A stretch of DNA of 64,000 nt from positions 1 to 64,000 of the forward strand of contig DFQH01000008.1 in assembly GCA_002377695.1 (NCBI GenBank), written 5' to 3'. Source of the stretch: Citromicrobium sp. UBA3494. Its GTDB lineage: Bacteria; Pseudomonadota; Alphaproteobacteria; Sphingomonadales; Sphingomonadaceae. This document shows positions 1-64,000 of the stretch, in pieces; positions within the stretch are counted from its first letter, which is position 1, and every line of letters begins with the position of its first letter. The position numbers were made by a program, and so were the translations under genes. The notes under the pieces are model-generated. The model saw nothing but the letters and a program-made list of their open reading frames with translations, made no database searches and was not told where the DNA came from.

Positions 1-1
1 C

Positions 2-664
2 TATTACCAGTATCAGGTAATCCTGAAGCCGAGCCCGCCCGACATCCAGGAGCTCTATCTGGAATCGCTGCGGGTGATCGGGATCGATCCGCTGAGGCAC
101 GATATCCGCTTCGTCGAAGATGACTGGGAATCGCCCACGCTCGGCGCATGGGGGCTGGGCTGGGAGGTCTGGTGCGACGGGATGGAGGTGACCCAGTTCA
201 CCTATTTCCAGCAGATGGGCGGCTTCGACTGCAAGCCGGTGGCGGGTGAGCTGACCTACGGGCTCGAACGCCTCGCGATGTATATCCAGGGCGTCGACAA
301 CGTGTACGACCTGAACTTCAACGGTCGCGACGTTTCGTATGGCGAGGTGTTTCTCGAAAACGAGAAGCAGATGTCGAAGTGGAATTTCGAGGTCGCCGAG
401 ACAGACGCGCTGTTCGACCTGTTCGCCAAGGCGGAGAAGGAGTGCGAGAACGCGCTCTCCAACAACGTCCCCATCGCCGCCTACGAGCAGGCGGTGGAGG
501 CGAGCCACATCTTCAACCTGCTGCAGGCGCGCGGCGTGATCTCCGTACAGGAACGCGCCAGCTACATGGGACGCGTGCGCGACCTGGCGCGCGGGTCCTG
601 CGAGAAATACGCGGAACTGAAAGCGCCCGAGTGGGCCGAGAAATATCCGGAGTGGTCGCTGTGA
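2..664 (+). CDS. glyQ: Glycyl-tRNA synthetase alpha chain (5' end cut by window)
   Basis: This is the catalytic chain of the bacterial alpha2beta2 glycyl-tRNA synthetase, which charges tRNA-Gly in the cytoplasm. The frame is open from base 2, so the gene begins upstream of the window; 220 residues are visible, against about 290-300 for the whole family. The visible start reads [14 protein letters not shown] and is typical GlyQ. Around residue 85 the class II motif 3 is seen as [13 protein letters not shown]. The stop codon overlaps the glyS start by one base (TGATG), so the two chains are translationally coupled, as expected for an obligate complex. Identity is certain; the missing N-terminus holds motif 1. 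Confidence 0.97.
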
Positions 665-2964
665 TGGCCGATTTTCTCCTCGAACTGCGCTCCGAAGAAA
701 TCCCCGCGCGGATGCAGGCGGGTGCGCGCAAGGAACTCGAAAAACTGTTCCGGCGCGAGATGGATGCTGCTGGCGTCAGCATGGGCGATGTCACCGTGTG
801 GTCCACCCCGCGCCGCCTCGCGCTGATCGCGCGCGGGTTGCCGACCGAAACGCAGGCCGTCAGCGAGGAGGCCAAGGGTCCGCCGGTGGGCGCGCCCGAT
901 CAAGCGGTCGACGGCTTCTGCCGCAAGAACAACGTTACGCGCGACCAGCTGGAAGTGCGCGAGGTAAAGGGCCGCGAGACGTATTTTGCGGTCATCGACA
1001 CGCCGGGCAGGGCGGTGAAAGCCGTGCTGGCCGAAGCGATCCCTGCAATCATCCGCGACTTCGCATGGCCCAAGTCGATGCGCTGGGGCGCGGCCTCGAT
1101 CTCCACCGAAAGCCTTCGCTGGGTCCGCCCGCTGTCGGGCATCGTCGCGCTGCTGGGCGACGAGGTGATCGAGTGCGAGGTGCATGGCGTTACCTCGGGC
1201 GCGGTCACGCTGGGGCACCGGTTCCACCATTCGGGCGACATCACGATCGGCGATGCGGACGATTACGCGGTGAAGCTACGCGCTGCCCACGTGATCGTCG
1301 ACCACGAGGAACGCGCTGCGCTGATCCGCGAAGGCGCGGCCAGGGTCGGGTCGGAAGCCGGCCTCAGCCTGGTCGAGGACGAGGGGCTGGTGGTCGAGAA
1401 TGCCGGGCTGACCGAATGGCCGATCCCGCTGCTGGGCCGGTTCGAGGAGGATTTCCTCGAAGTCCCGCCCGAGACGATCCAACTCACCGCGCGGGTCAAC
1501 CAGAAGTATTTCGTGTGCGAGGACAGCGCAGGCACGCTCGCCAACGCCTTCATCTGCACCGCCAATATCGAGGCGGAAGACGGCGGCGCGCGGATCGTCG
1601 ACGGCAACCGCAAGGTGCTCGCCGCAAGGCTCTCCGACGCGCGTTTCTTCTGGGATGTCGATCGCAAGAAGACGCTGGCACAGCACGCCGAAGGGCTAAA
1701 GCGCATCACCTTCCACGAGAAGCTGGGCACCGTCGCCGACAAGGTGGAGCGCGTCGCCAAGCTGGCGCGCTGGCTGGTGGAATCCGATATCGTCACCCCG
1801 GACATGATCCGGCGTCCCGCTTCTTCGGGTGCGGGCGCGGAAGGAAGCGGGACCCCCGCCTCCGCGGGGGTGACAAAGGAAGAACTCGCCGACATGGCCG
1901 AACAGGCCGCGCGGCTGTGCAAGGCCGATCTCGTCACCGAGATGGTCGGCGAATTTCCCGAGCTGCAGGGCCTGATGGGCGGCTACTACGCCCGCGCCGA
2001 GGGCCTGCCCGATGCTGTCGCCGACGCGATCCGCGATCACTACAAGCCGGTCGGGCAGGGCGACGATGTGCCGACCGCTCCGGTGACGGTGGCGGTGAGC
2101 CTTGCGGACAAGCTGGATACGCTGGTTTCGTTCTTCGTCATTAAGGAGCGGCCCACAGGCTCGAAAGATCCGTTTGCTCTCCGGCGCGCTGCTCTGGGGG
2201 CAATCGAACTGATCCTCCGGAATAATCTCCGTATCGAGCTCGACTACGTCACGGCACGAGCGGCAAACCGTGTCTTTAGACAGCATGAGCATCGCGACGA
2301 TTACGAGGCATGGTTCTCTGAGCACAATGGCCCAGAGCTCTACCGTGCAGTCCCGGATTTCTTCGTCGACCGTCTCAAGGTGCAGCAGCGCGATGCCGGG
2401 ATTCGGTATGATCTTATCGACGCGGTTTTCGGCCTGGCCGAGCGGAAGGACGACATTGTCGGCAATCTCGCCCGCGTCCAAGCGCTCCAGAGCTTCATGC
2501 AGACCGAGGACGGCCAGAATCTGCTCGCAGGGTACAAGCGCGCGGCCAATATCCTGAAGAAGGAAGGCTGGCAGGGCGAGGACGATGCGCCGCATACCGG
2601 CGAGGAAGACCCGCTGGTGCTGGTCGACGATCCCGACATGAAGGAGATCGTCGCCGCGCAGATGGCCGAGAAAAACACTCACCCGGCTGGTAAAGCCCTG
2701 TCCTACACGCCCGAACCGGCCGAAAAGGACCTGATCGATGCGCTCGACACGGCGGGGCCGCAGGCTGAAACGGCGGTGCGGGAAGAGCGTTTTGCAGATG
2801 CCATGTCCGCGCTCGCCAGCCTGAGGAAGCCGATCGATGAGTTTTTCGAGACCGTCACCGTCAACGACGACGACGAGGCCAAGCGCACCGCGCGCCTGGG
2901 GCTGCTGGCGCGGTTCCGCGAGGCGGTCCATCAGGTGGCCGATTTCGGAAAAATCGAGGGATAG
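664..2964 (+). CDS. glyS: Glycyl-tRNA synthetase beta chain
   Basis: This is the tRNA-binding and anticodon-recognising partner of GlyQ. The start is the ATG that overlaps the glyQ stop and gives [17 protein letters not shown], the usual GlyS N-terminus. The protein has 766 residues, longer than the roughly 690 common in the family. Two things look added. Residues about 384-404 are encoded by a palindromic repeat element inserted in frame. Bases about 2130-2440 have noticeably lower third-position GC, with codons such as AGA, CGA, CCA, TCT and GCA that the rest of the gene avoids. The conserved blocks on both sides (EFPELQG, KPTGS-like KERPTGSKDPFALRRAA, TEDGQNLLAGYKRAANIL) remain intact, so the protein should be functional. 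ppdK follows after 57 bases. Confidence 0.96.
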   Translation: MADFLLELRSEEIPARMQAGARKELEKLFRREMDAAGVSMGDVTVWSTPRRLALIARGLPTETQAVSEEAKGPPVGAPDQAVDGFCRKNNVTRDQLEVREVKGRETYFAVIDTPGRAVKAVLAEAIPAIIRDFAWPKSMRWGAASISTESLRWVRPLSGIVALLGDEVIECEVHGVTSGAVTLGHRFHHSGDITIGDADDYAVKLRAAHVIVDHEERAALIREGAARVGSEAGLSLVEDEGLVVENAGLTEWPIPLLGRFEEDFLEVPPETIQLTARVNQKYFVCEDSAGTLANAFICTANIEAEDGGARIVDGNRKVLAARLSDARFFWDVDRKKTLAQHAEGLKRITFHEKLGTVADKVERVAKLARWLVESDIVTPDMIRRPASSGAGAEGSGTPASAGVTKEELADMAEQAARLCKADLVTEMVGEFPELQGLMGGYYARAEGLPDAVADAIRDHYKPVGQGDDVPTAPVTVAVSLADKLDTLVSFFVIKERPTGSKDPFALRRAALGAIELILRNNLRIELDYVTARAANRVFRQHEHRDDYEAWFSEHNGPELYRAVPDFFVDRLKVQQRDAGIRYDLIDAVFGLAERKDDIVGNLARVQALQSFMQTEDGQNLLAGYKRAANILKKEGWQGEDDAPHTGEEDPLVLVDDPDMKEIVAAQMAEKNTHPAGKALSYTPEPAEKDLIDALDTAGPQAETAVREERFADAMSALASLRKPIDEFFETVTVNDDDEAKRTARLGLLARFREAVHQVADFGKIEG
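1814..1874. repeat. Palindromic repeat element inside glyS
   Basis: The stretch contains two adjacent inverted repeats. The first is GTCCCGCTTC at 1814-1823 paired with GAAGCGGGAC at 1844-1853. The second is CCCCCGC at 1853-1859 paired with GCGGGGG at 1864-1870, followed by GTGAC. On the other strand it reads GTCACCCCCGCGGAGGCGGG, the form of a dispersed repeat common between genes in Sphingomonadales. A related copy lies at 33162-33187. Here it is in frame and adds about 21 residues to GlyS in what should be a surface linker. Family membership is from memory; the palindromes are read directly. Confidence 0.8.
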
Positions 2965-2981
2965 AAATTTGCGCCTGAACA

Positions 2982-2999
2982 GTGTGTCAGGTGTGTCAG
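2982..2999 (+). repeat. Nine-base tandem duplication before ppdK
   Basis: GTGTGTCAG occurs twice in direct tandem in the 57-base gap between glyS and ppdK, about 20 bases upstream of the ppdK start. It could be a protein-binding site or simple slippage. Nothing in the sequence decides between these. Confidence 0.5.
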
Positions 3000-3021
3000 G
3001 GAAGACCGGGAAAAGATCGAT

Positions 3022-5691
<2,670 letters not shown>

Positions 5692-5708
5692 GGATGGCGC
5701 GCGGCCGG

Positions 5709-6461
5709 TTACGCCCAACCGGTCAGCGCGACCATTTCGAAGGTGACGGGCACTCTCCCGTCCGGGTCCGCATGGTCGAGGAAGGCTGCGCGGGCACGCT
5801 CCAGCGCGGAGCGGCCCAGCGGCGAGCCGGGCTGGCGCAGCACATTGCCCATGCCCTGCGCGCGCAGGTCCGCCACCAGCCTGTCGAGCGAGCCGTAGCG
5901 GGCCGTGACCGCCAGCGGCGTGTCGACCACGTGGCGGACGAAACCGGCACGGCTCAGCACCGCGCTCGCGCCGCGCGCATCGACCATCGGATGCATGCGC
6001 GGGGCAGGGCGGTCGGGCTCGGCCGCCAGCATCGCGGCCCGCAGGGGGGCGAGGCTGCCCGCCGCGTGGAGGATGGCGATGGCGATGCCATCGGGTTGCA
6101 GTGCACGGCGCATGTGAACCAACGCTCCGGGCAGATCGTTGACGGTGTCGAGCAAACCGAGGCTGACCACCAGATCGTAGGGTCCGCCGGGCAGGGGCGC
6201 TTCTTCGTCGATGGTGTCCGGCGCCGCATGAGTGATCGCAGCGGAAGGCAGGTGCTCGTCCAGAGCGTGGTGAACATCGCCCATCACCAGTGCGGCATTG
6301 GGGGCGAAACGCATGAAGGCGAGACGGTCCGCAATCTCCTCCACCATCGCATCCTGGATGAATCGGGGCGCGTCGCTTTCCTGCTGAAGCGTGCGCATAC
6401 GCTGCCACCGCCCGGCACGGCGGGCTTGGGCGAATATCCGGGGTATCTGCGTGGCGCTCAT
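5709..6461 (-). CDS. SAM-dependent methyltransferase (BioC/NDUFAF5-like)
   Basis: A 250-residue class I methyltransferase. The N-terminal stretch resembles the BioC and NDUFAF5-type family seen beside comF in many alphaproteobacteria. The usual glycine-rich SAM loop is weak here; the clearest core is the motif IV-like segment PYDLVVSLGLLDTVNDLPGA, followed by a RALQPDGIAIAILH motif. The ATG at 6461 gives MSATQIPRIF and is preferred over a longer open frame that would run into the divergent comF gene. The substrate cannot be read from the sequence. Family homologues act on malonyl-ACP (biotin) or on an arginine of complex I, and no biotin gene is present here. Confidence 0.8.
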   Translation of the reverse strand: MSATQIPRIFAQARRAGRWQRMRTLQQESDAPRFIQDAMVEEIADRLAFMRFAPNAALVMGDVHHALDEHLPSAAITHAAPDTIDEEAPLPGGPYDLVVSLGLLDTVNDLPGALVHMRRALQPDGIAIAILHAAGSLAPLRAAMLAAEPDRPAPRMHPMVDARGASAVLSRAGFVRHVVDTPLAVTARYGSLDRLVADLRAQGMGNVLRQPGSPLGRSALERARAAFLDHADPDGRVPVTFEMVALTGWA

Positions 6462-6514
6462 CGCCAGACAGGTGGCGCGCCGTGCCGCGACTTGCAACCG
6501 AGCGGGAGCCGGGG

Positions 6515-7309
6515 ATGGCGATAACCTACGTTGCCCGCGCGATCGCCCCGCTGGTGGATTTCGTCTATCCACCGCGCTGCCCGTTGTGCGGAGATGCGAT
6601 CGCGAAGGGGCCCGGACTGTGCGCAGCGTGCTGGGACACGCTCGACCTGCCGGGCGAGCCCGCCTGCATACGATGCCAGCTGCCTCTTCCCGCCGCTTCG
6701 GAAGGGAGCGTCTGCGGGACCTGCATCGCCCATCCACCCGGGCATGACGGGGTCGCCGCGGCCGCGCTCTACACCGAAACTGCGCGCCAGCTGGTCCTGC
6801 GGTTCAAGCATGGTGGCCGGATCGGCCTGGCCAAGCTGATGGGTCGGCTGATCGCAGCCAGACTGGCGGATGCGCCCCGCGATGCCGTGCTTGTGCCCGT
6901 GCCGCTCCATCGCGTCCGCCTGTGGATGCGCGGTTACAACCAGGCGGCCTTGCTGGCGCACGCCATCTCCGGACACACCGGCCATGCCGTAATGGTCGGC
7001 GGTCTGCAGCGCGTTCGGTTCACCCCAAAGCTTGGCGGGCTGGGGCGAGCGCAGCGAGCGAAGACGATCCGCGGCGCGATTGCCGTGAAACGCGGGGGCC
7101 CCCAGGTTCTGGCGGGACGCGATGTGATCCTGGTGGACGATGTGCTGACCAGTGGCGCGACCAGTGAAGAATGCGTGCGCGTGCTGCGCAAGGCTGGTGC
7201 GAAAAGCGTGAGGATCGCGTGTTTCGCTCGGGTGCCGGACCCCGCTGCGCAACACACCGGCCCGCAAAACGAAACGCCCGGGACCGATACGATCCCGGGC
7301 GCCGCGTGA
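6515..7309 (+). CDS. ComF-family phosphoribosyltransferase-like protein
   Basis: A 264-residue double-zinc-ribbon/phosphoribosyltransferase protein related to ComF, which in competent bacteria helps take up single-stranded DNA; in most others the role is unclear. The N-terminus carries a CPLC ... CAAC ... CIRC ... CGTC set of cysteine pairs (a zinc ribbon). The C-terminal half ends in the PRPP-binding loop VILVDDVLTSGAT. The ATG at 6515 is preferred because GGGAG precedes it; a GTG at 6482 would add eleven residues with no ribosome site. It is divergent from the methyltransferase gene. The last 35 bases of the coding region also form a strong terminator for a minus-strand transcript. Confidence 0.88.
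   Translation: MAITYVARAIAPLVDFVYPPRCPLCGDAIAKGPGLCAACWDTLDLPGEPACIRCQLPLPAASEGSVCGTCIAHPPGHDGVAAAALYTETARQLVLRFKHGGRIGLAKLMGRLIAARLADAPRDAVLVPVPLHRVRLWMRGYNQAALLAHAISGHTGHAVMVGGLQRVRFTPKLGGLGRAQRAKTIRGAIAVKRGGPQVLAGRDVILVDDVLTSGATSEECVRVLRKAGAKSVRIACFARVPDPAAQHTGPQNETPGTDTIPGAA
7265..7301 (-). terminator. Rho-independent terminator for a minus-strand transcript, inside comF
   Basis: On the minus strand, CGCCCGGGA/TCCCGGGCG forms a perfect 9-bp stem (7293-7301 with 7275-7283) with a 9-base loop. It is followed at once by TTTCGTTTTG. No minus-strand protein gene lies upstream of it for at least 600 bases, so it should end a non-coding transcript from 7310-7600. On the plus strand the hairpin has no T-run, so it is not a comF terminator. 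Confidence 0.72.
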
Positions 7310-7475
7310 CGAAATCTCTATGGGTCACCCGGCCGTTCCCCCGAAAAGCCGAACGGCAACCCAAATCCCTCGTCTTCACATCGCCGGCAAAACCCCCAAC
7401 CGGCAATGTGCCCCCTGAACCCTGGCGCGTCTGTGTGGCGCCTCGGTCTGAAGGGCGACCGTCTCCGGTCACGAA
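7265..7475 (-). ncRNA. Candidate structured RNA, 6S-like in size and layout
   Basis: The 296-base gap between comF and hisI has no plausible gene but folds well on the minus strand. CGTGAC pairs with GTCACG (7473-7468 with 7310-7305). Inside it GGTCGCCC pairs with GGGTGACC (7460-7453 with 7330-7323). Next comes a side hairpin GCCGTTC/GAACGGC (7357-7351 with 7338-7332), and last an 11-bp apical hairpin (7410-7400 with 7387-7377). The closed unit is about 170 bases and is followed by a terminator. One long irregular hairpin with a central opening is the plan of 6S RNA, but I cannot confirm any 6S signature. It does not look like SRP RNA, RNase P RNA or tmRNA. Confidence 0.45.
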
Positions 7476-7605
7476 ACACAGTCTTCGTGAAGCGCCGCCT
7501 GCTTGCAACGGTCCCGTTGTGTTAGCGAAAGGATTCGTACAACAGTGTTGTGTGTAAGCAACAATATGGCCGCCGCAGGCCTGAAAATGGATAGGAATTG
7601 TTCGC

Positions 7606-7977
7606 ATGAATGACGAGGACCGCGAAACCGGCGGCCGCTTCGTGCCCAAATTCGATGGGCAGGGGCTGATGACCGGGGTGGTGGTGGATGCCTCTACCGG
7701 CGAAGTCCTGATGGTCGCGCATCTCGACGAGGAAGCGCTCGCAGCCACCCGTGAGACCGGCCTCGCGCATTTTCATTCGCGTTCGCGCGGGGCCTTGTGG
7801 TGCAAGGGCGAGACCAGCGGCAACGTGTTGCGGGTGAAGGAGATTCTGGTTGATTGCGATCAGGATGCGCTGGTCATCCGGGCAGCGCCCGCTGGCCCGA
7901 CATGCCACACGGGCGCGCGCAGCTGTTTCTACCGGAAGCTGGCCGACGATGGCCGGCTTGAGCGGATTGCGAGTTGA
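7606..7977 (+). CDS. hisI: Phosphoribosyl-AMP cyclohydrolase
   Basis: This enzyme catalyses the third step of histidine biosynthesis, opening the adenine ring of phosphoribosyl-AMP. The length of 123 residues is normal for the single-domain (HisI, not HisIE) form. The metal and catalytic motifs are all visible: [10 protein letters not shown] around residue 65, DCDQDAL around 85, and [14 protein letters not shown] at about 97-110, with the zinc-binding cysteines. The ATG at 7606 has a weak AGGAA ten bases upstream. It stands alone, away from other his genes. The structured minus-strand region lies just upstream, so its promoter must sit in 7475-7605. Confidence 0.95.
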
Positions 7978-7991
7978 CCTTTACGTAAAGG
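7978..7991. promoter_or_regulatory. 14-bp palindrome, probable operator of the MerR regulator
   Basis: CCTTTACGTAAAGG is a perfect palindrome lying between hisI and the MerR-type gene, 17 bases before its ATG. With the flanking TTGA it resembles the LiuR operator as I remember it from proteobacterial fatty-acid and branched-chain amino-acid regulons (a TTTACG...CGTAAA type site). It is therefore a likely autoregulatory site that also controls the downstream acyl-CoA dehydrogenase. Confidence 0.68.
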
Positions 7992-8008
7992 GCATTTAGA
8001 GGAAGGTC

Positions 8009-8449
8009 ATGAGCCAAGCCACAGCGAAGAGCCCTTACAAAGGTGCCGGTGCGCATCTGGAGCGTCCCGACGCACAGCAGCGCGAAACCTTCACCATTTC
8101 CGATCTGACCGCGGAGTTCGATTGCACGGCACGGGCGCTGCGCTTCTACGAGGACGAAGGGCTGATCGCGCCCACCCGCCACGGGCTGACGCGCATATAT
8201 TCCAAGCGCGATCGTGCGCGTCTTGCTTGGATCATGCGGGCCAAGAACGTCGGTTTCAGCCTGGCCGAGATCAAGGAGATGATCGATCTCTACGATCTGG
8301 GCGATGGACGCGTGGAGCAGCGAAGGGTTACCATCGAACGCTGCCGCGCCCACGTCGCCAAGCTGAAACAGCAGCGTGACGATATCGACTCATCGATCAA
8401 CGAACTCTCCGAATTCATCGATCACATCGATCAGATCGACCAGACCTGA
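8009..8449 (+). CDS. MerR-family transcriptional regulator (LiuR-like)
   Basis: A 146-residue regulator with a MerR winged-helix domain at about residues 28-95. It contains the signature FDCTARALRFYEDEGLIAP and, further on, a GFSLAEIKEMIDLYD helix, then a coiled-coil dimerisation helix rich in Lys, Gln and Asp to the C-terminus. It lacks the C-terminal cysteines of metal-sensing MerR proteins, which fits sensing of an acyl-CoA or another organic ligand. The acyl-CoA dehydrogenase begins 39 bases downstream, and a palindrome of LiuR type lies just upstream. I infer control of acyl-CoA (branched-chain or fatty acid) breakdown; the ligand is unknown. Confidence 0.85.
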   Translation: MSQATAKSPYKGAGAHLERPDAQQRETFTISDLTAEFDCTARALRFYEDEGLIAPTRHGLTRIYSKRDRARLAWIMRAKNVGFSLAEIKEMIDLYDLGDGRVEQRRVTIERCRAHVAKLKQQRDDIDSSINELSEFIDHIDQIDQT

Positions 8450-8488
8450 ACCCCGGCCATCCCCCGGTACATTCGCAAAGGACCCCCG

Positions 8489-10294
8489 ATGCCCAGCTAT
8501 ACCGCCCCGACCCGCGATTTCCGTTTCATCATCAACGAGATGCTGGAGCTTGAAAGCTACGGCAACCTGCCCGGCTTCGAGAATGCCAGCACCGACATGG
8601 TGAACTCCATCCTCGACGAAGCGGGTAAGTTCACCGCGGAAGTCCTCCAGCCGCTCAACCAGATTGGCGATCAGGAAGGCTGCACCCGCCATGAGGATGG
8701 TTCGGTCACCACCCCGACCGGCTTCAAGGATGCATTCAACCAGTTCCGCGAGGCGGGCTGGGGTACGCTTTCGATGCCCGAGGAGTTCGGCGGGCAGGGC
8801 CTGCCGCATGTCGTCGCCTTCGCGATGGAAGAGATGATCTCCTCCGCGAACCAGTCCTTCGGCATGTATCCGGGCCTGACGAACGGCGCGATCTCCGCGC
8901 TGATCGCCAAGGGCAGCCAGGAGCAGAAGGAAAAGTACCTGCCCAAGATGGTCAGCTGCGAGTGGACCGGCACCATGAACCTGACCGAGCCGCATTGTGG
9001 CACCGATCTCGGCCTCATCCGCACCAAGGCGGAGCCGCAGGACGACGGCAGCTACCTGATCACCGGCACCAAGATCTTCATCTCGGCCGGCGAGCACGAC
9101 ATGGCGGAAAACATCATCCACCTTGTGCTGGCCAAGACGCCGGGCGCGCCCGACAGCTCGAAGGGCATTTCGCTCTTTGTAGTGCCCAAGTTCCTCGTCA
9201 ACGACGATGGCTCGGTGGGCGATCGCAACGGCGTGATGTGCGGGTCGATCGAGCACAAGATGGGCATCCACGGCAACTCGACCTGCGTCATGAACTATGA
9301 CGAGGCGAAAGGCTGGATGGTCGGCGAGGAGAACAAGGGCCTCGCCGCGATGTTTATCATGATGAACGCCGCGCGTCTCGGCGTCGGTATCCAGGGCCTG
9401 AGCCAGGCCGAGGTCTCCTACCAGAACGCGGTCACCTACGCGCTCGACCGCCGTCAGGGCCGCGCGCTGACCGGCCCGGCCGAGCCGGACGAGAAGGCCG
9501 ATCCGATCTTCGTCCACCCCGACGTGCGCCGGATGCTGATGGACGCGAAGGCCTTCAACGAAGGCATGCGCGCCTTCGCGCTGTGGACCGCGCTCCAGCA
9601 GGACCTGAGCCATGCGCTGCAGGACGAGGACGAGCGGCAGCTGGCCGACGATCTCGTCGGGCTGATGACCCCGGTCATCAAGGGCTACGGCACCGACAAG
9701 GGCTACGACGTCGCGAACAACATGCAGCAGGTCTATGGCGGCCACGGCTACATCGCCGAGTGGGGCATGGAGCAGTTCGTGCGCGATTCGCGCATCGCGA
9801 TGATCTACGAAGGCACCAACGGCGTGCAGGCGATGGACCTCGCCGGGCGCAAGCTCGCCCAGCACGGCGGCCGCGCGGTGCAGGCCTTCTTCAAGCTGGT
9901 CGATGACGAGGTCGCTGCGGCGAAGGACGAGGACGGCATGGCCGATCTCGCCGCGGCGCTCGAAAAGGCGGTCGGCGAGCAGAAGGCGGCGACCATGTGG
10001 TTCATGCAGAACGCGATGCAGAACCCCAACCACCTCGGTTCGGGCGCGCATCACTACATGCACATCATGGGCATCACCTGCCTGATGCTGATGTGGGTGA
10101 AGATGGCGCGTGTCGCCAAGGCTGCTCTGGCGCAGGGCGATACCGACAAGGCCTATTACGAGGCCAAGGTCGCCACCGCGCACTACTTCGCGGATCGCTT
10201 CGTGCCCGATGCCGGCGCGCTGCGCCGCAAGATCGAAGCGGGCAGCGATTCGCTGATGGCGCTGGGTGAGGACGCCTTCGCCACCGCAGCCTGA
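8489..10294 (+). CDS. Acyl-CoA dehydrogenase, long (about 600-residue) form
   Basis: An FAD-dependent acyl-CoA dehydrogenase of 601 residues that inserts the alpha-beta double bond in acyl-CoA. The N-terminal extension [19 protein letters not shown] and the C-terminal domain mark the longer bacterial subgroup that includes DmdC (3-methylmercaptopropionyl-CoA dehydrogenase). The core carries [13 protein letters not shown] (FAD and substrate contacts) and [17 protein letters not shown], where Glu441 should be the catalytic base. The gene follows a MerR regulator and ends at a strong terminator. Chain-length preference cannot be read. DMSP breakdown is possible but not supported by any neighbour. 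Confidence 0.93.
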
Positions 10295-10317
10295 TCGCGG
10301 ACCTCCATTGATGCGAA

Positions 10318-10360
10318 AAGGGCGGGCCGGTGCATTCACCGACCCGCCCTTCTTTTTATT
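10318..10360. terminator. Bidirectional terminator between acyl-CoA dehydrogenase and cysK
   Basis: AAGGGCGGG at 10318 pairs with CCCGCCCTT ending at 10351, with an inner GGT/ACC pair and a short loop, then TCTTTTTATT. The other strand has AAAA-to-TTTT symmetry close by, so it can serve both converging genes. Confidence 0.88.
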
Positions 10361-10380
10361 GGGCAATCCTGCCGCGCCGA

Positions 10381-11301
10381 TTACGCCTCAGGCAGGAAGT
10401 CCGGGACCGAGAGATAGCGCTCGCCGGTGTCGTAGTTGAAGCCGAGCACGCGGGAGCCTTCCGCAAGGTCGGGCAGCTTCTTGGCGATGGCCGCCAGCGT
10501 CGCGCCGCTGGAGATGCCGACCAGCATGCCTTCCTCACGTGCGGCGCGGCGGGCCATTTCCTTGGCGTCTTCGGGATCGACCTGGATCGCGCCGTCGATC
10601 GACTGCGTGTGAAGGTTTTCGGGCACGAAGCCCGCGCCGATGCCCTGAATGGGGTGCGGGCCGGGCTCGCCGCCGCCGATGACAGGGGAGCCTGCGGGCT
10701 CGACCGCCCAGGCCTTCATTTCGGGCCAGTGGCGCTTGAGCTCTTCGGCGCAGCCGGTCAGGTGGCCGCCGGTGCCAACGCCGGTGATCATCGCATCGAC
10801 CGCACGATCGACGAAATCGCCGAGGATCTCCTTCGCGGTGGTGCGGGCATGGACCTGCCAGTTACTCTCGTTATCGAACTGGCTCGGCATCCAGGCGCTG
10901 GAGTCCTGCTCGACCAGTTCCTGCGCGCGGCTGATGGCGCCCTTCATGCCGCCTTCCTTGGGCGTCAGGTCGAATTTCGCGCCATAGGCGAGCATCAGGC
11001 GGCGCCGCTCGAGGCTCATGCTTTCGGGCATCACCAGCACCAGCTTGTAGCCCTTGACCGCCGCGACCATCGCGAGGCCGATCCCGGTGTTGCCGCTGGT
11101 CGGCTCGATGATCGTGCCGCCGGGCTTAAGCTTGCCCGCCTTCTCTGCATCTTCGACCATCGCGAGCGCGATCCGGTCCTTGATCGAACCGCCGGGATTG
11201 GCGCGTTCGCTCTTCACCCAGACTTCGTGGTCGGGGAACATGCGCGAGAGGCGGATATGCGGCGTATTGCCGATGGTTTCGAGGATCGAGTCGGCTTTCA
11301 T
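10381..11301 (-). CDS. cysK: Cysteine synthase A (O-acetylserine sulfhydrylase)
   Basis: A PLP enzyme that makes cysteine from O-acetylserine and sulfide. It has 306 residues. Lys41 in NPGGSIKDR binds [15 protein letters not shown] is the substrate loop, and [10 protein letters not shown] is the phosphate-binding glycine loop. The C-terminal [10 protein letters not shown] is typical. The ATG overlaps the stop of the upstream MFS gene (ATGA) and has AGGAGA upstream, so it is translated from the transporter mRNA as well as possibly its own. Coupling to an exporter-like MFS gene suggests, without proof, export of cysteine or a related thiol. Confidence 0.96.
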
Positions 11302-12617
11302 GGGATCTTCTCCTGCAAGGTCTGTTCAGGGGTTTCCTCTTCCAACGAAGGAGGCGGGTCGAAGGTCCGCGTGTGTCGCAGAACGGGGAATATCCGGCTC
11401 CACATCGCCACGGTCACGATCGCACCGACCCCGCCGAAGATGACCGCGCCTGCCGGGCCGATTACGCTGGCGAGGAAGCCGGAGAACGCGTCTCCGCCCT
11501 CATTCGAGGCGCTGATGGTCAGCAGGCTGGCCGAGGATACGCGGCCGCGCTTGTCGTCGGGCGTGTGCAGCTGAATGAGCGACTGGCGGATATAGACGCT
11601 GAACATGTCCGCCGCGCCCACGATCACCAGCATCGCAAGGCTGAGCGGCATGAACCGGGAGAAGCCGAAGATAATCGTGGCAACACCGAACGCCGCGACC
11701 GCCCATAACATCTTGGGGCCGACATTGCTTTTCAGGGGGCGAAAGCTGAACCATAGCGCGGTCACCGCCGCGCCGATGGCGGGGGCGGCGGCAAGCTGGG
11801 CAAGGCCGGTCTCTCCCACCTGCAGAATGTCGTAGGCGAAGGGTGGGAACAGCGCGGTCGCCCCGGCCAGGAACACCGCCATGAGGTCCAGCGTGATCGC
11901 GCCGAGCACCATCTTGTTGTGGATGACATAGCGCCATCCGTCGATCACCTGGCCGATGGGCCGCTGCGCGCCGGTGATCGGGGAACGGGGCACCTTGCCG
12001 ATGGTGCTGATGGAGATGATCGAGACCAGGAAAAGAGCTGCGGCGATGGCGTAGGGCAGGGCAGGTTCCGCGTCGTAGGCATAGCCGCCCACCGCCGGGC
12101 CGACGATCATGCCGGTCTGCCACGCGATGGAAGACAGCGCGATGGCGTTGGGAAGGATCGCCTTGGGCACGAGGTTGGGTGCCAGAGCAAAGAGCGCGGG
12201 GCCGTTGAAGGCACGCACCACGCCCAGCAGCACCGCGACCGAGAACAGCGCGGTCAGGTCGATATGGCCGGTATAGGTCGTCCAGGCGAGATAGCCCGCA
12301 CCCAGGAATTGCAGCCCGATGGTCAGGCGCGAAACCGTCTTGCGGTTGAAGCGATCCGCCGCGAGGCCAGAGAAGGGCGAGAGCACGAACAGCGGCAGGA
12401 ACTGCAGCAGGCCGATCAGGGCCAGCTGTCCCGAGGCCTCGAACGCGTTCAGTCCGTTGCCGCGCGCGATGGTATAGGTCTGCCACCCGATGATCAGCAT
12501 CATCGCGTACTGGCCGACGATCATCGAGAATCGTGCGACGAGGTAGGCGCGGAAATTGTGGATCCGCAGCGGGGACGAGTCTGGAGATGGGGCGGTGTTC
12601 GTCACGCGGCAGCCCAT
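11298..12617 (-). CDS. MFS transporter (EntS-like efflux type)
   Basis: A membrane transporter of about 439 residues with twelve likely helices. The N-terminal part ([20 protein letters not shown]) and the loop [20 protein letters not shown] between helices 2 and 3 match the MFS group that includes the enterobactin exporter EntS. The start is uncertain: ATG at 12617 (MGCRVTNT), GTG at 12605 or TTG at 12632 are possible, and none has a good ribosome site. Its stop overlaps the cysK start by four bases, so the two form an operon. The substrate is unknown. Confidence 0.85.
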
Positions 12618-12689
12618 GGCAGGCGCCTGCAAGGGACAAAAGCAAATTTTGCGGGGCAGCCGCGAAGCGCAGCTTTGGGCCGAACTCGG

Positions 12690-13022
12690 TTAGCGGCGGC
12701 GGCGCAGGCGCGGATTGGGCTGGAGCTGGTCGATCATCTCGAGGAAGTCGTCCACGCGGATGATCCGTTCGAACTGGAAGCCCGCGCGGTTATCCTTCGA
12801 CCAGATCAGATAGGCCTCGATCCGGCCGATGACCGGGAAGCTGACGATCACGCGATCGCCGCGCCCACCGCCTTGCGCATTGTCGATCATGAATCCGGTC
12901 GCGGAGATATTGCTGATGTGGAAGTCCACATCCCCCCGGCCGAGATAATCGGCGATCACATTGTAATCGACCGGATGGCGGATTGCCGCGCGCTGGTCGG
13001 TCACACTGAGATGCGAAGCCAC
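12690..13022 (-). CDS. PilZ-domain protein
   Basis: A 110-residue, single-domain protein of the PilZ type, the common cyclic-di-GMP receptor fold. The N-terminal RAAIRHPVDYNV supplies the RxxxR-like arginines, and NISATGFMIDN is the (D/N)xSxxG part of the ligand site. The tail ends in five basic residues (RLRRRR). The GTG start at 13022 has a strong GGAGG nine bases upstream. It sits alone between the MFS gene and tyrS, with no motility or cellulose gene nearby, so the target process is unknown. Binding of cyclic-di-GMP is inferred from the motifs. Confidence 0.82.
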   Translation of the reverse strand: MASHLSVTDQRAAIRHPVDYNVIADYLGRGDVDFHISNISATGFMIDNAQGGGRGDRVIVSFPVIGRIEAYLIWSKDNRAGFQFERIIRVDDFLEMIDQLQPNPRLRRRR

Positions 13023-13143
13023 GATCGAAATCCTCCGGAGGCCACCATGGCCCCTTCCTGATCTCTCTTATCGCCCCCAATCGCTGATTTTGCGTTAAGC
13101 CGCCCTGTCCTGAAATGGGACGAAAGGGCCGCTTTAGAGATAC

Positions 13144-14367
13144 TTACTGCGTAAGGATCGCGTGTTTCTTGCGGCCGAGCGAAAGGCGCCGTTGCTCCCC
13201 GCTCTCCACGGTTAACACCAGGCCGGGATCGCTCTGCACTTCGTCGTCCAGGCGCACGGCGCCCTCTGCTATCTTCCGCTTCGCCTCCTTGTTGCTCGCG
13301 GTGAAACCGAGGGAGGTGAGCGCGGCGGGAAGGGCCATTCCATCGCCGACCGGGAGCGTGGGCAGGTCGCCACCAGCGCCACCGGCAAAGGTTTCGCGTG
13401 CGGTCGCTTCCGCCTTCCTTGCGGCCTCCTCCCCGCGCACCAGCGCGGTCACGGCATTGGCGAGCGCGACCTTGGCATCGTTGATCTCCGCGCCCTGCAG
13501 GCGTTCGAGCCGCTCGATCTCGTCCAGCGGCATATCGGTGAACAGGCGCAGGAAGCGGCCCACGTCGCGGTCGTCCGTATTGCGCCAGTACTGCCAGAAA
13601 TCATACGCGGGCAGCATATCCTCGTTGAGCCAGACCGCGCCGCTCGCGGTCTTGCCCATCTTGCCACCATCGGCGGTCGTCAGCAGCGGCGTGGTGAAGC
13701 CGTACAGTTCCGGGCCGCCAGTGCGCCGGGTCAGCTCGATCCCGTTGACGATATTGCCCCACTGGTCGCTGCCGCCCATCTGCAGGCGACAGCCGTACCG
13801 TTCCGCCAGCTCGCGGAAATCGTAGGCCTGCAGGATCATGTAGTTGAATTCGAGGAAGGTCAGCGGCTGCTCGCGCTCCAGCCGCAGCTTGACCGAATCG
13901 AAGGTCAACATCCGGTTGATCGTGAAGTGCGGGCCGATATCGCGCAGAAAATCGACGTAGTTCAGGCCGGAAAGCCATTCGTCATTGTTGACCATCACCG
14001 CATCGGTGGGCCCGTCACCGAAAGTCAGCAGGCGTTCGAACACCGTGCGGATGCTGGCGATGTTGTTCGCAATGACCTCGTCCGTCATCAGCTGGCGCGA
14101 TTCGTCGCGGCCCGAGGGATCGCCGACCTTGCCGGTCCCGCCGCCCATCACCACGATCGGCTTGTGGCCCGTCTGCTGCAGGCGGCGCAGCAGCATGATC
14201 TGCACCAGGCTGCCGACGTGCAGCGACGGCGCCGTCGGATCGAAACCGACATATCCTGGGACAATCTGCTCGGAAGCAAGAAAATCAAGTCTTTCCGCAT
14301 CCGTGATTTGGTGCGTATAGTGCCGGGCATCGAGCACGTTCAGAAGTTCGGATCGATATGTGGGCAC
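13144..14367 (-). CDS. tyrS: Tyrosyl-tRNA synthetase
   Basis: A class I synthetase charging tRNA-Tyr, 407 residues. The HIGH motif appears as LHVG at residues 49-52 and the KMSKS motif as KMGKT at 236-240. The tyrosine pocket segment [11 protein letters not shown] lies at about 196-206. An S4-like RNA-binding domain makes up the C-terminus ([16 protein letters not shown]). The start is a GTG at 14367 with GGAGGA just upstream. It is divergent from the DOMON-like gene with 49 bases between them, so the two promoters must overlap. Confidence 0.97.
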
Positions 14368-14416
14368 TGATTCCTCCGGGGGGAAAGATCGGGCCCGCTA
14401 GCATGGGGGGTCGCAA

Positions 14417-14980
14417 ATGCAAACGTACAGGTTGAAGCCGCATCCAACCACACCGGCGCTGGAGGTCGACGGCATCTCGGTCACGATGATGCGTCTGATG
14501 GGTGGGGAACTGCTGCTTCGCTATCGCATCAGCCAGGCTGCCAAGGTGGTGGTCCCGCGCGGGTTCGCGCACCGCAGCCAGGAAGACCTATGGCGGCACA
14601 CCTGCCTTGAATTCTTCCTCTACGACCAGAACGGGCGCTACCGCGAATTCAACTTCGCTCCGGCGGGCGACTGGGCGGCGTACGAATTCGCTTCCTATCG
14701 CAAGAAGACCGGCGACTATGTCCCGGAAACCCCGCCGCAGATCGATTTCCAGCGCGGCCCGAGCGTCATTACGGCGACCGTGCGGCTGCCCGCTCGCCTG
14801 CTCGACGGCGCGCGTTCCGCCTCGATCTGCGCGGTGATCGAGGAAGAGGGGGACCACCATTCGCTATGGTCGATCGCCCACCGCCGGGACGAGCCGGATT
14901 TCCACGACCCCATGAGCTTCGCCATCCGCTTCGGGAGCACGGCTCCCCCCAAACCAAAGCAGGCACTTCAACACGCATGA
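14417..14980 (+). CDS. DOMON-like domain protein
   Basis: A 187-residue protein without signal peptide. It matches a small family called DOMON-like in sphingomonads, judged by the central pattern LWRHTCLEFFL followed by YREFNFAPAGDWAAYEFASYR. DOMON folds bind haem or sugars, and the conserved aromatic and acidic residues in this block may form such a site, but no function is established. Its stop overlaps the start of the NamZ-like gene (ATGA), so the two are translated together. A shared role in cell-wall sugar recycling is therefore a reasonable guess. Confidence 0.72.
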   Translation: MQTYRLKPHPTTPALEVDGISVTMMRLMGGELLLRYRISQAAKVVVPRGFAHRSQEDLWRHTCLEFFLYDQNGRYREFNFAPAGDWAAYEFASYRKKTGDYVPETPPQIDFQRGPSVITATVRLPARLLDGARSASICAVIEEEGDHHSLWSIAHRRDEPDFHDPMSFAIRFGSTAPPKPKQALQHA

Positions 14981-16173
14981 AATTCGGAATCGACCGGCTT
15001 CTTTCGGAACCGGGACTGCGTACTCCCCTCGAGGGCAAACGGGTCGCGCTGGTTGCTCACCCGGCGTCGGTCACGCGCAATCTGGAGCACAGCCTCGACG
15101 CGCTGATCGCTGCGGGCGTGAACGTATCCAGCGCTTTCGGCCCGCAACACGGGCTGAAGGGCGACAAGCAGGACAACATGGTGGAAACGGCTGACGAGAC
15201 CGATCCCACCTACGACATCCCTGTCTTCAGTCTTTACGGCGAAGTCCGCCGCCCGACCGGCCAGATGATGTCGAGCGCGGACGTATTCGTGTTCGACCTG
15301 CAGGATCTGGGCTGCCGCATCTACACCTTCGTCACCACGCTGCTCTATCTGCTCGAGGAGGCCGCGAAGGCCGGCAAGAGCGTGTGGGTGCTGGACCGGC
15401 CCAATCCCGCCGGGCGCCCGTTCGAGGGCACGCTGCTGATCCCCGGGCAGGAAAGTTTCGTGGGCGCTGGCCCCATGCCGATGCGCCATGGCCTGACCAT
15501 GGGCGAGATGGGGCATTGGTTCGTCCACCATTTCGGGCTGGATGTCGATTACCGCGTCATCACGATGGAAGGCTGGCAGCCGGACGGGCCGGGGAAGGGC
15601 TGGCCGCAGGACCGAGTCTGGATCAACCCGAGCCCCAATGCCGCCAACGTGAACATGGCGCGTGCCTATGCCGGCACCGTGATGCTGGAAGGCACGACCC
15701 TTTCGGAAGGGCGGGGCACCACGCGCCCGCTGGAGGTGCTGTTCGGCGCGCCCGACATCGATGCAAAGGGCGTGCTGGCCGAGATGGAGCGTATTGCTCC
15801 CAGCTGGCTGCAGGGCTGCGCCTTGCGCGAATGCTGGTTCGAACCGACCTTCCACAAGCACGCCGGGCAGCTGTGCCACGGCCTGATGATCCATGCCGAA
15901 GGCCCCTTCTACGATCACGCGCATTTCCGCCCCTGGCGGATGCAGGCGCTGGCCTTCAAGGCAATCCGTTCGCTCTATCCGGACTACGAAATCTGGCGGG
16001 ATTTCCCCTACGAGTACGAGCTGGACCGCTTGGCGATAGACGTCATCAATGGTGGACCGGCGCTGCGCGTATGGGTCGACGATCCTGCCGCATCGCCGAT
16101 CGATCTCGATCGCATGGCCACCAACGACGAGACCGAGTGGCGCGACGCCGTTGAGCCGCACCTGCTCTACTGA
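14977..16173 (+). CDS. Exo-beta-N-acetylmuramidase NamZ-like (DUF1343)
   Basis: A 398-residue member of the DUF1343 family, in which NamZ was shown to release N-acetylmuramic acid from the non-reducing end of peptidoglycan fragments. Recognisable blocks are FGPQHGLKGDKQDNM near residue 50, VFDLQDLGCRIYTF near 105, VLDRPNPAGR near 140 and NPSPNAANVNMA near 220. The ATG at 14977 overlaps the previous stop. Unlike exported family members it has no signal peptide, so it should act in the cytoplasm on imported muropeptides. This fits a peptidoglycan-recycling role. Confidence 0.87.
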   Translation: MKFGIDRLLSEPGLRTPLEGKRVALVAHPASVTRNLEHSLDALIAAGVNVSSAFGPQHGLKGDKQDNMVETADETDPTYDIPVFSLYGEVRRPTGQMMSSADVFVFDLQDLGCRIYTFVTTLLYLLEEAAKAGKSVWVLDRPNPAGRPFEGTLLIPGQESFVGAGPMPMRHGLTMGEMGHWFVHHFGLDVDYRVITMEGWQPDGPGKGWPQDRVWINPSPNAANVNMARAYAGTVMLEGTTLSEGRGTTRPLEVLFGAPDIDAKGVLAEMERIAPSWLQGCALRECWFEPTFHKHAGQLCHGLMIHAEGPFYDHAHFRPWRMQALAFKAIRSLYPDYEIWRDFPYEYELDRLAIDVINGGPALRVWVDDPAASPIDLDRMATNDETEWRDAVEPHLLY

Positions 16174-16237
16174 CCGACAACCGACCGCGACCAGTCGATG
16201 GGCGTCGTTGCAGTCGGCTTCCGACACGCTTATCTCC

Positions 16238-17128
16238 ATGGCTATGGACCGGTATTTTCGCTTTGCCATCGCCGCTGCAGCCGTCTGCGCCACAGTCTCC
16301 CCCGTTGCCGCGCAGGAAAGCAGCGGGCAGGAAACGATTGTCGTCACCGGGCGCCAGAAGGAAGAGGCGCTCGAACGGGCAAAGATGTTCGTCAACGAGG
16401 TCGCGCGGACCTCGAACGATCAGCTTGCGCGCCTCAAGGAGCCGGTCTGTCCTGCCGTATCGGGCATGTCCGAAGCCAGCAGCACCTGGCTGGTCGAGCG
16501 AGTGCGCAAGGTCGCGGAAGAGATCGGCCCCGGCGCGGGGAGCGATAAATGCGTGCCCAACCTGGTCGTAATCGTGACCGACGATGTCGCAGCGACTTTT
16601 CGTGACATCAAGGAACACCGGCGACGCTGGCTCGCCGGGCTCACCGAGCGGCAGCGTTCCAACCTCGCAAAGTCCACCGGCCCTGTGATTGCGTGGACTG
16701 CCACGAGCCTGCGCAACGAGGATGGGCAGCGCGCCTCCGAAGCATTCGGCGACGGCCATGGCGGCAGCGATTTCGACAAATTCAGCCGCACGCTACGGGT
16801 CAACTCGGCGTCCTTCATGCGCCTGACGCGCGAACAGGCGATCGACGGCAGCGTGATCCTGATCGACCGCAAGGCGCTGGTCGATCGCGCGACGCTGCAG
16901 ATCGCCGATTATGTCGCGGTGCGCGGGCTGATCCAGGGCGAACCGCCCGAGAGCAACGCGACCGAAACCATCCTGCGCGCGTTCAGCCCAGGTGGCGAAT
17001 CCGGGCCGGACTCAATCACTCCCGCTGATTACGCGCTGGTGCAGGCCCTTTATTCGACCTCGGGTGATCGCAGCGCAGTGCACGAACGTGCCCGGATCGC
17101 GAAAAAGGTCGCCGAATTCGATTACTGA
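16238..17128 (+). CDS. Secreted protein of unknown function with a TonB-box-like N-terminus
   Basis: A 296-residue protein with a signal peptide (MAMDRYFRFAIAAAAVC... cleaved after a VAAQ-type site). Right after the predicted cleavage site comes QETIVVTGRQ, which looks like the TonB box of sphingomonad TonB-dependent receptors, yet the rest is far too short for a receptor barrel. The body is mixed alpha/beta with two cysteines. I do not recognise a family. The ATG at 16238 or the ATG two codons later are equally plausible starts. It converges on the DUF817 gene and the two coding regions overlap by seven bases, so no terminator separates them. Confidence 0.7.
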   Translation: MAMDRYFRFAIAAAAVCATVSPVAAQESSGQETIVVTGRQKEEALERAKMFVNEVARTSNDQLARLKEPVCPAVSGMSEASSTWLVERVRKVAEEIGPGAGSDKCVPNLVVIVTDDVAATFRDIKEHRRRWLAGLTERQRSNLAKSTGPVIAWTATSLRNEDGQRASEAFGDGHGGSDFDKFSRTLRVNSASFMRLTREQAIDGSVILIDRKALVDRATLQIADYVAVRGLIQGEPPESNATETILRAFSPGGESGPDSITPADYALVQALYSTSGDRSAVHERARIAKKVAEFDY

Positions 17129-17970
17129 TCGGGCCGCCTGATCGGCTGCACCAGCGCGACGAGCACGAAGCTGATGATCATCAGCAGGTACCAGCTGCCG
17201 AACTTGGCGAGGTGGACCGGCTGCCACACCTGCTCCTGCCCGGGGTAGGACCACGCGCGGGCGAAGGTACCGATGTTCTCGGCGAACCAGATGAACAGCG
17301 CGACAAGGCCGAAGCCCAGCAGCAGCGGCATCCAGCGGTGGACCCGGAAATTGCGGAAATGGACGCTGGTCCGCCAGAAGATCAGCGCGGTCGCGCCGAA
17401 CAGCAGCCAGCGCAGGTCCAGCCAGTAGTGGTGGAGGAAGAAATTGGCGTAGACGCCGACCGCCAGCAGCCACGTGGCCCAGCGCGGCGGGTAGTGGGCA
17501 AAGCGGAAGTCGAAGATCCGCCAGACACGCGCGATATAACTGCCCACCGCGGCATACATGAAGCCGGAGAACAGCGGCACGCCCGCAATCCTGAGCAGCG
17601 ATGGCTCGGGATAGACCCATGATCCGGCATAGGTCTTGAACACCTCCATCACCGTGCCGACGACGTGGAAGATCAGGATCACCTTCGCCTCGTCCCATGT
17701 CTCCAGCCGGAACGCGAGCATGCCGAGCTGGATCGCCAGCGCCGCGAGCGTCAGGAAATCGTACCGGGCGAGTGGGGCGTCAGCGGGATAGAGGAAATGC
17801 GTCGCCAGCAGCAGCGCGAGCAGCAGACCGCCGAACAGGCATGCCCAGCCCTGCTTGAAGCCGAACAGCAGGAACTCGTAGACCCACAGCCGCCAGCCTG
17901 TGCCGGGATCAAACGCCTCGAGGCGCTGCCGGACTTGCTGGAAGCGGCTCGCGCCGCGCCGCCTACCCAC
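17122..17970 (-). CDS. DUF817 family integral membrane protein
   Basis: About 282 residues with seven or eight hydrophobic helices and very many Trp, Tyr and Phe residues (for example FWRTSVHFRNFRVHRW). It matches the DUF817 family, whose function is unknown. The start is uncertain: GTG at 17970 overlaps the end of the upstream gene and is chosen by that coupling; TTG at 18006 would add twelve residues. It is downstream of, and overlaps, a six-helix membrane protein gene, so both should be made together. Its 3' end overlaps the opposing secreted-protein gene. Confidence 0.75.
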   Translation of the reverse strand: MGRRRGASRFQQVRQRLEAFDPGTGWRLWVYEFLLFGFKQGWACLFGGLLLALLLATHFLYPADAPLARYDFLTLAALAIQLGMLAFRLETWDEAKVILIFHVVGTVMEVFKTYAGSWVYPEPSLLRIAGVPLFSGFMYAAVGSYIARVWRIFDFRFAHYPPRWATWLLAVGVYANFFLHHYWLDLRWLLFGATALIFWRTSVHFRNFRVHRWMPLLLGFGLVALFIWFAENIGTFARAWSYPGQEQVWQPVHLAKFGSWYLLMIISFVLVALVQPIRRPDQ

Positions 17971-18544
17971 CCACCAGTACCGGTGTGAACAGGGCGATGT
18001 AGACAAGGAATGCGATCAGGATCGCAGGGACCAAGATGTGATGAAGCGCCGGGCGCCCGAGGAAGGCAAGCAACATGAACAGCGCAAGGAAGATAGCATG
18101 GAAGAGAAGGTCCGCCGCAGGCAGAATGGCGCCGTCGACGATATAGGCGCGCAGGGGACTTGAGAGCACATACACGATTGCGATGCCGTAGATCGCGCCG
18201 CGCTCCCTGAAATAGTGGTCGCGCAGGTCGATTTTCTGCTCGGTTTCCGTGCGCGGGAAGATGACTGCCGCGAGCATGTAGATGATGACCGCCTGCAGCA
18301 GGATCATGCCGAAGCCGAGGAAGTGCCAGTCCTGCCGGTCCACGAGGCCGAAGCTTTCCCACCAGTTCTGCGCAACGATCAGAAGGACGAGAACCGACCA
18401 GGTGAGGACTGGCGCGAACAGCCGCGCTTTCGCGCGGGTCAGGATGAGGTCCCGATAACCCAGCAGAACCTGCTGGACCGCGAGGCCCAGAATGATCGAG
18501 GTGAGAACGGCAAGGTAAGGGAATGCCTCGCTATTGCCGTCCAT
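17963..18544 (-). CDS. Six-helix membrane protein of unknown function (paralogue of 41202-41783)
   Basis: A 193-residue protein with six predicted membrane helices and few charges outside a central loop. That loop reads IDLRDHYFRERG after an ...IFPRTETEQ segment. A second protein in this window, also exactly 193 residues, has the same topology and the matching loop RNLDTHYFRVCR after VFPTDPERF. The two are therefore paralogues. The ATG at 18544 gives MDGNSEAFPYLAV. The 3' end overlaps the DUF817 start. No function is known to me. Confidence 0.75.
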   Translation of the reverse strand: MDGNSEAFPYLAVLTSIILGLAVQQVLLGYRDLILTRAKARLFAPVLTWSVLVLLIVAQNWWESFGLVDRQDWHFLGFGMILLQAVIIYMLAAVIFPRTETEQKIDLRDHYFRERGAIYGIAIVYVLSSPLRAYIVDGAILPAADLLFHAIFLALFMLLAFLGRPALHHILVPAILIAFLVYIALFTPVLVGG

Positions 18545-18580
18545 TCAGCCCCTCACCAAAATGAATGGAAGCCATGAGGG

Positions 18581-18961
18581 TCAGTTGCCGTCGGCACGCT
18601 GGATCACCACTGGGCCGCCTTCAGGTACCGGGCGCAGATCGTCGGGATCATCCGCCATCACCAGCACATCGCACCCATCGACATCGTGGTCTACCGCCTT
18701 GTACAGCATCGGTTCCGGCGCATCGCTGCCGCTTTCCTTCTCGAGAGGTGGCTGGCCGCTGGCCCGGCGTGCATGCTCGATCGTATCGCTGCAGGCCGCA
18801 CGGCGGACGAAGTCGCCGAGATCCCCGGAGGGGAGGCGTGCGGGGCGGCTGTAGCCCGGCATGTCAAGAAGCGCCTGCGGGGCATCCCGCGCGTCAGGCG
18901 CATCTTGTGCAGGGCCGAAGCCCATGACGAAAGGTACGGCGAGAACGATCGCTATCCGCAT
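18581..18961 (-). CDS. Small secreted protein of unknown function
   Basis: A 126-residue protein with an N-terminal signal peptide (MRIAIVLAVPFVMGFGPAQ). The mature part is acidic, with many Asp-Ala and Pro residues, and has two cysteines (AACSDTIE and DGCDVLV) that could form a disulfide. The ATG at 18961 has AGGAGA at a good distance and is preferred over the TTG just before it. It lies between the VWA gene upstream and the six-helix membrane protein gene downstream, all on the minus strand. No family is recognised. Confidence 0.68.
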   Translation of the reverse strand: MRIAIVLAVPFVMGFGPAQDAPDARDAPQALLDMPGYSRPARLPSGDLGDFVRRAACSDTIEHARRASGQPPLEKESGSDAPEPMLYKAVDHDVDGCDVLVMADDPDDLRPVPEGGPVVIQRADGN

Positions 18962-18990
18962 CAAGTGTCTCCTCTAACGCCCAACGTAAC

Positions 18991-20172
18991 CTACCCGTGC
19001 TTGCGGCTCAATTCGCGCATAGCATCGTCCAGCCCGTCGAGCGTCAGCGGGTACATGCGATCATCGACCAGCTGCTTCATGATGCTAGTCGACTGCGAGT
19101 AATTCCACTGCCGTTCAGGGATGGGATTGAGCCACACGGTGGCGGGGTAGGTGTTGGTCATCCGCTGCATCCAGGTGGCGCCCGCTTCCTCGTTCATATG
19201 CTCGACCGAGCCGCCCGGATGCGTGATCTCGTAGGGGCTCATCGCGGCATCGCCGACGAACACGATCTTGTAGTCGTGGCCGAACTTGTGGAGGATGTCC
19301 CAGGTCTTCGTCCGCTCCTGCCAGCGGCGCTTGTTGTCCTTCCATACGCCTTCGTAGAGGCAGTTGTGGAAGTAGAAGAATTCGAGGTTCTTGAACTCGG
19401 ATGTGGCCGCGCTGAACAGCTCTTCGGTCACCTTGATGAAGGGGTCCATCGATCCGCCGACATCGAGGAACAGCAGCAGCTTCACTGCATTGCGCCGTTC
19501 GGGCCGCATGTGGATATCGAGCCAGCCCTGCTTGGCCGTGCCGCGGATCGTGCGGTCGATATCGAGCTCGTCCGCCGCACCTTCGCGCGCAAAGCGGCGC
19601 AGGCGGCGCAGCGCCATCTTGATGTTGCGGGTGCCCAGTTCCTTGGTGTTGTCGAGGTTCTTGAACTCGCGCTTTTCCCACACCTTAACCGCGCGCTTGT
19701 GCTTGCTCTCGCCGCCGATCCGCACGCCTTCGGGGTGGTAGCCGGAGTGGCCGAAGGGCGAGGTACCGCCCGTGCCGATCCACTTGTTGCCGCCCTCGTG
19801 GCGTTCCTTCTGCTCCTCGAGCCGCTTCTTGAGCGTATCCATGAGCTCGTCCCACGAACCCATCTTCTCGATCTCGGCCATCTCCTCTTCGGAGAGGAAC
19901 TTCTCCGCCACGGCCTTCAGCCAGTCTTCCGGGATATCGACCGGGTTCTGACCATAATCGGTCATCACGCCCTTGAAGACCTTCGAGAACACCTGATCGA
20001 ACCGGTCGAGCAGCCCTTCGTCCTTCACGAATGTGGCGCGGGCAAGGTAGTAGAACGCTTCGGGGGTCTGCTCGATCACATCCCTGTCGAGCGCCTCCAG
20101 CAGCGTCAGGTGCTCCTTCAAGCTGGCGGAAATCCCGGCCGCGCGCAGCTCGTCGACGAAATTGAAAAACAC
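18991..20172 (-). CDS. VWA-domain protein (CoxE-like), partner of a MoxR ATPase
   Basis: A 393-residue cytoplasmic protein. The C-terminal half is a von Willebrand A-like domain with the metal-site segment LLLFLDVGGSMDPF and a second conserved part VFVGDAAMSPYEI. The metal-ion site reads DVGGS rather than the usual DxSxS, so metal binding may differ. The N-terminal part is helical and charged (EKMGSWDELMDTLKKRLEEQKERHEGG). Such proteins work with MoxR AAA ATPases in assembling or activating protein complexes. A MoxR gene lies 2.4 kb upstream on the same strand. The GTG start at 20172 has AAGGAG nine bases before it. Confidence 0.86.
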   Translation of the reverse strand: MFFNFVDELRAAGISASLKEHLTLLEALDRDVIEQTPEAFYYLARATFVKDEGLLDRFDQVFSKVFKGVMTDYGQNPVDIPEDWLKAVAEKFLSEEEMAEIEKMGSWDELMDTLKKRLEEQKERHEGGNKWIGTGGTSPFGHSGYHPEGVRIGGESKHKRAVKVWEKREFKNLDNTKELGTRNIKMALRRLRRFAREGAADELDIDRTIRGTAKQGWLDIHMRPERRNAVKLLLFLDVGGSMDPFIKVTEELFSAATSEFKNLEFFYFHNCLYEGVWKDNKRRWQERTKTWDILHKFGHDYKIVFVGDAAMSPYEITHPGGSVEHMNEEAGATWMQRMTNTYPATVWLNPIPERQWNYSQSTSIMKQLVDDRMYPLTLDGLDDAMRELSRKHG

Positions 20173-20304
20173 TTCGAACAGCTCCTTAAACGGACCGAAT
20201 GCCTAGGGCGAAGGCGGCAAAGGAGCAACAGTGCCTGCCTCCATTGTCGGCCTTGGACCAAATAGCCGTTGAACCGAATCGCCCGCGGGTACAGGTTAAC
20301 GCAC

Positions 20305-21384
20305 ATGGTTAAGGGGTTTTTTACCATATTGTGCCTGGGGCTCGTGCTTGGCGCGGCCTTCCTCCTCTTCATGCCGGAGGGGAGCGCATCGGACCGCGCG
20401 GCAAGGGTAATCGCGGACGAGAATATCGTCTTCGTATCGCAGCCCGTCGTGCAGGAAGTGCCCCCGTCGCCGGTTCCCGCAGCCACCGCGACCAAGGTCG
20501 GCGGCGCCACTCTGCCCCCTTCGGTGGACGCCGTGCTCACATCGGGCGTGCTGATCGTCATCAGCAAGGGTTCGCAACAGATGTACGTCTTCAAGGACGG
20601 CGACTTGTGGGACAGTTCGCCGGTATCCACCGGCAAGCCCGGCAAGGAGACCCCTTCGGGTGTTTTCCCGATCCTGCAGAAGCGGGTTCATCACCGGTCC
20701 AACATCTATTCCAATGCGCCCATGCCGCACATGCAGCGGCTGACCTGGGACGGTATTGCGATCCACGCGGGCCGTTTGCCCGGCTATGCCGCATCGCACG
20801 GCTGCATCAGGCTACCCAAGGATTTCGCGCGCTCGCTCTACCAGCTCACCGGTAAGGACACCACGACGGTGGTCGTGGTCGACCAGCCGCTCGAAGTGGC
20901 GGGGCAGGCCAGACGGATGGCGGTTGCCATGCCAGCGCCGCGCCCGGGCGAGCGCGGGCACCTCGTCCAGCGCGCCGAGCCCAGGCTGGCGGATCTGGGC
21001 ATGCCCGCCGCGGACGAACCTTCGTTCGCCGAACCGCAGCGGCAGGTGGCGCAGGCGGAGCCCGCGCCGCGAGAGCCTGCGCGCCCGGCGATGGCCACAA
21101 GCACAGAGCCCTCCGCCGCTCCGGTCGACCTGCTCGAGCAGACCAACAAGCCGGTGCGCGGGCAGACCATCCAGCTGGCCGCGAAGGGCAGCGTCGACGA
21201 GGCGGAGGCGTATTGGACGCGGATCACGACGCGCTTTCCCGAGCTGGATGGCTATCAGAAAACGATCACCCCTGCCGTGGTGCGATCGAAGCAGTATTAC
21301 CGCCTGCGCGCCACCGGGCCGGATGCGCGCGCCGTCTGCAGCACCATGAAGCAATCGGGCGCGGACTGCTTCCCTGTCAGCTAG
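20305..21384 (+). CDS. L,D-transpeptidase with C-terminal SPOR domain
   Basis: A 359-residue envelope protein. Residues 1-22 form a membrane anchor or signal segment. Residues about 80-195 are a YkuD-type L,D-transpeptidase domain with HAG at 154-156 and the active site SHGCIRLP, where Cys167 is the nucleophile. A Pro/Ala/Glu-rich linker (210-280) leads to a SPOR domain (287-357: TIQLAAKGSVDEAEAYW ... YYRLRATG ... CSTMKQSGADCF). SPOR domains bind denuded glycan at division sites, so a cross-linking or lipoprotein-anchoring enzyme targeted to septa is inferred. The ATG at 20305 is preferred over a TTG twelve codons upstream. It is divergent from the VWA gene. Confidence 0.9.
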   Translation: MVKGFFTILCLGLVLGAAFLLFMPEGSASDRAARVIADENIVFVSQPVVQEVPPSPVPAATATKVGGATLPPSVDAVLTSGVLIVISKGSQQMYVFKDGDLWDSSPVSTGKPGKETPSGVFPILQKRVHHRSNIYSNAPMPHMQRLTWDGIAIHAGRLPGYAASHGCIRLPKDFARSLYQLTGKDTTTVVVVDQPLEVAGQARRMAVAMPAPRPGERGHLVQRAEPRLADLGMPAADEPSFAEPQRQVAQAEPAPREPARPAMATSTEPSAAPVDLLEQTNKPVRGQTIQLAAKGSVDEAEAYWTRITTRFPELDGYQKTITPAVVRSKQYYRLRATGPDARAVCSTMKQSGADCFPVS

Positions 21385-21442
21385 GTAGCCGAAGCCTGGG
21401 GCGCGGCTGCGATATCGACGGCGAAAGGCACGGGCCGATTGC

Positions 21443-22498
21443 TTACTCGGTGGTGTTTAGCGTGATCTCCGACCCGTCATCGGTTCGCGCAACGGATGCC
21501 TGGACGACCCCGTCTTCAAGTGTCCGGATCATCTGTGCGAAGCCGGGCACGCTCTCGAACCCGGCGTAGAACTCGGTGCGCATGCCATTCCCGATCGAGA
21601 GGACTACCGGCGGCGAAGCGGCTTCCTCCAGCGAAATCGCGGTTTCGCCTATTTGGGAAACCGTTCCTGAATCGCCGAACACGATTGCGCGCGGTTCGCC
21701 GCTCTCGGCATCGCGGTAGAACATGCGCCCTGGTTCGGACCGACGGTCCCGGCACAGGCGTGAGGTCTCCTCCGGGGCGATGGCGCCCTGGGCCTCATCC
21801 TCCGCCGTCTCGTCATAGGAAAGCGATACGACGGTGGTTGCGATGATCCAGTCGGCCATTGCGAGTGTGCGCCGGGCTGCCTCACCGCGCGGGGGAATAT
21901 CTCCGCATTCGGCGATCCGATAGGCGGGCGGGGCCGTTCTTCCGGATGGGTCCACCGGAAGCCCCGCGGCCAGCATCCTGAGGCGCCGGTCCAGCGTTTC
22001 GGCGTCGGTCCTCTTCGATGACAGGCGAATTTTGACCAGCCAGTTCCCGGTGCGGAAAAGCGCGAGCCCGGTCAACCGGTAATCTCCCACCACCGAAAAG
22101 GTCGCTGCGACACCGCTGGCCTGCCCGATCGCCGCATCGCCGAAAGTGGAGAAAATGGCGCTGTCCGCCGCGATCGAGCCCAGCTGATCGTTCGTGGACA
22201 TGGCGGCGATCGCTGCATCCGCCATCATCGAAACGTCGTAGCTGCCCGACCGATAGACGTAGATCGAAAGGATTTCGCTATCGTCGGGGGAGAAATAGGT
22301 CGTCCCTATATTGTTCTCACCCGCCAGAAAGCTGGTGATCCGGTCACGTGCAAGATCTTTGATCTGCGCAGGAAGACGCACCCCGGTGGGCGCATGCACC
22401 CAGTCTTGCGCCGGATCGACGTCCAGCACCTCCGGCTCTGCACGGGCCGGAGCAGCGCTGGCCAGCACTGCGGCAACAATGATGAGCGAACGATACAT
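21443..22498 (-). CDS. Secreted protein of unknown function
   Basis: A 351-residue protein with a clear signal peptide (MYRSLIIVAAVLASAAPARA, cleaved before EPEV). The mature part is acidic, alpha/beta, with two cysteines around the middle (IAECGDIP and SRLCRDR). I recognise no family. The ATG at 22498 has AAGGGGGG just upstream. It follows the MoxR gene by 76 bases on the same strand, so it may share its transcript. It converges on the L,D-transpeptidase gene, with only 58 bases between the stops. Confidence 0.72.
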   Translation of the reverse strand: MYRSLIIVAAVLASAAPARAEPEVLDVDPAQDWVHAPTGVRLPAQIKDLARDRITSFLAGENNIGTTYFSPDDSEILSIYVYRSGSYDVSMMADAAIAAMSTNDQLGSIAADSAIFSTFGDAAIGQASGVAATFSVVGDYRLTGLALFRTGNWLVKIRLSSKRTDAETLDRRLRMLAAGLPVDPSGRTAPPAYRIAECGDIPPRGEAARRTLAMADWIIATTVVSLSYDETAEDEAQGAIAPEETSRLCRDRRSEPGRMFYRDAESGEPRAIVFGDSGTVSQIGETAISLEEAASPPVVLSIGNGMRTEFYAGFESVPGFAQMIRTLEDGVVQASVARTDDGSEITLNTTE

Positions 22499-22574
22499 AA
22501 GCCCCCCTTATTGAATGGAGCTTACGCAACGCCAGCAGAGCTGCCTAGGGGCAGTTCACCCCGTTCGGTTGGCC

Positions 22575-23423
<849 letters not shown>

Positions 23424-23500
23424 GCGCGGGCCCTTGCAAGTTTGCAGTCCTGTTTCGAAACCTGCTAAAGGCCCGCACGCGGCGCCGCAAGGGGCGCGGC

Positions 23501-24790
23501 CTATTCCGCCAGCGCAAGGATGCGCTTGGCGATCATCATGAGGGTAGAGGTATCGATCTCGCCGGTCGGGTCCATGTGGCTGACCGCGAGCATATGCCAT
23601 TGCCCGGCATCGTCACGCAGCAACCACGACAGATTGAGGACTCCCGGCTCCGATCCACCCTTGTAGCCGACATAGCTCCATTCGGCCTCCTCGGCATCGG
23701 TAAGCGATGTGGTTACGGCCATGATCTCGCGCGCGGTGTGGCCGGGCAGCTCTGCAAGTACGCGCATCAGCCTCCGCTCGTCCTGCATGCTGGCATACCA
23801 TTCGATATCCTCGATCAGCACCGGCCTGCCGGAGCTGAACACTTCCAGCACCCGCTTCTCGTTCACCTCTTCGCTATCCAGCGATGCGAGAATTGCGCGG
23901 CGCCGGGCCTGATCCGCGCTGGCGTAGGCCTCTCCCTGTTCGCTTGCCTTGATGACGAACATTTCCCGCGTGGTGAGGAAGGGGAAGGATTTCTCCGGGT
24001 TGGAGTGGCCGCTCATGCGCATTTCCGCTTCGACCGCCTCGCGCCCCACAGCGCGCAGCACAAGGTCCGTCGCGGTGTTGTCGCTGATCGAGATCATCAG
24101 TGTGGCTGCGGTATGCAGTGTCACCGGTGCGCCATCGGGCCAGCTCTGCATGATGCCGCTGGGGAAGCTCTTGGCATCCAGAATGAGCACATCGTCCCAC
24201 GCCAGGCGTCCTTCGTCCACCGCGCGTGACACCGCGGCGAGTACGTAGAGCTTGAAGGTGGAGCCCAGCGGGAATTGCCGGGTGGCATCGCCATAGGTGA
24301 AAACCGGATCGCCATCGAGCGGGCCGAACCAGGCCGCCTTGACGCCCGAAAGCGCTTCGATGTCGGCGGTAATGCTCTGCGCATCGTCATTGATCGGCAC
24401 GATATCGCGCAGCAGCAAACCGGCGACCTTGTAGGGGGCCTCAGCCTCAAGCGTCATCGGTCCGCTGGCGAGCGCCCTTTCGAACCGAAGGGTGACTGTC
24501 ACGCCGGTCGCATTGACAGGCTCGATCGATTTCACCCCGATGGCCGCGCCGAACTGCGACCTCAGCTGCTGGCTGATCTGCGCGAACTGTTCTGCTGGAA
24601 CCTGTGCCAGGAACCTCTCGGAAAGCACGTCTTGTGCCTCTAGCTCGCCATTGATGAGCGCGACGATCTGTTCGCCCCGGGCTTCGAACCTGCTCTCGGT
24701 CTCGGTTGCCTGGGCATCGGGCGCCTGGGCCAGCGCAGGAGGCGCGACCAAAACGGCCAGGGCGATGGTCAAAATGGCTTGGCGAATCAT
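23501..24790 (-). CDS. Exported beta-lactamase-fold serine hydrolase with N-terminal extra domain
   Basis: A 429-residue secreted protein (signal peptide MIRQAILTIALAVLVAPPALA). Residues about 35-130 form an alpha/beta domain like the NTF2-like part seen in some class A-related hydrolases. Residues about 145-429 are a class A beta-lactamase-like domain with the three active-site boxes: STFK (Ser177, Lys180), SDN at 236-238 and KGGS at 377-380. The last box replaces the KTG of true beta-lactamases, and I see no convincing Glu166-type deacylation residue. An esterase or transpeptidase-like role in the periplasm is as likely as antibiotic hydrolysis. Confidence 0.85.
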   Translation of the reverse strand: MIRQAILTIALAVLVAPPALAQAPDAQATETESRFEARGEQIVALINGELEAQDVLSERFLAQVPAEQFAQISQQLRSQFGAAIGVKSIEPVNATGVTVTLRFERALASGPMTLEAEAPYKVAGLLLRDIVPINDDAQSITADIEALSGVKAAWFGPLDGDPVFTYGDATRQFPLGSTFKLYVLAAVSRAVDEGRLAWDDVLILDAKSFPSGIMQSWPDGAPVTLHTAATLMISISDNTATDLVLRAVGREAVEAEMRMSGHSNPEKSFPFLTTREMFVIKASEQGEAYASADQARRRAILASLDSEEVNEKRVLEVFSSGRPVLIEDIEWYASMQDERRLMRVLAELPGHTAREIMAVTTSLTDAEEAEWSYVGYKGGSEPGVLNLSWLLRDDAGQWHMLAVSHMDPTGEIDTSTLMMIAKRILALAE

Positions 24791-24906
24791 GGATTTCTCC
24801 CTCGATTTCCAGATGTGTTAGGTGCGTGATGCGCCTTGGGCCAAGCTTTGTCGGAACTTCCCTGCTGCGCCATGCGAAGTATAGCGGGCGCAACAGGAGA
24901 CGAATG

Positions 24907-26121
24907 ATGCCGACCGAACAGATCACCATCGAGACCGCGCGCGGCTACGAACTGGCGGGATCGCTTGAACTGCCGACCGGGCTGGTGCGCGGTGCCGCCC
25001 TGTTCGCGCACTGCTTCACCTGCACGAAGCAGAGCAAGGCGGCGGTTGAGGTGACGCGCGCGCTGGCGCGGCAGGGCATCGCGTGCCTGAGGTTCGACTT
25101 TACCGGGCTGGGCGGCAGCGGCGGCGATTTCGGCCGCGCGGGATTTGCCAGCGATGTCGAGGATCTGGTCGTCTCGGCCAACCATCTCTGCGAACGCTTC
25201 GGAGGGCAAATCCTGCTGATCGGCCACAGCCTGGGCGGGGCGGCGGTGCTCGCCGCAGCGGACATGATCGGGCGGGACCGGGTTGCGGCCATCGCCACGA
25301 TCGGCGCACCGGCAGATGTTCCGCACGTGCTCGGCAATATCGAGGGCGATCTCGACGCGATCGAGCGCGATGGATCGGGCGAGGTGACGATCGGCGGGCG
25401 CGCCTTCCACTTGAGCCGCGAATTCCTCGACAAGACGCGGGCGATCGACCTGCCTGAGGAAGTCGCGCGCCTGAAGCTGCCGATCCTGATCGCCCATTCG
25501 CCGACCGACGGGACCGTGGGTATCGAGAACGCGTCCCAGCTGTTCGAAGCGGCCCGCCACCCCAAGAGCTTCATCAGCCTGGCCGGGGCTGACCATCTGC
25601 TGACGGATGCGGAAGACGCACATTTCATCGCCGACATGATCGCCGCCTGGGGCGCGCGCTACATCCCCATGCGGCAGGACTGGCCGATGCCCGAAAAAGG
25701 CGTGGTCGTGTGCAGCGGCAACGGCAAGTTCGGCACGGAGGTCCACACGCCCTCGCACCGCTTTGTCGCGGATGAGCCGAGAAGCTACGGCGGGGACGAT
25801 ACCGGACCCACGCCTTACGACCTGCTGCTCGCCGCGCTGGGCACCTGCACCGCGATGACGATGAAGATGTACGCGGACCGAAAAGGTCTGCCCTTCGAGG
25901 GCGCGCGGGTGGCGGTGACGCACGAACGCGATCACGGGAAGGACTGCGACCATTGCGAGGAAGAGGGCAGCCCGGTCCAGGCGCTGCACCGCACGATCAC
26001 GCTTCAGGGCGATGATCTGTCTGCCGAGCAGCGCGACAGGCTGATCGAGATTGCGGACAAGTGCCCTGTGCACAGGACGCTCGAAGGGCATCTGCACATC
26101 CATACCGCGCGTGAAGACTAG
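24907..26121 (+). CDS. Fused alpha/beta hydrolase and OsmC-family protein
   Basis: A 404-residue cytoplasmic protein in two parts. Residues 1-250 are an alpha/beta hydrolase with nucleophile Ser108 in GHSLGGAA, acid Asp201 (SPTDG) and His230 (GADH). Residues 265-404 are an OsmC-type domain whose two redox cysteines are Cys314 (LGTCTAMTM) and Cys386 (DKCPVHRTLEG); OsmC proteins reduce organic hydroperoxides. The fusion is a known arrangement in proteobacteria, and its substrate is unknown. Two ATGs occur; the second, at 24907, is at the better distance from AGGAGA. It is divergent from the serine hydrolase gene and converges on the membrane protein at 26136. Confidence 0.9.
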   Translation: MPTEQITIETARGYELAGSLELPTGLVRGAALFAHCFTCTKQSKAAVEVTRALARQGIACLRFDFTGLGGSGGDFGRAGFASDVEDLVVSANHLCERFGGQILLIGHSLGGAAVLAAADMIGRDRVAAIATIGAPADVPHVLGNIEGDLDAIERDGSGEVTIGGRAFHLSREFLDKTRAIDLPEEVARLKLPILIAHSPTDGTVGIENASQLFEAARHPKSFISLAGADHLLTDAEDAHFIADMIAAWGARYIPMRQDWPMPEKGVVVCSGNGKFGTEVHTPSHRFVADEPRSYGGDDTGPTPYDLLLAALGTCTAMTMKMYADRKGLPFEGARVAVTHERDHGKDCDHCEEEGSPVQALHRTITLQGDDLSAEQRDRLIEIADKCPVHRTLEGHLHIHTARED

Positions 26122-26135
26122 GGCGGGGCGAGGCA

Positions 26136-26708
26136 TCACGCTGCCTCCAGTTCGTCGGCCTGATGCCGGAGGCTGTGCGCGGCGCGCTGGTTGAGCCAGA
26201 TGACGAAGCCGAAGAAGGCCAGCGTCGCGCCAAAGGGCGGGCCCATCTCGGCGAGGATGTCCCACGCATCGACCTTGCCGATCGCCTCGAACGCGACCGT
26301 TCCGTAAACACCCAGCACGCCGGGCAGAAGAGGCCCGATATACCACATCGGCACCGTGCGCAGTGCCTCCGCCTGGCGACGATATTGCGCCACCAGGTGG
26401 CTGCGACAGTCCTCTTCGGGACGGCGGCGCTGCATCGATGCGCGCCGGTACAGGTTCCACATGAGCCACAGCGTGCCCAGAGCCATCAGCACCATGGCGC
26501 CCGCCATCATCGGCTCGCGGATCGAGACGAACATGACGAAGGCGGGAACCTCCAGACACAGCAGCAGCGCGCCCGCTGCATTTTCGATGAGGTTGCGCCT
26601 GCGCACCCGGCGCTCGAACATGCTTGTCCGGTCCACCAGTTCCTCCGGCCTGGTGAAGGTTCCGGCAGCGCCCTCGGCCTGCCAGATGCGCTTGAGATCA
26701 TCGGTCAT
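26136..26708 (-). CDS. Four-helix membrane protein, likely partner of the ECF sigma factor
   Basis: A 190-residue protein with a soluble N-terminal part (about 40 residues, basic near FERRVRRRN) and four hydrophobic segments. Its ATG (26708) lies inside the end of the sigma factor gene (an 11-base overlap), with GGAGG upstream, so synthesis of the two is coupled. Membrane proteins in this position often act as anti-sigma factors, but I see no zinc-binding HxxxCxxC motif of the ZAS type, so this role is inferred only from position. Confidence 0.7.
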   Translation of the reverse strand: MTDDLKRIWQAEGAAGTFTRPEELVDRTSMFERRVRRRNLIENAAGALLLCLEVPAFVMFVSIREPMMAGAMVLMALGTLWLMWNLYRRASMQRRRPEEDCRSHLVAQYRRQAEALRTVPMWYIGPLLPGVLGVYGTVAFEAIGKVDAWDILAEMGPPFGATLAFFGFVIWLNQRAAHSLRHQADELEAA

Positions 26709-27219
26709 GGTCGGCCTCCGGAAGTTCGAAATGGGCGGCGAGTTTGTCCCTCAGCCGCGAAAGACGGGTGGTGACGGCTCCGCTGGTAAGCCCCGTCACC
26801 TCCGCAATCTCCGCACCCGAATGGCCTTCTAGCCACAAAAGGACGACCTGCGCGTCGAGCAGGGGGAGGGTGCGGATGATCGCATGGAGCCGGGCGAGGG
26901 CGTGCGCATCCGCTGCTGCCTTCTCCGCACTGCCGGCTACGGGCAGCGTCTCGATCTGGTCGATATCTACGGTCGCCGGCTTGCGGCTGTCGCGCCCGAC
27001 ATGATCCGCCGCGACATTATGCGCGATGCGGAATACCCACGTCTTGAGCGCGCAATTGCCGTCGAACCGCGCAAAGCTGCGCCACAGTTCGAGGTGAATG
27101 TCCTGTTCCAGATCGCGCGCCTTGTCGGCATCGCACTCCACCGCCCGGGCAAGCCGGGCGATGGCGGGCGCAAACTGCTCGCCGGCGTGGGTGTAGAGAT
27201 TGGCCTGCTGCCCGGTCAT
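26698..27219 (-). CDS. ECF-type RNA polymerase sigma factor
   Basis: A 173-residue sigma-70-family protein with only regions 2 and 4. Region 2 includes DLEQDIHLELWRSFARFDG and KTWVFRIAHNVAADHV; region 4 includes LPLLDAQVVLLWLEGHSGAEIAEVTGLTSGAVTTRLSRLRDKL, a helix-turn-helix that would read the -35 element. The ATG at 27219 gives MTGQQANLYTH. It overlaps the membrane protein gene downstream. The promoters it reads cannot be told from the sequence; autoregulation is usual in the family. Confidence 0.92.
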   Translation of the reverse strand: MTGQQANLYTHAGEQFAPAIARLARAVECDADKARDLEQDIHLELWRSFARFDGNCALKTWVFRIAHNVAADHVGRDSRKPATVDIDQIETLPVAGSAEKAAADAHALARLHAIIRTLPLLDAQVVLLWLEGHSGAEIAEVTGLTSGAVTTRLSRLRDKLAAHFELPEADHDR

Positions 27220-27308
27220 GCCCCTTTAGTCGCCGAGCGGGGAGGTTTCTTACAGGTGGTGGGAAATTCTTTCCGGATCGTCTTGTTCGCGGGTTCGAAG
27301 GAAGCGGT

Positions 27309-28544
27309 TTAGTCGGGCACCCATTCCACGCAAACGCCATCGCGTTCCAGTGTCGGATCGTCGACCAGACGCCAGCCGACCCGATCTTTCCACCCTGGGG
27401 TATCATGCCATTCGGGTCGCTTTTCCCAATCCAGCCGCTGGCGCCAGGGTTGGTCGTGATAACCCATCAGAAATGCGCGCAGGTCCGCCCGGCCCGTGCA
27501 TGAATCGAACACATCGCTATGGCGCCAGACGTCCGAATCCGGTCCCGGGCTTCTGGATGTGTCGATGATCCAGAAGTTGTCCCTGTGCCGCGTGGCGTGA
27601 CAGTCGTCGCTCTGTGGCTTCGGGACGTCGCGATCCCGGTAGTCTACCGAGTACTTGCATTCGGTACTGCCCAGGCGCGCGTAGCCGTGCGCCATGCGGG
27701 ACAGCCGGATCGGGCGATCATCACCGGAAGTATAAACGACGATGTCCCGCCGGTCGCCCGCGCCGCCTTCCGGTCTGCCGAAGGCGAGGAGGCTGTCGAT
27801 CTCGCCGCCGTCGCGCAGCACGCGGTGCCGGTCGATATCGGGCGAAGCCATGACCAGTCGCTTCACGTGCCGCGCCAGATCGGGCCGACGGGCATCGAGA
27901 TCCAGGACGCCCTGGACCAGCGTGCGTGCGCCCATGCTATGGGAGACGATCGTGATGTCAGTCGCGACCTCCGCGAGGTCGGTGATGATCCGGCTGTTGT
28001 ACTGCTGAGCCCAGCCGATGCTTGCCTCATCGAATACATAACCCTGGCCGTTCGCTCGCGAGGGCCAGGACAGAAGCACGGTGGGGACCGTATATCTGTA
28101 GGAGCGCCGCACCTTTTCCGCCGTTTCCAGAGCCTCGTCGTAGCTGTTGTTGTAGCCGTGAATATAAATCACGAGCTTTCCGGAACTGCCTCCCTCGGCC
28201 GAAACAGCGCCGCTTATGGCAGCAAGCCACGCATCCCTCTCGCCAACGCGGCGGGTGACGCTGGATGTGGCGGGAGCATCGGCCGGCCCGGTCAGTTTTG
28301 CCATTGCAAAAACAGGGCCCCGATGGCTGCGATAGGTGGAAAAACTCATCCCTCCCGCCCGGCAATCGGGCAGACTGGTCGACATCACGAACATGTCGGT
28401 GGGATCGGGCCGATCCGGAAGCTCAAGCGATGGACAATCGCTCGCCGGGGTCTGCCACAAGGCTGGGTCGGGCGCCGGAATTCCGCAAGCGCCCAATGGG
28501 AGTATGAGCCCCGCAAGCAGCAAACGGCCCCCGAAACGCTGCAA
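27309..28544 (-). CDS. Lipoprotein with alpha/beta hydrolase domain (DUF900-like)
   Basis: A predicted lipoprotein of 411 residues. A TTG start at 28544 with GGAGAG upstream gives MQRFGGRLLLAGLILPLGAC, a clean lipobox (LGAC, Cys20). An upstream TTG at 28580 would spoil the signal peptide. The central domain is an alpha/beta hydrolase with oxyanion segment YIHGYNNSYDEA and nucleophile in SHSMGARTL, as in the DUF900 group of envelope hydrolases. The C-terminal part has several Trp, Asp and Cys residues and no known domain. The substrate is unknown; an ester in the outer envelope is likely. Confidence 0.82.
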   Translation of the reverse strand: MQRFGGRLLLAGLILPLGACGIPAPDPALWQTPASDCPSLELPDRPDPTDMFVMSTSLPDCRAGGMSFSTYRSHRGPVFAMAKLTGPADAPATSSVTRRVGERDAWLAAISGAVSAEGGSSGKLVIYIHGYNNSYDEALETAEKVRRSYRYTVPTVLLSWPSRANGQGYVFDEASIGWAQQYNSRIITDLAEVATDITIVSHSMGARTLVQGVLDLDARRPDLARHVKRLVMASPDIDRHRVLRDGGEIDSLLAFGRPEGGAGDRRDIVVYTSGDDRPIRLSRMAHGYARLGSTECKYSVDYRDRDVPKPQSDDCHATRHRDNFWIIDTSRSPGPDSDVWRHSDVFDSCTGRADLRAFLMGYHDQPWRQRLDWEKRPEWHDTPGWKDRVGWRLVDDPTLERDGVCVEWVPD

Positions 28545-28620
28545 AGCACTCTCTCCCGAAGTAGATGCGCCCAGTGGCAAGGTTTAAACTATGTAAAGCC
28601 AGCCTGCCATACGCAAAATC

Positions 28621-30597
28621 TCAGGCATCGATCAGCTCGCGATCCAGGTCGCCCGCCTTGTTCTGGATGAACTGGTAGCGGTGTTCGGGATTGCGGCCCA
28701 TCAGCTGGCCGACCAGTTCCTTCACCGCCGCGCGGTCCTCGAACTCAGGCGGCAAGGTGATGCGGATCAGGCTGCGGCTGTCGGGGTGCATGGTGGTCTC
28801 GCGCAGCTGGGCGGGGTTCATTTCGCCCAGGCCCTTGAAGCGCGAAATCTCGATTTTCTTGCCCTTGAACACCGTCTCTTCCAGCTCGCGCCGGTGTTCC
28901 TCGTCGCGCGCATACCGGCTCTCCTTGCCGGAGGTCAGGCGATAGAGCGGCGGTTGAGCCAGGAACAGATGCCCCTTGCGCACCAGGTCGGGCATTTCCT
29001 GGAAGAAGAACGTCATCAGCAGCGTCGCGATATGCGCGCCGTCGACATCGGCATCGGTCATGATGACCACGCGGTCGTAGCGCAGCTGGTCGGCGTCGCA
29101 GTCCTTGCGGGTGCCGCAGCCCAGAGCGAGGATCAGGTCCGCGATTTCGCTGTTGGCGCGGATTTTGTCCGCGCTGGCGCTGGCGACGTTGAGGATCTTG
29201 CCGCGGATCGGCAAAATCGCTTGCGTCTTGCGGTCGCGCGCCTGCTTTGCGCTGCCGCCCGCGCTATCGCCTTCGACGATGAACAGCTCGGTTTCCGCGC
29301 CGGTTTCACCCGAACAGTCGGTCAGCTTGCCGGGTAGGCGCAGCTTCTTGGCGTTGGTCGCGGTTTTGCGCTTCACCTCGCGCTCGGCCCGGCGGCGCAG
29401 GCGCTCGTCCATGCGCTCCATCACCTCGCCCAGCAGCGCCTTGCCGCGCTCCATATTGTCGGTGAGGAAGTGATCGAAATGGTCGCGCACCGCATTCTCG
29501 ACCAGCTTGGCAGCTTCGGGCGATGTCAGCCGATCCTTGGTCTGCGACTGGAATTGCGGATCGCGGATGAAGACGCTCAGCAGCACCTCGGCCCCCGCCA
29601 TCACGTCGTCCGCGGAAATGTCCTTGGCCTTCTTCTGGCCGACGAGATCGCCGAAGGCGCGCAGACCCTTGGTGAGGGCCGAGCGCAGACCCTGTTCATG
29701 CGTGCCGCCATCGGGCGTGGGCACGGTATTGCAGTACCAGCTGGTTGCGCCTTCGGAGAACAGCGGCCAGGCGATGGCCCACTCCACGCGGCCCGCATCG
29801 CCGGGAAAATCCTGCCGCCCGGCGAAGGGTTCTGCGGTCACGCATTCGCGCCCGGCCACGCGCTGCGTCAGATGATCGGCGAGGCCGCCGGGGAACTTGA
29901 AGGTTTCCTCCGTGGGCACATCTTCGCCCGCCACGCTTTCAGCGCATTTCCAGCGGATCTCTACGCCAGCGAACAGGTAGGCCTTGGATCGCGCGAGCTG
30001 GAACAGCCGCTTCGCGCTGAACTTGCGGGTGCCGAAAATCTCCGGGTCGGGCGTAAAGCTGACGGTGGTGCCGCGCCGGTTGGGCGCCGCGCCGACCTCC
30101 TCGATCGGGCCGAGCGTCTGCCCCTTGGAGAATTCCTGCGCATAGAGAGTTTTGTCGCGCGCCACCTCCACTCGCGTAAGCTCGGACAGGGCATTGACCA
30201 CGCTTACGCCGACGCCGTGCAAGCCACCGGAGGTCGCATAGGCCTTGCCCGAGAACTTGCCGCCCGAGTGGAGCGTGGAGAGAATCACTTCCAGCGTCGA
30301 CTTGCCGGGATATTTCGGGTGCTCGTCCACCGGAATGCCGCGACCATTATCGGCAATCGTCAGGCGGTTGCCTTCCTCCAGCCGCATCTCGATCCGGCTC
30401 GCGTGGCCCGCCACCGCCTCGTCCATCGCATTGTCGAGGACTTCGGCGGCGAGGTGGTGCAGCGCGCGGTCGTCCGTCCCGCCGATATACATGCCGGGGC
30501 GGCGGCGCACGGGCTCGAGCCCTTCGAGCACCTCGATAGAGGAGGAATCGTAATCGCCGCTGGAGGTCGGCGTACCATCGAACAGATCATCGGACAT
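28621..30597 (-). CDS. parE: DNA topoisomerase IV subunit B
   Basis: The ATPase subunit of topoisomerase IV, which separates replicated chromosomes. It has 658 residues. The GHKL ATPase fold shows EVLDNAMDEA (magnesium Glu/Asn), DNGRGIP and GGLHGVGVSVVNAL. The toprim part shows LFIVEGDSAGGSAKQARDR and VVIMTDADVDGAHI. The sequence RKFSAKRLFQLARSKAYLFAGVEI and the gap between domains fit ParE rather than GyrB, as does the short length without a GyrB insertion. The ATG at 30597 is used. It follows the LpoA-like lipoprotein gene on the same strand after 71 bases; parC is not in the window. Confidence 0.93.
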   Translation of the reverse strand: MSDDLFDGTPTSSGDYDSSSIEVLEGLEPVRRRPGMYIGGTDDRALHHLAAEVLDNAMDEAVAGHASRIEMRLEEGNRLTIADNGRGIPVDEHPKYPGKSTLEVILSTLHSGGKFSGKAYATSGGLHGVGVSVVNALSELTRVEVARDKTLYAQEFSKGQTLGPIEEVGAAPNRRGTTVSFTPDPEIFGTRKFSAKRLFQLARSKAYLFAGVEIRWKCAESVAGEDVPTEETFKFPGGLADHLTQRVAGRECVTAEPFAGRQDFPGDAGRVEWAIAWPLFSEGATSWYCNTVPTPDGGTHEQGLRSALTKGLRAFGDLVGQKKAKDISADDVMAGAEVLLSVFIRDPQFQSQTKDRLTSPEAAKLVENAVRDHFDHFLTDNMERGKALLGEVMERMDERLRRRAEREVKRKTATNAKKLRLPGKLTDCSGETGAETELFIVEGDSAGGSAKQARDRKTQAILPIRGKILNVASASADKIRANSEIADLILALGCGTRKDCDADQLRYDRVVIMTDADVDGAHIATLLMTFFFQEMPDLVRKGHLFLAQPPLYRLTSGKESRYARDEEHRRELEETVFKGKKIEISRFKGLGEMNPAQLRETTMHPDSRSLIRITLPPEFEDRAAVKELVGQLMGRNPEHRYQFIQNKAGDLDRELIDA

Positions 30598-30668
30598 GGG
30601 CCCGAGTGTGGGCGCGAGCGCGCGCCTTCACAAGCCGCGCGCTCGCCCTGTCCGCAGGTTTCAGCGGA

Positions 30669-31904
30669 TCAGAAGCTGTCCGGGGCGGGCGAAACGACCA
30701 CCACCTGGCCATCGCGCACCTCGCGCACCTCCAGCGTACGCTGGGCGGTGCCGTCGCTGCGGAAGCGGAAGGCCCCATCGAGGCCGAGGAAACCGCCCGC
30801 ACTGGTCAGCTCGCTGGTGGGGAAGGGCGTTCCCGGCCGCCAGCCATCGCCCGCCACCCGCAGGGCCAGCAGCACACTGTCGTATCCCAGCGTCGCAATC
30901 CGGTAGGGCGAGCCGCCGAAGCGGTTGCGATAGCTTTCGGAGAACCGGCGATAGCGGCTGTCGGACAAGGCGGAGAACATCGCGCCGCTCATCGCTCCGG
31001 CGGCGGGGATGGCGCTTTCGCCGCTCCACAGCTCGGTCCCGATCAGGCGCGGCGTGGTGTCGCTACCCTCGCGCAGGGCGGCAGCGGCAGCGATGGCGAG
31101 CCGCGGGCTGTCCGCGATCATTACCGTATCGAATCCGCCCCGTGCACGCAGCCGCCGGGCAGCGCTTTCGGCGGAGCCTTCGTTTCGCGAATAGCGTTCG
31201 GTGGCGACCAGGCTGCCGCCTGCGCTGCGCAGTGCCTCGATCAGGGCAAGCTCCGCCTGACGGCCATATTCGCCGTCCGGCACCAGCGCGCCGTAATTGC
31301 GCGCGCCTTGCCCGCGTGCGAACTCGACCGTGCGGGCGACGGATTGCGAGGGAGAAAGGCCCATCAGGAAGACCGAGGGTGATGCCACGCTGACATCGTT
31401 GGAAAAAGCGATCAGCGGAACGCCCGCCGGGCGCGCCTCTGCCAGCACATCGGCCACGTTGCGGCCGAGCAGGGGGCCCAGGATCAGCTGGTTGCCTTCC
31501 GCTACGGCGCGCCGCGCAGCCCCGCGCGGGTCTTCCGACGTATCATAGGTCGTGATCCGCAGGTTCTGGGCGTTGGTATCGAGCAGCGCCATCGTGGTCG
31601 CGTTGGCGATGGATTCGCCCACGCGCGCGTTGCCGCCGCTGGTCGGCACCAGCAGCGCCACGCGGTGGCGCGATTCATCCTGCGGCAGCGGCACCGGCCG
31701 GTCGCGCGGGATCGGCGGCGGAGTGCGTGAATCGCCGGTGACGGGGCCGGGCTGCGAACCCGGCTGCGAGGTCGGCGGCGGGGGCGTGCGGGCATCTCCG
31801 CCCACGTCCGGAATGATCTGGCAGCCTGCGAGCAGCAAACCGGCTCCCAGAGCGACGATCAGGCGGCGACAGTGGGCGAGGTTAATCCTGGTGGGGCCCA
31901 TCAT
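30669..31904 (-). CDS. LpoA-like lipoprotein (penicillin-binding protein activator family)
   Basis: A lipoprotein of about 411 residues: the lipobox LAGC places the lipidated Cys at residue 28. A proline-rich linker follows, then a periplasmic-binding-protein-like fold of the type seen in LpoA and in ABC amino-acid receptors, beginning RVALLVPTSGGNARVG. In enterobacteria LpoA activates PBP1A from the outer membrane; in alphaproteobacteria the homologue stands, as here, divergent from rsmI-yraN-gshB. Two adjacent ATGs (31904, 31901) or one at 31925 could start it. A role in peptidoglycan synthesis is inferred from the family. Confidence 0.86.
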   Translation of the reverse strand: MMGPTRINLAHCRRLIVALGAGLLLAGCQIIPDVGGDARTPPPPTSQPGSQPGPVTGDSRTPPPIPRDRPVPLPQDESRHRVALLVPTSGGNARVGESIANATTMALLDTNAQNLRITTYDTSEDPRGAARRAVAEGNQLILGPLLGRNVADVLAEARPAGVPLIAFSNDVSVASPSVFLMGLSPSQSVARTVEFARGQGARNYGALVPDGEYGRQAELALIEALRSAGGSLVATERYSRNEGSAESAARRLRARGGFDTVMIADSPRLAIAAAAALREGSDTTPRLIGTELWSGESAIPAAGAMSGAMFSALSDSRYRRFSESYRNRFGGSPYRIATLGYDSVLLALRVAGDGWRPGTPFPTSELTSAGGFLGLDGAFRFRSDGTAQRTLEVREVRDGQVVVVSPAPDSF

Positions 31905-31931
31905 GCTTGCGGATATCCCTTGCATTGGTTC

Positions 31932-32798
31932 ATGGCCCGTATCGTGACCAGTTCCAGCGACGCCCCTTCGAACGCCGCCCTTGCGCCCGGCCTGTATATC
32001 GTGGCGACGCCGATTGGCAATCTGAACGACATTACCTTGCGGGCAGTCGAGGTGCTTTCGCGGTGCGACGGTGTCGCCTGCGAGGATACGCGGGTGACCG
32101 GCAAGCTGATGAAGCACCTGGGCCTGAGCAAACCCCTGTGGCGCTACAACGACCATGCGGAGGAGCGTGACCGCGCCCGGTTGGTGGACAGCATGGCCAC
32201 ACGTGCGGTCGCTCTGGTGAGCGATGCGGGAACTCCGCTGATCTCCGATCCCGGGTACCGTCTGGTCAACGCTGCGCGCGATGCGGGGGTGGAGGTGCAG
32301 ACGATTCCCGGGCCCTGCGCCGCCATCGCCGCGATCACGCTGGCCGGCCTGCCGAGCGACCGGTTCCTGTTCGCAGGTTTCCTGCCGGTGAAGGAGAAGG
32401 CGCGGGCCGACATGCTGGCCGAGTTCGCAATGGTGGATGCCACGCTGGTCTTCTACGAAAGCGGGCCCCGGCTGACCAAGACGCTGGGCGCGATAGAGGG
32501 CACATTGCCTGGGCGCCGGGTTGCGGTGGCGCGGGAGATTACCAAGCTGCACGAGGAATGCCGGCTTGGCAGCCCGGCGGAACTGATCGCCCATTACGAG
32601 GCGAAACCGCCCAAGGGCGAGATCGTGCTGCTGGTCGAACCGCCGCAAGAGACCGATGCCAGTGCCGAGGATGTCGATGCGCTTTTGCGCGATGCCCTGA
32701 AGACCGAAAAGCCGTCACAGGCAGCGGCGAAGGTCGCCAGGGCGACCGGCGCGGATCGCAAGGCACTCTATGCGCGCGCACTGGAGCTGCGTGAGTGA
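31932..32798 (+). CDS. rsmI: 16S rRNA 2'-O-ribose C1402 methyltransferase
   Basis: A SAM enzyme that methylates C1402 in the decoding centre of 16S rRNA. It has 288 residues from the ATG at 31932. Family signatures are LYIVATPIGNLNDITLRA near residue 20, CEDTRVTGKLM, VSDAGTPLISDPGY near 95, and PGPCAAIAA. The gene overlaps yraN by four bases (GTGA) and is divergent from the LpoA-like gene, with 27 bases between starts. This lpoA/rsmI/yraN/gshB set is a conserved neighbourhood in proteobacteria. Confidence 0.95.
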   Translation: MARIVTSSSDAPSNAALAPGLYIVATPIGNLNDITLRAVEVLSRCDGVACEDTRVTGKLMKHLGLSKPLWRYNDHAEERDRARLVDSMATRAVALVSDAGTPLISDPGYRLVNAARDAGVEVQTIPGPCAAIAAITLAGLPSDRFLFAGFLPVKEKARADMLAEFAMVDATLVFYESGPRLTKTLGAIEGTLPGRRVAVAREITKLHEECRLGSPAELIAHYEAKPPKGEIVLLVEPPQETDASAEDVDALLRDALKTEKPSQAAAKVARATGADRKALYARALELRE

Positions 32799-33154
32799 GA
32801 AACCAGAAACGCGAACGGGCAGAGAAGGCGGGCAGAGGCGGTGAGGAAGAAGCCGCCCGCTGGCTCGAGAGCGCGGGGTGGGAGATAGTCGACCGGCGCC
32901 GCAAGACGAAGCTGGGCGAAATCGACCTTGTTGCGCGAAAGGACGGTCTGATCGCCTTCGTCGAGGTCAAATGGCGACGCAGCGTGCCCGACCTCGATCT
33001 GGCGATAGACGAGAGAAGGCTCTCGCGGGTTGCAGCGGCAGTCGGCGCGGTCGCGCATGAATATGCCACCGGTGGAGAGGATGTCCGGATCGACGTGATC
33101 CTGCTTGCACCCGGCGCTGAGCCTCGCCACATCGCCAATGCCTGGATGCCGTAA
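32795..33154 (+). CDS. yraN: YraN family (UPF0102) nuclease-like protein
   Basis: A 119-residue protein with the restriction-endonuclease-like fold of UPF0102. Conserved residues are seen in GEEEAARWLESAGWEI, in GEIDLVARKDG (catalytic-type Glu-Asp pair) and in IAFVEVKWR (Glu-x-Lys). No function is firmly established; a DNA-processing role is suggested in the family. The GTG start lies in the rsmI stop (GTGA), so it is coupled to rsmI. A palindromic repeat follows before gshB. Confidence 0.9.
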   Translation: MRNQKRERAEKAGRGGEEEAARWLESAGWEIVDRRRKTKLGEIDLVARKDGLIAFVEVKWRRSVPDLDLAIDERRLSRVAAAVGAVAHEYATGGEDVRIDVILLAPGAEPRHIANAWMP

Positions 33155-33161
33155 CCGACCT

Positions 33162-33187
33162 GTCACCCCTGCCTTCGCGGGGGTGAC
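33162..33187. repeat. Palindromic repeat between yraN and gshB
   Basis: GTCACCCC (33162-33169) and GGGGTGAC (33180-33187) flank TGCCTTCGCG. It belongs to the same family as the element inside glyS; both share CGCGGGGGTGAC. It ends just before the gshB ribosome site. As a transcribed hairpin between two genes it could affect mRNA processing. Confidence 0.8.
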
Positions 33188-33200
33188 GAATGGAGCAATT

Positions 33201-34184
33201 ATGACCCTACGCACCGCCTTCCAGATGGACCCCATCGAGAGCGTCAAGATCGCGGGCGACAGCAGCTTCGCGCTGATGCTCTCCGCACAGGAGCGCGGGC
33301 ACGAGGTCTGGCATTACGATGTCGAGAGCCTCGCATGGGAAAGCGATGGCAGCCACGCGGGCAAGATTACCGCTTTCGCGCGCCCCGTGCGGGTAAAGCG
33401 CGTCGAGGGCGATCACTACGAATGGCTGGGCGAGCGCCGCGTGATCGATCTTGCCAAGGACATTGACGTCGTGTGGCTGCGGCAGGATCCGCCCTTCGAC
33501 CTGGGCTATATCACCGCCGCCTTCCTGCTCGACCGGCTCAAGGGCACCACCCTTGTGGTCAACGACCCGCGCGAAGTGGTGAACGCACCCGAAAAGATGT
33601 TCGTGCTCGATTACGCGCGCTTCATGCCGCCCACGCTGATCGCACGGCGGCTGGAGGACATTCAGGCTTTCCAGAAGAAACACGGCGCGGTGGTGGTCAA
33701 GCCGCTGCACGGCAATGGCGGCAAGGCGATCTTCAAGATCGACGAGAGCGGTACGAACCTCTCCGCGCTGTCCGAAGTCTTCGACAGGCAATGGCCCGAG
33801 GCGCACATGGTGCAGGCCTTCCTGCCCACGGTGAGTGAGGGCGACAAGCGGATCGTTCTGGTGGACGGCGAGGTCGCGGGTGCGATCAACCGCAAGCCGG
33901 GGGAGGGTGAGTTCCGCAGCAATCTGGCGCAGGGCGGTTCTGCCGAAGCGGCGGACCTGACCGACCGCGAGGCGGAAATCTGCGCCGCGATGGGCCCGGA
34001 GCTGAGGAAGCGTGGTCTGGTGTTCGTCGGCATCGACGTGATCGGCGGCGAATGGTTGACCGAGATCAACGTGACCTCGCCCACCGGTATTGTCGCGATC
34101 GACCGCTTCAACGGCACCGATACGGCCGGCGCGCTGTGGGACGCGACCGAGCGCCGACATCGGGAGATGGAGTCCGCCGGCTGA
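33201..34184 (+). CDS. gshB: Glutathione synthetase
   Basis: Joins gamma-glutamylcysteine and glycine with ATP to make glutathione. It has 327 residues from the ATG at 33201, preceded by GGAGC. The N-terminal domain starts FQMDPIESVKIAGDSSF; the ATP-grasp part shows VVVKPLHGNGGKAIF near residue 160 and GVD/GID-type FVGIDVIGG with EINVTSPTG at the metal site near 290. It is the fourth gene of the rsmI-yraN block. No gshA is in the window. Confidence 0.96.
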   Translation: MTLRTAFQMDPIESVKIAGDSSFALMLSAQERGHEVWHYDVESLAWESDGSHAGKITAFARPVRVKRVEGDHYEWLGERRVIDLAKDIDVVWLRQDPPFDLGYITAAFLLDRLKGTTLVVNDPREVVNAPEKMFVLDYARFMPPTLIARRLEDIQAFQKKHGAVVVKPLHGNGGKAIFKIDESGTNLSALSEVFDRQWPEAHMVQAFLPTVSEGDKRIVLVDGEVAGAINRKPGEGEFRSNLAQGGSAEAADLTDREAEICAAMGPELRKRGLVFVGIDVIGGEWLTEINVTSPTGIVAIDRFNGTDTAGALWDATERRHREMESAG

Positions 34185-34335
34185 CGCGCTGGTATGCGAA
34201 GGCGGTCTGATCCCGCCGTCGGGCTACCCTCGCAACAGATAGCCGATCCCCCGCGGCTTCGGTTCAACCCTTCTGCGATCTGCGATCTCGCCACGTTTTC
34301 CGGCCCCGATCAGCTGTCCTGCGCATTGGTGCGCC

Positions 34336-34941
34336 ATGGACGAAATGATTGTGAGCATTATCGAGCGGCTCGGCTATCTCGGTATCGCGCTGCTCATGGC
34401 GCTGGAAAACATCTTCCCCCCGCTCCCCTCGGAGGCAATCATGGGAGCGGGTGCGCTCGCCGTGACGCAAGACCGGATGAGCTTCTGGCCCCTGCTGATC
34501 TTCGGAACGATCGGCACGGTCGCAGGCAATTACGCTTGGTACTGGTTCGGCGACCGGGTGGGGTATGAAAAGCTCGGTCCGTTCATTGACAGGTGGGGCC
34601 GATGGCTCACCCTGGAATGGGAGGATATCGAGCGGGCGTCCGAATTCTTCAAGAAACACGGAGGCTGGGCGGTGTTCTTTCTCCGGTTCTTCCCGGTGAT
34701 GCGGACTATGATCTCGTTACCTGCAGGCCTCGCGCACATGAATTTGTGGCGCTTCCTGATCTTCACCACCGCGGGCGCGGCGATCTGGAACGTGATCCTG
34801 ATCCTCGGCGCCCAATGGCTGGTCGGGACCTTTTCCGATGTTCAGGATCTGGTCGGATGGATCGTCATCGCATCGCTGGTGCTGGCGGTCGCAGGGTATT
34901 GCTGGCGCCTTTACAGCTGGAAGCCGCGCGCAGAGCGCTAG
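34336..34941 (+). CDS. DedA family membrane protein
   Basis: A 201-residue inner-membrane protein of the DedA/VTT family, members of which flip undecaprenyl phosphate or phospholipids. It shows the re-entrant pattern ENIFPPLPSEAIMGAGALA near residue 25 and the conserved arginine-rich segment FFLRFFPVMRTMISLPAGLA near 118, plus two or three further helices. Its stop codon overlaps the xerC stop on the other strand (CTAG), so the two converging genes share four bases. It stands alone after a 150-base gap with no visible signal. Confidence 0.92.
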   Translation: MDEMIVSIIERLGYLGIALLMALENIFPPLPSEAIMGAGALAVTQDRMSFWPLLIFGTIGTVAGNYAWYWFGDRVGYEKLGPFIDRWGRWLTLEWEDIERASEFFKKHGGWAVFFLRFFPVMRTMISLPAGLAHMNLWRFLIFTTAGAAIWNVILILGAQWLVGTFSDVQDLVGWIVIASLVLAVAGYCWRLYSWKPRAER

Positions 34942-35846
34942 TCGTTCCTCTCGCCGGTGCGTTCTCTGGGATGCGCGTTGCGATAGGTTTCGAGTAGGCG
35001 TGCCGCATCGACCTCCGTGTAGATCTGGGTCGAGCCAAGGCTCGCATGGCCCAGTAGTTCCTGCAGGCTGCGCAGGTCCGCGCCCGCACCAAGCAGGTGC
35101 GAGGCGAAGGAGTGGCGCAGTGCATGCGGTGTAGCATTGGCAGGCAGGCCGATATCGGCACGCGCCTCCGCCACCGCGCGCTGGACCAGGCCTGCAGAGA
35201 GCGGTCCGCCGCGCGATCCCCGAAACAGCGGCTGCTCCGGCGTGAGATCGTGCGGGCAGGCGGAGACATATTCCCGGACGGCCGTGCGAATTGCGGGGAG
35301 GATCGGCACCACGCGCGTCTTGCCGCCCTTGCCGGTGACGCGAAGTGTTTCGCCCATGTCCGCATCCGCCCCGTTCAGGGAAAGCGCCTCTCCCAACCGC
35401 ATTCCTGCGCCGTAGAGCAACAGCAGCACGGCACGGTCGCGCAGACCCGTCCATTCTTCGCGCCGCCGCTCGCCAATGGTCTGCGCCATGTGGACTGCTT
35501 CGTCCGGCGTCACCGGGCGGGGCAGGGTGCGCTTGATCCGCGGTCCGCGCAGGCGCGGAGCCTGGGCATCCGAGGCCCCTGTCTCGGCCCGCGCGAAAGC
35601 GAGGAAGGCGCGCAGCGAAGAAAGCTCGCGCGCAGCCGAACGGTTGCTCAGCCCATCGGCACGGCGGCGGGCAAGCTGGGCGCGCAGGGCAGGCGCCTCG
35701 AGCGCGGCTATCGCCGTCCAGTCCTGAAGTCCGGTCGCCTCGAGCAAGCGTTCCGCCGCGCGGACATAGGCGCGCACGGTGTGCGGCGAGAGGCGACGCT
35801 CCGTCGCAAGATGGCTCTCCCACCGCGACAGCACGCTGCCACTCAT
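34938..35846 (-). CDS. xerC: Tyrosine recombinase XerC
   Basis: A site-specific recombinase that with XerD resolves chromosome dimers at dif. It has 302 residues. All catalytic residues are present: Arg150 (GAGMRLGEAL), Lys at 173 or 176 (GKGGKTR), His241 and Arg244 (HALRHSFASH), His267 (LGHASLGST) and Tyr276 (IYTEV). The N-terminal SAM-like core-binding domain covers residues 5-90. The ATG at 35846 overlaps the hemW stop (ATGA) and is preferred to a GTG three codons earlier. It ends the rph-rdgB-hemW-xerC chain. XerC rather than XerD is judged from context and length. Confidence 0.9.
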   Translation of the reverse strand: MSGSVLSRWESHLATERRLSPHTVRAYVRAAERLLEATGLQDWTAIAALEAPALRAQLARRRADGLSNRSAARELSSLRAFLAFARAETGASDAQAPRLRGPRIKRTLPRPVTPDEAVHMAQTIGERRREEWTGLRDRAVLLLLYGAGMRLGEALSLNGADADMGETLRVTGKGGKTRVVPILPAIRTAVREYVSACPHDLTPEQPLFRGSRGGPLSAGLVQRAVAEARADIGLPANATPHALRHSFASHLLGAGADLRSLQELLGHASLGSTQIYTEVDAARLLETYRNAHPRERTGERND

Positions 35847-37006
35847 GCTGTGCACAAATCGGCGGCAACCAGCTCGGCCAGCAAGGCGTCGAGCAGTGGC
35901 ATGCCCTGCGGCGTGATCGTGAGATGATCGGCCGTGTGGATGACGAAGCCGAGATCGGCATAGAAATCCGCGCGGCCCGCATCGATCAGCGCGTCGGGCG
36001 TGGTGCCGAAACGCTGCGCCAGCGCCGCAAGATCGACACCTTCGGCGAGCCGCAGGCCCATCAGCAGCGCCTCGCTAAGCGCCTCTTCGCGGCCCAGCGC
36101 GCGCTCCTCCGCAATGCCGTGCCCATTCTCGGCGACGCGGCGCAGGAATGCCTCGGGCTTCTTGTGCCGGACCGTCGCCGTGCCGCAGCGCCGACCGTGC
36201 GCTCCCGGGCCGATCCCCGCGTAATCGCGATAGCGCCAGTAGGTCAGGTTGTGATGGCTCTGCGCGCCGGGCTTTGCGTGGTTGCTGATCTCGTACGCCG
36301 GCAGTCCTGCAGCAGCGGTTTGCTCCTGCGTCTGGACGAAGAAATCTGCGGCCTCGTCCGCGTCCATCGGGCTCAGCCGACCGCGCGCCACGGCCCCGGC
36401 AAAGCCTGTGCCCGGTTCGATGGTCAGCTGGTAGAGCGAGAGATGCTCTGTCCCGAAGGCGAGGGCGCGCCTCAGTTCCGCCTCCCACTCCTTCGCCGTC
36501 TGGCCGGGCCGGGCATAGATCAGGTCGAAAGTGACACGGCCGAAAAGGCCTTGCGCATTCTCTAGCGCTTTCACGGCTTCCGCGGCGCTATGCTCGCGCC
36601 CCAGGAAGGCCAGCGCATCGTCATCCAGCGACTGCACGCCCAGAGAGACCCGGTTGACGCCGGCGGAGAGGAAGTCTTCAAACTTGCGCGCTTCGTAGGA
36701 GGTCGGGTTGGCCTCCAGCGTAATCTCGCAGTCGGGGGTTAGGCCCCACAGCCGGGCTGCCTCGTCAATCAGCGCACCGGCGAGGGCAGGGGGCATCAGC
36801 GAAGGCGTGCCGCCACCGAAGAAGATCGAACCGATGCGGCGGCCCTGCGTCAGGGCGTGCTCATGCACCAAGTCGGCCATCAGCGCGGCCTGCCATGCCT
36901 CCGCATCCACAGTATCGCGCACATGGCTGTTGAAGTCGCAATAGGGGCACTTCTTCAGGCAGAAGGGCCAGTGGATATAAAGCGCAAGATCGTCCGCTGC
37001 GGGCAT
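35843..37006 (-). CDS. hemW: Heme chaperone HemW (radical SAM, HemN-like)
   Basis: A 387-residue radical-SAM protein. The iron-sulfur motif is CLKKCPYCDFN at about residue 16 (CxxxCxxC), followed by FFGGGTPSL (SAM-binding GGE-like region). HemW family proteins bind haem and deliver it to respiratory enzymes; they lack the extra cysteine of true HemN coproporphyrinogen oxidase (CxxxCxxC followed by Phe here rather than Cys), so the chaperone name is preferred. The ATG at 37006 lies 43 bases after rdgB, and the stop overlaps xerC. The order rph-rdgB-hemW is conserved in alphaproteobacteria. Confidence 0.92.
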   Translation of the reverse strand: MPAADDLALYIHWPFCLKKCPYCDFNSHVRDTVDAEAWQAALMADLVHEHALTQGRRIGSIFFGGGTPSLMPPALAGALIDEAARLWGLTPDCEITLEANPTSYEARKFEDFLSAGVNRVSLGVQSLDDDALAFLGREHSAAEAVKALENAQGLFGRVTFDLIYARPGQTAKEWEAELRRALAFGTEHLSLYQLTIEPGTGFAGAVARGRLSPMDADEAADFFVQTQEQTAAAGLPAYEISNHAKPGAQSHHNLTYWRYRDYAGIGPGAHGRRCGTATVRHKKPEAFLRRVAENGHGIAEERALGREEALSEALLMGLRLAEGVDLAALAQRFGTTPDALIDAGRADFYADLGFVIHTADHLTITPQGMPLLDALLAELVAADLCTA

Positions 37007-37049
37007 GGGCGGAATCTAGGGGGTGCAGGCCGCAAAGGCCAGCGCGCGC

Positions 37050-37685
37050 CTATCCCTGTTGACCGAACTGCTCTGCGACCAGCTTGGCGAAGGCATCCGC
37101 GCGATGGCTGATTGTGTGCTTTTCCGCAGGCTCGATCTCGGCAAAGGTCCGCTCACGGCCCTGCGGCACGAACACCGGATCGTAGCCGAAACCCAGCTGC
37201 CCGCGAGGGGGCCAGGTGAGCGAGCCCGGGGCGATACCTTCATAGACCGCATATTCGCCATCGGGCCACGCCAGCGCCAGCGTGCAATGGAACGCCGCGC
37301 TGCGATCGACGTCCGGGCCTTGCTGCGCGAGCAGGCCTTCGACCTTGCCCATCGCCATGTACCAGTCGCGGCCCGGATCGCCTTCGAACCACTGCCGCTC
37401 CGCCCAGTCGGCGGTGTAGACGCCCGGCCGCCCATCCAGCGCGGCGACCGAAAGCCCGCTGTCGTCGGCAAGGCTGACGATGCCCGCCCCTTCCGCCGCC
37501 GCGCGCGCCTTGAGCAGCGCATTGTCGACGAAGGTGGTGCCAGTTTCCTCCGGCTCGGGCAGGCCGAGCGATCCAGCGGACAGGCACTCGACGCCATAGG
37601 GGGCGAGCAGGGCCGAAATCTCTTTCAGCTTGCCCGCATTATGCGTCGCGATGACGAGCTTGCCCGGGCCGATACGGCGAGTCAT
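37050..37685 (-). CDS. rdgB: XTP/dITP pyrophosphatase (house-cleaning NTPase)
   Basis: Hydrolyses non-canonical purine triphosphates such as dITP and XTP, keeping them out of DNA. It has 211 residues. Typical blocks: [15 protein letters not shown] at the N-terminus, [23 protein letters not shown] near residue 75, [10 protein letters not shown] near 160, and [11 protein letters not shown] at the C-terminus. The ATG at 37685 overlaps the rph stop by four bases (ATGA), so translation is coupled. Confidence 0.95.
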
Positions 37686-38395
37686 CGCACCGCCGCGTCC
37701 TGTGCCTTGAAGATCTCGCCGCAGCCCATCTGCGCAAGGCGCAACAGGCGAAGCAGCGCTTCCTCGTCGTAGGCCGCGCCTTCGGCGGTGGCCTGCACTT
37801 CGGCGATCTTGCCGCCTTCGATCAGCACGAAGTTGGCGTCGGCATCCGCGCTCGAATCCTCGTCGTAATCGAGATCGAGCACCGGTGTGCCCTTGTAAAC
37901 GCCGCAGGAAATCGCCGCGATCTTGCCCGTGATCGGGTCTTCGACGATCGCGCCCGACTTCTTGAGCCCGTCGATCGCCAGCTTGAGCGCGACCCATGCG
38001 CCCGAGATCGCCGCCGTGCGCGTACCGCCATCGGCCTGGATTACGTCGCAATCGAGCGTGATCTGGCGCTCGCCCAGCTTCTTCATATCTACGACAGCCC
38101 GCAAGCTTCGCCCTATAAGGCGCTGAATTTCCTGCGTTCTGCCCGACTGCTTGCCACGTGCCGCCTCGCGGCTGCCGCGCGTGTGCGTGGCGCGGGGCAG
38201 CATCGAATATTCGCCGGTGACCCAGCCCGCGCCCTTGCCGCGCATCCACGGCGGCACGGAGTTTTCGACGCTGGCGGTGCACAGCACACGCGTATCGCCG
38301 AAGCTGATCAGGCAGCTGCCCTCTGCATGCTTGGTGAAACCGGTTTCGATGGAGATGGCGCGCATCTGATCGGGCGCGCGGCCTGAAGGTCGCAT
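37682..38395 (-). CDS. rph: Ribonuclease PH
   Basis: A phosphate-dependent 3' exoribonuclease that trims tRNA and other RNA ends. It has 237 residues, starting [14 protein letters not shown]. Visible blocks are [40 protein letters not shown] with conserved arginines near residue 75, [32 protein letters not shown], and the phosphate-site segment [13 protein letters not shown]. The ATG at 38395 begins a four-gene minus-strand operon. It is divergent from the lipoprotein gene and hrcA. Confidence 0.96.
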
Positions 38396-38505
38396 GGGGG
38401 AAATCCTTTGGTCTGACTGGTCGCACGCGCCCTAGCCGCCTATTCATCACGTGGCCAGTGGACATGCTCCATCACGAACGCCTCCCGTCACGAAAGGCCT
38501 TGGTC

Positions 38506-39024
38506 ATGATCCGAATTGCAACGATTTGCGCGCTGCCCTTTGCCGTTGCAGGCTGCGTAACACCCGGCCAGGCGCCGGACACCGCGGCGTCTGCCGAGAC
38601 GATCGATTACAGCGTGACGCCGTGCTTCGGCTTCTGCCCGTCCTTCAGGCTCTCCGTGGCCGAGAATGGGGCCGGGACCTACCACGGCGAGCGTTTCGTG
38701 CAGCAAAAGGGAGACGCCGCTTTCACCGCAAGCCAGGAAGAATTCGAGGCCTTTGCCGAACGGCTCGCGCCCTTCCGGCCCAAAAGCTCGGTCGCATACG
38801 GGTATGAGAATTGCGACGGGCCCGTGGCAACGGATTCCCCCTCGGTAAAGATCACCTGGCGCGAAGCTGGCCGAGAGCCGGTCACTCTCGACTGGTATCT
38901 CGGCTGCCGCCAGCCCGGTCTCGTCGAAAACCGCGATGCGCTCTATCAGGCGTGGCAGGAACTGCCGGTGGACGATCTTGTCGGCACGGCCGAAAACCGC
39001 CAGATTTACGACCGGCTCAAGTGA
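38506..39024 (+). CDS. Lipoprotein of the DUF6438 type
   Basis: A 172-residue predicted lipoprotein. The ATG at 38506 gives MIRIATICALPFAVAGC, with lipobox AVAGC and lipidated Cys17. The mature start YSVTPCFGFCPSFRLSV, with two closely spaced cysteines and a following glycine, is characteristic of DUF6438, whose role is unknown. Two further cysteines are present (ENCDGP, LGCRQ), so two disulfides are possible. It lies between the divergent rph operon and hrcA, splitting a block that is usually adjacent in alphaproteobacteria. hrcA starts 25 bases after its stop. Confidence 0.8.
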   Translation: MIRIATICALPFAVAGCVTPGQAPDTAASAETIDYSVTPCFGFCPSFRLSVAENGAGTYHGERFVQQKGDAAFTASQEEFEAFAERLAPFRPKSSVAYGYENCDGPVATDSPSVKITWREAGREPVTLDWYLGCRQPGLVENRDALYQAWQELPVDDLVGTAENRQIYDRLK

Positions 39025-39049
39025 GCCGAGCAACCATGGATCACCAAGG

Positions 39050-40090
39050 ATGAGCACCCCGCCGCTGACCGAACTGACCGCCCGCACGCGCGACATCTTT
39101 CGCGTGGTGGTGGAACAGTATCTGGCGACGGGGCAGCCGGTCGGCTCGAAGACACTGGCCGAGGGCGGGGCGGTCGACCTGTCGCCCGCCTCTATCAGGT
39201 CGGTGCTGGCGGACCTCGAAAAGCTGGGCCTGCTGGCCGCGCCGCATGTATCCGCCGGACGCAAGCCGACCGAAAGCGGGCTGCGGCTGTTCGTCGACGG
39301 GATGATGCAGATCACCCAGCCCAGCGAGCAGGAGCGCCACGCGATCGAGGCGAAGCTGGGCGATCCCGGCCCGCTGGAAGCGCGACTTGAGGCGGCGAGC
39401 GCCATGCTGTCCGATCTGTCCGGCGCGGCGGGCATGGTCTTCGTGCCCACGTCCGAAAGACGGTTGGCGCAGATGAATTTCCTGCCGCTCGACGCGAACC
39501 GCGCGCTGGCGGTGCTGGTCGACCAGAACGGTCAGATCGAAAATCGCCTGATCGAAATGGAAGGCATGGATGCGAGCGCACTTTCGCAGGCCTCCAACTA
39601 TCTTTCCGCCCGCATGGCCAATCGCAGCCTCGGCGAGGCGCTGAAGGATATCGAGGCGGAGATCGCCGGAGGGCGCAGCGCGCTGGACGAAGCGAGCAAG
39701 GATCTGGTGCGCCGCGGCATCGCGATGTGGAGCGAGACGCCCGATCGCAGTTCCGTGTTGATTGTACGCGGTCAGGCCAAGCTGCTCGACGATGAAGCCG
39801 TCGGCGATGTGGAACGCGTGCGGCAATTGCTGGACGAACTGGAGAACAAGCGGGCGGTCGCCGACGTGCTGGAACGGGCGCGCAAGGCGCGGGCCACGCG
39901 GATATACATAGGCAGCGAAAATCGCCTCTTCGCGCTCAGCGGTTCCTCTGTTATCGCCTCGCCCTTCCACGACCGCGACGGGAACATAGTGGGCGTTCTA
40001 GGGGTTATCGGCCCCACGCGCTTGAACTACGCACGCATCGTTCCCATGGTCGATTTCACCGCGCAATCCCTGGGGAGATTGACCGGCTAA
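39050..40090 (+). CDS. hrcA: Heat-inducible transcription repressor HrcA
   Basis: A repressor that binds the CIRCE element in front of groESL (and in some species dnaK) and is kept active by GroEL. It has 346 residues. The N-terminal winged helix includes LTARTRDIFRVVVEQYLATGQPVGSKTLAEGG and SPASIRSVLADLEKLGLLAAPHVSAGRKPTE; the C-terminal part includes IYIGSENRLFALSGSSVI and GVLGVIGPTRLNYARIV. The ATG at 39050 gives MSTPPLTEL. grpE follows after 22 bases. I found no CIRCE copy in this window, so its targets lie elsewhere. Confidence 0.96.
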   Translation: MSTPPLTELTARTRDIFRVVVEQYLATGQPVGSKTLAEGGAVDLSPASIRSVLADLEKLGLLAAPHVSAGRKPTESGLRLFVDGMMQITQPSEQERHAIEAKLGDPGPLEARLEAASAMLSDLSGAAGMVFVPTSERRLAQMNFLPLDANRALAVLVDQNGQIENRLIEMEGMDASALSQASNYLSARMANRSLGEALKDIEAEIAGGRSALDEASKDLVRRGIAMWSETPDRSSVLIVRGQAKLLDDEAVGDVERVRQLLDELENKRAVADVLERARKARATRIYIGSENRLFALSGSSVIASPFHDRDGNIVGVLGVIGPTRLNYARIVPMVDFTAQSLGRLTG

Positions 40091-40112
40091 CAGGGCAGTT
40101 TTCACGAGACCT

Positions 40113-40742
40113 ATGCAAGACGAGAAGAACCCGAAAGAAGAGCCCGGCCAGGGCCACGAAATGCTGGACGAGGAAGCCGAAAAGCAATTGGCCGGGGTCC
40201 CCGAGCATCTGCGCGACCAGAGCGACGACGACGCCGAGGACGAGGCTGGCGCGGACGATACGGCGAAGCTGGCCGAGACGATCGGCAAGCTGAAGGGCGA
40301 TCTGGATACCGCGCGGCAGGAAGTCCTGTACGCGCGCGCCGAGACACAGAACGTGCGGCGGCGCATGGAAAAGGACATCGCCGATACGCGCTCCTACGCC
40401 GCGACCGGCTTTGCCCGCGATATCCTGTCGGTGTCGGACAATCTTGTCCGGGCGATCGAATCCATCCCGCAGGACCTGCGCGAGGACGACAAGTTCAAGG
40501 GGCTGGTAGCCGGGATCGAGGCGACCCAGCGCGAGCTGGAGCGTGTCTTCAGCCAGCACGGTGTCACACGTGTGGCGGCCATGGGCCTGCCGCTGGACCC
40601 CAACGTGCATCAGGCGATGATGGAGATTCCCAGCGAGGATGCGGACCCGGGTACGGTGATTCAGGAGATGCAGGCAGGCTATCTCATCAAGGATCGCCTC
40701 CTTCGCCCCGCGCTGGTCGGTGTGGCAAAAAAGCCGGACTGA
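40113..40742 (+). CDS. grpE: Nucleotide exchange factor GrpE
   Basis: Releases ADP from DnaK in the chaperone cycle. It has 209 residues, a very acidic N-terminal tail, a long coiled coil from about residue 50 to 90, and the beta domain with the family signature ending in GTVIQEMQAGYLIKDRLLRPALVGVAK. The ATG at 40113 gives MQDEKNPKEE. It is 22 bases after hrcA and belongs to that operon. dnaK is 2.2 kb away, separated by five unrelated genes. Confidence 0.96.
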   Translation: MQDEKNPKEEPGQGHEMLDEEAEKQLAGVPEHLRDQSDDDAEDEAGADDTAKLAETIGKLKGDLDTARQEVLYARAETQNVRRRMEKDIADTRSYAATGFARDILSVSDNLVRAIESIPQDLREDDKFKGLVAGIEATQRELERVFSQHGVTRVAAMGLPLDPNVHQAMMEIPSEDADPGTVIQEMQAGYLIKDRLLRPALVGVAKKPD

Positions 40743-40772
40743 CTCATTAATCAGGAACCGGGCAGCTGCTTA

Positions 40773-40801
40773 TCCTTTGAGACTTCATCAGGTTCAAAGG
40801 A
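40773..40801 (+). promoter_or_regulatory. Hairpin covering the ribosome site of the glycine-zipper lipoprotein gene
   Basis: TCCTTTGA (40773-40780) is perfectly complementary to TCAAAGGA (40794-40801), with a 13-base loop. The second arm contains most of the Shine-Dalgarno AAGGAG (40797-40802), eight bases before the ATG at 40811. In mRNA this would hide the ribosome site unless melted or bound, the layout of an RNA thermometer or translational switch. There is no T-run, so it is not a terminator of grpE. Confidence 0.6.
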
Positions 40802-40810
40802 GTACCACCG

Positions 40811-41101
40811 ATGAAGAATCGTCTCGCCCTAATCCCCGTCGCCATGATTTCCGCCCTTTCGCTTGGCGCCTGTGCCGAGAATTACTCGGCCGAAGGCGGC
40901 CTTGGCGGCGCGGCTCTTGGCGCCGGTGTGGCGGCCGTAACGGGTGGTGACATCACGCGCTACGCACTTGCGGGCGCGGCAGCGGGCGCGCTGGCCGGCT
41001 ATTTCGTCGACAAGAACGACGGCTGCGATGGCTATGACCGCGATGGTTATCTGGACGAAGATTGCTTCGGTACGCGCGGCTATCCTGCCGATCCGCGCTA
41101 A
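40811..41101 (+). CDS. Small glycine-zipper lipoprotein
   Basis: A 96-residue predicted lipoprotein: MKNRLALIPVAMISALSLGAC gives a lipobox (LGAC, Cys21). The mature part has a glycine/alanine-rich zipper (GGLGGAALGAGVAAVTGG and LAGAAAGALAGYFVD) that would form one or two membrane-inserted helices, then an acidic tail with two cysteines. Such proteins resemble the YMGG/OsmB-type envelope lipoproteins. The gene has a perfect AAGGAG that is caught in a hairpin, and it ends at a strong terminator. Its place after grpE suggests, but does not prove, stress-linked expression. Confidence 0.82.
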   Translation: MKNRLALIPVAMISALSLGACAENYSAEGGLGGAALGAGVAAVTGGDITRYALAGAAAGALAGYFVDKNDGCDGYDRDGYLDEDCFGTRGYPADPR

Positions 41102-41123
41102 CCAAGCGTTTCAGCAATGCAAG

Positions 41124-41159
41124 AAAAGGGCCGTCCCAGCTGTTGGGGCGGCCCTTTTT
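41124..41159. terminator. Bidirectional terminator
   Basis: AAAAGGGCCG (41124-41133) pairs with CGGCCCTTTT (41149-41158), extended inside by CCC/GGG around a loop of about seven bases, and followed by a further T. Both strands have a T-run, so it can end both the glycine-zipper gene and the converging membrane protein gene. Confidence 0.9.
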
Positions 41160-41201
41160 CATGCGGACGGCGGGTTTCGTACACGCGGCCAATCTTGCGT
41201 T

Positions 41202-41783
41202 CTATTGCAGGTACACCACCACGTAACGCACGCAGAGCGCGACCAGCACGATGGCGTGGACGCGCTGGTTCCTCACCACCATCAGGATCCCCATCAGTCC
41301 CAGCAGCACTATCGTCAGGACGATCGACGTGGCTGTCATGATCTGATCGCGGATCTGCTCGATACTGAGCAGATAGGCCCATTGCACGAACACGAGCGCG
41401 ATGAGCATCCCCAGAACCGTGCGGCACACGCGGAAGTAGTGTGTGTCCAGATTGCGGAATCGCTCCGGATCGGTCGGAAAAACGAGCCGCGCCGCAAGAT
41501 AATAGGCGCTTGCGAAACACACCACGCCAAGAAGCGTTCGGGCATCCACCTTCACCAGGGGCTGTACGCTCCAGGAGAACATCCAGAACGACAGCAGGTC
41601 GAGGATGACGAATATGGCGAGCAGCGGAGTGAGCCAGCCGATCGAGAAGCTCTCTCCGCCGGCATCGCTCGCATCCTTGGCGAAGCGCAGTTCCAGCGTG
41701 CGGCCCAGGCCTGAGAGGACCTCGACCAGCGAAAGGCCCAGAAGCAGCGCATAGAGCGCGAAGATGAATTCGAACTGGGTCAC
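41202..41783 (-). CDS. Six-helix membrane protein of unknown function (paralogue of 17963-18544)
   Basis: A 193-residue protein with six predicted membrane helices. It shares length, topology and the loop motif HYFR (RNLDTHYFRVCR) with the protein at 17963-18544 and also the N-terminal ...LLLGLSLVEVL pattern. The GTG start at 41783 overlaps the stop of the upstream metallopeptidase-like gene (GTGA), so the two are coupled. No function is known to me. Confidence 0.75.
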   Translation of the reverse strand: MTQFEFIFALYALLLGLSLVEVLSGLGRTLELRFAKDASDAGGESFSIGWLTPLLAIFVILDLLSFWMFSWSVQPLVKVDARTLLGVVCFASAYYLAARLVFPTDPERFRNLDTHYFRVCRTVLGMLIALVFVQWAYLLSIEQIRDQIMTATSIVLTIVLLGLMGILMVVRNQRVHAIVLVALCVRYVVVYLQ

Positions 41784-42307
41784 GGGTGGGCACCCGGAAA
41801 CCGCACCAGCAGATCATACGCCTCGCGGTTGGCGATGCCCGCAACGCGCACGCCGTTACGCAGCCAGAAGGCGTGCTTCACGATTTCGGCCTGCTGTTCG
41901 ATGCCATATTTTTCGAGGCTCCAGCCAGGCTTCAGGCTGTAATCGTAGCGGCACCATGGGTGGCGATGCAGTGGCAGATACCATTCGCCCTTGGTCTGCG
42001 TCTGCCACACATGCGTCATCTCGTGAATGAAGTGCCCCTGCCGCTGGTGGTTGCCCTTCGCAAAATCGTCGCAGTAGCCCGCCGCGTCCGGGTGAAAATG
42101 CAGGTGGCCGCGTGGGGCCATAGTGGTGTTCCTGGGCTGAAAGAACGCCCATTTGCGCCGCCGGATCGTGACCTTGCGATAGTCGATGGCGTTGCCGAAG
42201 ACGCTCTGCGCCAGAGCGACCTCGCCTTGCGTCAGCGGACGCTCCCCGCCAGCAGGGCAGGGAGCGACCGGCTTTTGCTGCGTATCGGCGTCGATCGGAT
42301 GCTTCAT
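41780..42307 (-). CDS. HExxH metallopeptidase-like protein (Vgr-related type)
   Basis: A 175-residue protein without signal peptide. It contains HEMTHVWQ near residue 95, a zinc metallopeptidase motif of the HExxHxxQ type, with further His and Tyr residues downstream (HRHPWCRYDY and EKYGIEQQAEIV, where the second Glu could be the third zinc ligand). It resembles short proteins annotated as Vgr-related in sphingomonads, but there is no type VI secretion gene here. The stop overlaps the GTG start of the six-helix membrane protein. Proteolytic activity is inferred from the motif only. Confidence 0.72.
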   Translation of the reverse strand: MKHPIDADTQQKPVAPCPAGGERPLTQGEVALAQSVFGNAIDYRKVTIRRRKWAFFQPRNTTMAPRGHLHFHPDAAGYCDDFAKGNHQRQGHFIHEMTHVWQTQTKGEWYLPLHRHPWCRYDYSLKPGWSLEKYGIEQQAEIVKHAFWLRNGVRVAGIANREAYDLLVRFPGAHP

Positions 42308-42344
42308 GTCGCTCGTCGAATCGCCGTGCTTTCGATCGGACCGC

Positions 42345-42809
42345 TCAGCGTTCCGCGTCGGCGGGCATGATCTCCGCGTCGAATTCCATCGTCGATCCGC
42401 CCGCCATGGTCAGTGTGACCTTTGTGGTGTTGCCCGCCTCCAGCGTGGGATCGAGCTCGAACGCCATCACGTGCAGGTCTCCCGGCGTGAAGCTGGTGGT
42501 TTCGCCCGGCTGGACGGTGACGATGCCGATCGAGCCCATCTCGGAATCGTCGTATTCCATGTAATCGTGCAATTCGGCGCTGGCCGCGCCTTCCACGTCC
42601 GCACGGCGGACCGAGATGGCCCGGTCGCTGGTGTTCTCAAGCTCGAAATAGACCACGCCCGGATTGCCTTCCACCGCAGGCAGGAACAGGCGGCCTTCGG
42701 TCGCGACGAGCGGGGCGGCCGCTTCCTCGGTCTCGGCGGGCTCTTCGGAGCAAGCGCCCAGTGCGATGGTGGCCATGCCCAGTGCGGCGGCTGCGATAAC
42801 GGATTTCAT
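42345..42809 (-). CDS. Periplasmic copper chaperone, PCu(A)C type
   Basis: A 154-residue exported protein. The ATG at 42809 gives a lipoprotein-like signal ending LGAC (MKSVIAAAALGMATIALGAC). The mature domain carries the copper ligands of the PCu(A)C family: LHDYMEYDDSEM supplies His and Met residues, and PGDLHVMAF supplies the C-terminal His-x-Met. These proteins deliver Cu(I) to the CuA site of cytochrome c oxidase. No oxidase gene is near. GGGAGA precedes the ATG. It follows the divergent dnaK promoter region and is first of three minus-strand genes. Confidence 0.88.
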   Translation of the reverse strand: MKSVIAAAALGMATIALGACSEEPAETEEAAAPLVATEGRLFLPAVEGNPGVVYFELENTSDRAISVRRADVEGAASAELHDYMEYDDSEMGSIGIVTVQPGETTSFTPGDLHVMAFELDPTLEAGNTTKVTLTMAGGSTMEFDAEIMPADAER

Positions 42810-42862
42810 TTTCACGCTCTCCCTGTCGTGTCGTCCCGCTTCACGACTAGGCGCAACGCTCT

Positions 42863-42890
42863 CTTGTGCCAAGAACAAGCGCACCTATAT
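42863..42890 (+). promoter_or_regulatory. Sigma-32 (RpoH) type promoter for dnaK
   Basis: CTTG at 42863-42866 and CCTATAT at 42884-42890 are separated by 17 bases, followed by CCG. This agrees with the RpoH consensus known for alphaproteobacteria (CTTG, then a CYTATnT -10). It lies about 90 bases upstream of the dnaK ATG and points toward it. No CIRCE element is seen, so dnaK appears to be under RpoH, not HrcA, control. Confidence 0.72.
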
Positions 42891-42982
42891 CCGCGACCTG
42901 AACTGAGCTGCCGAGCACCGCGCCCTTGGACGGGGCGGTGCGAGGGGCAGTGTCCAACGAAGCCAATAGGATGCGGGGTATC

Positions 42983-44941
<1,959 letters not shown>

Positions 44942-44959
44942 TCGGGCGTGTTGAATAAT

Positions 44960-45001
44960 GGTGCCGCGCAGACTTTCAGGGTTTGCGCGGCACCTCCTTT
45001 A
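44960..45001 (+). terminator. Hairpin between dnaK and dnaJ, probable attenuating terminator
   Basis: GGTGCCGCGCA (44960-44970) pairs perfectly with TGCGCGGCACC (44984-44994) around a 13-base loop, followed by TCCTTTA. The T-run is short, so termination would be partial. That would give more DnaK than DnaJ from one transcript, or stabilise the upstream dnaK message after processing. Confidence 0.65.
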
Positions 45002-45025
45002 TGGGTTGCGGCGATTTTCTAGGTA

Positions 45026-46138
45026 ATGGCTTCCGAAACCGATCTTTACGAATTGCTCGGCGTGTCCCGCGGTGCGGACGCGGCCGAAATCAAATCCGCC
45101 TATCGCAAGATGGCGATGCAGTATCACCCGGATCGCAATCCCGGTAATGCCGAAGCCGAAGCCCGCTTCAAGGCGGTGGGTGCGGCTTACGAGGTGCTGA
45201 AAGACCCGCAGAAGCGCGCGGCCTACGATCAGTACGGCCATGCGGCGTTCCAGCAGGGCGGTGGAGGTGGCGGCGGCCATCATGCCGATTTCGGCGATAT
45301 CGGCGATATTTTCGAGACGATCTTCGGCAGCGCCTTCGGTGGCATGCGCCAGAATGCGCGGCGCGGGGCGGACCTGCGCTACGATCTGGAGATCACGCTG
45401 GAAGAAGCGTTCCACGGCAAGTCCACCACGATCGAGATCGAGGTTTCGCAGCAGTGCGAGGTGTGTACGGGGACCGGCGCAGAGCCGGGCACGGGCACGC
45501 GCGCCTGCAATGTGTGCGCAGGCTACGGCAAGGTACGCGCGCAGCAGGGCCTGTTCGTGGTCGAGCGGCCATGCCCCAACTGCCACGGACGCGGCGAGGT
45601 GATCGAGACGCCGTGCCACAATTGCCGCGGCGACGGGCGGGTCGATGCGCCGCAATCGCTTTCGGTCGATATTCCGCCCGGCGTCGATACGGGCACACGC
45701 ATCCGGCTATCCGGCAAGGGGGAGGCGGGCCCGCGTGGCGCGCCTTCGGGCGACCTCTACATTTTCATCCACGTGCGCCAGCATGCGGTGTTCGCGCGGG
45801 AGGGATCGAACCTGATTGCGCGCGTCCCGATCAGTTTCACCACCGCCGCGCTGGGCGGCAAGATCGAAATTCCCGACCTCGACGGGTCGAGCAACACGGT
45901 GGACATCCCCGCAGGCATCCAGTCGGGCAAGCAGCTGCGCCGTCGCGGTGCGGGCATGCCCGTGCTGCAAGGGCGCGGGCGGGGCGACCTGGTGGCGGAG
46001 ATCACCGTGGAAACGCCGACCAAGCTATCCAAGAAGCAGCGCGAAATCCTCGAGGAATTCCGCGAGACCGAAACGGGCGAGGAATGCCCGGAAAGTCGCG
46101 GTTTCTTCGACCGGATCAAGGATGCTTTCGGCGGCTAG
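45026..46138 (+). CDS. dnaJ: Co-chaperone DnaJ (Hsp40)
   Basis: Stimulates DnaK ATPase and delivers substrates. It has 370 residues. The J domain holds HPD in MQYHPDRNPGN at about residue 33. A Gly/Phe-rich linker follows. The zinc domain has four CxxCxGxG-type repeats (CEVCTGTG, CNVCAGYG, CPNCHGRG, CHNCRGDG) between about residues 140 and 215. The C-terminal substrate domains follow (GRGDLVAEITVETP). The ATG at 45026 gives MASETDLYELLGVSRGA. It converges on the Sel1-repeat gene with 13 bases between the stops. Confidence 0.98.
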   Translation: MASETDLYELLGVSRGADAAEIKSAYRKMAMQYHPDRNPGNAEAEARFKAVGAAYEVLKDPQKRAAYDQYGHAAFQQGGGGGGGHHADFGDIGDIFETIFGSAFGGMRQNARRGADLRYDLEITLEEAFHGKSTTIEIEVSQQCEVCTGTGAEPGTGTRACNVCAGYGKVRAQQGLFVVERPCPNCHGRGEVIETPCHNCRGDGRVDAPQSLSVDIPPGVDTGTRIRLSGKGEAGPRGAPSGDLYIFIHVRQHAVFAREGSNLIARVPISFTTAALGGKIEIPDLDGSSNTVDIPAGIQSGKQLRRRGAGMPVLQGRGRGDLVAEITVETPTKLSKKQREILEEFRETETGEECPESRGFFDRIKDAFGG

Positions 46139-46151
46139 GTCGGGGTCTGCG

Positions 46152-47459
46152 TTAGGACCCGCTGTTCGTGATCTGCTTCATCAGCTCCATCGTCTCGGCA
46201 CCGCGCGCTTCGTTGGCCTTCAGCTCGTCCGCCTTCTTCTGCCATACGCTGGCTCTCAGGGGGTTGATCGTTCCGCTCATCCCCTCGCGCCAGTAATCGG
46301 CGAGGAACTGGGCCGCTCTTGCAGAACCGCGATTGGCCGCCTCTTCGAACAGCGCCAGGCTCGTAGTCATGTTCTGGGGCACCCCGCGCCCTTCGGAAAA
46401 CATGAAGGCCAGGTCGAGCGTCGCATCGGCGCGCCCCGCCTGATGCGCCATGTACAGATACTTGGCGCCAACATCGAAATCGGTCCCGAAAGGCTGCCCG
46501 GCGACCATCGTATGCCCAAGCTTGTAAGCGAATGCCATGTCGCCCCCGTCGGCGGCCTGGCTGGCGTATTTGATGAACCGGGCACGGTCCTGCGGAAATC
46601 CGTCATAGCTTCCGACGAGGTACAGGTCGGCTAGCAGCTGAAGCGCGGGTCGGTCGTTCTTTGCCGCCATTCGCTCCAGTATCGGCTTCGCCTTGGCCGG
46701 TTCCGGACGCAGGATGTAGTACTCCCGATCCCCGCTCTCGTACGAAGCATAGCGCGTCAGCGCCGGGCGCTTGATCCCGTTGAGGTAGATGCGCGCCAGC
46801 CTGTCCTGAGCGTTGGAATCGTCTTCGGCGGCATCGGAGGAAAGCAGCGCGATTGCCGTGTTCGCGAACTCGAAACGCTCCCTTTCGTAGGTCCTTGCCG
46901 CTGCTTCGCGCTTGTCCCTCGAAGCGGCGGCGAGTTCCATCAGGGTCCGCTTTTCGCCATCGGCCTGGTTGTCGTAGGCGAGCAGCAATTCGCCCTCGTC
47001 GTCCTTGCTGCAGATCGAGCAGATGAATTCGTCCTGCGCCATCCTGGCGTAACCGATGATGGCGTCGACATCGCCAAGCTCCGCACCCTGGCGGTAGAAA
47101 TCCAGCGCATCCATCTTGGTCCCTTCGGGCAAGCGCCCTTCGAGCACCATCTTCGCCATGCGATCATAGGCCGGAACATAGCCCGCCTGGATTGCTCCCA
47201 TGTACATCTTCACGCGGAAGGGCACGATTTCCTCCGCCGTGAGCCATTCGCCGCCAATCTGCTTCTGGATTTCGTCGGCAAGCCAGACCATCGAGTAGGG
47301 ATCGCCGTTCTCGGCACTCACCTGCTTTCGCTTCACATCGCGCTGGGCGAAGAAATCCGCGATCGCCTGTTCGGTCAGGTTGAGCGGTTCCTGCGCAAAG
47401 ACCGCGTCCGGTGCGGAAAGGGCCAGACACACGGCGGCGGCAAGCAAGTATTTTCGCAA
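46152..47459 (-). CDS. Secreted Sel1-repeat protein
   Basis: A secreted protein of about 435 residues. A TTG at 47459 with AGAGGG nine bases upstream gives MRKYLLAAAVCLALSAPDAVFAQ, a clean signal peptide; an ATG at 47522 would put 21 residues in front of it. The mature part is all-alpha with Sel1/TPR-like repeats. They are clearest in the C-terminal half (ARFIKYASQAADGGDMAFAYKLGHTM, ATLDLAFMFSEGRGVPQNMTTSLALFEEAANRGSARAAQFLADYW, given here in pieces as the repeat units). A CSICSK pair of cysteines interrupts the middle. Such proteins act as scaffolds; the partner is unknown. Confidence 0.8.
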   Translation of the reverse strand: MRKYLLAAAVCLALSAPDAVFAQEPLNLTEQAIADFFAQRDVKRKQVSAENGDPYSMVWLADEIQKQIGGEWLTAEEIVPFRVKMYMGAIQAGYVPAYDRMAKMVLEGRLPEGTKMDALDFYRQGAELGDVDAIIGYARMAQDEFICSICSKDDEGELLLAYDNQADGEKRTLMELAAASRDKREAAARTYERERFEFANTAIALLSSDAAEDDSNAQDRLARIYLNGIKRPALTRYASYESGDREYYILRPEPAKAKPILERMAAKNDRPALQLLADLYLVGSYDGFPQDRARFIKYASQAADGGDMAFAYKLGHTMVAGQPFGTDFDVGAKYLYMAHQAGRADATLDLAFMFSEGRGVPQNMTTSLALFEEAANRGSARAAQFLADYWREGMSGTINPLRASVWQKKADELKANEARGAETMELMKQITNSGS

Positions 47460-47546
47460 AGCAGGAAACCCTCTGGTTGGTGCGCAATGCGCATGGATTT
47501 CCCGCAAATATAGCGCTGTCATCGCGCGCAGGGATGACAATTGCCG

Positions 47547-49862
47547 TTAGCCGAGCCGTTCGGCGATTTCCCCCCTGATCCGTTTCAGCAGGCCCTTGTC
47601 CGCGGTGAGCCGATCCTCCTCCTCGTCCAGAATGGCGAGGAAGGCCTGACGCTTGAACTGCTTCGAAAGGCCACCATCGGTGGGCGCATCGACGGTGGAC
47701 CAGATCAGGTCGATCATCCGTTCGGCTCCGTGGAGCCGACCCCACAGATAGTCGTTCTCGCGGTAGGCGCGGCTGAAGAACGCGCCGAAATCGTAGAACT
47801 CGATCCCGCGCAAGGTCGCCGTGGCACCGCCCTTGCGGATCGCCTGCGCATCCTCGGGGCTGATCCGGTCGACCTTCACCGGCTCGAACTCGTTCATGCC
47901 CTGCGTGCCGAGGATCGGCAGCGTTGCGACGTCGTAGAACGGGAAGCCCAGATAGGCATACATCATGCGCCGCCGCAGGTTGCGCGGCATGTCGCTCAGC
48001 GCTGCCGAAAGGGCGGCCTCTGCCTTGAGATCAAGCTCCTGCAGGTTGCGGACCTCGGCCACATGATCGAGCACGGCGCCGGGGTTTTCGATCGCATCCC
48101 GCGAGAGCTGGACAAATTTGGACCCCAGCGGTTCGATCCCGTCACGCTCGAAATAATCGGCGAGCACCGCGTAGATGCCCTCGCGCGCCAGATCGAGCGC
48201 GTCGTTGGGAATTTCGGGGTCGGCTTCCCAGTCGCGTGCGGTGCGCCGGGCCAGCAGGCGAAGGCGCCGGATGCGGAACGCCAGGTCGAAACTGCGGAAG
48301 AAGGAGATGGCCTCTTCGCTGGCCCCACCACTCGGCCCGACCAGGCTCTCGAGCCCGCGTTCGCGCAGGGCATCGCGCAGGCGGGAGGCAATCACCTGCG
48401 TATCGGCCTCCGCATCCTTCGGCGCCGCCTTGCGTACCAGCTCCGCGAGCCGTTCCAGAATGCCCACGAATTTCAGCTCCGCATAGCCCGCGAAGGTGTA
48501 GCCCGCCTGCTCGGCCGCCGCCTGCTGCGCTTTCTGCCGCCAGTTGGCGAGACGTTTGGGTGTGGGCCGGTCGAAGAACACCGTGCGGTCGAACAGCTTT
48601 TCGACCGCAGCCTCCACCTGCGGACGCAGCTCGACGATCATCGACTGCAGGCGCGCCGCATGGCGAGACTGTTCGGCAATCAGTTCCAGGTTATCGCGGA
48701 TCGGCTGTTCGCGCGGGAGCGTGGAGAGCGAGCCGAAGATATTCTCGAAAAAGCCGACGGCGGCGTGCTTGCGATCCTCGTCGCGCTGATACCGGTCGGG
48801 CCGGGGATCGATATAGACGAAGCGCCGCTCCACCTCGCGCACGGCGGGGCGCCCGCGCAATGCCTCGATCGCGCCTTCGAAGGGACGGTTGACCAGCACC
48901 GACCCGTCGATCAGCGACACGCCGTCGACCGAGTCATCTTCGAAATGGGCCGGCATGATCCGCCGCAGGAATGCTTCGCGGTTGGACCACGAGCGGTCGA
49001 AATCCTCGGCCAGCGTGTCGATCTCGCTCACCTGCAGGGGCGGGAAGGCCCCCGGGAAGCTTGCGGTGGCGCGCGCGGCGAACACGAGTTCCAGCGGGTC
49101 GGCAAGCCACGCGCCGGCAACGTCCGGCGTCTTTGCAGTGAAGGAAATCGGCATGCGATGCTCGCTTTCCTGCACCACCGGCGGGCTGTGCAGGCGCAGT
49201 CGCGCGAGATAGCCGTGGAAATCCGTGGTCGGCACGTAGAGGTCGATAGGGTGATCTGGCGGCAGCAGCGGCCCGTCGGCCAGAGCGCCATCCATCGCTT
49301 CCAATGCCTCTATCAGCATGCCGGACATGCTCTCACCGGAAAAGGGCGGTGCGAACCAGCGTCCGCGCACCAGCTTCGACACTTTTTCGCGCACTTCGGC
49401 CCGCGTTTCGGGCGCCACGCTTTCGGACACCAGATTGCCCGGCCGCTTGAGCACGAAATTGGCGATCGGCTGCGCCCAGACCTTGGCAAAGCGCCAGCCC
49501 ATGCGCGCGTCTTCCGCCGTCAGCCGGTCGATATCCGCATTGTCGAGCCACAGATCGGTCAGCGGTTCGAGCGAGCGGCCCGAATGAATCGCCTGCGCCA
49601 GGAACACCGCGTTTATGCCGCCTGCGCTCGCCCCGCTCAGGATATCGGGCAGAACCCGCAGCCGCAGCTCGTGCTTGTCGACCAGCGTTTCCAGCAACTC
49701 GCGATAGATCGCGGCCACACCGCTGCCGGTCGGCGCGCCGGAATGAAAGCTGCGACTGGCACGGGCGAGGTTCCAGACCTCCTTGGTGACGCCGTGCATG
49801 TACACCGCGAGGCTCACCCCGCCGTAGCAGACGAGCCCGATCCTCAGTTCCTTCTGGCGCAT
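47547..49862 (-). CDS. Patatin-like phospholipase-related protein
   Basis: A 771-residue protein with an N-terminal patatin domain. The oxyanion segment is YGGVSLAVYMHG (residues 13-24), the nucleophile is Ser79 in SGASAGGINA, and the catalytic Asp lies in SLIDGSVLVNRPF, where the usual DGG/DGA reads DGS. The long C-terminal half (about residues 380-771) is helical, as in the TIGR03607/DUF3376 group of large bacterial patatin-like proteins whose substrates are unknown. There is no signal peptide. The ATG at 49862 gives MRQKELRIGLVCYGG. It is divergent from radA with 73 bases between. Confidence 0.88.
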   Translation of the reverse strand: MRQKELRIGLVCYGGVSLAVYMHGVTKEVWNLARASRSFHSGAPTGSGVAAIYRELLETLVDKHELRLRVLPDILSGASAGGINAVFLAQAIHSGRSLEPLTDLWLDNADIDRLTAEDARMGWRFAKVWAQPIANFVLKRPGNLVSESVAPETRAEVREKVSKLVRGRWFAPPFSGESMSGMLIEALEAMDGALADGPLLPPDHPIDLYVPTTDFHGYLARLRLHSPPVVQESEHRMPISFTAKTPDVAGAWLADPLELVFAARATASFPGAFPPLQVSEIDTLAEDFDRSWSNREAFLRRIMPAHFEDDSVDGVSLIDGSVLVNRPFEGAIEALRGRPAVREVERRFVYIDPRPDRYQRDEDRKHAAVGFFENIFGSLSTLPREQPIRDNLELIAEQSRHAARLQSMIVELRPQVEAAVEKLFDRTVFFDRPTPKRLANWRQKAQQAAAEQAGYTFAGYAELKFVGILERLAELVRKAAPKDAEADTQVIASRLRDALRERGLESLVGPSGGASEEAISFFRSFDLAFRIRRLRLLARRTARDWEADPEIPNDALDLAREGIYAVLADYFERDGIEPLGSKFVQLSRDAIENPGAVLDHVAEVRNLQELDLKAEAALSAALSDMPRNLRRRMMYAYLGFPFYDVATLPILGTQGMNEFEPVKVDRISPEDAQAIRKGGATATLRGIEFYDFGAFFSRAYRENDYLWGRLHGAERMIDLIWSTVDAPTDGGLSKQFKRQAFLAILDEEEDRLTADKGLLKRIRGEIAERLG

Positions 49863-49935
49863 GCTCGTATTCTAGCGGGGCAGAAGGCCCGATGGCAACT
49901 TGCGTTCCGTAAATGTTCCGCCTAGGTCCACGCTT

Positions 49936-51297
49936 ATGGCGAAACCGAAGAAACGCTATGTCTGCCAAGCGTGCGGCGCGGTTTCCCCGCGCTGGCAGGG
50001 GCAGTGCGCCGACTGCGCGGAATGGAACACGCTGGTGGAGGATGCTCCGGCAACCGTGTTCAGCCAGAAGCACGATCTTTCGGGCGGCGGGCGGCGGCTC
50101 GAATTCGTCTCGCTGAGCGATCCGGTGGAGCCGCCCAAGCGCGCTACCACCGGCCTCAAGGAATTCGACCGCGCGCTGGGCGGCGGGCTGGTGCCGGGCG
50201 CCGCAATCCTCATCGGCGGCGATCCGGGCATCGGCAAGTCCACTCTGCTGTTGCAGACGGCCGGCTCCATCGCGCGCAAGGGCGGCGATGTGGTCTATGT
50301 CAGTGGCGAGGAAGCATCGGCGCAGGTGCGCCTGCGCGCCGAGCGGCTCGGCCTGGCGAACGAGCCGGTACGCCTCGCTTCCAGCACCAATGTCCGCGAT
50401 ATTCTGACCACGCTTGGCGCGGGCGAGCCACCGGACCTGCTGGTCGTCGATTCGATCCAGACGATGTATTCCGACACGATCGAGGGTGCGCCGGGCACGG
50501 TCAGCCAGGTGCGCGGCTGCGCGTTCGAACTGATCCGATATGCCAAGGAGCGGGGAACCGCGCTGGTGCTGGTCGGCCACGTCACCAAGGACGGCAATAT
50601 CGCCGGGCCGCGCGTGCTGGAACACATGGTCGACGTGGTGATGAGCTTCGAGGGGGAGCGCAGCCACCAGTACCGCATCCTGCGCGCGCTCAAGAACCGT
50701 TTTGGCGCGGTCGACGAGATCGGCGTCTTCGCCATGGCGACCGAGGGGCTGGAGGAGGTGGAGAACCCTTCCATGCTGTTCCTGTCCGGACGCGACGCGC
50801 CGCTGGCGGGCAGTGCGGTGTTCCCGGCGATGGAGGGCACACGGCCCGTGCTGGTCGAGATTCAGGCCCTGATCGTGAAGCTGCAATCGGGCGCCACCCC
50901 GCGCCGTGCGGTGGTCGGATGGGACAATGGCCGCCTGGCCATGCTGCTCGCGGTGCTGGAATCGCGCTGCGGGCTGAATTTCAGCTCTGCGGAGGTCTAT
51001 CTCAACGTGGCCGGCGGGTATCGACTGGCGGACCCTGCGGCGGACCTTGCCGTGGCCGCGGCGCTGGTTTCCGCGCTGGCGGACAGGCCGCTGCCCGACC
51101 GGTCCGTATGGTTCGGCGAGGTGTCCCTGGCGGGAGAGATCCGTCCCGTCGCCCACTCGGGCCTGCGGCTGCGCGAGGCCGCGAAGCTGGGCTTCGAAAG
51201 CGCGCACGGCCCCTTGCGCGAAGAAAAGGCTTCACTGGACATTCAATTCGGGGGATTTAGGCAGCTCGGCCAACTTGTCGATCGCGTGATGCGATAA
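49936..51297 (+). CDS. radA: DNA repair protein RadA
   Basis: A RecA-related ATPase that aids branch migration and processing of recombination intermediates. It has 453 residues. The zinc finger has Cys10, 13, 24 and 27 (CQACGAVSPRWQGQCADC). Walker A is GGDPGIGKST with Lys101. The RadA-specific KNRFG motif is in RALKNRFGAVDEIG near residue 255. The C-terminal Lon-like P domain follows (GLNFSSAEVYLNVAGGYRL). The ATG at 49936 gives MAKPKKRYVC. cvpA follows after 24 bases, an arrangement seen in other alphaproteobacteria. Confidence 0.97.
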   Translation: MAKPKKRYVCQACGAVSPRWQGQCADCAEWNTLVEDAPATVFSQKHDLSGGGRRLEFVSLSDPVEPPKRATTGLKEFDRALGGGLVPGAAILIGGDPGIGKSTLLLQTAGSIARKGGDVVYVSGEEASAQVRLRAERLGLANEPVRLASSTNVRDILTTLGAGEPPDLLVVDSIQTMYSDTIEGAPGTVSQVRGCAFELIRYAKERGTALVLVGHVTKDGNIAGPRVLEHMVDVVMSFEGERSHQYRILRALKNRFGAVDEIGVFAMATEGLEEVENPSMLFLSGRDAPLAGSAVFPAMEGTRPVLVEIQALIVKLQSGATPRRAVVGWDNGRLAMLLAVLESRCGLNFSSAEVYLNVAGGYRLADPAADLAVAAALVSALADRPLPDRSVWFGEVSLAGEIRPVAHSGLRLREAAKLGFESAHGPLREEKASLDIQFGGFRQLGQLVDRVMR

Positions 51298-51321
51298 CAA
51301 AAGCGTGGTAAACGGAAGGCA

Positions 51322-51879
51322 ATGACCGGGTTCGACATTATCGTGCTGCTGATCGTGGCGATCGCCGCTGTCGGCGGTTTCATGCGCGGCTTCGTGCAGG
51401 AAATCCTCTCGCTCGCGGCATGGGTGCTGGCGATCCTTGCCATTCAGCAGCTGCATACACCGCTGCAGCAATTCATCGAGCCGCGCTTCGGCACGCCCAC
51501 AACATCGGCCATCCTCGCCTTCGCGCTGCTGCTGCTGATCCCGTACGGCGCAATGCGGCTGATCGCATCGCTGATCGGAACGAAGGCACGCGATTCGCTG
51601 CTCGGCCCGCTCGACCGGGTGCTGGGCTTCGGCTTCGGGGCGATCAAGGGCGCGATCATCGTGGTGATCGGCTTTTCCCTGCTGGTACTCGGCTACGATA
51701 AGGTGTGGGGGTACGAGGGTCGCCCGAGCTGGATTCAGAACGCGCGCACCTACCCGTCCATCAATGCAGGGAGCGAACAGCTGGTCGGCTATATCCGCGA
51801 CAGTCGGAGAGCGCTGAGAGCCGGGGATGATGATGGTGCCGAAGACGGGGCCGTCACCGGCGAATCGGCATCCGAGTAA
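51322..51879 (+). CDS. CvpA family membrane protein
   Basis: A 185-residue protein with four hydrophobic segments and a charged, mostly acidic C-terminal tail. The start MTGFDIIVLLIVAIAAVGGFMRGFVQEILSLAAWVLA (in pieces) is the CvpA signature with the conserved G-x-x-RG turn. CvpA proteins affect colicin V production, biofilm or envelope homeostasis; the exact activity is unknown. The ATG at 51322 gives a typical start. It is downstream of radA and eight bases upstream of the IscU-like gene. Confidence 0.9.
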   Translation: MTGFDIIVLLIVAIAAVGGFMRGFVQEILSLAAWVLAILAIQQLHTPLQQFIEPRFGTPTTSAILAFALLLLIPYGAMRLIASLIGTKARDSLLGPLDRVLGFGFGAIKGAIIVVIGFSLLVLGYDKVWGYEGRPSWIQNARTYPSINAGSEQLVGYIRDSRRALRAGDDDGAEDGAVTGESASE

Positions 51880-51887
51880 GCGCCCGC

Positions 51888-52319
51888 GTGAGCAAGCTTT
51901 ACACCCCCCAAATTCTCGCGCTTGCAGTCGAGCTGGCGGATTACCCGCGCCTGCCGTCGCCGCAGATCAGTGCGGAGGCGCGCTCCGCCACCTGTGGCAG
52001 CACACTCACGCTGGACCTGTCGCTGGATCCGGCGGACCGGGTGGACGCGCTGGGTCTTGCGCTGTCCGCCTGTGCCATCGGCCAGGCATCCGCAGCGGTG
52101 TTCGCGCGCGAGGCGCGGGGCCGCGGCGCGGAGGAAATGCTCGCCGCTCTCGGAGAAATAGAGACCTGGCTGGGTGAGGAAGGCGAGGGCGCGCAGCCAC
52201 GCTGGCCGGGTATCGCGGTGCTGGCGCCTGCGCGGGCCTATCCCGCGCGCCACGGCGCGATCCTCATGCCCTGGAAGGCCGCGGTGGACGCGCTTTGCAA
52301 GGCGCCGGACGCGCGCTAA
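51888..52319 (+). CDS. Iron-sulfur cluster scaffold-like protein (IscU/NifU N-terminal type)
   Basis: A 143-residue protein with the pattern of IscU-type scaffolds. Three cysteines are placed as in the family: Cys36 (ATCGSTLTLDL), Cys62 (LSACAIGQASAAVFA) and Cys137 (ALCKAPDAR). The glycine and hydrophobic pattern between them fits the fold. The GTG start at 51888 follows cvpA after eight bases. No other isc or suf gene is near, so it may be a divergent paralogue. Cluster binding is inferred from the cysteines. Confidence 0.78.
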   Translation: MSKLYTPQILALAVELADYPRLPSPQISAEARSATCGSTLTLDLSLDPADRVDALGLALSACAIGQASAAVFAREARGRGAEEMLAALGEIETWLGEEGEGAQPRWPGIAVLAPARAYPARHGAILMPWKAAVDALCKAPDAR

Positions 52320-52321
52320 AA

Positions 52322-52342
52322 CCCTCCGCAAAAAACGGAGGG
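52322..52342 (+). promoter_or_regulatory. Hairpin hiding the ribosome site of the MHS transporter gene
   Basis: CCCTCCG (52322-52328) is perfectly complementary to CGGAGGG (52336-52342) with loop CAAAAAA. The second arm is the Shine-Dalgarno itself, four bases before the ATG at 52346. The preceding stop codon ends at 52319, so a ribosome finishing the IscU-like gene would reach and could melt it, giving coupled translation. On the minus strand the same hairpin is followed by TTTTAG, but no minus-strand gene needs a terminator here. Confidence 0.62.
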
Positions 52343-52345
52343 GAC

Positions 52346-53989
52346 ATGTCCGATACCAGCGCTGCCGCGGCGGGTGCCACTACGCGTGAGCCGACCGATA
52401 AGGAAATCCGTCTCGTTATCGCGGCGAGTTCCGCCGGCACCATCTTCGAATGGTACGATTTCTTCATCTACGGCACGCTTGCCGGGTTGATCGGCGCGGC
52501 GTTCTTTCCCGCGGGCAACGAGACTCTGCAAATCCTTCTGGTCTGGGCCGGCTTCGCGGTCGGCTTCGGTTTCCGCCCGCTGGGTGCGATCCTGTTCGGC
52601 TTTCTGGGGGACAGGCTGGGGCGCAAGTATACGTTCCTTGTCACCGTAACCCTGATGGGCATCGCCACCGCTGGCGTCGGGCTGATCCCCAGCGCGGCGA
52701 GCATCGGCATTGCCGCGCCGATCATCGTCATCTCCCTGCGCATCCTGCAGGGGCTGGCGCTGGGCGGTGAATACGGCGGCGCGGCAATCTACGTGGCCGA
52801 ACATGCGCCGCCGGAAAAGCGCGGCTTCTACACCAGCTTCATCCAGGCGAGCGTGGTCGGCGGCTTCGCGCTGTCGATCGCGGTGGTGATCGCCTGCCGC
52901 GCGCTGATCCCGGCGGAGGAATTTGCAGCGTGGGGCTGGCGCATCCCGTTTTTGCTGTCGATCATCCTGCTGGGGATTTCGCTGTGGATGCGCCTGCGCC
53001 TGTCCGAAAGCCCGGTCTTCAAGGCGATGAAGGCAGAGGGGAAGACAAGCGGCAATCCCTTCATTGAAAGCTTTACCTATCCGGGAAACAGGAAGCGCAT
53101 ATTCGTCGCGCTGTTCGGCATAACGGGCGTCCTCACCACCATCTGGTACACTGCCTTCTTCAGCGGCCTGTCTTTCCTGCGCGGCCCCATGCGTGTCGAA
53201 GAAAGCCTGGTCGAGTGGATGCTGCTGGCCGCAGGTGTGATCTCGATGAGCTTCTACATCCTGATCGGTCGCTGGTCCGACAGGATCGGACGCAAGCTGC
53301 CGATCATCCTTGGTGCCGGGCTTTCGCTGATCCTTCTGTTTCCGGTATTCTGGGGCATGGGCGCGCTTGCCAACCCGGGCCTGGCGGCGGCAGCGGAACG
53401 TACCCCCGTGCTCGTCACGGGGCAGGACTGCACGCCCGATCCCTTTGCCGAACTGTTCGGGCGCGAGCAGAGCGAGTGTGGCAAAGTGCTCGACGTGCTG
53501 ACCTCCAGCGGCGTGCGCTACGATCTGCAGGAAGGCGATACCCTCGCGGTGAGCGTTGGCGGCGAGCGAATTGCGCTGGCCGATGGCTGGTTCGGTGACG
53601 ATGCAGGGCTGCGCGAGGGCGTGCGCGGCGCGTTGACGCAGCGCGGCTTCGACTTCGGCACGCAGGTTCCGCCGCTGGCGAACATCCTCGGCATTGTTGG
53701 CCTGCTGCTCGTGATGGGCGTGCTTTCCGCGCTGACCTACGGATCGGTCGCGGCGCTGCTGGCGGAAATGTTTCCCCCGCAGATCCGCTATTCCTCGATG
53801 TCGATTCCCTATCATATCGGCGCAGGCTACCTCGGGGGGTTCCTGCCGCTGATCGCGGGGATCATCGTGGCGCGCAGTGGCGATATCTACGCTGGGCTGT
53901 GGTATACGTGGATCGTGGTCGCTTTTGGCATCCTTGTCGCATGGTGGGGCTTGCCCGGAGGGCCGCCGCGTGATTTCGAGGATCGGTGA
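52346..53989 (+). CDS. MFS transporter, metabolite:H+ symporter (MHS) type
   Basis: A 547-residue transporter. The start MSDTSAAAAG is cytoplasmic. The first helix region has the MHS signature SSAGTIFEWYDFFIYGTLAG and the loop GFLGDRLGRKYTFL after helix 2. Relatives carry dicarboxylates, proline/betaine or similar organic acids with protons. The usual length is about 430-450; here about 90-100 extra residues (about 363-455, with two cysteines) lie between two helices of the C-terminal half, probably outside the membrane. The stop overlaps the alr GTG (GTGA). Confidence 0.88.
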   Translation: MSDTSAAAAGATTREPTDKEIRLVIAASSAGTIFEWYDFFIYGTLAGLIGAAFFPAGNETLQILLVWAGFAVGFGFRPLGAILFGFLGDRLGRKYTFLVTVTLMGIATAGVGLIPSAASIGIAAPIIVISLRILQGLALGGEYGGAAIYVAEHAPPEKRGFYTSFIQASVVGGFALSIAVVIACRALIPAEEFAAWGWRIPFLLSIILLGISLWMRLRLSESPVFKAMKAEGKTSGNPFIESFTYPGNRKRIFVALFGITGVLTTIWYTAFFSGLSFLRGPMRVEESLVEWMLLAAGVISMSFYILIGRWSDRIGRKLPIILGAGLSLILLFPVFWGMGALANPGLAAAAERTPVLVTGQDCTPDPFAELFGREQSECGKVLDVLTSSGVRYDLQEGDTLAVSVGGERIALADGWFGDDAGLREGVRGALTQRGFDFGTQVPPLANILGIVGLLLVMGVLSALTYGSVAALLAEMFPPQIRYSSMSIPYHIGAGYLGGFLPLIAGIIVARSGDIYAGLWYTWIVVAFGILVAWWGLPGGPPRDFEDR

Positions 53990-55092
53990 ACACGCTCCCC
54001 GATCCTCCCCCGCCGACTCTGCGCCTTGCCATCGATACAGACGCGCTTGCCGCGAACTGGCGGGCGCTGAACGACCTTTCCTCACCGGCCCGCGCGGGCG
54101 CTGCGGTGAAGGCCGATTGCTACGGCCTGGGCGCGGATATCTGCGTGCCCGTGCTGCGCGATGCTGGCTGCCGCGATTTCTTCGTAGCGCACTGGAGCGA
54201 GGTTGCGCCCGCGCTCAGGCACATCGCACCGGGCCGGCTTTCCGTCCTGCATGGTCCGGTGAACGCGGCCGAAGCCGATTATGCAAGGGCGCTTGGCGTC
54301 CGTCCGGTCATCAATTCGCTCCACCAGGCGCGCGTCTGGGCCGAAGGCGGCGGCGGGCCATGCGACCTGATGGTCGACACCGGGATCAACCGGCTAGGGG
54401 TCGCGCCATCGCAGCTGGGCGAGGACGATATCCGCGCGCTGGACGTGCACGTGCTGCTCTCGCACCTTTCCTCGGCCGACGAGGATGCGCCTGCGAACGC
54501 GCAGCAACTGGCGATATTCGAAGAAGCCAAGAGACGCATCGCACACCGCGAGACAAGCCTTTCCAACAGCGCGGGCATCGCGCTGGGCTCCGCCTACCAC
54601 TGCGATCTGACGCGGCCCGGCATCGCGCTTTACGGCGGCGTTCCCTCGCCCGCTCTGGCGGAGCATATCCGGCAGGTCGCATATCTGCAGGCATCGATCA
54701 TCCACATTGCCGAAATCGGGGCGGGAGATACGGTCGGCTACAATCGCGAATTTACCGCCTCGGGCCACATGCGCGTGGGCACCGTCTCGCTCGGCTACGC
54801 CGACGGGTTCCTGCGCAGCTGGGGAGGGGGCTTCCTGCTGCATGATGGCAGGAGGCTGCGCCTACTCGGCAAGGTTTCGATGGATATGGTGGTGGTCGAC
54901 CTGACGGATGCACCGCGGATCGGCATCGGGGACTGGCTCGACGTGCCCTACCACCTGCCGGATGCAGCGCGGCACACCGGCCTTTCGCAGTACGAATTGC
55001 TGACCCTCCTCGGCCATCGGTTCGGACGTAGCGTCAAGGCGGATTGCCTTGCCAATGCTGCGGATGCTAAGCCCAATGCTGCGCAGCATTAA
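53986..55092 (+). CDS. alr: Alanine racemase
   Basis: A PLP enzyme that interconverts L- and D-alanine for peptidoglycan. It has 368 residues. Lys42 in AVKADCYGLGA binds PLP and Tyr252 in DTVGYNREFTASG is the second catalytic base. SLGYADGFLRSW and KVSMDMVVVDLTD are standard C-terminal blocks. The GTG start at 53986 lies in the stop of the MHS transporter gene, so the two are coupled. A 16-bp palindrome (AATGCTGCGCAGCATT, 55075-55090) runs to the first base of its stop codon. Confidence 0.94.
   Translation: MNTLPDPPPPTLRLAIDTDALAANWRALNDLSSPARAGAAVKADCYGLGADICVPVLRDAGCRDFFVAHWSEVAPALRHIAPGRLSVLHGPVNAAEADYARALGVRPVINSLHQARVWAEGGGGPCDLMVDTGINRLGVAPSQLGEDDIRALDVHVLLSHLSSADEDAPANAQQLAIFEEAKRRIAHRETSLSNSAGIALGSAYHCDLTRPGIALYGGVPSPALAEHIRQVAYLQASIIHIAEIGAGDTVGYNREFTASGHMRVGTVSLGYADGFLRSWGGGFLLHDGRRLRLLGKVSMDMVVVDLTDAPRIGIGDWLDVPYHLPDAARHTGLSQYELLTLLGHRFGRSVKADCLANAADAKPNAAQH
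55075..55090. repeat. 16-bp perfect palindrome at the end of alr
   Basis: AATGCTGCGCAGCATT is fully self-complementary. A partial direct copy (CCAATGCTGCGGATGCT) lies 22 bases upstream. It overlaps the last alr codons and sits 22 bases before the phaR ATG, so it could be a regulatory site for phaR or a transcript hairpin. Confidence 0.55.
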
Positions 55093-55111
55093 TCCGGAGC
55101 CGCACACCCCC

Positions 55112-55693
55112 ATGGCCAACAAGAAGCATGTCGAAGGCGACCCGATCGTCATCAAGAAATACGCCAACCGGCGCCTCTACAACACGCATTCCTCCAGCTA
55201 CATCACGCTCGACGATCTGGCGCAGATGACGCGCGAGGGCGTGGATTTCACCGTGGTCGACGCGAAGAGCGGGGACGACATCACGCACGCGATCCTGACG
55301 CAGATCATCGTCGAGGAAGAGACCAACGGCGAACAGATGCTGCCGGTCAGCTTCCTGCGCGATCTGATCTCGATGTACGGCAATTCGATGCAGGCGATGA
55401 TGCCCAGCTACCTCGAAGCGAGCATGGCCAATTTCCGCGCGAACCAGACGAAGATCGCCGAGGCTTGGCAGAGCGGTATGGCGGGCAATCCCCTCGCCAA
55501 GATGGCGGAGACCAACCTCGCCATGATGCGCGCGGCGACCAATGCGTTTACAGGACAGGGCGCCGCCGATCGCCAAGCCGGAAAGTCCGCAGCGCGTGCG
55601 GAAAGCACGGCGGACGAAACCGCGCAGGAGCTTGCCTCCATGCGCGAACAGATGGCCGCGATGCAGAAAAAGCTCGACGAGCTGGGCAAGTAG
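55112..55693 (+). CDS. phaR: Polyhydroxyalkanoate synthesis repressor PhaR
   Basis: A regulator that binds PHA granules and represses phasin and PHA genes when free. It has 193 residues from the ATG at 55112. The N-terminal PHB/PHA DNA-binding domain is IVIKKYANRRLYNT followed by SSYITLDDLAQM and the VVDAKSGDDITHAILTQII segment. The C-terminal part is helical, with a coiled coil at the end (QELASMREQMAAMQKKLDEL). It follows alr by 19 bases. No PHA synthase gene is in the window. Confidence 0.93.
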   Translation: MANKKHVEGDPIVIKKYANRRLYNTHSSSYITLDDLAQMTREGVDFTVVDAKSGDDITHAILTQIIVEEETNGEQMLPVSFLRDLISMYGNSMQAMMPSYLEASMANFRANQTKIAEAWQSGMAGNPLAKMAETNLAMMRAATNAFTGQGAADRQAGKSAARAESTADETAQELASMREQMAAMQKKLDELGK

Positions 55694-55741
55694 CCGCCGC
55701 CGGCTTCGGTTCTGGCAAACCAGGTCCAGACCGCTGCGCCA

Positions 55742-55770
55742 ACGTCTCTCGACTTCGCTCGGGACGCAAG
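55742..55770. repeat. Short dispersed repeat (TCTCGACTTCGCTCGGGAC type)
   Basis: The gap between phaR and proS contains GTCTCTCGACTTCGCTCGGG, an imperfect palindrome with a CTTCG centre. The same kind of element is common between genes in sphingomonads and related bacteria, as I recall. It lies 35 bases before the proS start. No second copy is in this window. Confidence 0.6.
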
Positions 55771-55804
55771 GCTAATGGCGGCGCAAATCCATCCTCGAAA
55801 GTGA

Positions 55805-57355
55805 ATGCCAGTGCCCAACATCCGCCACGCCCTTTCCGTCAAACGCGAAGACGATTTCGCCGCCTGGTACCAAGCAGCCATTGCCGAAGGGCAGATGGCC
55901 GAGGAGTCCGGCGTGCGCGGGTGCATGGTCATCAAGCCGTGGGGCTATGGCATCTGGGAACGCATCCAGCGCCTGCTCGACGACCGGATCAAGGCGACCG
56001 GCCATGACAATGCCTATTTCCCGCTGTTCATCCCGCTCTCCAATTTCGAGCGTGAGGCGGATCACGTCGAAGGCTTCGCCAAGGAAATGGCGGTCGTCAC
56101 CCACCACCGCCTGATCGCGGACGGGAAGGGCGGGCTGATCCCCGATCCGGAGGCCAAGCTGGAAGAGCCGCTGGTGGTGCGCCCCACGTCCGAGACCATC
56201 ATCGGCGATGCGATGGCGCGCTGGGTGCAGAGCTGGCGCGACCTGCCGCTGAAGCTCAACCAGTGGGCCAACGTCGTCCGCTGGGAAATGCGCACCCGCA
56301 TGTTCCTGCGCACCAGCGAATTCCTCTGGCAGGAAGGCCACACCGCGCACGCCACCGCCGAGGAGGCTAAGGCCCACACGCTGACCATGCTCGAAGTCTA
56401 TCGCGCGATGGCCGAGGAAGATCTCGCGCTGCCGGTGATCGCGGGCGAGAAGCCCGAGCACGAGCGTTTCCCCGGCGCGGTCGAGACATGGTCGATCGAG
56501 GCGATGATGCAGGACGGCAAGGCGCTGCAGGCGGGCACCAGCCACTATCTCGGCACCAATTTCGCGAAAGCCTCGGGCATCAAGTACCAGGCGCAGGAAG
56601 GCGGCGAGCAGTTCGCACACACCACCAGCTGGGGTGTTTCGACGCGACTGATCGGCGGCGTCATCATGGCGCATGGCGACGACGACGGGCTGCGCGTGCC
56701 GCCCCGCATCGCCCCGTGGCAGGTCGTGATCCTGCCGATGCTGCGCGGAAACGACGACGATGCTGCGCTGGTCGACTATTGCGAGGGCCTGCGCGCCACG
56801 CTCGCTGGGCAGAATGCGCTGGGCGAGCCGGTCCGCGTGCTGCTCGACACCAAGCCCGGCAAGCCTGCCGCCAAGCGGTGGGACTGGGTGCGCAAGGGCG
56901 CGCCGGTCATCATCGAGGTCGGCGGACGCGATATGGAGAATGGCGTCGTCACCATGATCCGCCGCGACGATCTGTGGGACATGGAAACAGGCAAGCTCAA
57001 GTCGCAGGCCCCCACGCGCGAAGTCGCAGGGCAGACTATTCCCGGGGTTCTCGGCGACATCCAGCAGGCGCTGTTTGCGCAGGCCGCCGAACGCCGCGAT
57101 GCCAATATCGCGCGCGGGATCGAGAGCTGGGATGGCGTGGTCGAATTCTTCGCCAGCAACGGCAAGTACCCCGGCTGGGTCGAGGTGCAGTGGGCCAAGC
57201 CGACCGGCGACGCGCTGGAGCAGGTGGTCGAGAAGCTGAAGGCCGAAAAGCTGACCGTGCGCAACGTGCCGCGCGATGCCGTGCCTGCGGACGGCACCTG
57301 CATCTTCACCGGCGAACCCGCGACAGAGCGCGTGTTTGTCGCGCGGGCATACTGA
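55805..57355 (+). CDS. proS: Prolyl-tRNA synthetase (eukaryote/archaeal-like type)
   Basis: A class II synthetase charging tRNA-Pro, 516 residues. Its sequence follows the type without the bacterial editing insertion: EDDFAAWYQAAIAEGQMAE, GCMVIKPWGYGIWERIQ, PLVVRPTSETIIGDAMARW (motif 2 region), EFLWQEGHTAHAT, and WGVSTRLIGGVIMAHGDD (motif 3). The C-terminal anticodon and zinc-like domain ends FVARAY, and a C-terminal Tyr is typical of this type. The ATG at 55805 gives MPVPNIRHAL. It is the only class II Pro enzyme here; the trans-editing partner is not in the window. Confidence 0.95.
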   Translation: MPVPNIRHALSVKREDDFAAWYQAAIAEGQMAEESGVRGCMVIKPWGYGIWERIQRLLDDRIKATGHDNAYFPLFIPLSNFEREADHVEGFAKEMAVVTHHRLIADGKGGLIPDPEAKLEEPLVVRPTSETIIGDAMARWVQSWRDLPLKLNQWANVVRWEMRTRMFLRTSEFLWQEGHTAHATAEEAKAHTLTMLEVYRAMAEEDLALPVIAGEKPEHERFPGAVETWSIEAMMQDGKALQAGTSHYLGTNFAKASGIKYQAQEGGEQFAHTTSWGVSTRLIGGVIMAHGDDDGLRVPPRIAPWQVVILPMLRGNDDDAALVDYCEGLRATLAGQNALGEPVRVLLDTKPGKPAAKRWDWVRKGAPVIIEVGGRDMENGVVTMIRRDDLWDMETGKLKSQAPTREVAGQTIPGVLGDIQQALFAQAAERRDANIARGIESWDGVVEFFASNGKYPGWVEVQWAKPTGDALEQVVEKLKAEKLTVRNVPRDAVPADGTCIFTGEPATERVFVARAY

Positions 57356-57371
57356 ACCGAGGGGAAGTACG

Positions 57372-57917
57372 ATGGGCGAGGCGATCAGGCACGGGTTTGC
57401 GAACCTGACCAATTTTTCAGGCCGTGACAGCCGCACACTGTTCTGGTGGTGGGTCTTGCTTGTCGTCGTCCTAACCTTCGCGCTCAGCTTCATCTCGGGC
57501 ATCTTCTTTGCCGCCGAATCGATGGGAAGAGCATTTCAGGCGGGCGCGGAAGGCGTGGACCAAAGTCAGGTTCAGGCGCAGATGATGCGCAACATGGCCG
57601 ACAGTCTGGGTCCCCAGGCCTGGATCGGCGTGGCGATTTCCGTGATCGGCCTGCTTCTGCTGATCGCATCCTTTGTCCGCCGCTTGCGCGATGCGGGCTT
57701 GCCCATGCTGATCGCGATCGTCCCCGTCGTCACGACAGTGATCGCCGCCTACGTAAACGTCTCTGCTGTCGAAGAGATGCGCGAACTGATGATGAGTGCC
57801 GACACGCAGGCCCTGAACGAAGCGGCCGCATCCAACGCCGGCCTCGGCCTGATCGCCTATGTCGGCTATCTCGTGGTGATCGTGTGCGGCCTGATCCCGA
57901 GCAAGAAGGCGACCTGA
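57372..57917 (+). CDS. DUF805 family inner-membrane protein
   Basis: A 181-residue membrane protein. The start MGEAIRHGFANLTNFSGRDSRTLFWWWVLL has the DUF805 pattern (F-x-GR-x-x-R-x-x-FWWW), followed by about four helices and the RRLRDAGLPMLI turn typical of the family (RRLRDxG). The function is unknown. The ATG at 57372 has GGGGAAG upstream. It follows proS by 16 bases and may share its transcript. Confidence 0.88.
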   Translation: MGEAIRHGFANLTNFSGRDSRTLFWWWVLLVVVLTFALSFISGIFFAAESMGRAFQAGAEGVDQSQVQAQMMRNMADSLGPQAWIGVAISVIGLLLLIASFVRRLRDAGLPMLIAIVPVVTTVIAAYVNVSAVEEMRELMMSADTQALNEAAASNAGLGLIAYVGYLVVIVCGLIPSKKAT

Positions 57918-58008
57918 CGCGTATCGAGGCGCGAAGGGCCCCATCTATCGGGGGGCTGCGCAAACTGTCGGGATAGCCGAGGGCATTCCGTGCGTTTAAA
58001 GCTCCGAC

Positions 58009-60402
58009 ATGGCAAAACGCGCAAATAATCACCCCAAAGGCCTGCCCACCCAGAAGCAGGTCCTCGACTTCATCCAGACTTCGGACACGAGGGTAGGCAA
58101 GCGCGAGATTGCCAAGGCCTTCGGGCTGAAGGGGCAGGAAAAGATCGCGCTCAAGAAGCTGCTGAAGGATATGGCCGAGGATGGCCTGATCGACGGCAAG
58201 AAGAGCGCTTTCCACCGCATGGGCGGCTTGCCCAAGGTCACCGTTCTGCGCGTCGCCGAGATCGACGATGGCGAGCCCATCGCCGTCCCGGAAAACTGGG
58301 AGCCGGACGATGGCGCCGCGCCGCCACGCCTGACCGTGATCGAGAAATCGCGCGGGCGCGGTTCCAAGGGCATGCCCGCGCTCAAGGTGGGCGACCGCAT
58401 TCTCTCGCGGACCGAGGAAACGCCCAAAGGCTGGCGCGCGCACCCGATAAAGAAGCTTCCCCAGCGCACCGAAGGCCTGATCGGCGTTGTCGAAAAGGAC
58501 GGGCGCGGCAAGTTCTGGCTCGCTCCGGTCGACAAGAAGGTCCGCAATTCCTCGCCCATTTCCGATGTCGGCACCGCCGAGGAAGGCCAGCTGGTCTCCG
58601 CCGAGCCGACCGGGCGTGGTCCGCGCGCCGGCGTACGCGTTACCGAAGTGCTGGGCGACCCGCTCGCCCCCAAGAGCTTCAGCCTGATCGCCATCGAAAA
58701 GCATGGCATTCCGCATGTCTTCCCCGAGGCGGTGCTGAACGAAGCCGAGCTGGCCGCGAAACTACCGGTCACAACGGACAAGCGCGAAGACCTGCGCGAT
58801 GTGCCGATCATCGCGATCGACCCGGCGGATGCGCGCGACCATGACGACGCGATCTGGGCCGCGCCCGACGATGCTGAGGACAACAAGGGCGGCTTCCGCG
58901 CCATCGTCGCCATCGCCGACGTCTCGCATTACGTCCGGCCCGGCGGTGCGCTGGACCGCGAGGCCCGCAAGCGCGGCAACTCGGTCTATTTCCCGGACCG
59001 CGTCATTCCCATGCTGCCCGAAATCCTCTCCGCAGACGTCTGCTCGCTGAAGGCGGGCGAGGATCGCGCGGCTATGGTCTGCCACCTCAAAATCTCGCCC
59101 GAGGGGGAGCTGCTCAAGTGGCGTTTCACCCGTGCCGTCGTGCGGCTGGCGGAGAATGTCGCCTACGAGGAAGCGCAGAGGCGGATCGATGCGGGCGAGG
59201 CGGATGAAACGCTGGACAACCTGTGGAAAGCCTGGGGACTCTTGTGGAAAGCGCGCGAGGCGCGCGACCCGCTGGACCTCGACCTGCCCGAACGCCGCGT
59301 GATCCTGGACGAGGAAGGCGGCATTGCGGAAATCCGGGTGCACGAAAGATTGGATGCGCACCGCGTGGTCGAGGATTTCATGATCGCGGCCAATGTCGCG
59401 GCGGCGAAAGCGCTCGAATCCAAGAACTCGCCGGTCGTCTATCGCGTGCACGAACAGCCAAGCCGCGAGAAGCTGCTGGCGCTGAAGGAATATCTCGGCA
59501 CGCAGGACAAGAAGCTGGCGATGGGGCAGGTCATCACGCCCACGCTGTTCAACCGCTTCCTGAAGGATGTTTCGGACGAACAGGAAAAGGCGCTGCTGAT
59601 GGAGGCGGTGCTGCGCACGCAGACCCAGGCCTATTACGGACCGGACAACCAGGGCCATTTCGGCCTCGCGCTCGGCAGCTACGCCCACTTCACCTCGCCC
59701 ATCCGCCGCTATGCCGACCTGCTGGTCCACCGCGCGCTGGTGGATACCTTCAAGCTCGAACAAGCGAAGCCCCAAGGGAAAATGGCGTCGAAACTGCCCG
59801 AGCATAGCGGGCTGAGCGATGTCGACCGCGATGACCTCGGCAAGATCAGCGAGGCGATCAGCCGTACCGAACGCCGGGCGATGGAGGCGGAGCGCGACAC
59901 GATCGACCGCTACGTCGCCGCATGGCTGGCGGGTCGTGTGGGGGAAACCTTCGACACGCGGATCACCGGAGTCCAGAACTTCGGCTTCTTCGCAACCATC
60001 GTCGGGCTTGGCGGCGATGGCCTCGTGCCGATTTCCACGATCGGGGACGAATATTTCCATTTCGACGAAGCGGCCAAGGCACTGATCGGCTCGGACACGG
60101 GCACCCGTTACGAAACGGGGCAGAAGCTGGAGATGAAGCTGGTCGAGGCAAACCCGCTCACCGGCGCGCTACGGTTCGAAGTGCCCGGCGGCGATGCTTC
60201 GAAGGCCAAAGAGGGGCGACCGCGCGGCGGGCAGGGCAGGCCGCACAATGATGGGCCCAAAGGGGGCGGTCAGAAAAAGGGTGGCGCCCGGAAAGACGGA
60301 CCCCGCAAGGACGGCGCCAGGAAGGACAAGGCGGGCAAGCACCAAGTCGGCAAGCGCGGCCGGCCGGGCAATATCCGGCACCAGGGCCGCAAGAAGAAGT
60401 AG
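58009..60402 (+). CDS. rnr: Ribonuclease R
   Basis: A 3'-to-5' exoribonuclease of the RNB family that degrades structured RNA. It has 797 residues. The order is an N-terminal helix-turn-helix (KQVLDFIQTSDTRVGKREIAKAFGL), cold-shock domains, and the catalytic RNB domain with IIAIDPADARDHDDAIWA (metal-binding Asp residues) near residue 270. An S1 domain (GVQNFGFFATIVGLGGDGLVPIS) follows, then a highly basic tail of about 60 residues rich in Lys, Gly and Arg. The ATG at 58009 gives MAKRANNHPKG. It stands alone in its orientation after a 91-base gap with no clear signal. Confidence 0.96.
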   Translation: MAKRANNHPKGLPTQKQVLDFIQTSDTRVGKREIAKAFGLKGQEKIALKKLLKDMAEDGLIDGKKSAFHRMGGLPKVTVLRVAEIDDGEPIAVPENWEPDDGAAPPRLTVIEKSRGRGSKGMPALKVGDRILSRTEETPKGWRAHPIKKLPQRTEGLIGVVEKDGRGKFWLAPVDKKVRNSSPISDVGTAEEGQLVSAEPTGRGPRAGVRVTEVLGDPLAPKSFSLIAIEKHGIPHVFPEAVLNEAELAAKLPVTTDKREDLRDVPIIAIDPADARDHDDAIWAAPDDAEDNKGGFRAIVAIADVSHYVRPGGALDREARKRGNSVYFPDRVIPMLPEILSADVCSLKAGEDRAAMVCHLKISPEGELLKWRFTRAVVRLAENVAYEEAQRRIDAGEADETLDNLWKAWGLLWKAREARDPLDLDLPERRVILDEEGGIAEIRVHERLDAHRVVEDFMIAANVAAAKALESKNSPVVYRVHEQPSREKLLALKEYLGTQDKKLAMGQVITPTLFNRFLKDVSDEQEKALLMEAVLRTQTQAYYGPDNQGHFGLALGSYAHFTSPIRRYADLLVHRALVDTFKLEQAKPQGKMASKLPEHSGLSDVDRDDLGKISEAISRTERRAMEAERDTIDRYVAAWLAGRVGETFDTRITGVQNFGFFATIVGLGGDGLVPISTIGDEYFHFDEAAKALIGSDTGTRYETGQKLEMKLVEANPLTGALRFEVPGGDASKAKEGRPRGGQGRPHNDGPKGGGQKKGGARKDGPRKDGARKDKAGKHQVGKRGRPGNIRHQGRKKK

Positions 60403-60448
60403 TACCGGCCAAAGGGAAGGGAACGCGGCCCAGCCAAGCATCGTTCTG

Positions 60449-60468
60449 GGGGGAAAGGAGATTCCCCC
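60449..60468 (+). promoter_or_regulatory. Hairpin presenting the ribosome site of the peroxiredoxin-like gene
   Basis: GGGGGAA (60449-60455) pairs perfectly with TTCCCCC (60462-60468). The 6-base loop is AGGAGA, exactly the Shine-Dalgarno, and the stem ends directly at the ATG (60469). A ribosome must open the stem to start, so initiation should depend on temperature, a bound factor or antisense pairing. Confidence 0.6.
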
Positions 60469-60987
60469 ATGCTTACCCCCGGCCAGAAGGTCCCCGACAT
60501 AGACCTCCCGCTCACCATCAAGGCGCGTTTCGAACTCGCCAAACAGCAGCCCGACAATTTCACCATGCTGGTGTTCTATCGCGGCAAGCACTGCCCGATC
60601 TGCAAGCGCTACCTGGAGGAACTGGGTAGCAAGCTGGAGAAGTTCACCAAGCTGGGCGTCTCTCCCTTCGCCATCTCCATGGATAGCGAGGATCGCGCGA
60701 TGGTGACGCATGAGGAGTGGGACACGCACGACCTGCCGCTGGTCTACGATCTGCCCGAAGATCAGGCCCGCGAATGGGGCCTGTTCATTTCAGAAAAGCG
60801 CCCCGACAGCGAAGAGCCCGAGCGGTTTTCCGAACCCGGCCTGTTCCTGATCAAGCCCGACGGCACGCTGTATTTCGAGGAGGTGCAGAGCGCACCCTTC
60901 ACGCGCCCGCCGCTGGACGAACTGCTTAGCGCAATCGAATTCGTGCTGGAAAACGATTACCCGGCGCGCGGCACGGTGGAGGGCTAG
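60469..60987 (+). CDS. Peroxiredoxin-like (AhpC/TSA family) protein
   Basis: A 172-residue thioredoxin-fold protein. The active site reads GKHCPICKRYLEEL with Cys42 and Cys45, a CxxC centre rather than the single peroxidatic Cys of PxxxTxxC peroxiredoxins, so it may be a disulfide reductase or thioredoxin-like enzyme. The segment FSEPGLFLIKPDGTLYF carries the cis-Pro. There is no signal peptide. The ATG at 60469 lies immediately after a perfect hairpin holding the ribosome site. It converges on the Usp gene with nine bases between. Confidence 0.85.
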   Translation: MLTPGQKVPDIDLPLTIKARFELAKQQPDNFTMLVFYRGKHCPICKRYLEELGSKLEKFTKLGVSPFAISMDSEDRAMVTHEEWDTHDLPLVYDLPEDQAREWGLFISEKRPDSEEPERFSEPGLFLIKPDGTLYFEEVQSAPFTRPPLDELLSAIEFVLENDYPARGTVEG

Positions 60988-60996
60988 GCCCCTCCA

Positions 60997-61455
60997 TCAG
61001 GCACCTGCAATTCGGTCCACGTCCTCTACTGCCATGCTGCCGGGCAGAATGACCAGCGGGCAGGGCAGGCTGCCGGTGTGGGCGGAAAAATGCGATACGA
61101 GCGGGCCCGGCGGCCCCTCGGATGCAGCGCCCAGCACCAGTGCGAGTACATCGGGGTGCTCTGTCAGATAGTCGCGCACGATCCGGCTCGCCTCGCCCAC
61201 CTTCACCGCGATGTTCGGCATCTTGCCGCTTTCGGAATAGACATTGCCCGCCGCGCTGGTGGCGATGGCCTCCGCCCGGTCGCGCGCTTCCTGCTCGATC
61301 GTGGCCTGCACGCCGCCGAAGGCGTTGAAGTTCTGCGGCTGGACGATGGCGAGGATCTGCACGGACCCGCTGCTCGCCTGCGCCCAGCGCATCGCGAAGC
61401 GCAAGGCTTTGCGCGCTTCCTCGGTTTCGTCGATGATGACCAGATATTTGCCCAA
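60997..61455 (-). CDS. Universal stress protein family protein
   Basis: A 152-residue UspA-fold protein. A TTG at 61455 with AAGGAG eight bases upstream gives MGKYLVIIDETEEARKALRFAMRWA, the family start. The nucleotide-binding glycine pattern near the C-terminus reads LVLGAASEGPPGPLV, differing from the canonical G-x2-G-x9-G(S/T) motif, so ATP binding is doubtful. Length is normal. It lies between a thiol protein and the pyruvate dehydrogenase E2 gene, divergent from the latter. Confidence 0.85.
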   Translation of the reverse strand: MGKYLVIIDETEEARKALRFAMRWAQASSGSVQILAIVQPQNFNAFGGVQATIEQEARDRAEAIATSAAGNVYSESGKMPNIAVKVGEASRIVRDYLTEHPDVLALVLGAASEGPPGPLVSHFSAHTGSLPCPLVILPGSMAVEDVDRIAGA

Positions 61456-61609
61456 GGTTCTATCTCCTTCGCGCGCTATCGACGCAAACACCCCTCGCTG
61501 GCAAGGCGCTTGCCCCGGGAAGGCAAATTGGCCAAAGCGGCGCGGGACTCGGGCGGTGCCGCTACGGCGGGGCCGCCGTCGAAGCTGATGCCAACGCAGG
61601 AACTGCCCT

Positions 61610-62929
61610 ATGCCAACGCCGATCAAGATGCCCGCTCTATCCCCGACAATGGAGGAGGGCACCCTCGCCAAATGGCTGGTGAAGGCGGGTGACAAGGTTT
61701 CGGCAGGCGATCTTCTCGCCGAGATCGAGACCGACAAGGCGACGATGGAGTTCGAAGCGGTCGACGAAGGCACCATCGCCTCGATCGAGATCGACGAGGG
61801 TACCGAAGGCGTCGCGGTCGGCACCGTGATCGCGATGCTGGCGGGCGAGGGCGAAAGCGTGGAAGACGCCGCCAAGGCCGCGCCGGACACAGACGCTGCA
61901 GGCAATTCCGACAAGGCGGAAAAGCCCGCGGCGAAGAAAGACGACGGCGAAGCCAAGGCAGAACCTGCCAAGGCCACGCCGCGCGAGAGCGCCGAGCCGC
62001 AGAAGGCCCCCGCCAAGGCGAAGCCCGCGCCCCGGAAGGATGGGGATCGCATCTTCGCATCACCGCTTGCACGCCGGATCGCGGAGCAGAAGGGCCTGGA
62101 CCTCTCCGAAATGGAGGGCAGCGGGCCGAAGGGGCGAATCGTCAAGGCGGACGTGGAAGACGCGAAAGCGGGCCGCCCGGCGAACGAAGCCAAGCGCGGT
62201 GCGGTCGCCGGCCCTGCTAATGCCGGGCTCGACGGCGATGCGCCGTTCGAGGAGGAGAAGGTCTCCGGCGTGCGCAAGGTCGTCGCCAAGCGGCTCACTG
62301 CGGCCAAGCAGGAAGTGCCGCACTACTACCTCAGCGTGGACATCAACCTCGACGCGCTGCTCGCGGCGCGCAAGGATCTGAACGCGATGTTGGAGGCCGA
62401 GGGTGTGAAGCTCTCCGTCAACGATCTGCTGATCAAGGCGCTGGCCAAGGCGCTGATGCGTACCCCTCAGGCGCATGTCAGCTTCCAGGGCGACACGCTC
62501 CACCGCTACCAGCGCGCCGACATCAGCGTGGCGGTCGCCTCTCCAAAGGGCCTCATCACCCCGATCATTCGCGGCGCGGACCGCAAGAGCCTGGCCGAGA
62601 TCGCGACCGAGATGAAGGAACTCGCGGGCAAGGCGCGCGAAGGCAAGCTGCAGCCACACGAATACCAGGGCGGCACCGCCAGCATCTCCAACCTGGGCAT
62701 GTTCGGGATCAAGCAGTTCGATGCGGTCATCAACCCGCCGCAGGGCATGATCATGGCGGTCGGCGCGGGCGAGCAGCGCCCGTGGGTGATCGACGGCCAG
62801 ATCGCGCCCGCCACCGTGATGACGGCGTCCGGTTCGTTCGACCACCGCGCCATTGACGGTGCGGAAGGCGCACAGCTGATGGAAGCCTTCAAGCAGATGT
62901 GCGAACAACCGATGGGGATGATGTTATGA
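61610..62929 (+). CDS. pdhC: Pyruvate dehydrogenase complex E2, dihydrolipoamide acetyltransferase
   Basis: The acetyl-transferring core of the pyruvate dehydrogenase complex, 439 residues. Residues 1-77 are a lipoyl domain with Lys43 ([11 protein letters not shown]) as the lipoylation site. An Ala/Pro/Lys-rich linker follows, then the E1/E3-binding domain ([29 protein letters not shown]), then the catalytic domain ending in [18 protein letters not shown], where His and Asp of the DHRxxDG motif are catalytic. The ATG at 61610 gives [17 protein letters not shown]. Its stop overlaps the next gene (ATGA). The E1 genes and lpd are not in the window. Confidence 0.96.
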
Positions 62930-63465
62930 GAACCGGGATCGTTGTCGTAACCCTCGCAAGCGCGCTTGCGCTGTCGGCCTGCGAACGCGCCCCGGCGGAT
63001 GGCACGTCCGAAACGCCCGAACCCGCGCAGACCGCCGCCGAGGCGCCTAGCGACATCGTCGCCCCGGCCGAGACACGGCCCGAAGTGCCCGAAGCGGCAG
63101 GATCGCCCGACCTGGGCTACGCAGGCCCGATCCCCATGCCGATCCGCGTGGGCACCAACGGCCCGGACATGGATTCCTGCGCCAGCTACGGCGAGGTTTC
63201 CGGCCTGGGCACGGGCGGCGACGATTATCTGTCCGTCCGCGATGCCCCCAGCAACAAGGTCAAGGAACGCGACCGGATCGGTAACGGCCATGGCGTGCAT
63301 ATCTGCGCCGAAAGCAATGGCTGGTACGGCATCGTCTACGACATCGAAGGTGACAGCGGCATAGACTGCGGCACCGACAGCCCGGTCGACAAACCGCGCA
63401 ATTACACCGGCCCCTGCGCCCAGGGCTGGGTGAGCAAGAAGTTCGTGACAGTTACGGCGGGGTGA
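62926..63465 (+). CDS. Secreted lipoprotein with SH3-like region
   Basis: A 179-residue predicted lipoprotein ([19 protein letters not shown], lipobox LSAC, Cys19). A Pro/Glu/Ala-rich linker follows to about residue 65. The C-terminal domain includes [22 protein letters not shown] and [11 protein letters not shown], the pattern of a bacterial SH3 domain (SVRxxPS...G...GW), plus four cysteines. A wall-binding or ligand-binding role is inferred. The ATG lies in the pdhC stop (ATGA), an odd partner for a metabolic gene. Confidence 0.8.
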
Positions 63466-63481
63466 TGAGCGGTGTGACAAA

Positions 63482-63550
63482 TCTCTCCTCTCCCCTTGCG
63501 GCAGAGGATAGCGCAGCTTCCTCGCGCAGCGAGGAAGCGAAGCTTGGAGA
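63482..63550. repeat. Dispersed palindromic repeat before the thioesterase gene
   Basis: The stretch has GCTTCCTCGC (63516-63525) paired with GCGAGGAAGC (63529-63538) around a 3-base loop, preceded by TCTCCTCTCCCCTTGCGGCA and followed by GAAGCTTGGAGAG. This matches, from memory, a repeat widespread in sphingomonads. It runs to within six bases of the thioesterase ATG and supplies its GGAG ribosome site. Confidence 0.75.
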
Positions 63551-63555
63551 GCGGC

Positions 63556-63975
63556 ATGACTGATCGCCAACCCCAAATCCGCGTCACCGCGATGCCGACC
63601 GACATGAACCCCTATGGGGGGGTGTTTGGCGGATGGCTGATGAGCCAGATGGCGCTGGGCGCAGGCTCGCTCGCCAGCAGGGAAGGGCAGGGCCGCGCCA
63701 ACGTGGTTGCGGCGAGCGATTTCGGCTTCCCCGCCGCGATGGCGCTGGGCGACGAGCTGAATATCTTTTGCGAGATTGTGAAAGTGGGGAACACCTCGAT
63801 CACCATCGCTGCCGAGGGTATCGCCCGTGCGCGCCATGGCGAGGAGACCAAGCTGGTCTGCAAGGGCACCTTCGTGTTCGTGCTGGCCGACGACGACGGC
63901 AACCCGCGCCCCGTGCGGATGCAGGCCGCAGCCGCGAACCCTGCGCCCGAACGTACATCGGATAATGATGGCTGA
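63556..63975 (+). CDS. Acyl-CoA thioesterase (hotdog fold, YciA-like)
   Basis: A 139-residue hotdog-fold thioesterase of the acyl-CoA hydrolase group. The start MTDRQPQIRVTAMPTDMNPYGGVFGGWLMSQM (in pieces) contains the MP.D.N..GGVFGGWLM signature, where the Asp and Asn-Gly region contacts substrate. DFGFPAAMALGDELNIFCEIV and the C-terminal VCKGTFVFVLADDDG follow. The ATG at 63556 uses a ribosome site from the repeat element before it. It hydrolyses acyl-CoA of unknown chain length in the cytoplasm. Confidence 0.92.
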   Translation: MTDRQPQIRVTAMPTDMNPYGGVFGGWLMSQMALGAGSLASREGQGRANVVAASDFGFPAAMALGDELNIFCEIVKVGNTSITIAAEGIARARHGEETKLVCKGTFVFVLADDDGNPRPVRMQAAAANPAPERTSDNDG

Positions 63976-64000
63976 GGCGCTGTCCTACAGCCATCGAAAC
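63968..64000 (+). CDS. Possible start of a further gene, cut by the window
   Basis: Two ATGs (63965, 63968) overlap the end of the thioesterase gene in another frame and open MAEALSYSHRN to the window edge. Only eleven residues are visible, so neither product nor reality of the gene can be judged. The overlapping start fits the style of this region. Confidence 0.3.
   Translation, partial: MAEALSYSHRN

Follow-up and report, generated by a model that had tools for sequence, protein, structure and literature searches.

We found that the minus strand of the gap between comF and hisI almost certainly carries a standalone RNA gene, judging from its comparison with relatives. In the window, by which we mean the whole 64,000-nt stretch of DNA analysed, the predicted RNA of about 208 nt runs on the minus strand from about 7473 to a T-run at about 7266 (7266..7473), its 5' end being placed from the register of the promoter and its 3' end from the terminator. 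The comparison shows a kept locus, upstream elements at fixed spacing, covarying helices and a conserved terminator. The gene itself is well supported, while its mechanism, regulator and targets are what we infer. The RNA most likely serves as a regulatory sRNA that pairs by conserved G-rich motifs. We regard it as rather probable that 7473-7266 encodes a structured non-coding RNA that would act in trans with Hfq, pairing its G-rich motifs with C-rich mRNA stretches, under a regulator that binds a palindrome upstream. The initial annotation had proposed an orphan RNA on the minus strand that ends within comF at a terminator of its own, and synteny, covariation and the conserved promoter region strongly support this proposal.

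The RNA converges with comF (6518..7309, plus strand) and diverges from an ORF at 7606..7977 (plus strand), which we take to be hisI. Both ORFs were syntenic in 15/15 loci of the first DNA search, and the order comF-hisI-merR was kept in all 15. A palindrome, TTTACGTAAA, was seen at window 7980-7989 directly before merR (8009) and may be an operator for the MerR regulator. Over the gap itself, minus-strand ORFs are mechanical only, such as the one at 7318..7479 (53 aa), and none carries the marks of a gene, which bears out the earlier claim that no minus-strand protein gene needs the terminator. An ATG occurs within the ATGAGGG motif in 32/59 loci; the downstream frames vary from locus to locus, and in the window this position lacks an ATG. 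ARAGORN reported no tRNA anywhere in the window.

A DNA search of 60 relatives detected the gap in 8/9 congeners, the ninth having a diverged copy (L094), and in 6 genomes from other genera it recovered a short stretch of the 3' part. Allowing up to one mismatch, the 3' motif TCGTCACGYGGCGCCCG was present in at least 136/298 genomes of the family, many of them by chance. Among the loci fetched for this motif, 41/46 with the exact motif and 3/13 with one mismatch were located between comF and hisI; the other five exact-motif loci (L052, L063, L065, L067, and L093) and ten one-mismatch loci were dropped. Together with the 15 loci of the first DNA search, this gave 59 loci for alignment. The covariance model R1, seeded with 43 of the 59 (alignment A1), recovered 59/59 loci, including the 16 outside the seed, with scores from 48.2 to 170.1 bits. 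In the window's own genome it gave a single match (7269-7434, minus strand).

We then applied R1 to 196 genomes of the order, of which 83 matched at E <= 0.01, in 26/64 genera and with a tail of weak scores reaching 22.8 bits; the other 113 had no match at this threshold. The matches listed within the order all belong to the window's own family. Three of 142 genomes of the class matched, one of them outside the family (G465, 38.8 bits). At this match there is no more than a terminator hairpin following an ORF, and spread beyond the family was rejected. More than one match was found in seven genomes of the order. The extra matches of G349, G177, G096, G252, and G288 cover the terminator part of the model only, the one in G398 overlaps the main match on the opposite strand, and one extra match of G080 (27.9 bits) spans the model. 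By R1, a single copy of the predicted gene is thus found in the window's own genome and appears to be the rule elsewhere.

Named genomes were also scanned for the promoter signature, with at least 119 matches, one each in 80 listed stretches. Among the matches listed, the signature occurs in Erythrobacter, Qipengyuania, Altererythrobacter, Tsuneonella, Croceibacterium, Croceicoccus, Novosphingobium, and others. Of the compound-signature sites in the 39 genomes described below, all that were fetched (21/21) lie beside comF and hisI and, with 8 loci from the model search, make up 29 further loci. In total, the RNA gene was located between comF and hisI in 59 aligned loci and these 29. On this comparison, the RNA is a predicted family that is not in Rfam 15 and ranges over the Novosphingobium/Erythrobacter group and its relatives.

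To describe the structure, we compared folds with shuffled sequences and analyzed covariation in alignments. The minus strand folded better than shuffles (z of -5.62 for 7265-7480 and -4.44 for 7255-7560) versus a z of -1.73 for the plus strand, in agreement with the earlier claim that the minus strand of the gap folds. Within the window's genus, six local helices were followed in 9 sequences, keeping 63/63, 112/126, 100/108, 145/162, 72/72, and 151/153 cells paired, with double changes in 5/6 helices. The 5' hairpin (7455..7472, minus strand; helix 7472-7466/7461-7455) is paired in all 63 cells, with one double change. Further towards the 3' end is the G-rich motif GGGTTCAGGGGG (7411..7422, minus strand), a candidate pairing site that is conserved in alignments A1 and A3 and is partly paired in the window's own minimum-energy fold. 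It is followed by a hairpin with a GGGGG loop (7377..7410, minus strand), the apical hairpin of the initial annotation, which was indeed kept in 100/108 cells with 4 double-changed pairs. A helix GACGA/UCGUC then encloses an inner hairpin (7351-7330) whose loop is G-rich (7308..7374 in all, minus strand; 145/162 and 72/72 cells) and corresponds to the near-invariant helix 4 of A3.

Alignment A3 covers the other genera and consists of 27 of the 59 loci, the better-alignable subset without the window's genus, for which the separate 9-sequence set stands; 28 loci had been chosen, and L083 was left out because its start is too far downstream. Its structure has 55 pairs in 8 helices, with 92.2% of cells paired. 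Of the 55 pairs, 26 are double-changed and still pair, a number reached by 0/500 shuffles; most of the structure was itself derived from this alignment's consensus, and related rows inflate the shuffle test. When partners were slid by 1-3 columns, pairing fell to 33.5-46.8%. Helix 1, the counterpart of the 5' hairpin, has double changes in 5/6 pairs, and helix 6, a hairpin added by hand, has only 66.7% of cells paired. In a wider alignment of 43 sequences, 8/21 predicted pairs were double-changed; these belong to the terminator and the GGAYCC/GGRUCC helix. The ACGAUGAGGGA/UUCGUCACGU helix shows no covariation because it hardly varies. Most predicted helices leave out the GGUUCAGGGGG motif, which is highly conserved, and G-runs recur in loops.

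The RNA ends in a predicted intrinsic terminator (7269..7307, minus strand; stem 7303-7273, tail TCGTTTTGCG) that overlaps the 3' end and stop codon of comF. The terminator scan by itself was not significant (1 found, 0.6 +/- 0.9 in shuffles), yet the hairpin is conserved with compensatory changes, so that the terminator placed inside the comF end by the initial annotation is upheld: 151/153 cells are paired in the 9 congeners, and its counterpart, helix 8 of A3, has 4 double-changed pairs. The overlap in the window, and a terminator that adjoins the comF end in syntenic loci, would also fit an RNA that regulates comF in cis as an antisense transcript, acting on comF mRNA or via transcription collision. 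The structure upstream of the overlap is, however, conserved and covarying, and loci of a second group described below have no comF in reach; we consider such a cis-acting role improbable.

We next asked whether the RNA could be a 6S RNA, as the initial annotation had suggested from its size and a single-rod plan. A 6S-like RNA that binds RNA polymerase would be expected to share what the gap RNA does have, namely its size and long-range complementarity close to its ends. However, the search with 6S (RF00013) and all other Rfam families that had been proposed gave nothing at the gathering score in the window, and 6S had no match at E <= 10 on 6900-7900. A whole-genome search located an RF00013 match elsewhere in the same genome (G000:C6:133150-133318, locus L001) at 48.3 bits, just over the cut-off of 46.4, followed by a reading frame that is presumably ygfA. 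The gap RNA is not taken as 6S because the genome has this separate match over the Rfam cut-off.

The fold also argues against 6S. The two rod stems of the initial annotation (7473-7468/7310-7305 and 7460-7453/7330-7323) can pair by sequence, but the minimum-energy fold contains neither. Across the 9 congeners the first stem was kept in 53/54 cells, while the second was kept in only 57/72, and neither has a double change. The local hairpin 7472-7466/7461-7455, with its one double change, competes with them. Aligning the congeners yielded double changes in five of the six local helices and none in the proposed rod. Both 6S RNA and the comF-hisI RNA are standalone intergenic RNAs of similar length, but 6S is a single rod with a large central bulge, whereas the comF-hisI RNA is a chain of separate hairpins. 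With a match over the cut-off at another locus, none at the gap, a multi-hairpin fold and a second rod stem that is not kept, 6S was rejected as the identity of the RNA and is extremely unlikely as its function. In relatives (17 loci and 5 loci), permissive scans with Rfam 15 families gave only sub-threshold matches. In 6900-7900 of the window, an sX6 match over the terminator (9.9 bits) and a c-di-GMP-II-GAG match inside hisI and outside the RNA (17.4 bits) were likewise sub-threshold and were taken as chance.

Upstream of the RNA, we identified a control region with an operator-like palindromic box, TTGTTGCTTACACACAACA (TGTTG-N8-CAACA; 7546..7564, minus strand). In 50 sequences outside the window's genus, anchored on the palindrome and compared without gaps, the conserved positions were TTGTTGCACGATAACCACA at 0-18, CAAAATC at 28-34, CTTT at 55-58, TG at 76-77, and A at 80; the box was placed by hand in two of these loci. 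We read these offsets as a putative -35 element at 56-61 and -10 element at 79-84, 17 nt apart, which would place the start at about 91. Sequences of the window's genus depart from the CAAAATC element and have, at the same offsets, the -35-like TTGCAA (7503..7508, minus strand) and, 17 nt from it, the -10-like AAGACT (7480..7485, minus strand), both placed by hand. The RNA has its own promoter and intrinsic terminator as far as the sequence alone can tell, and a strict sigma-70 scan reported no promoter at the predicted RNA start. The compound signature was found once each in 39/119 genomes and in none with the reversed control, the signature having been drawn from the same sequences; the window's own genome, which lacks the CAAAATC form, is not among the 39.

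The arrangement suggests a sigma-70-type promoter that would be helped by a regulator at the TGTTG-N8-CAACA palindrome, the centre of which lies about 81 nt before the presumed start. TTG-N8-CAA is the spacing of CRP/FNR-type sites, and the palindrome shares it. Elsewhere in the window's own genome, the operator with at most one mismatch gave 13 matches at 11 places, whereas the reversed control gave 1. A further perfect TGTTGC-N6-ACAACA box, at G000:C5:139278-139295, may point to an additional target of this regulator.

Some members of the family have the RNA gene and its promoter region at a different locus (L180-L190, L063, and L065), as if the two had moved as a unit. These are eleven low-scoring R1 matches (L180-L190) together with two of the dropped motif loci; in the few kilobases fetched around each, neither comF nor hisI was present. 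Frames adjacent to some of them look like LolC-type or prolyl-tRNA synthetase genes, which are presumed names. In most of these loci the RNA is shorter and has a motif resembling GGUUCGGGGAG, a G-run and a terminator of the same kind. Nine loci have their best box score at the RNA; among these, TGACA is found at offset 57 in 9/9 and TA 17 nt further on in 8/9, matching the offsets of the first group; the distance from box to -35 is likewise that of the window. L065, L184, L185, and L187 were left out of this count, their best box score lying elsewhere in the locus, and L065 and L185 nonetheless have TGACA and TAG 17 nt apart. The second-group loci had been detected by their RNA part, and the shared offsets therefore give fairly independent support for box, promoter and RNA being one gene.

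These observations bear on whether there is an RNA gene at all. The conserved blocks could instead be the promoter region of hisI together with the end of comF transcription, and in the window the palindrome does lie 42-60 bp ahead of the hisI start codon. However, the T-run is on the minus strand only; the covariation is seen on the minus strand; the distance from box to terminator varies less (sd 12.3) than that from box to hisI (sd 18.3, measured to the start of the BLAST match); and the second group has the box with no hisI in reach. Such an account is very unlikely, and we retain a minus-strand RNA gene.

For the mechanism of this RNA, the simplest model is Hfq-helped pairing with C-rich mRNA stretches, to which we give slightly less than an even chance. 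The RNA would act in trans, and its GGUUCAGGGGG motif and G-rich loops would pair with C-rich stretches of mRNAs. Hfq is encoded in the genome, outside the window, by two PF17209 matches in a row in one 215-aa frame (G000:C1:76892-77317). This frame has the arrangement of a tandem Hfq. The exact complement CCCCTGAACC occurred 163 times in 39 genomes against 65 for the reversed pattern, a control that is not matched for codon usage, and some of the matches are the RNA gene. In the window's own genome, the exact-complement search gave four sites besides the RNA gene, 0/4 of them at an evident gene start.

The RNA might instead be a sponge or scaffold, whose repeated G-rich loops and near-invariant long-range helix would bind a dedicated protein, with mRNA pairing not its chief function. 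Helix 4 and the repeated G-rich loops point this way, as does the finding that target sites for the G-rich motif show no sign of lying at gene starts. RsmY/RsmZ-type RNAs have several G-rich hairpin loops behind an upstream palindrome, and the comF-hisI RNA resembles them in both respects; its G-runs, however, are not a constant GGA, and the genome has no CsrA. The search for CsrA (PF02599) found 0/1 in the window's own genome, where the control profiles matched, and a CsrA sponge was rejected. With CsrA, the best-known sponge protein, absent and the partner still hypothetical, a protein-binding role is possible but doubtful.

Among pairing sRNAs, GsrN of Caulobacter is described as having a C-rich loop and a sigma-EcfG promoter (PMC5869019). 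It is likewise an alphaproteobacterial sRNA with an exposed run of a single type as its pairing site, but the runs of the comF-hisI RNA are G-rich and its putative promoter is of another kind. A figure legend of the same paper names Erythrobacter litoralis as being without an apparent gsrN-like gene (PMC5869019). The CCCC loop of CcnA, also from Caulobacter, is reported to pair with GGGG in 5' UTRs (PMC8959179); compared by description only, the two RNAs are alike in a loop run that pairs with a complementary run and differ in that the comF-hisI RNA carries the G-runs. Both identities were rejected for their opposite run polarity. No description of the comF-hisI RNA was found in searches of open-access papers.

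A more speculative reading, which we consider possible but clearly less likely than not, is that the RNA is clade-specific with a dedicated control region and perhaps a global regulator through a protein partner, comparable in role to 6S or Rsm RNAs and related to neither. It is based on the operator-plus-element combination, which occurs once per genome where present, on the near-invariant long-range helix and on the repeated G-rich loops. If true, it would mean that a global regulator acting through a protein partner fills a 6S- or Rsm-like part in these bacteria. Several of the host bacteria are studied for the breakdown of lignin and pollutants, and the alignment, covariance model and promoter signature make the RNA testable at once in tractable Novosphingobium strains. 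Dozens of genera have retained the RNA gene next to comF and hisI, and the spacing of its upstream elements is exact to the base; it is likely to be important to these bacteria.
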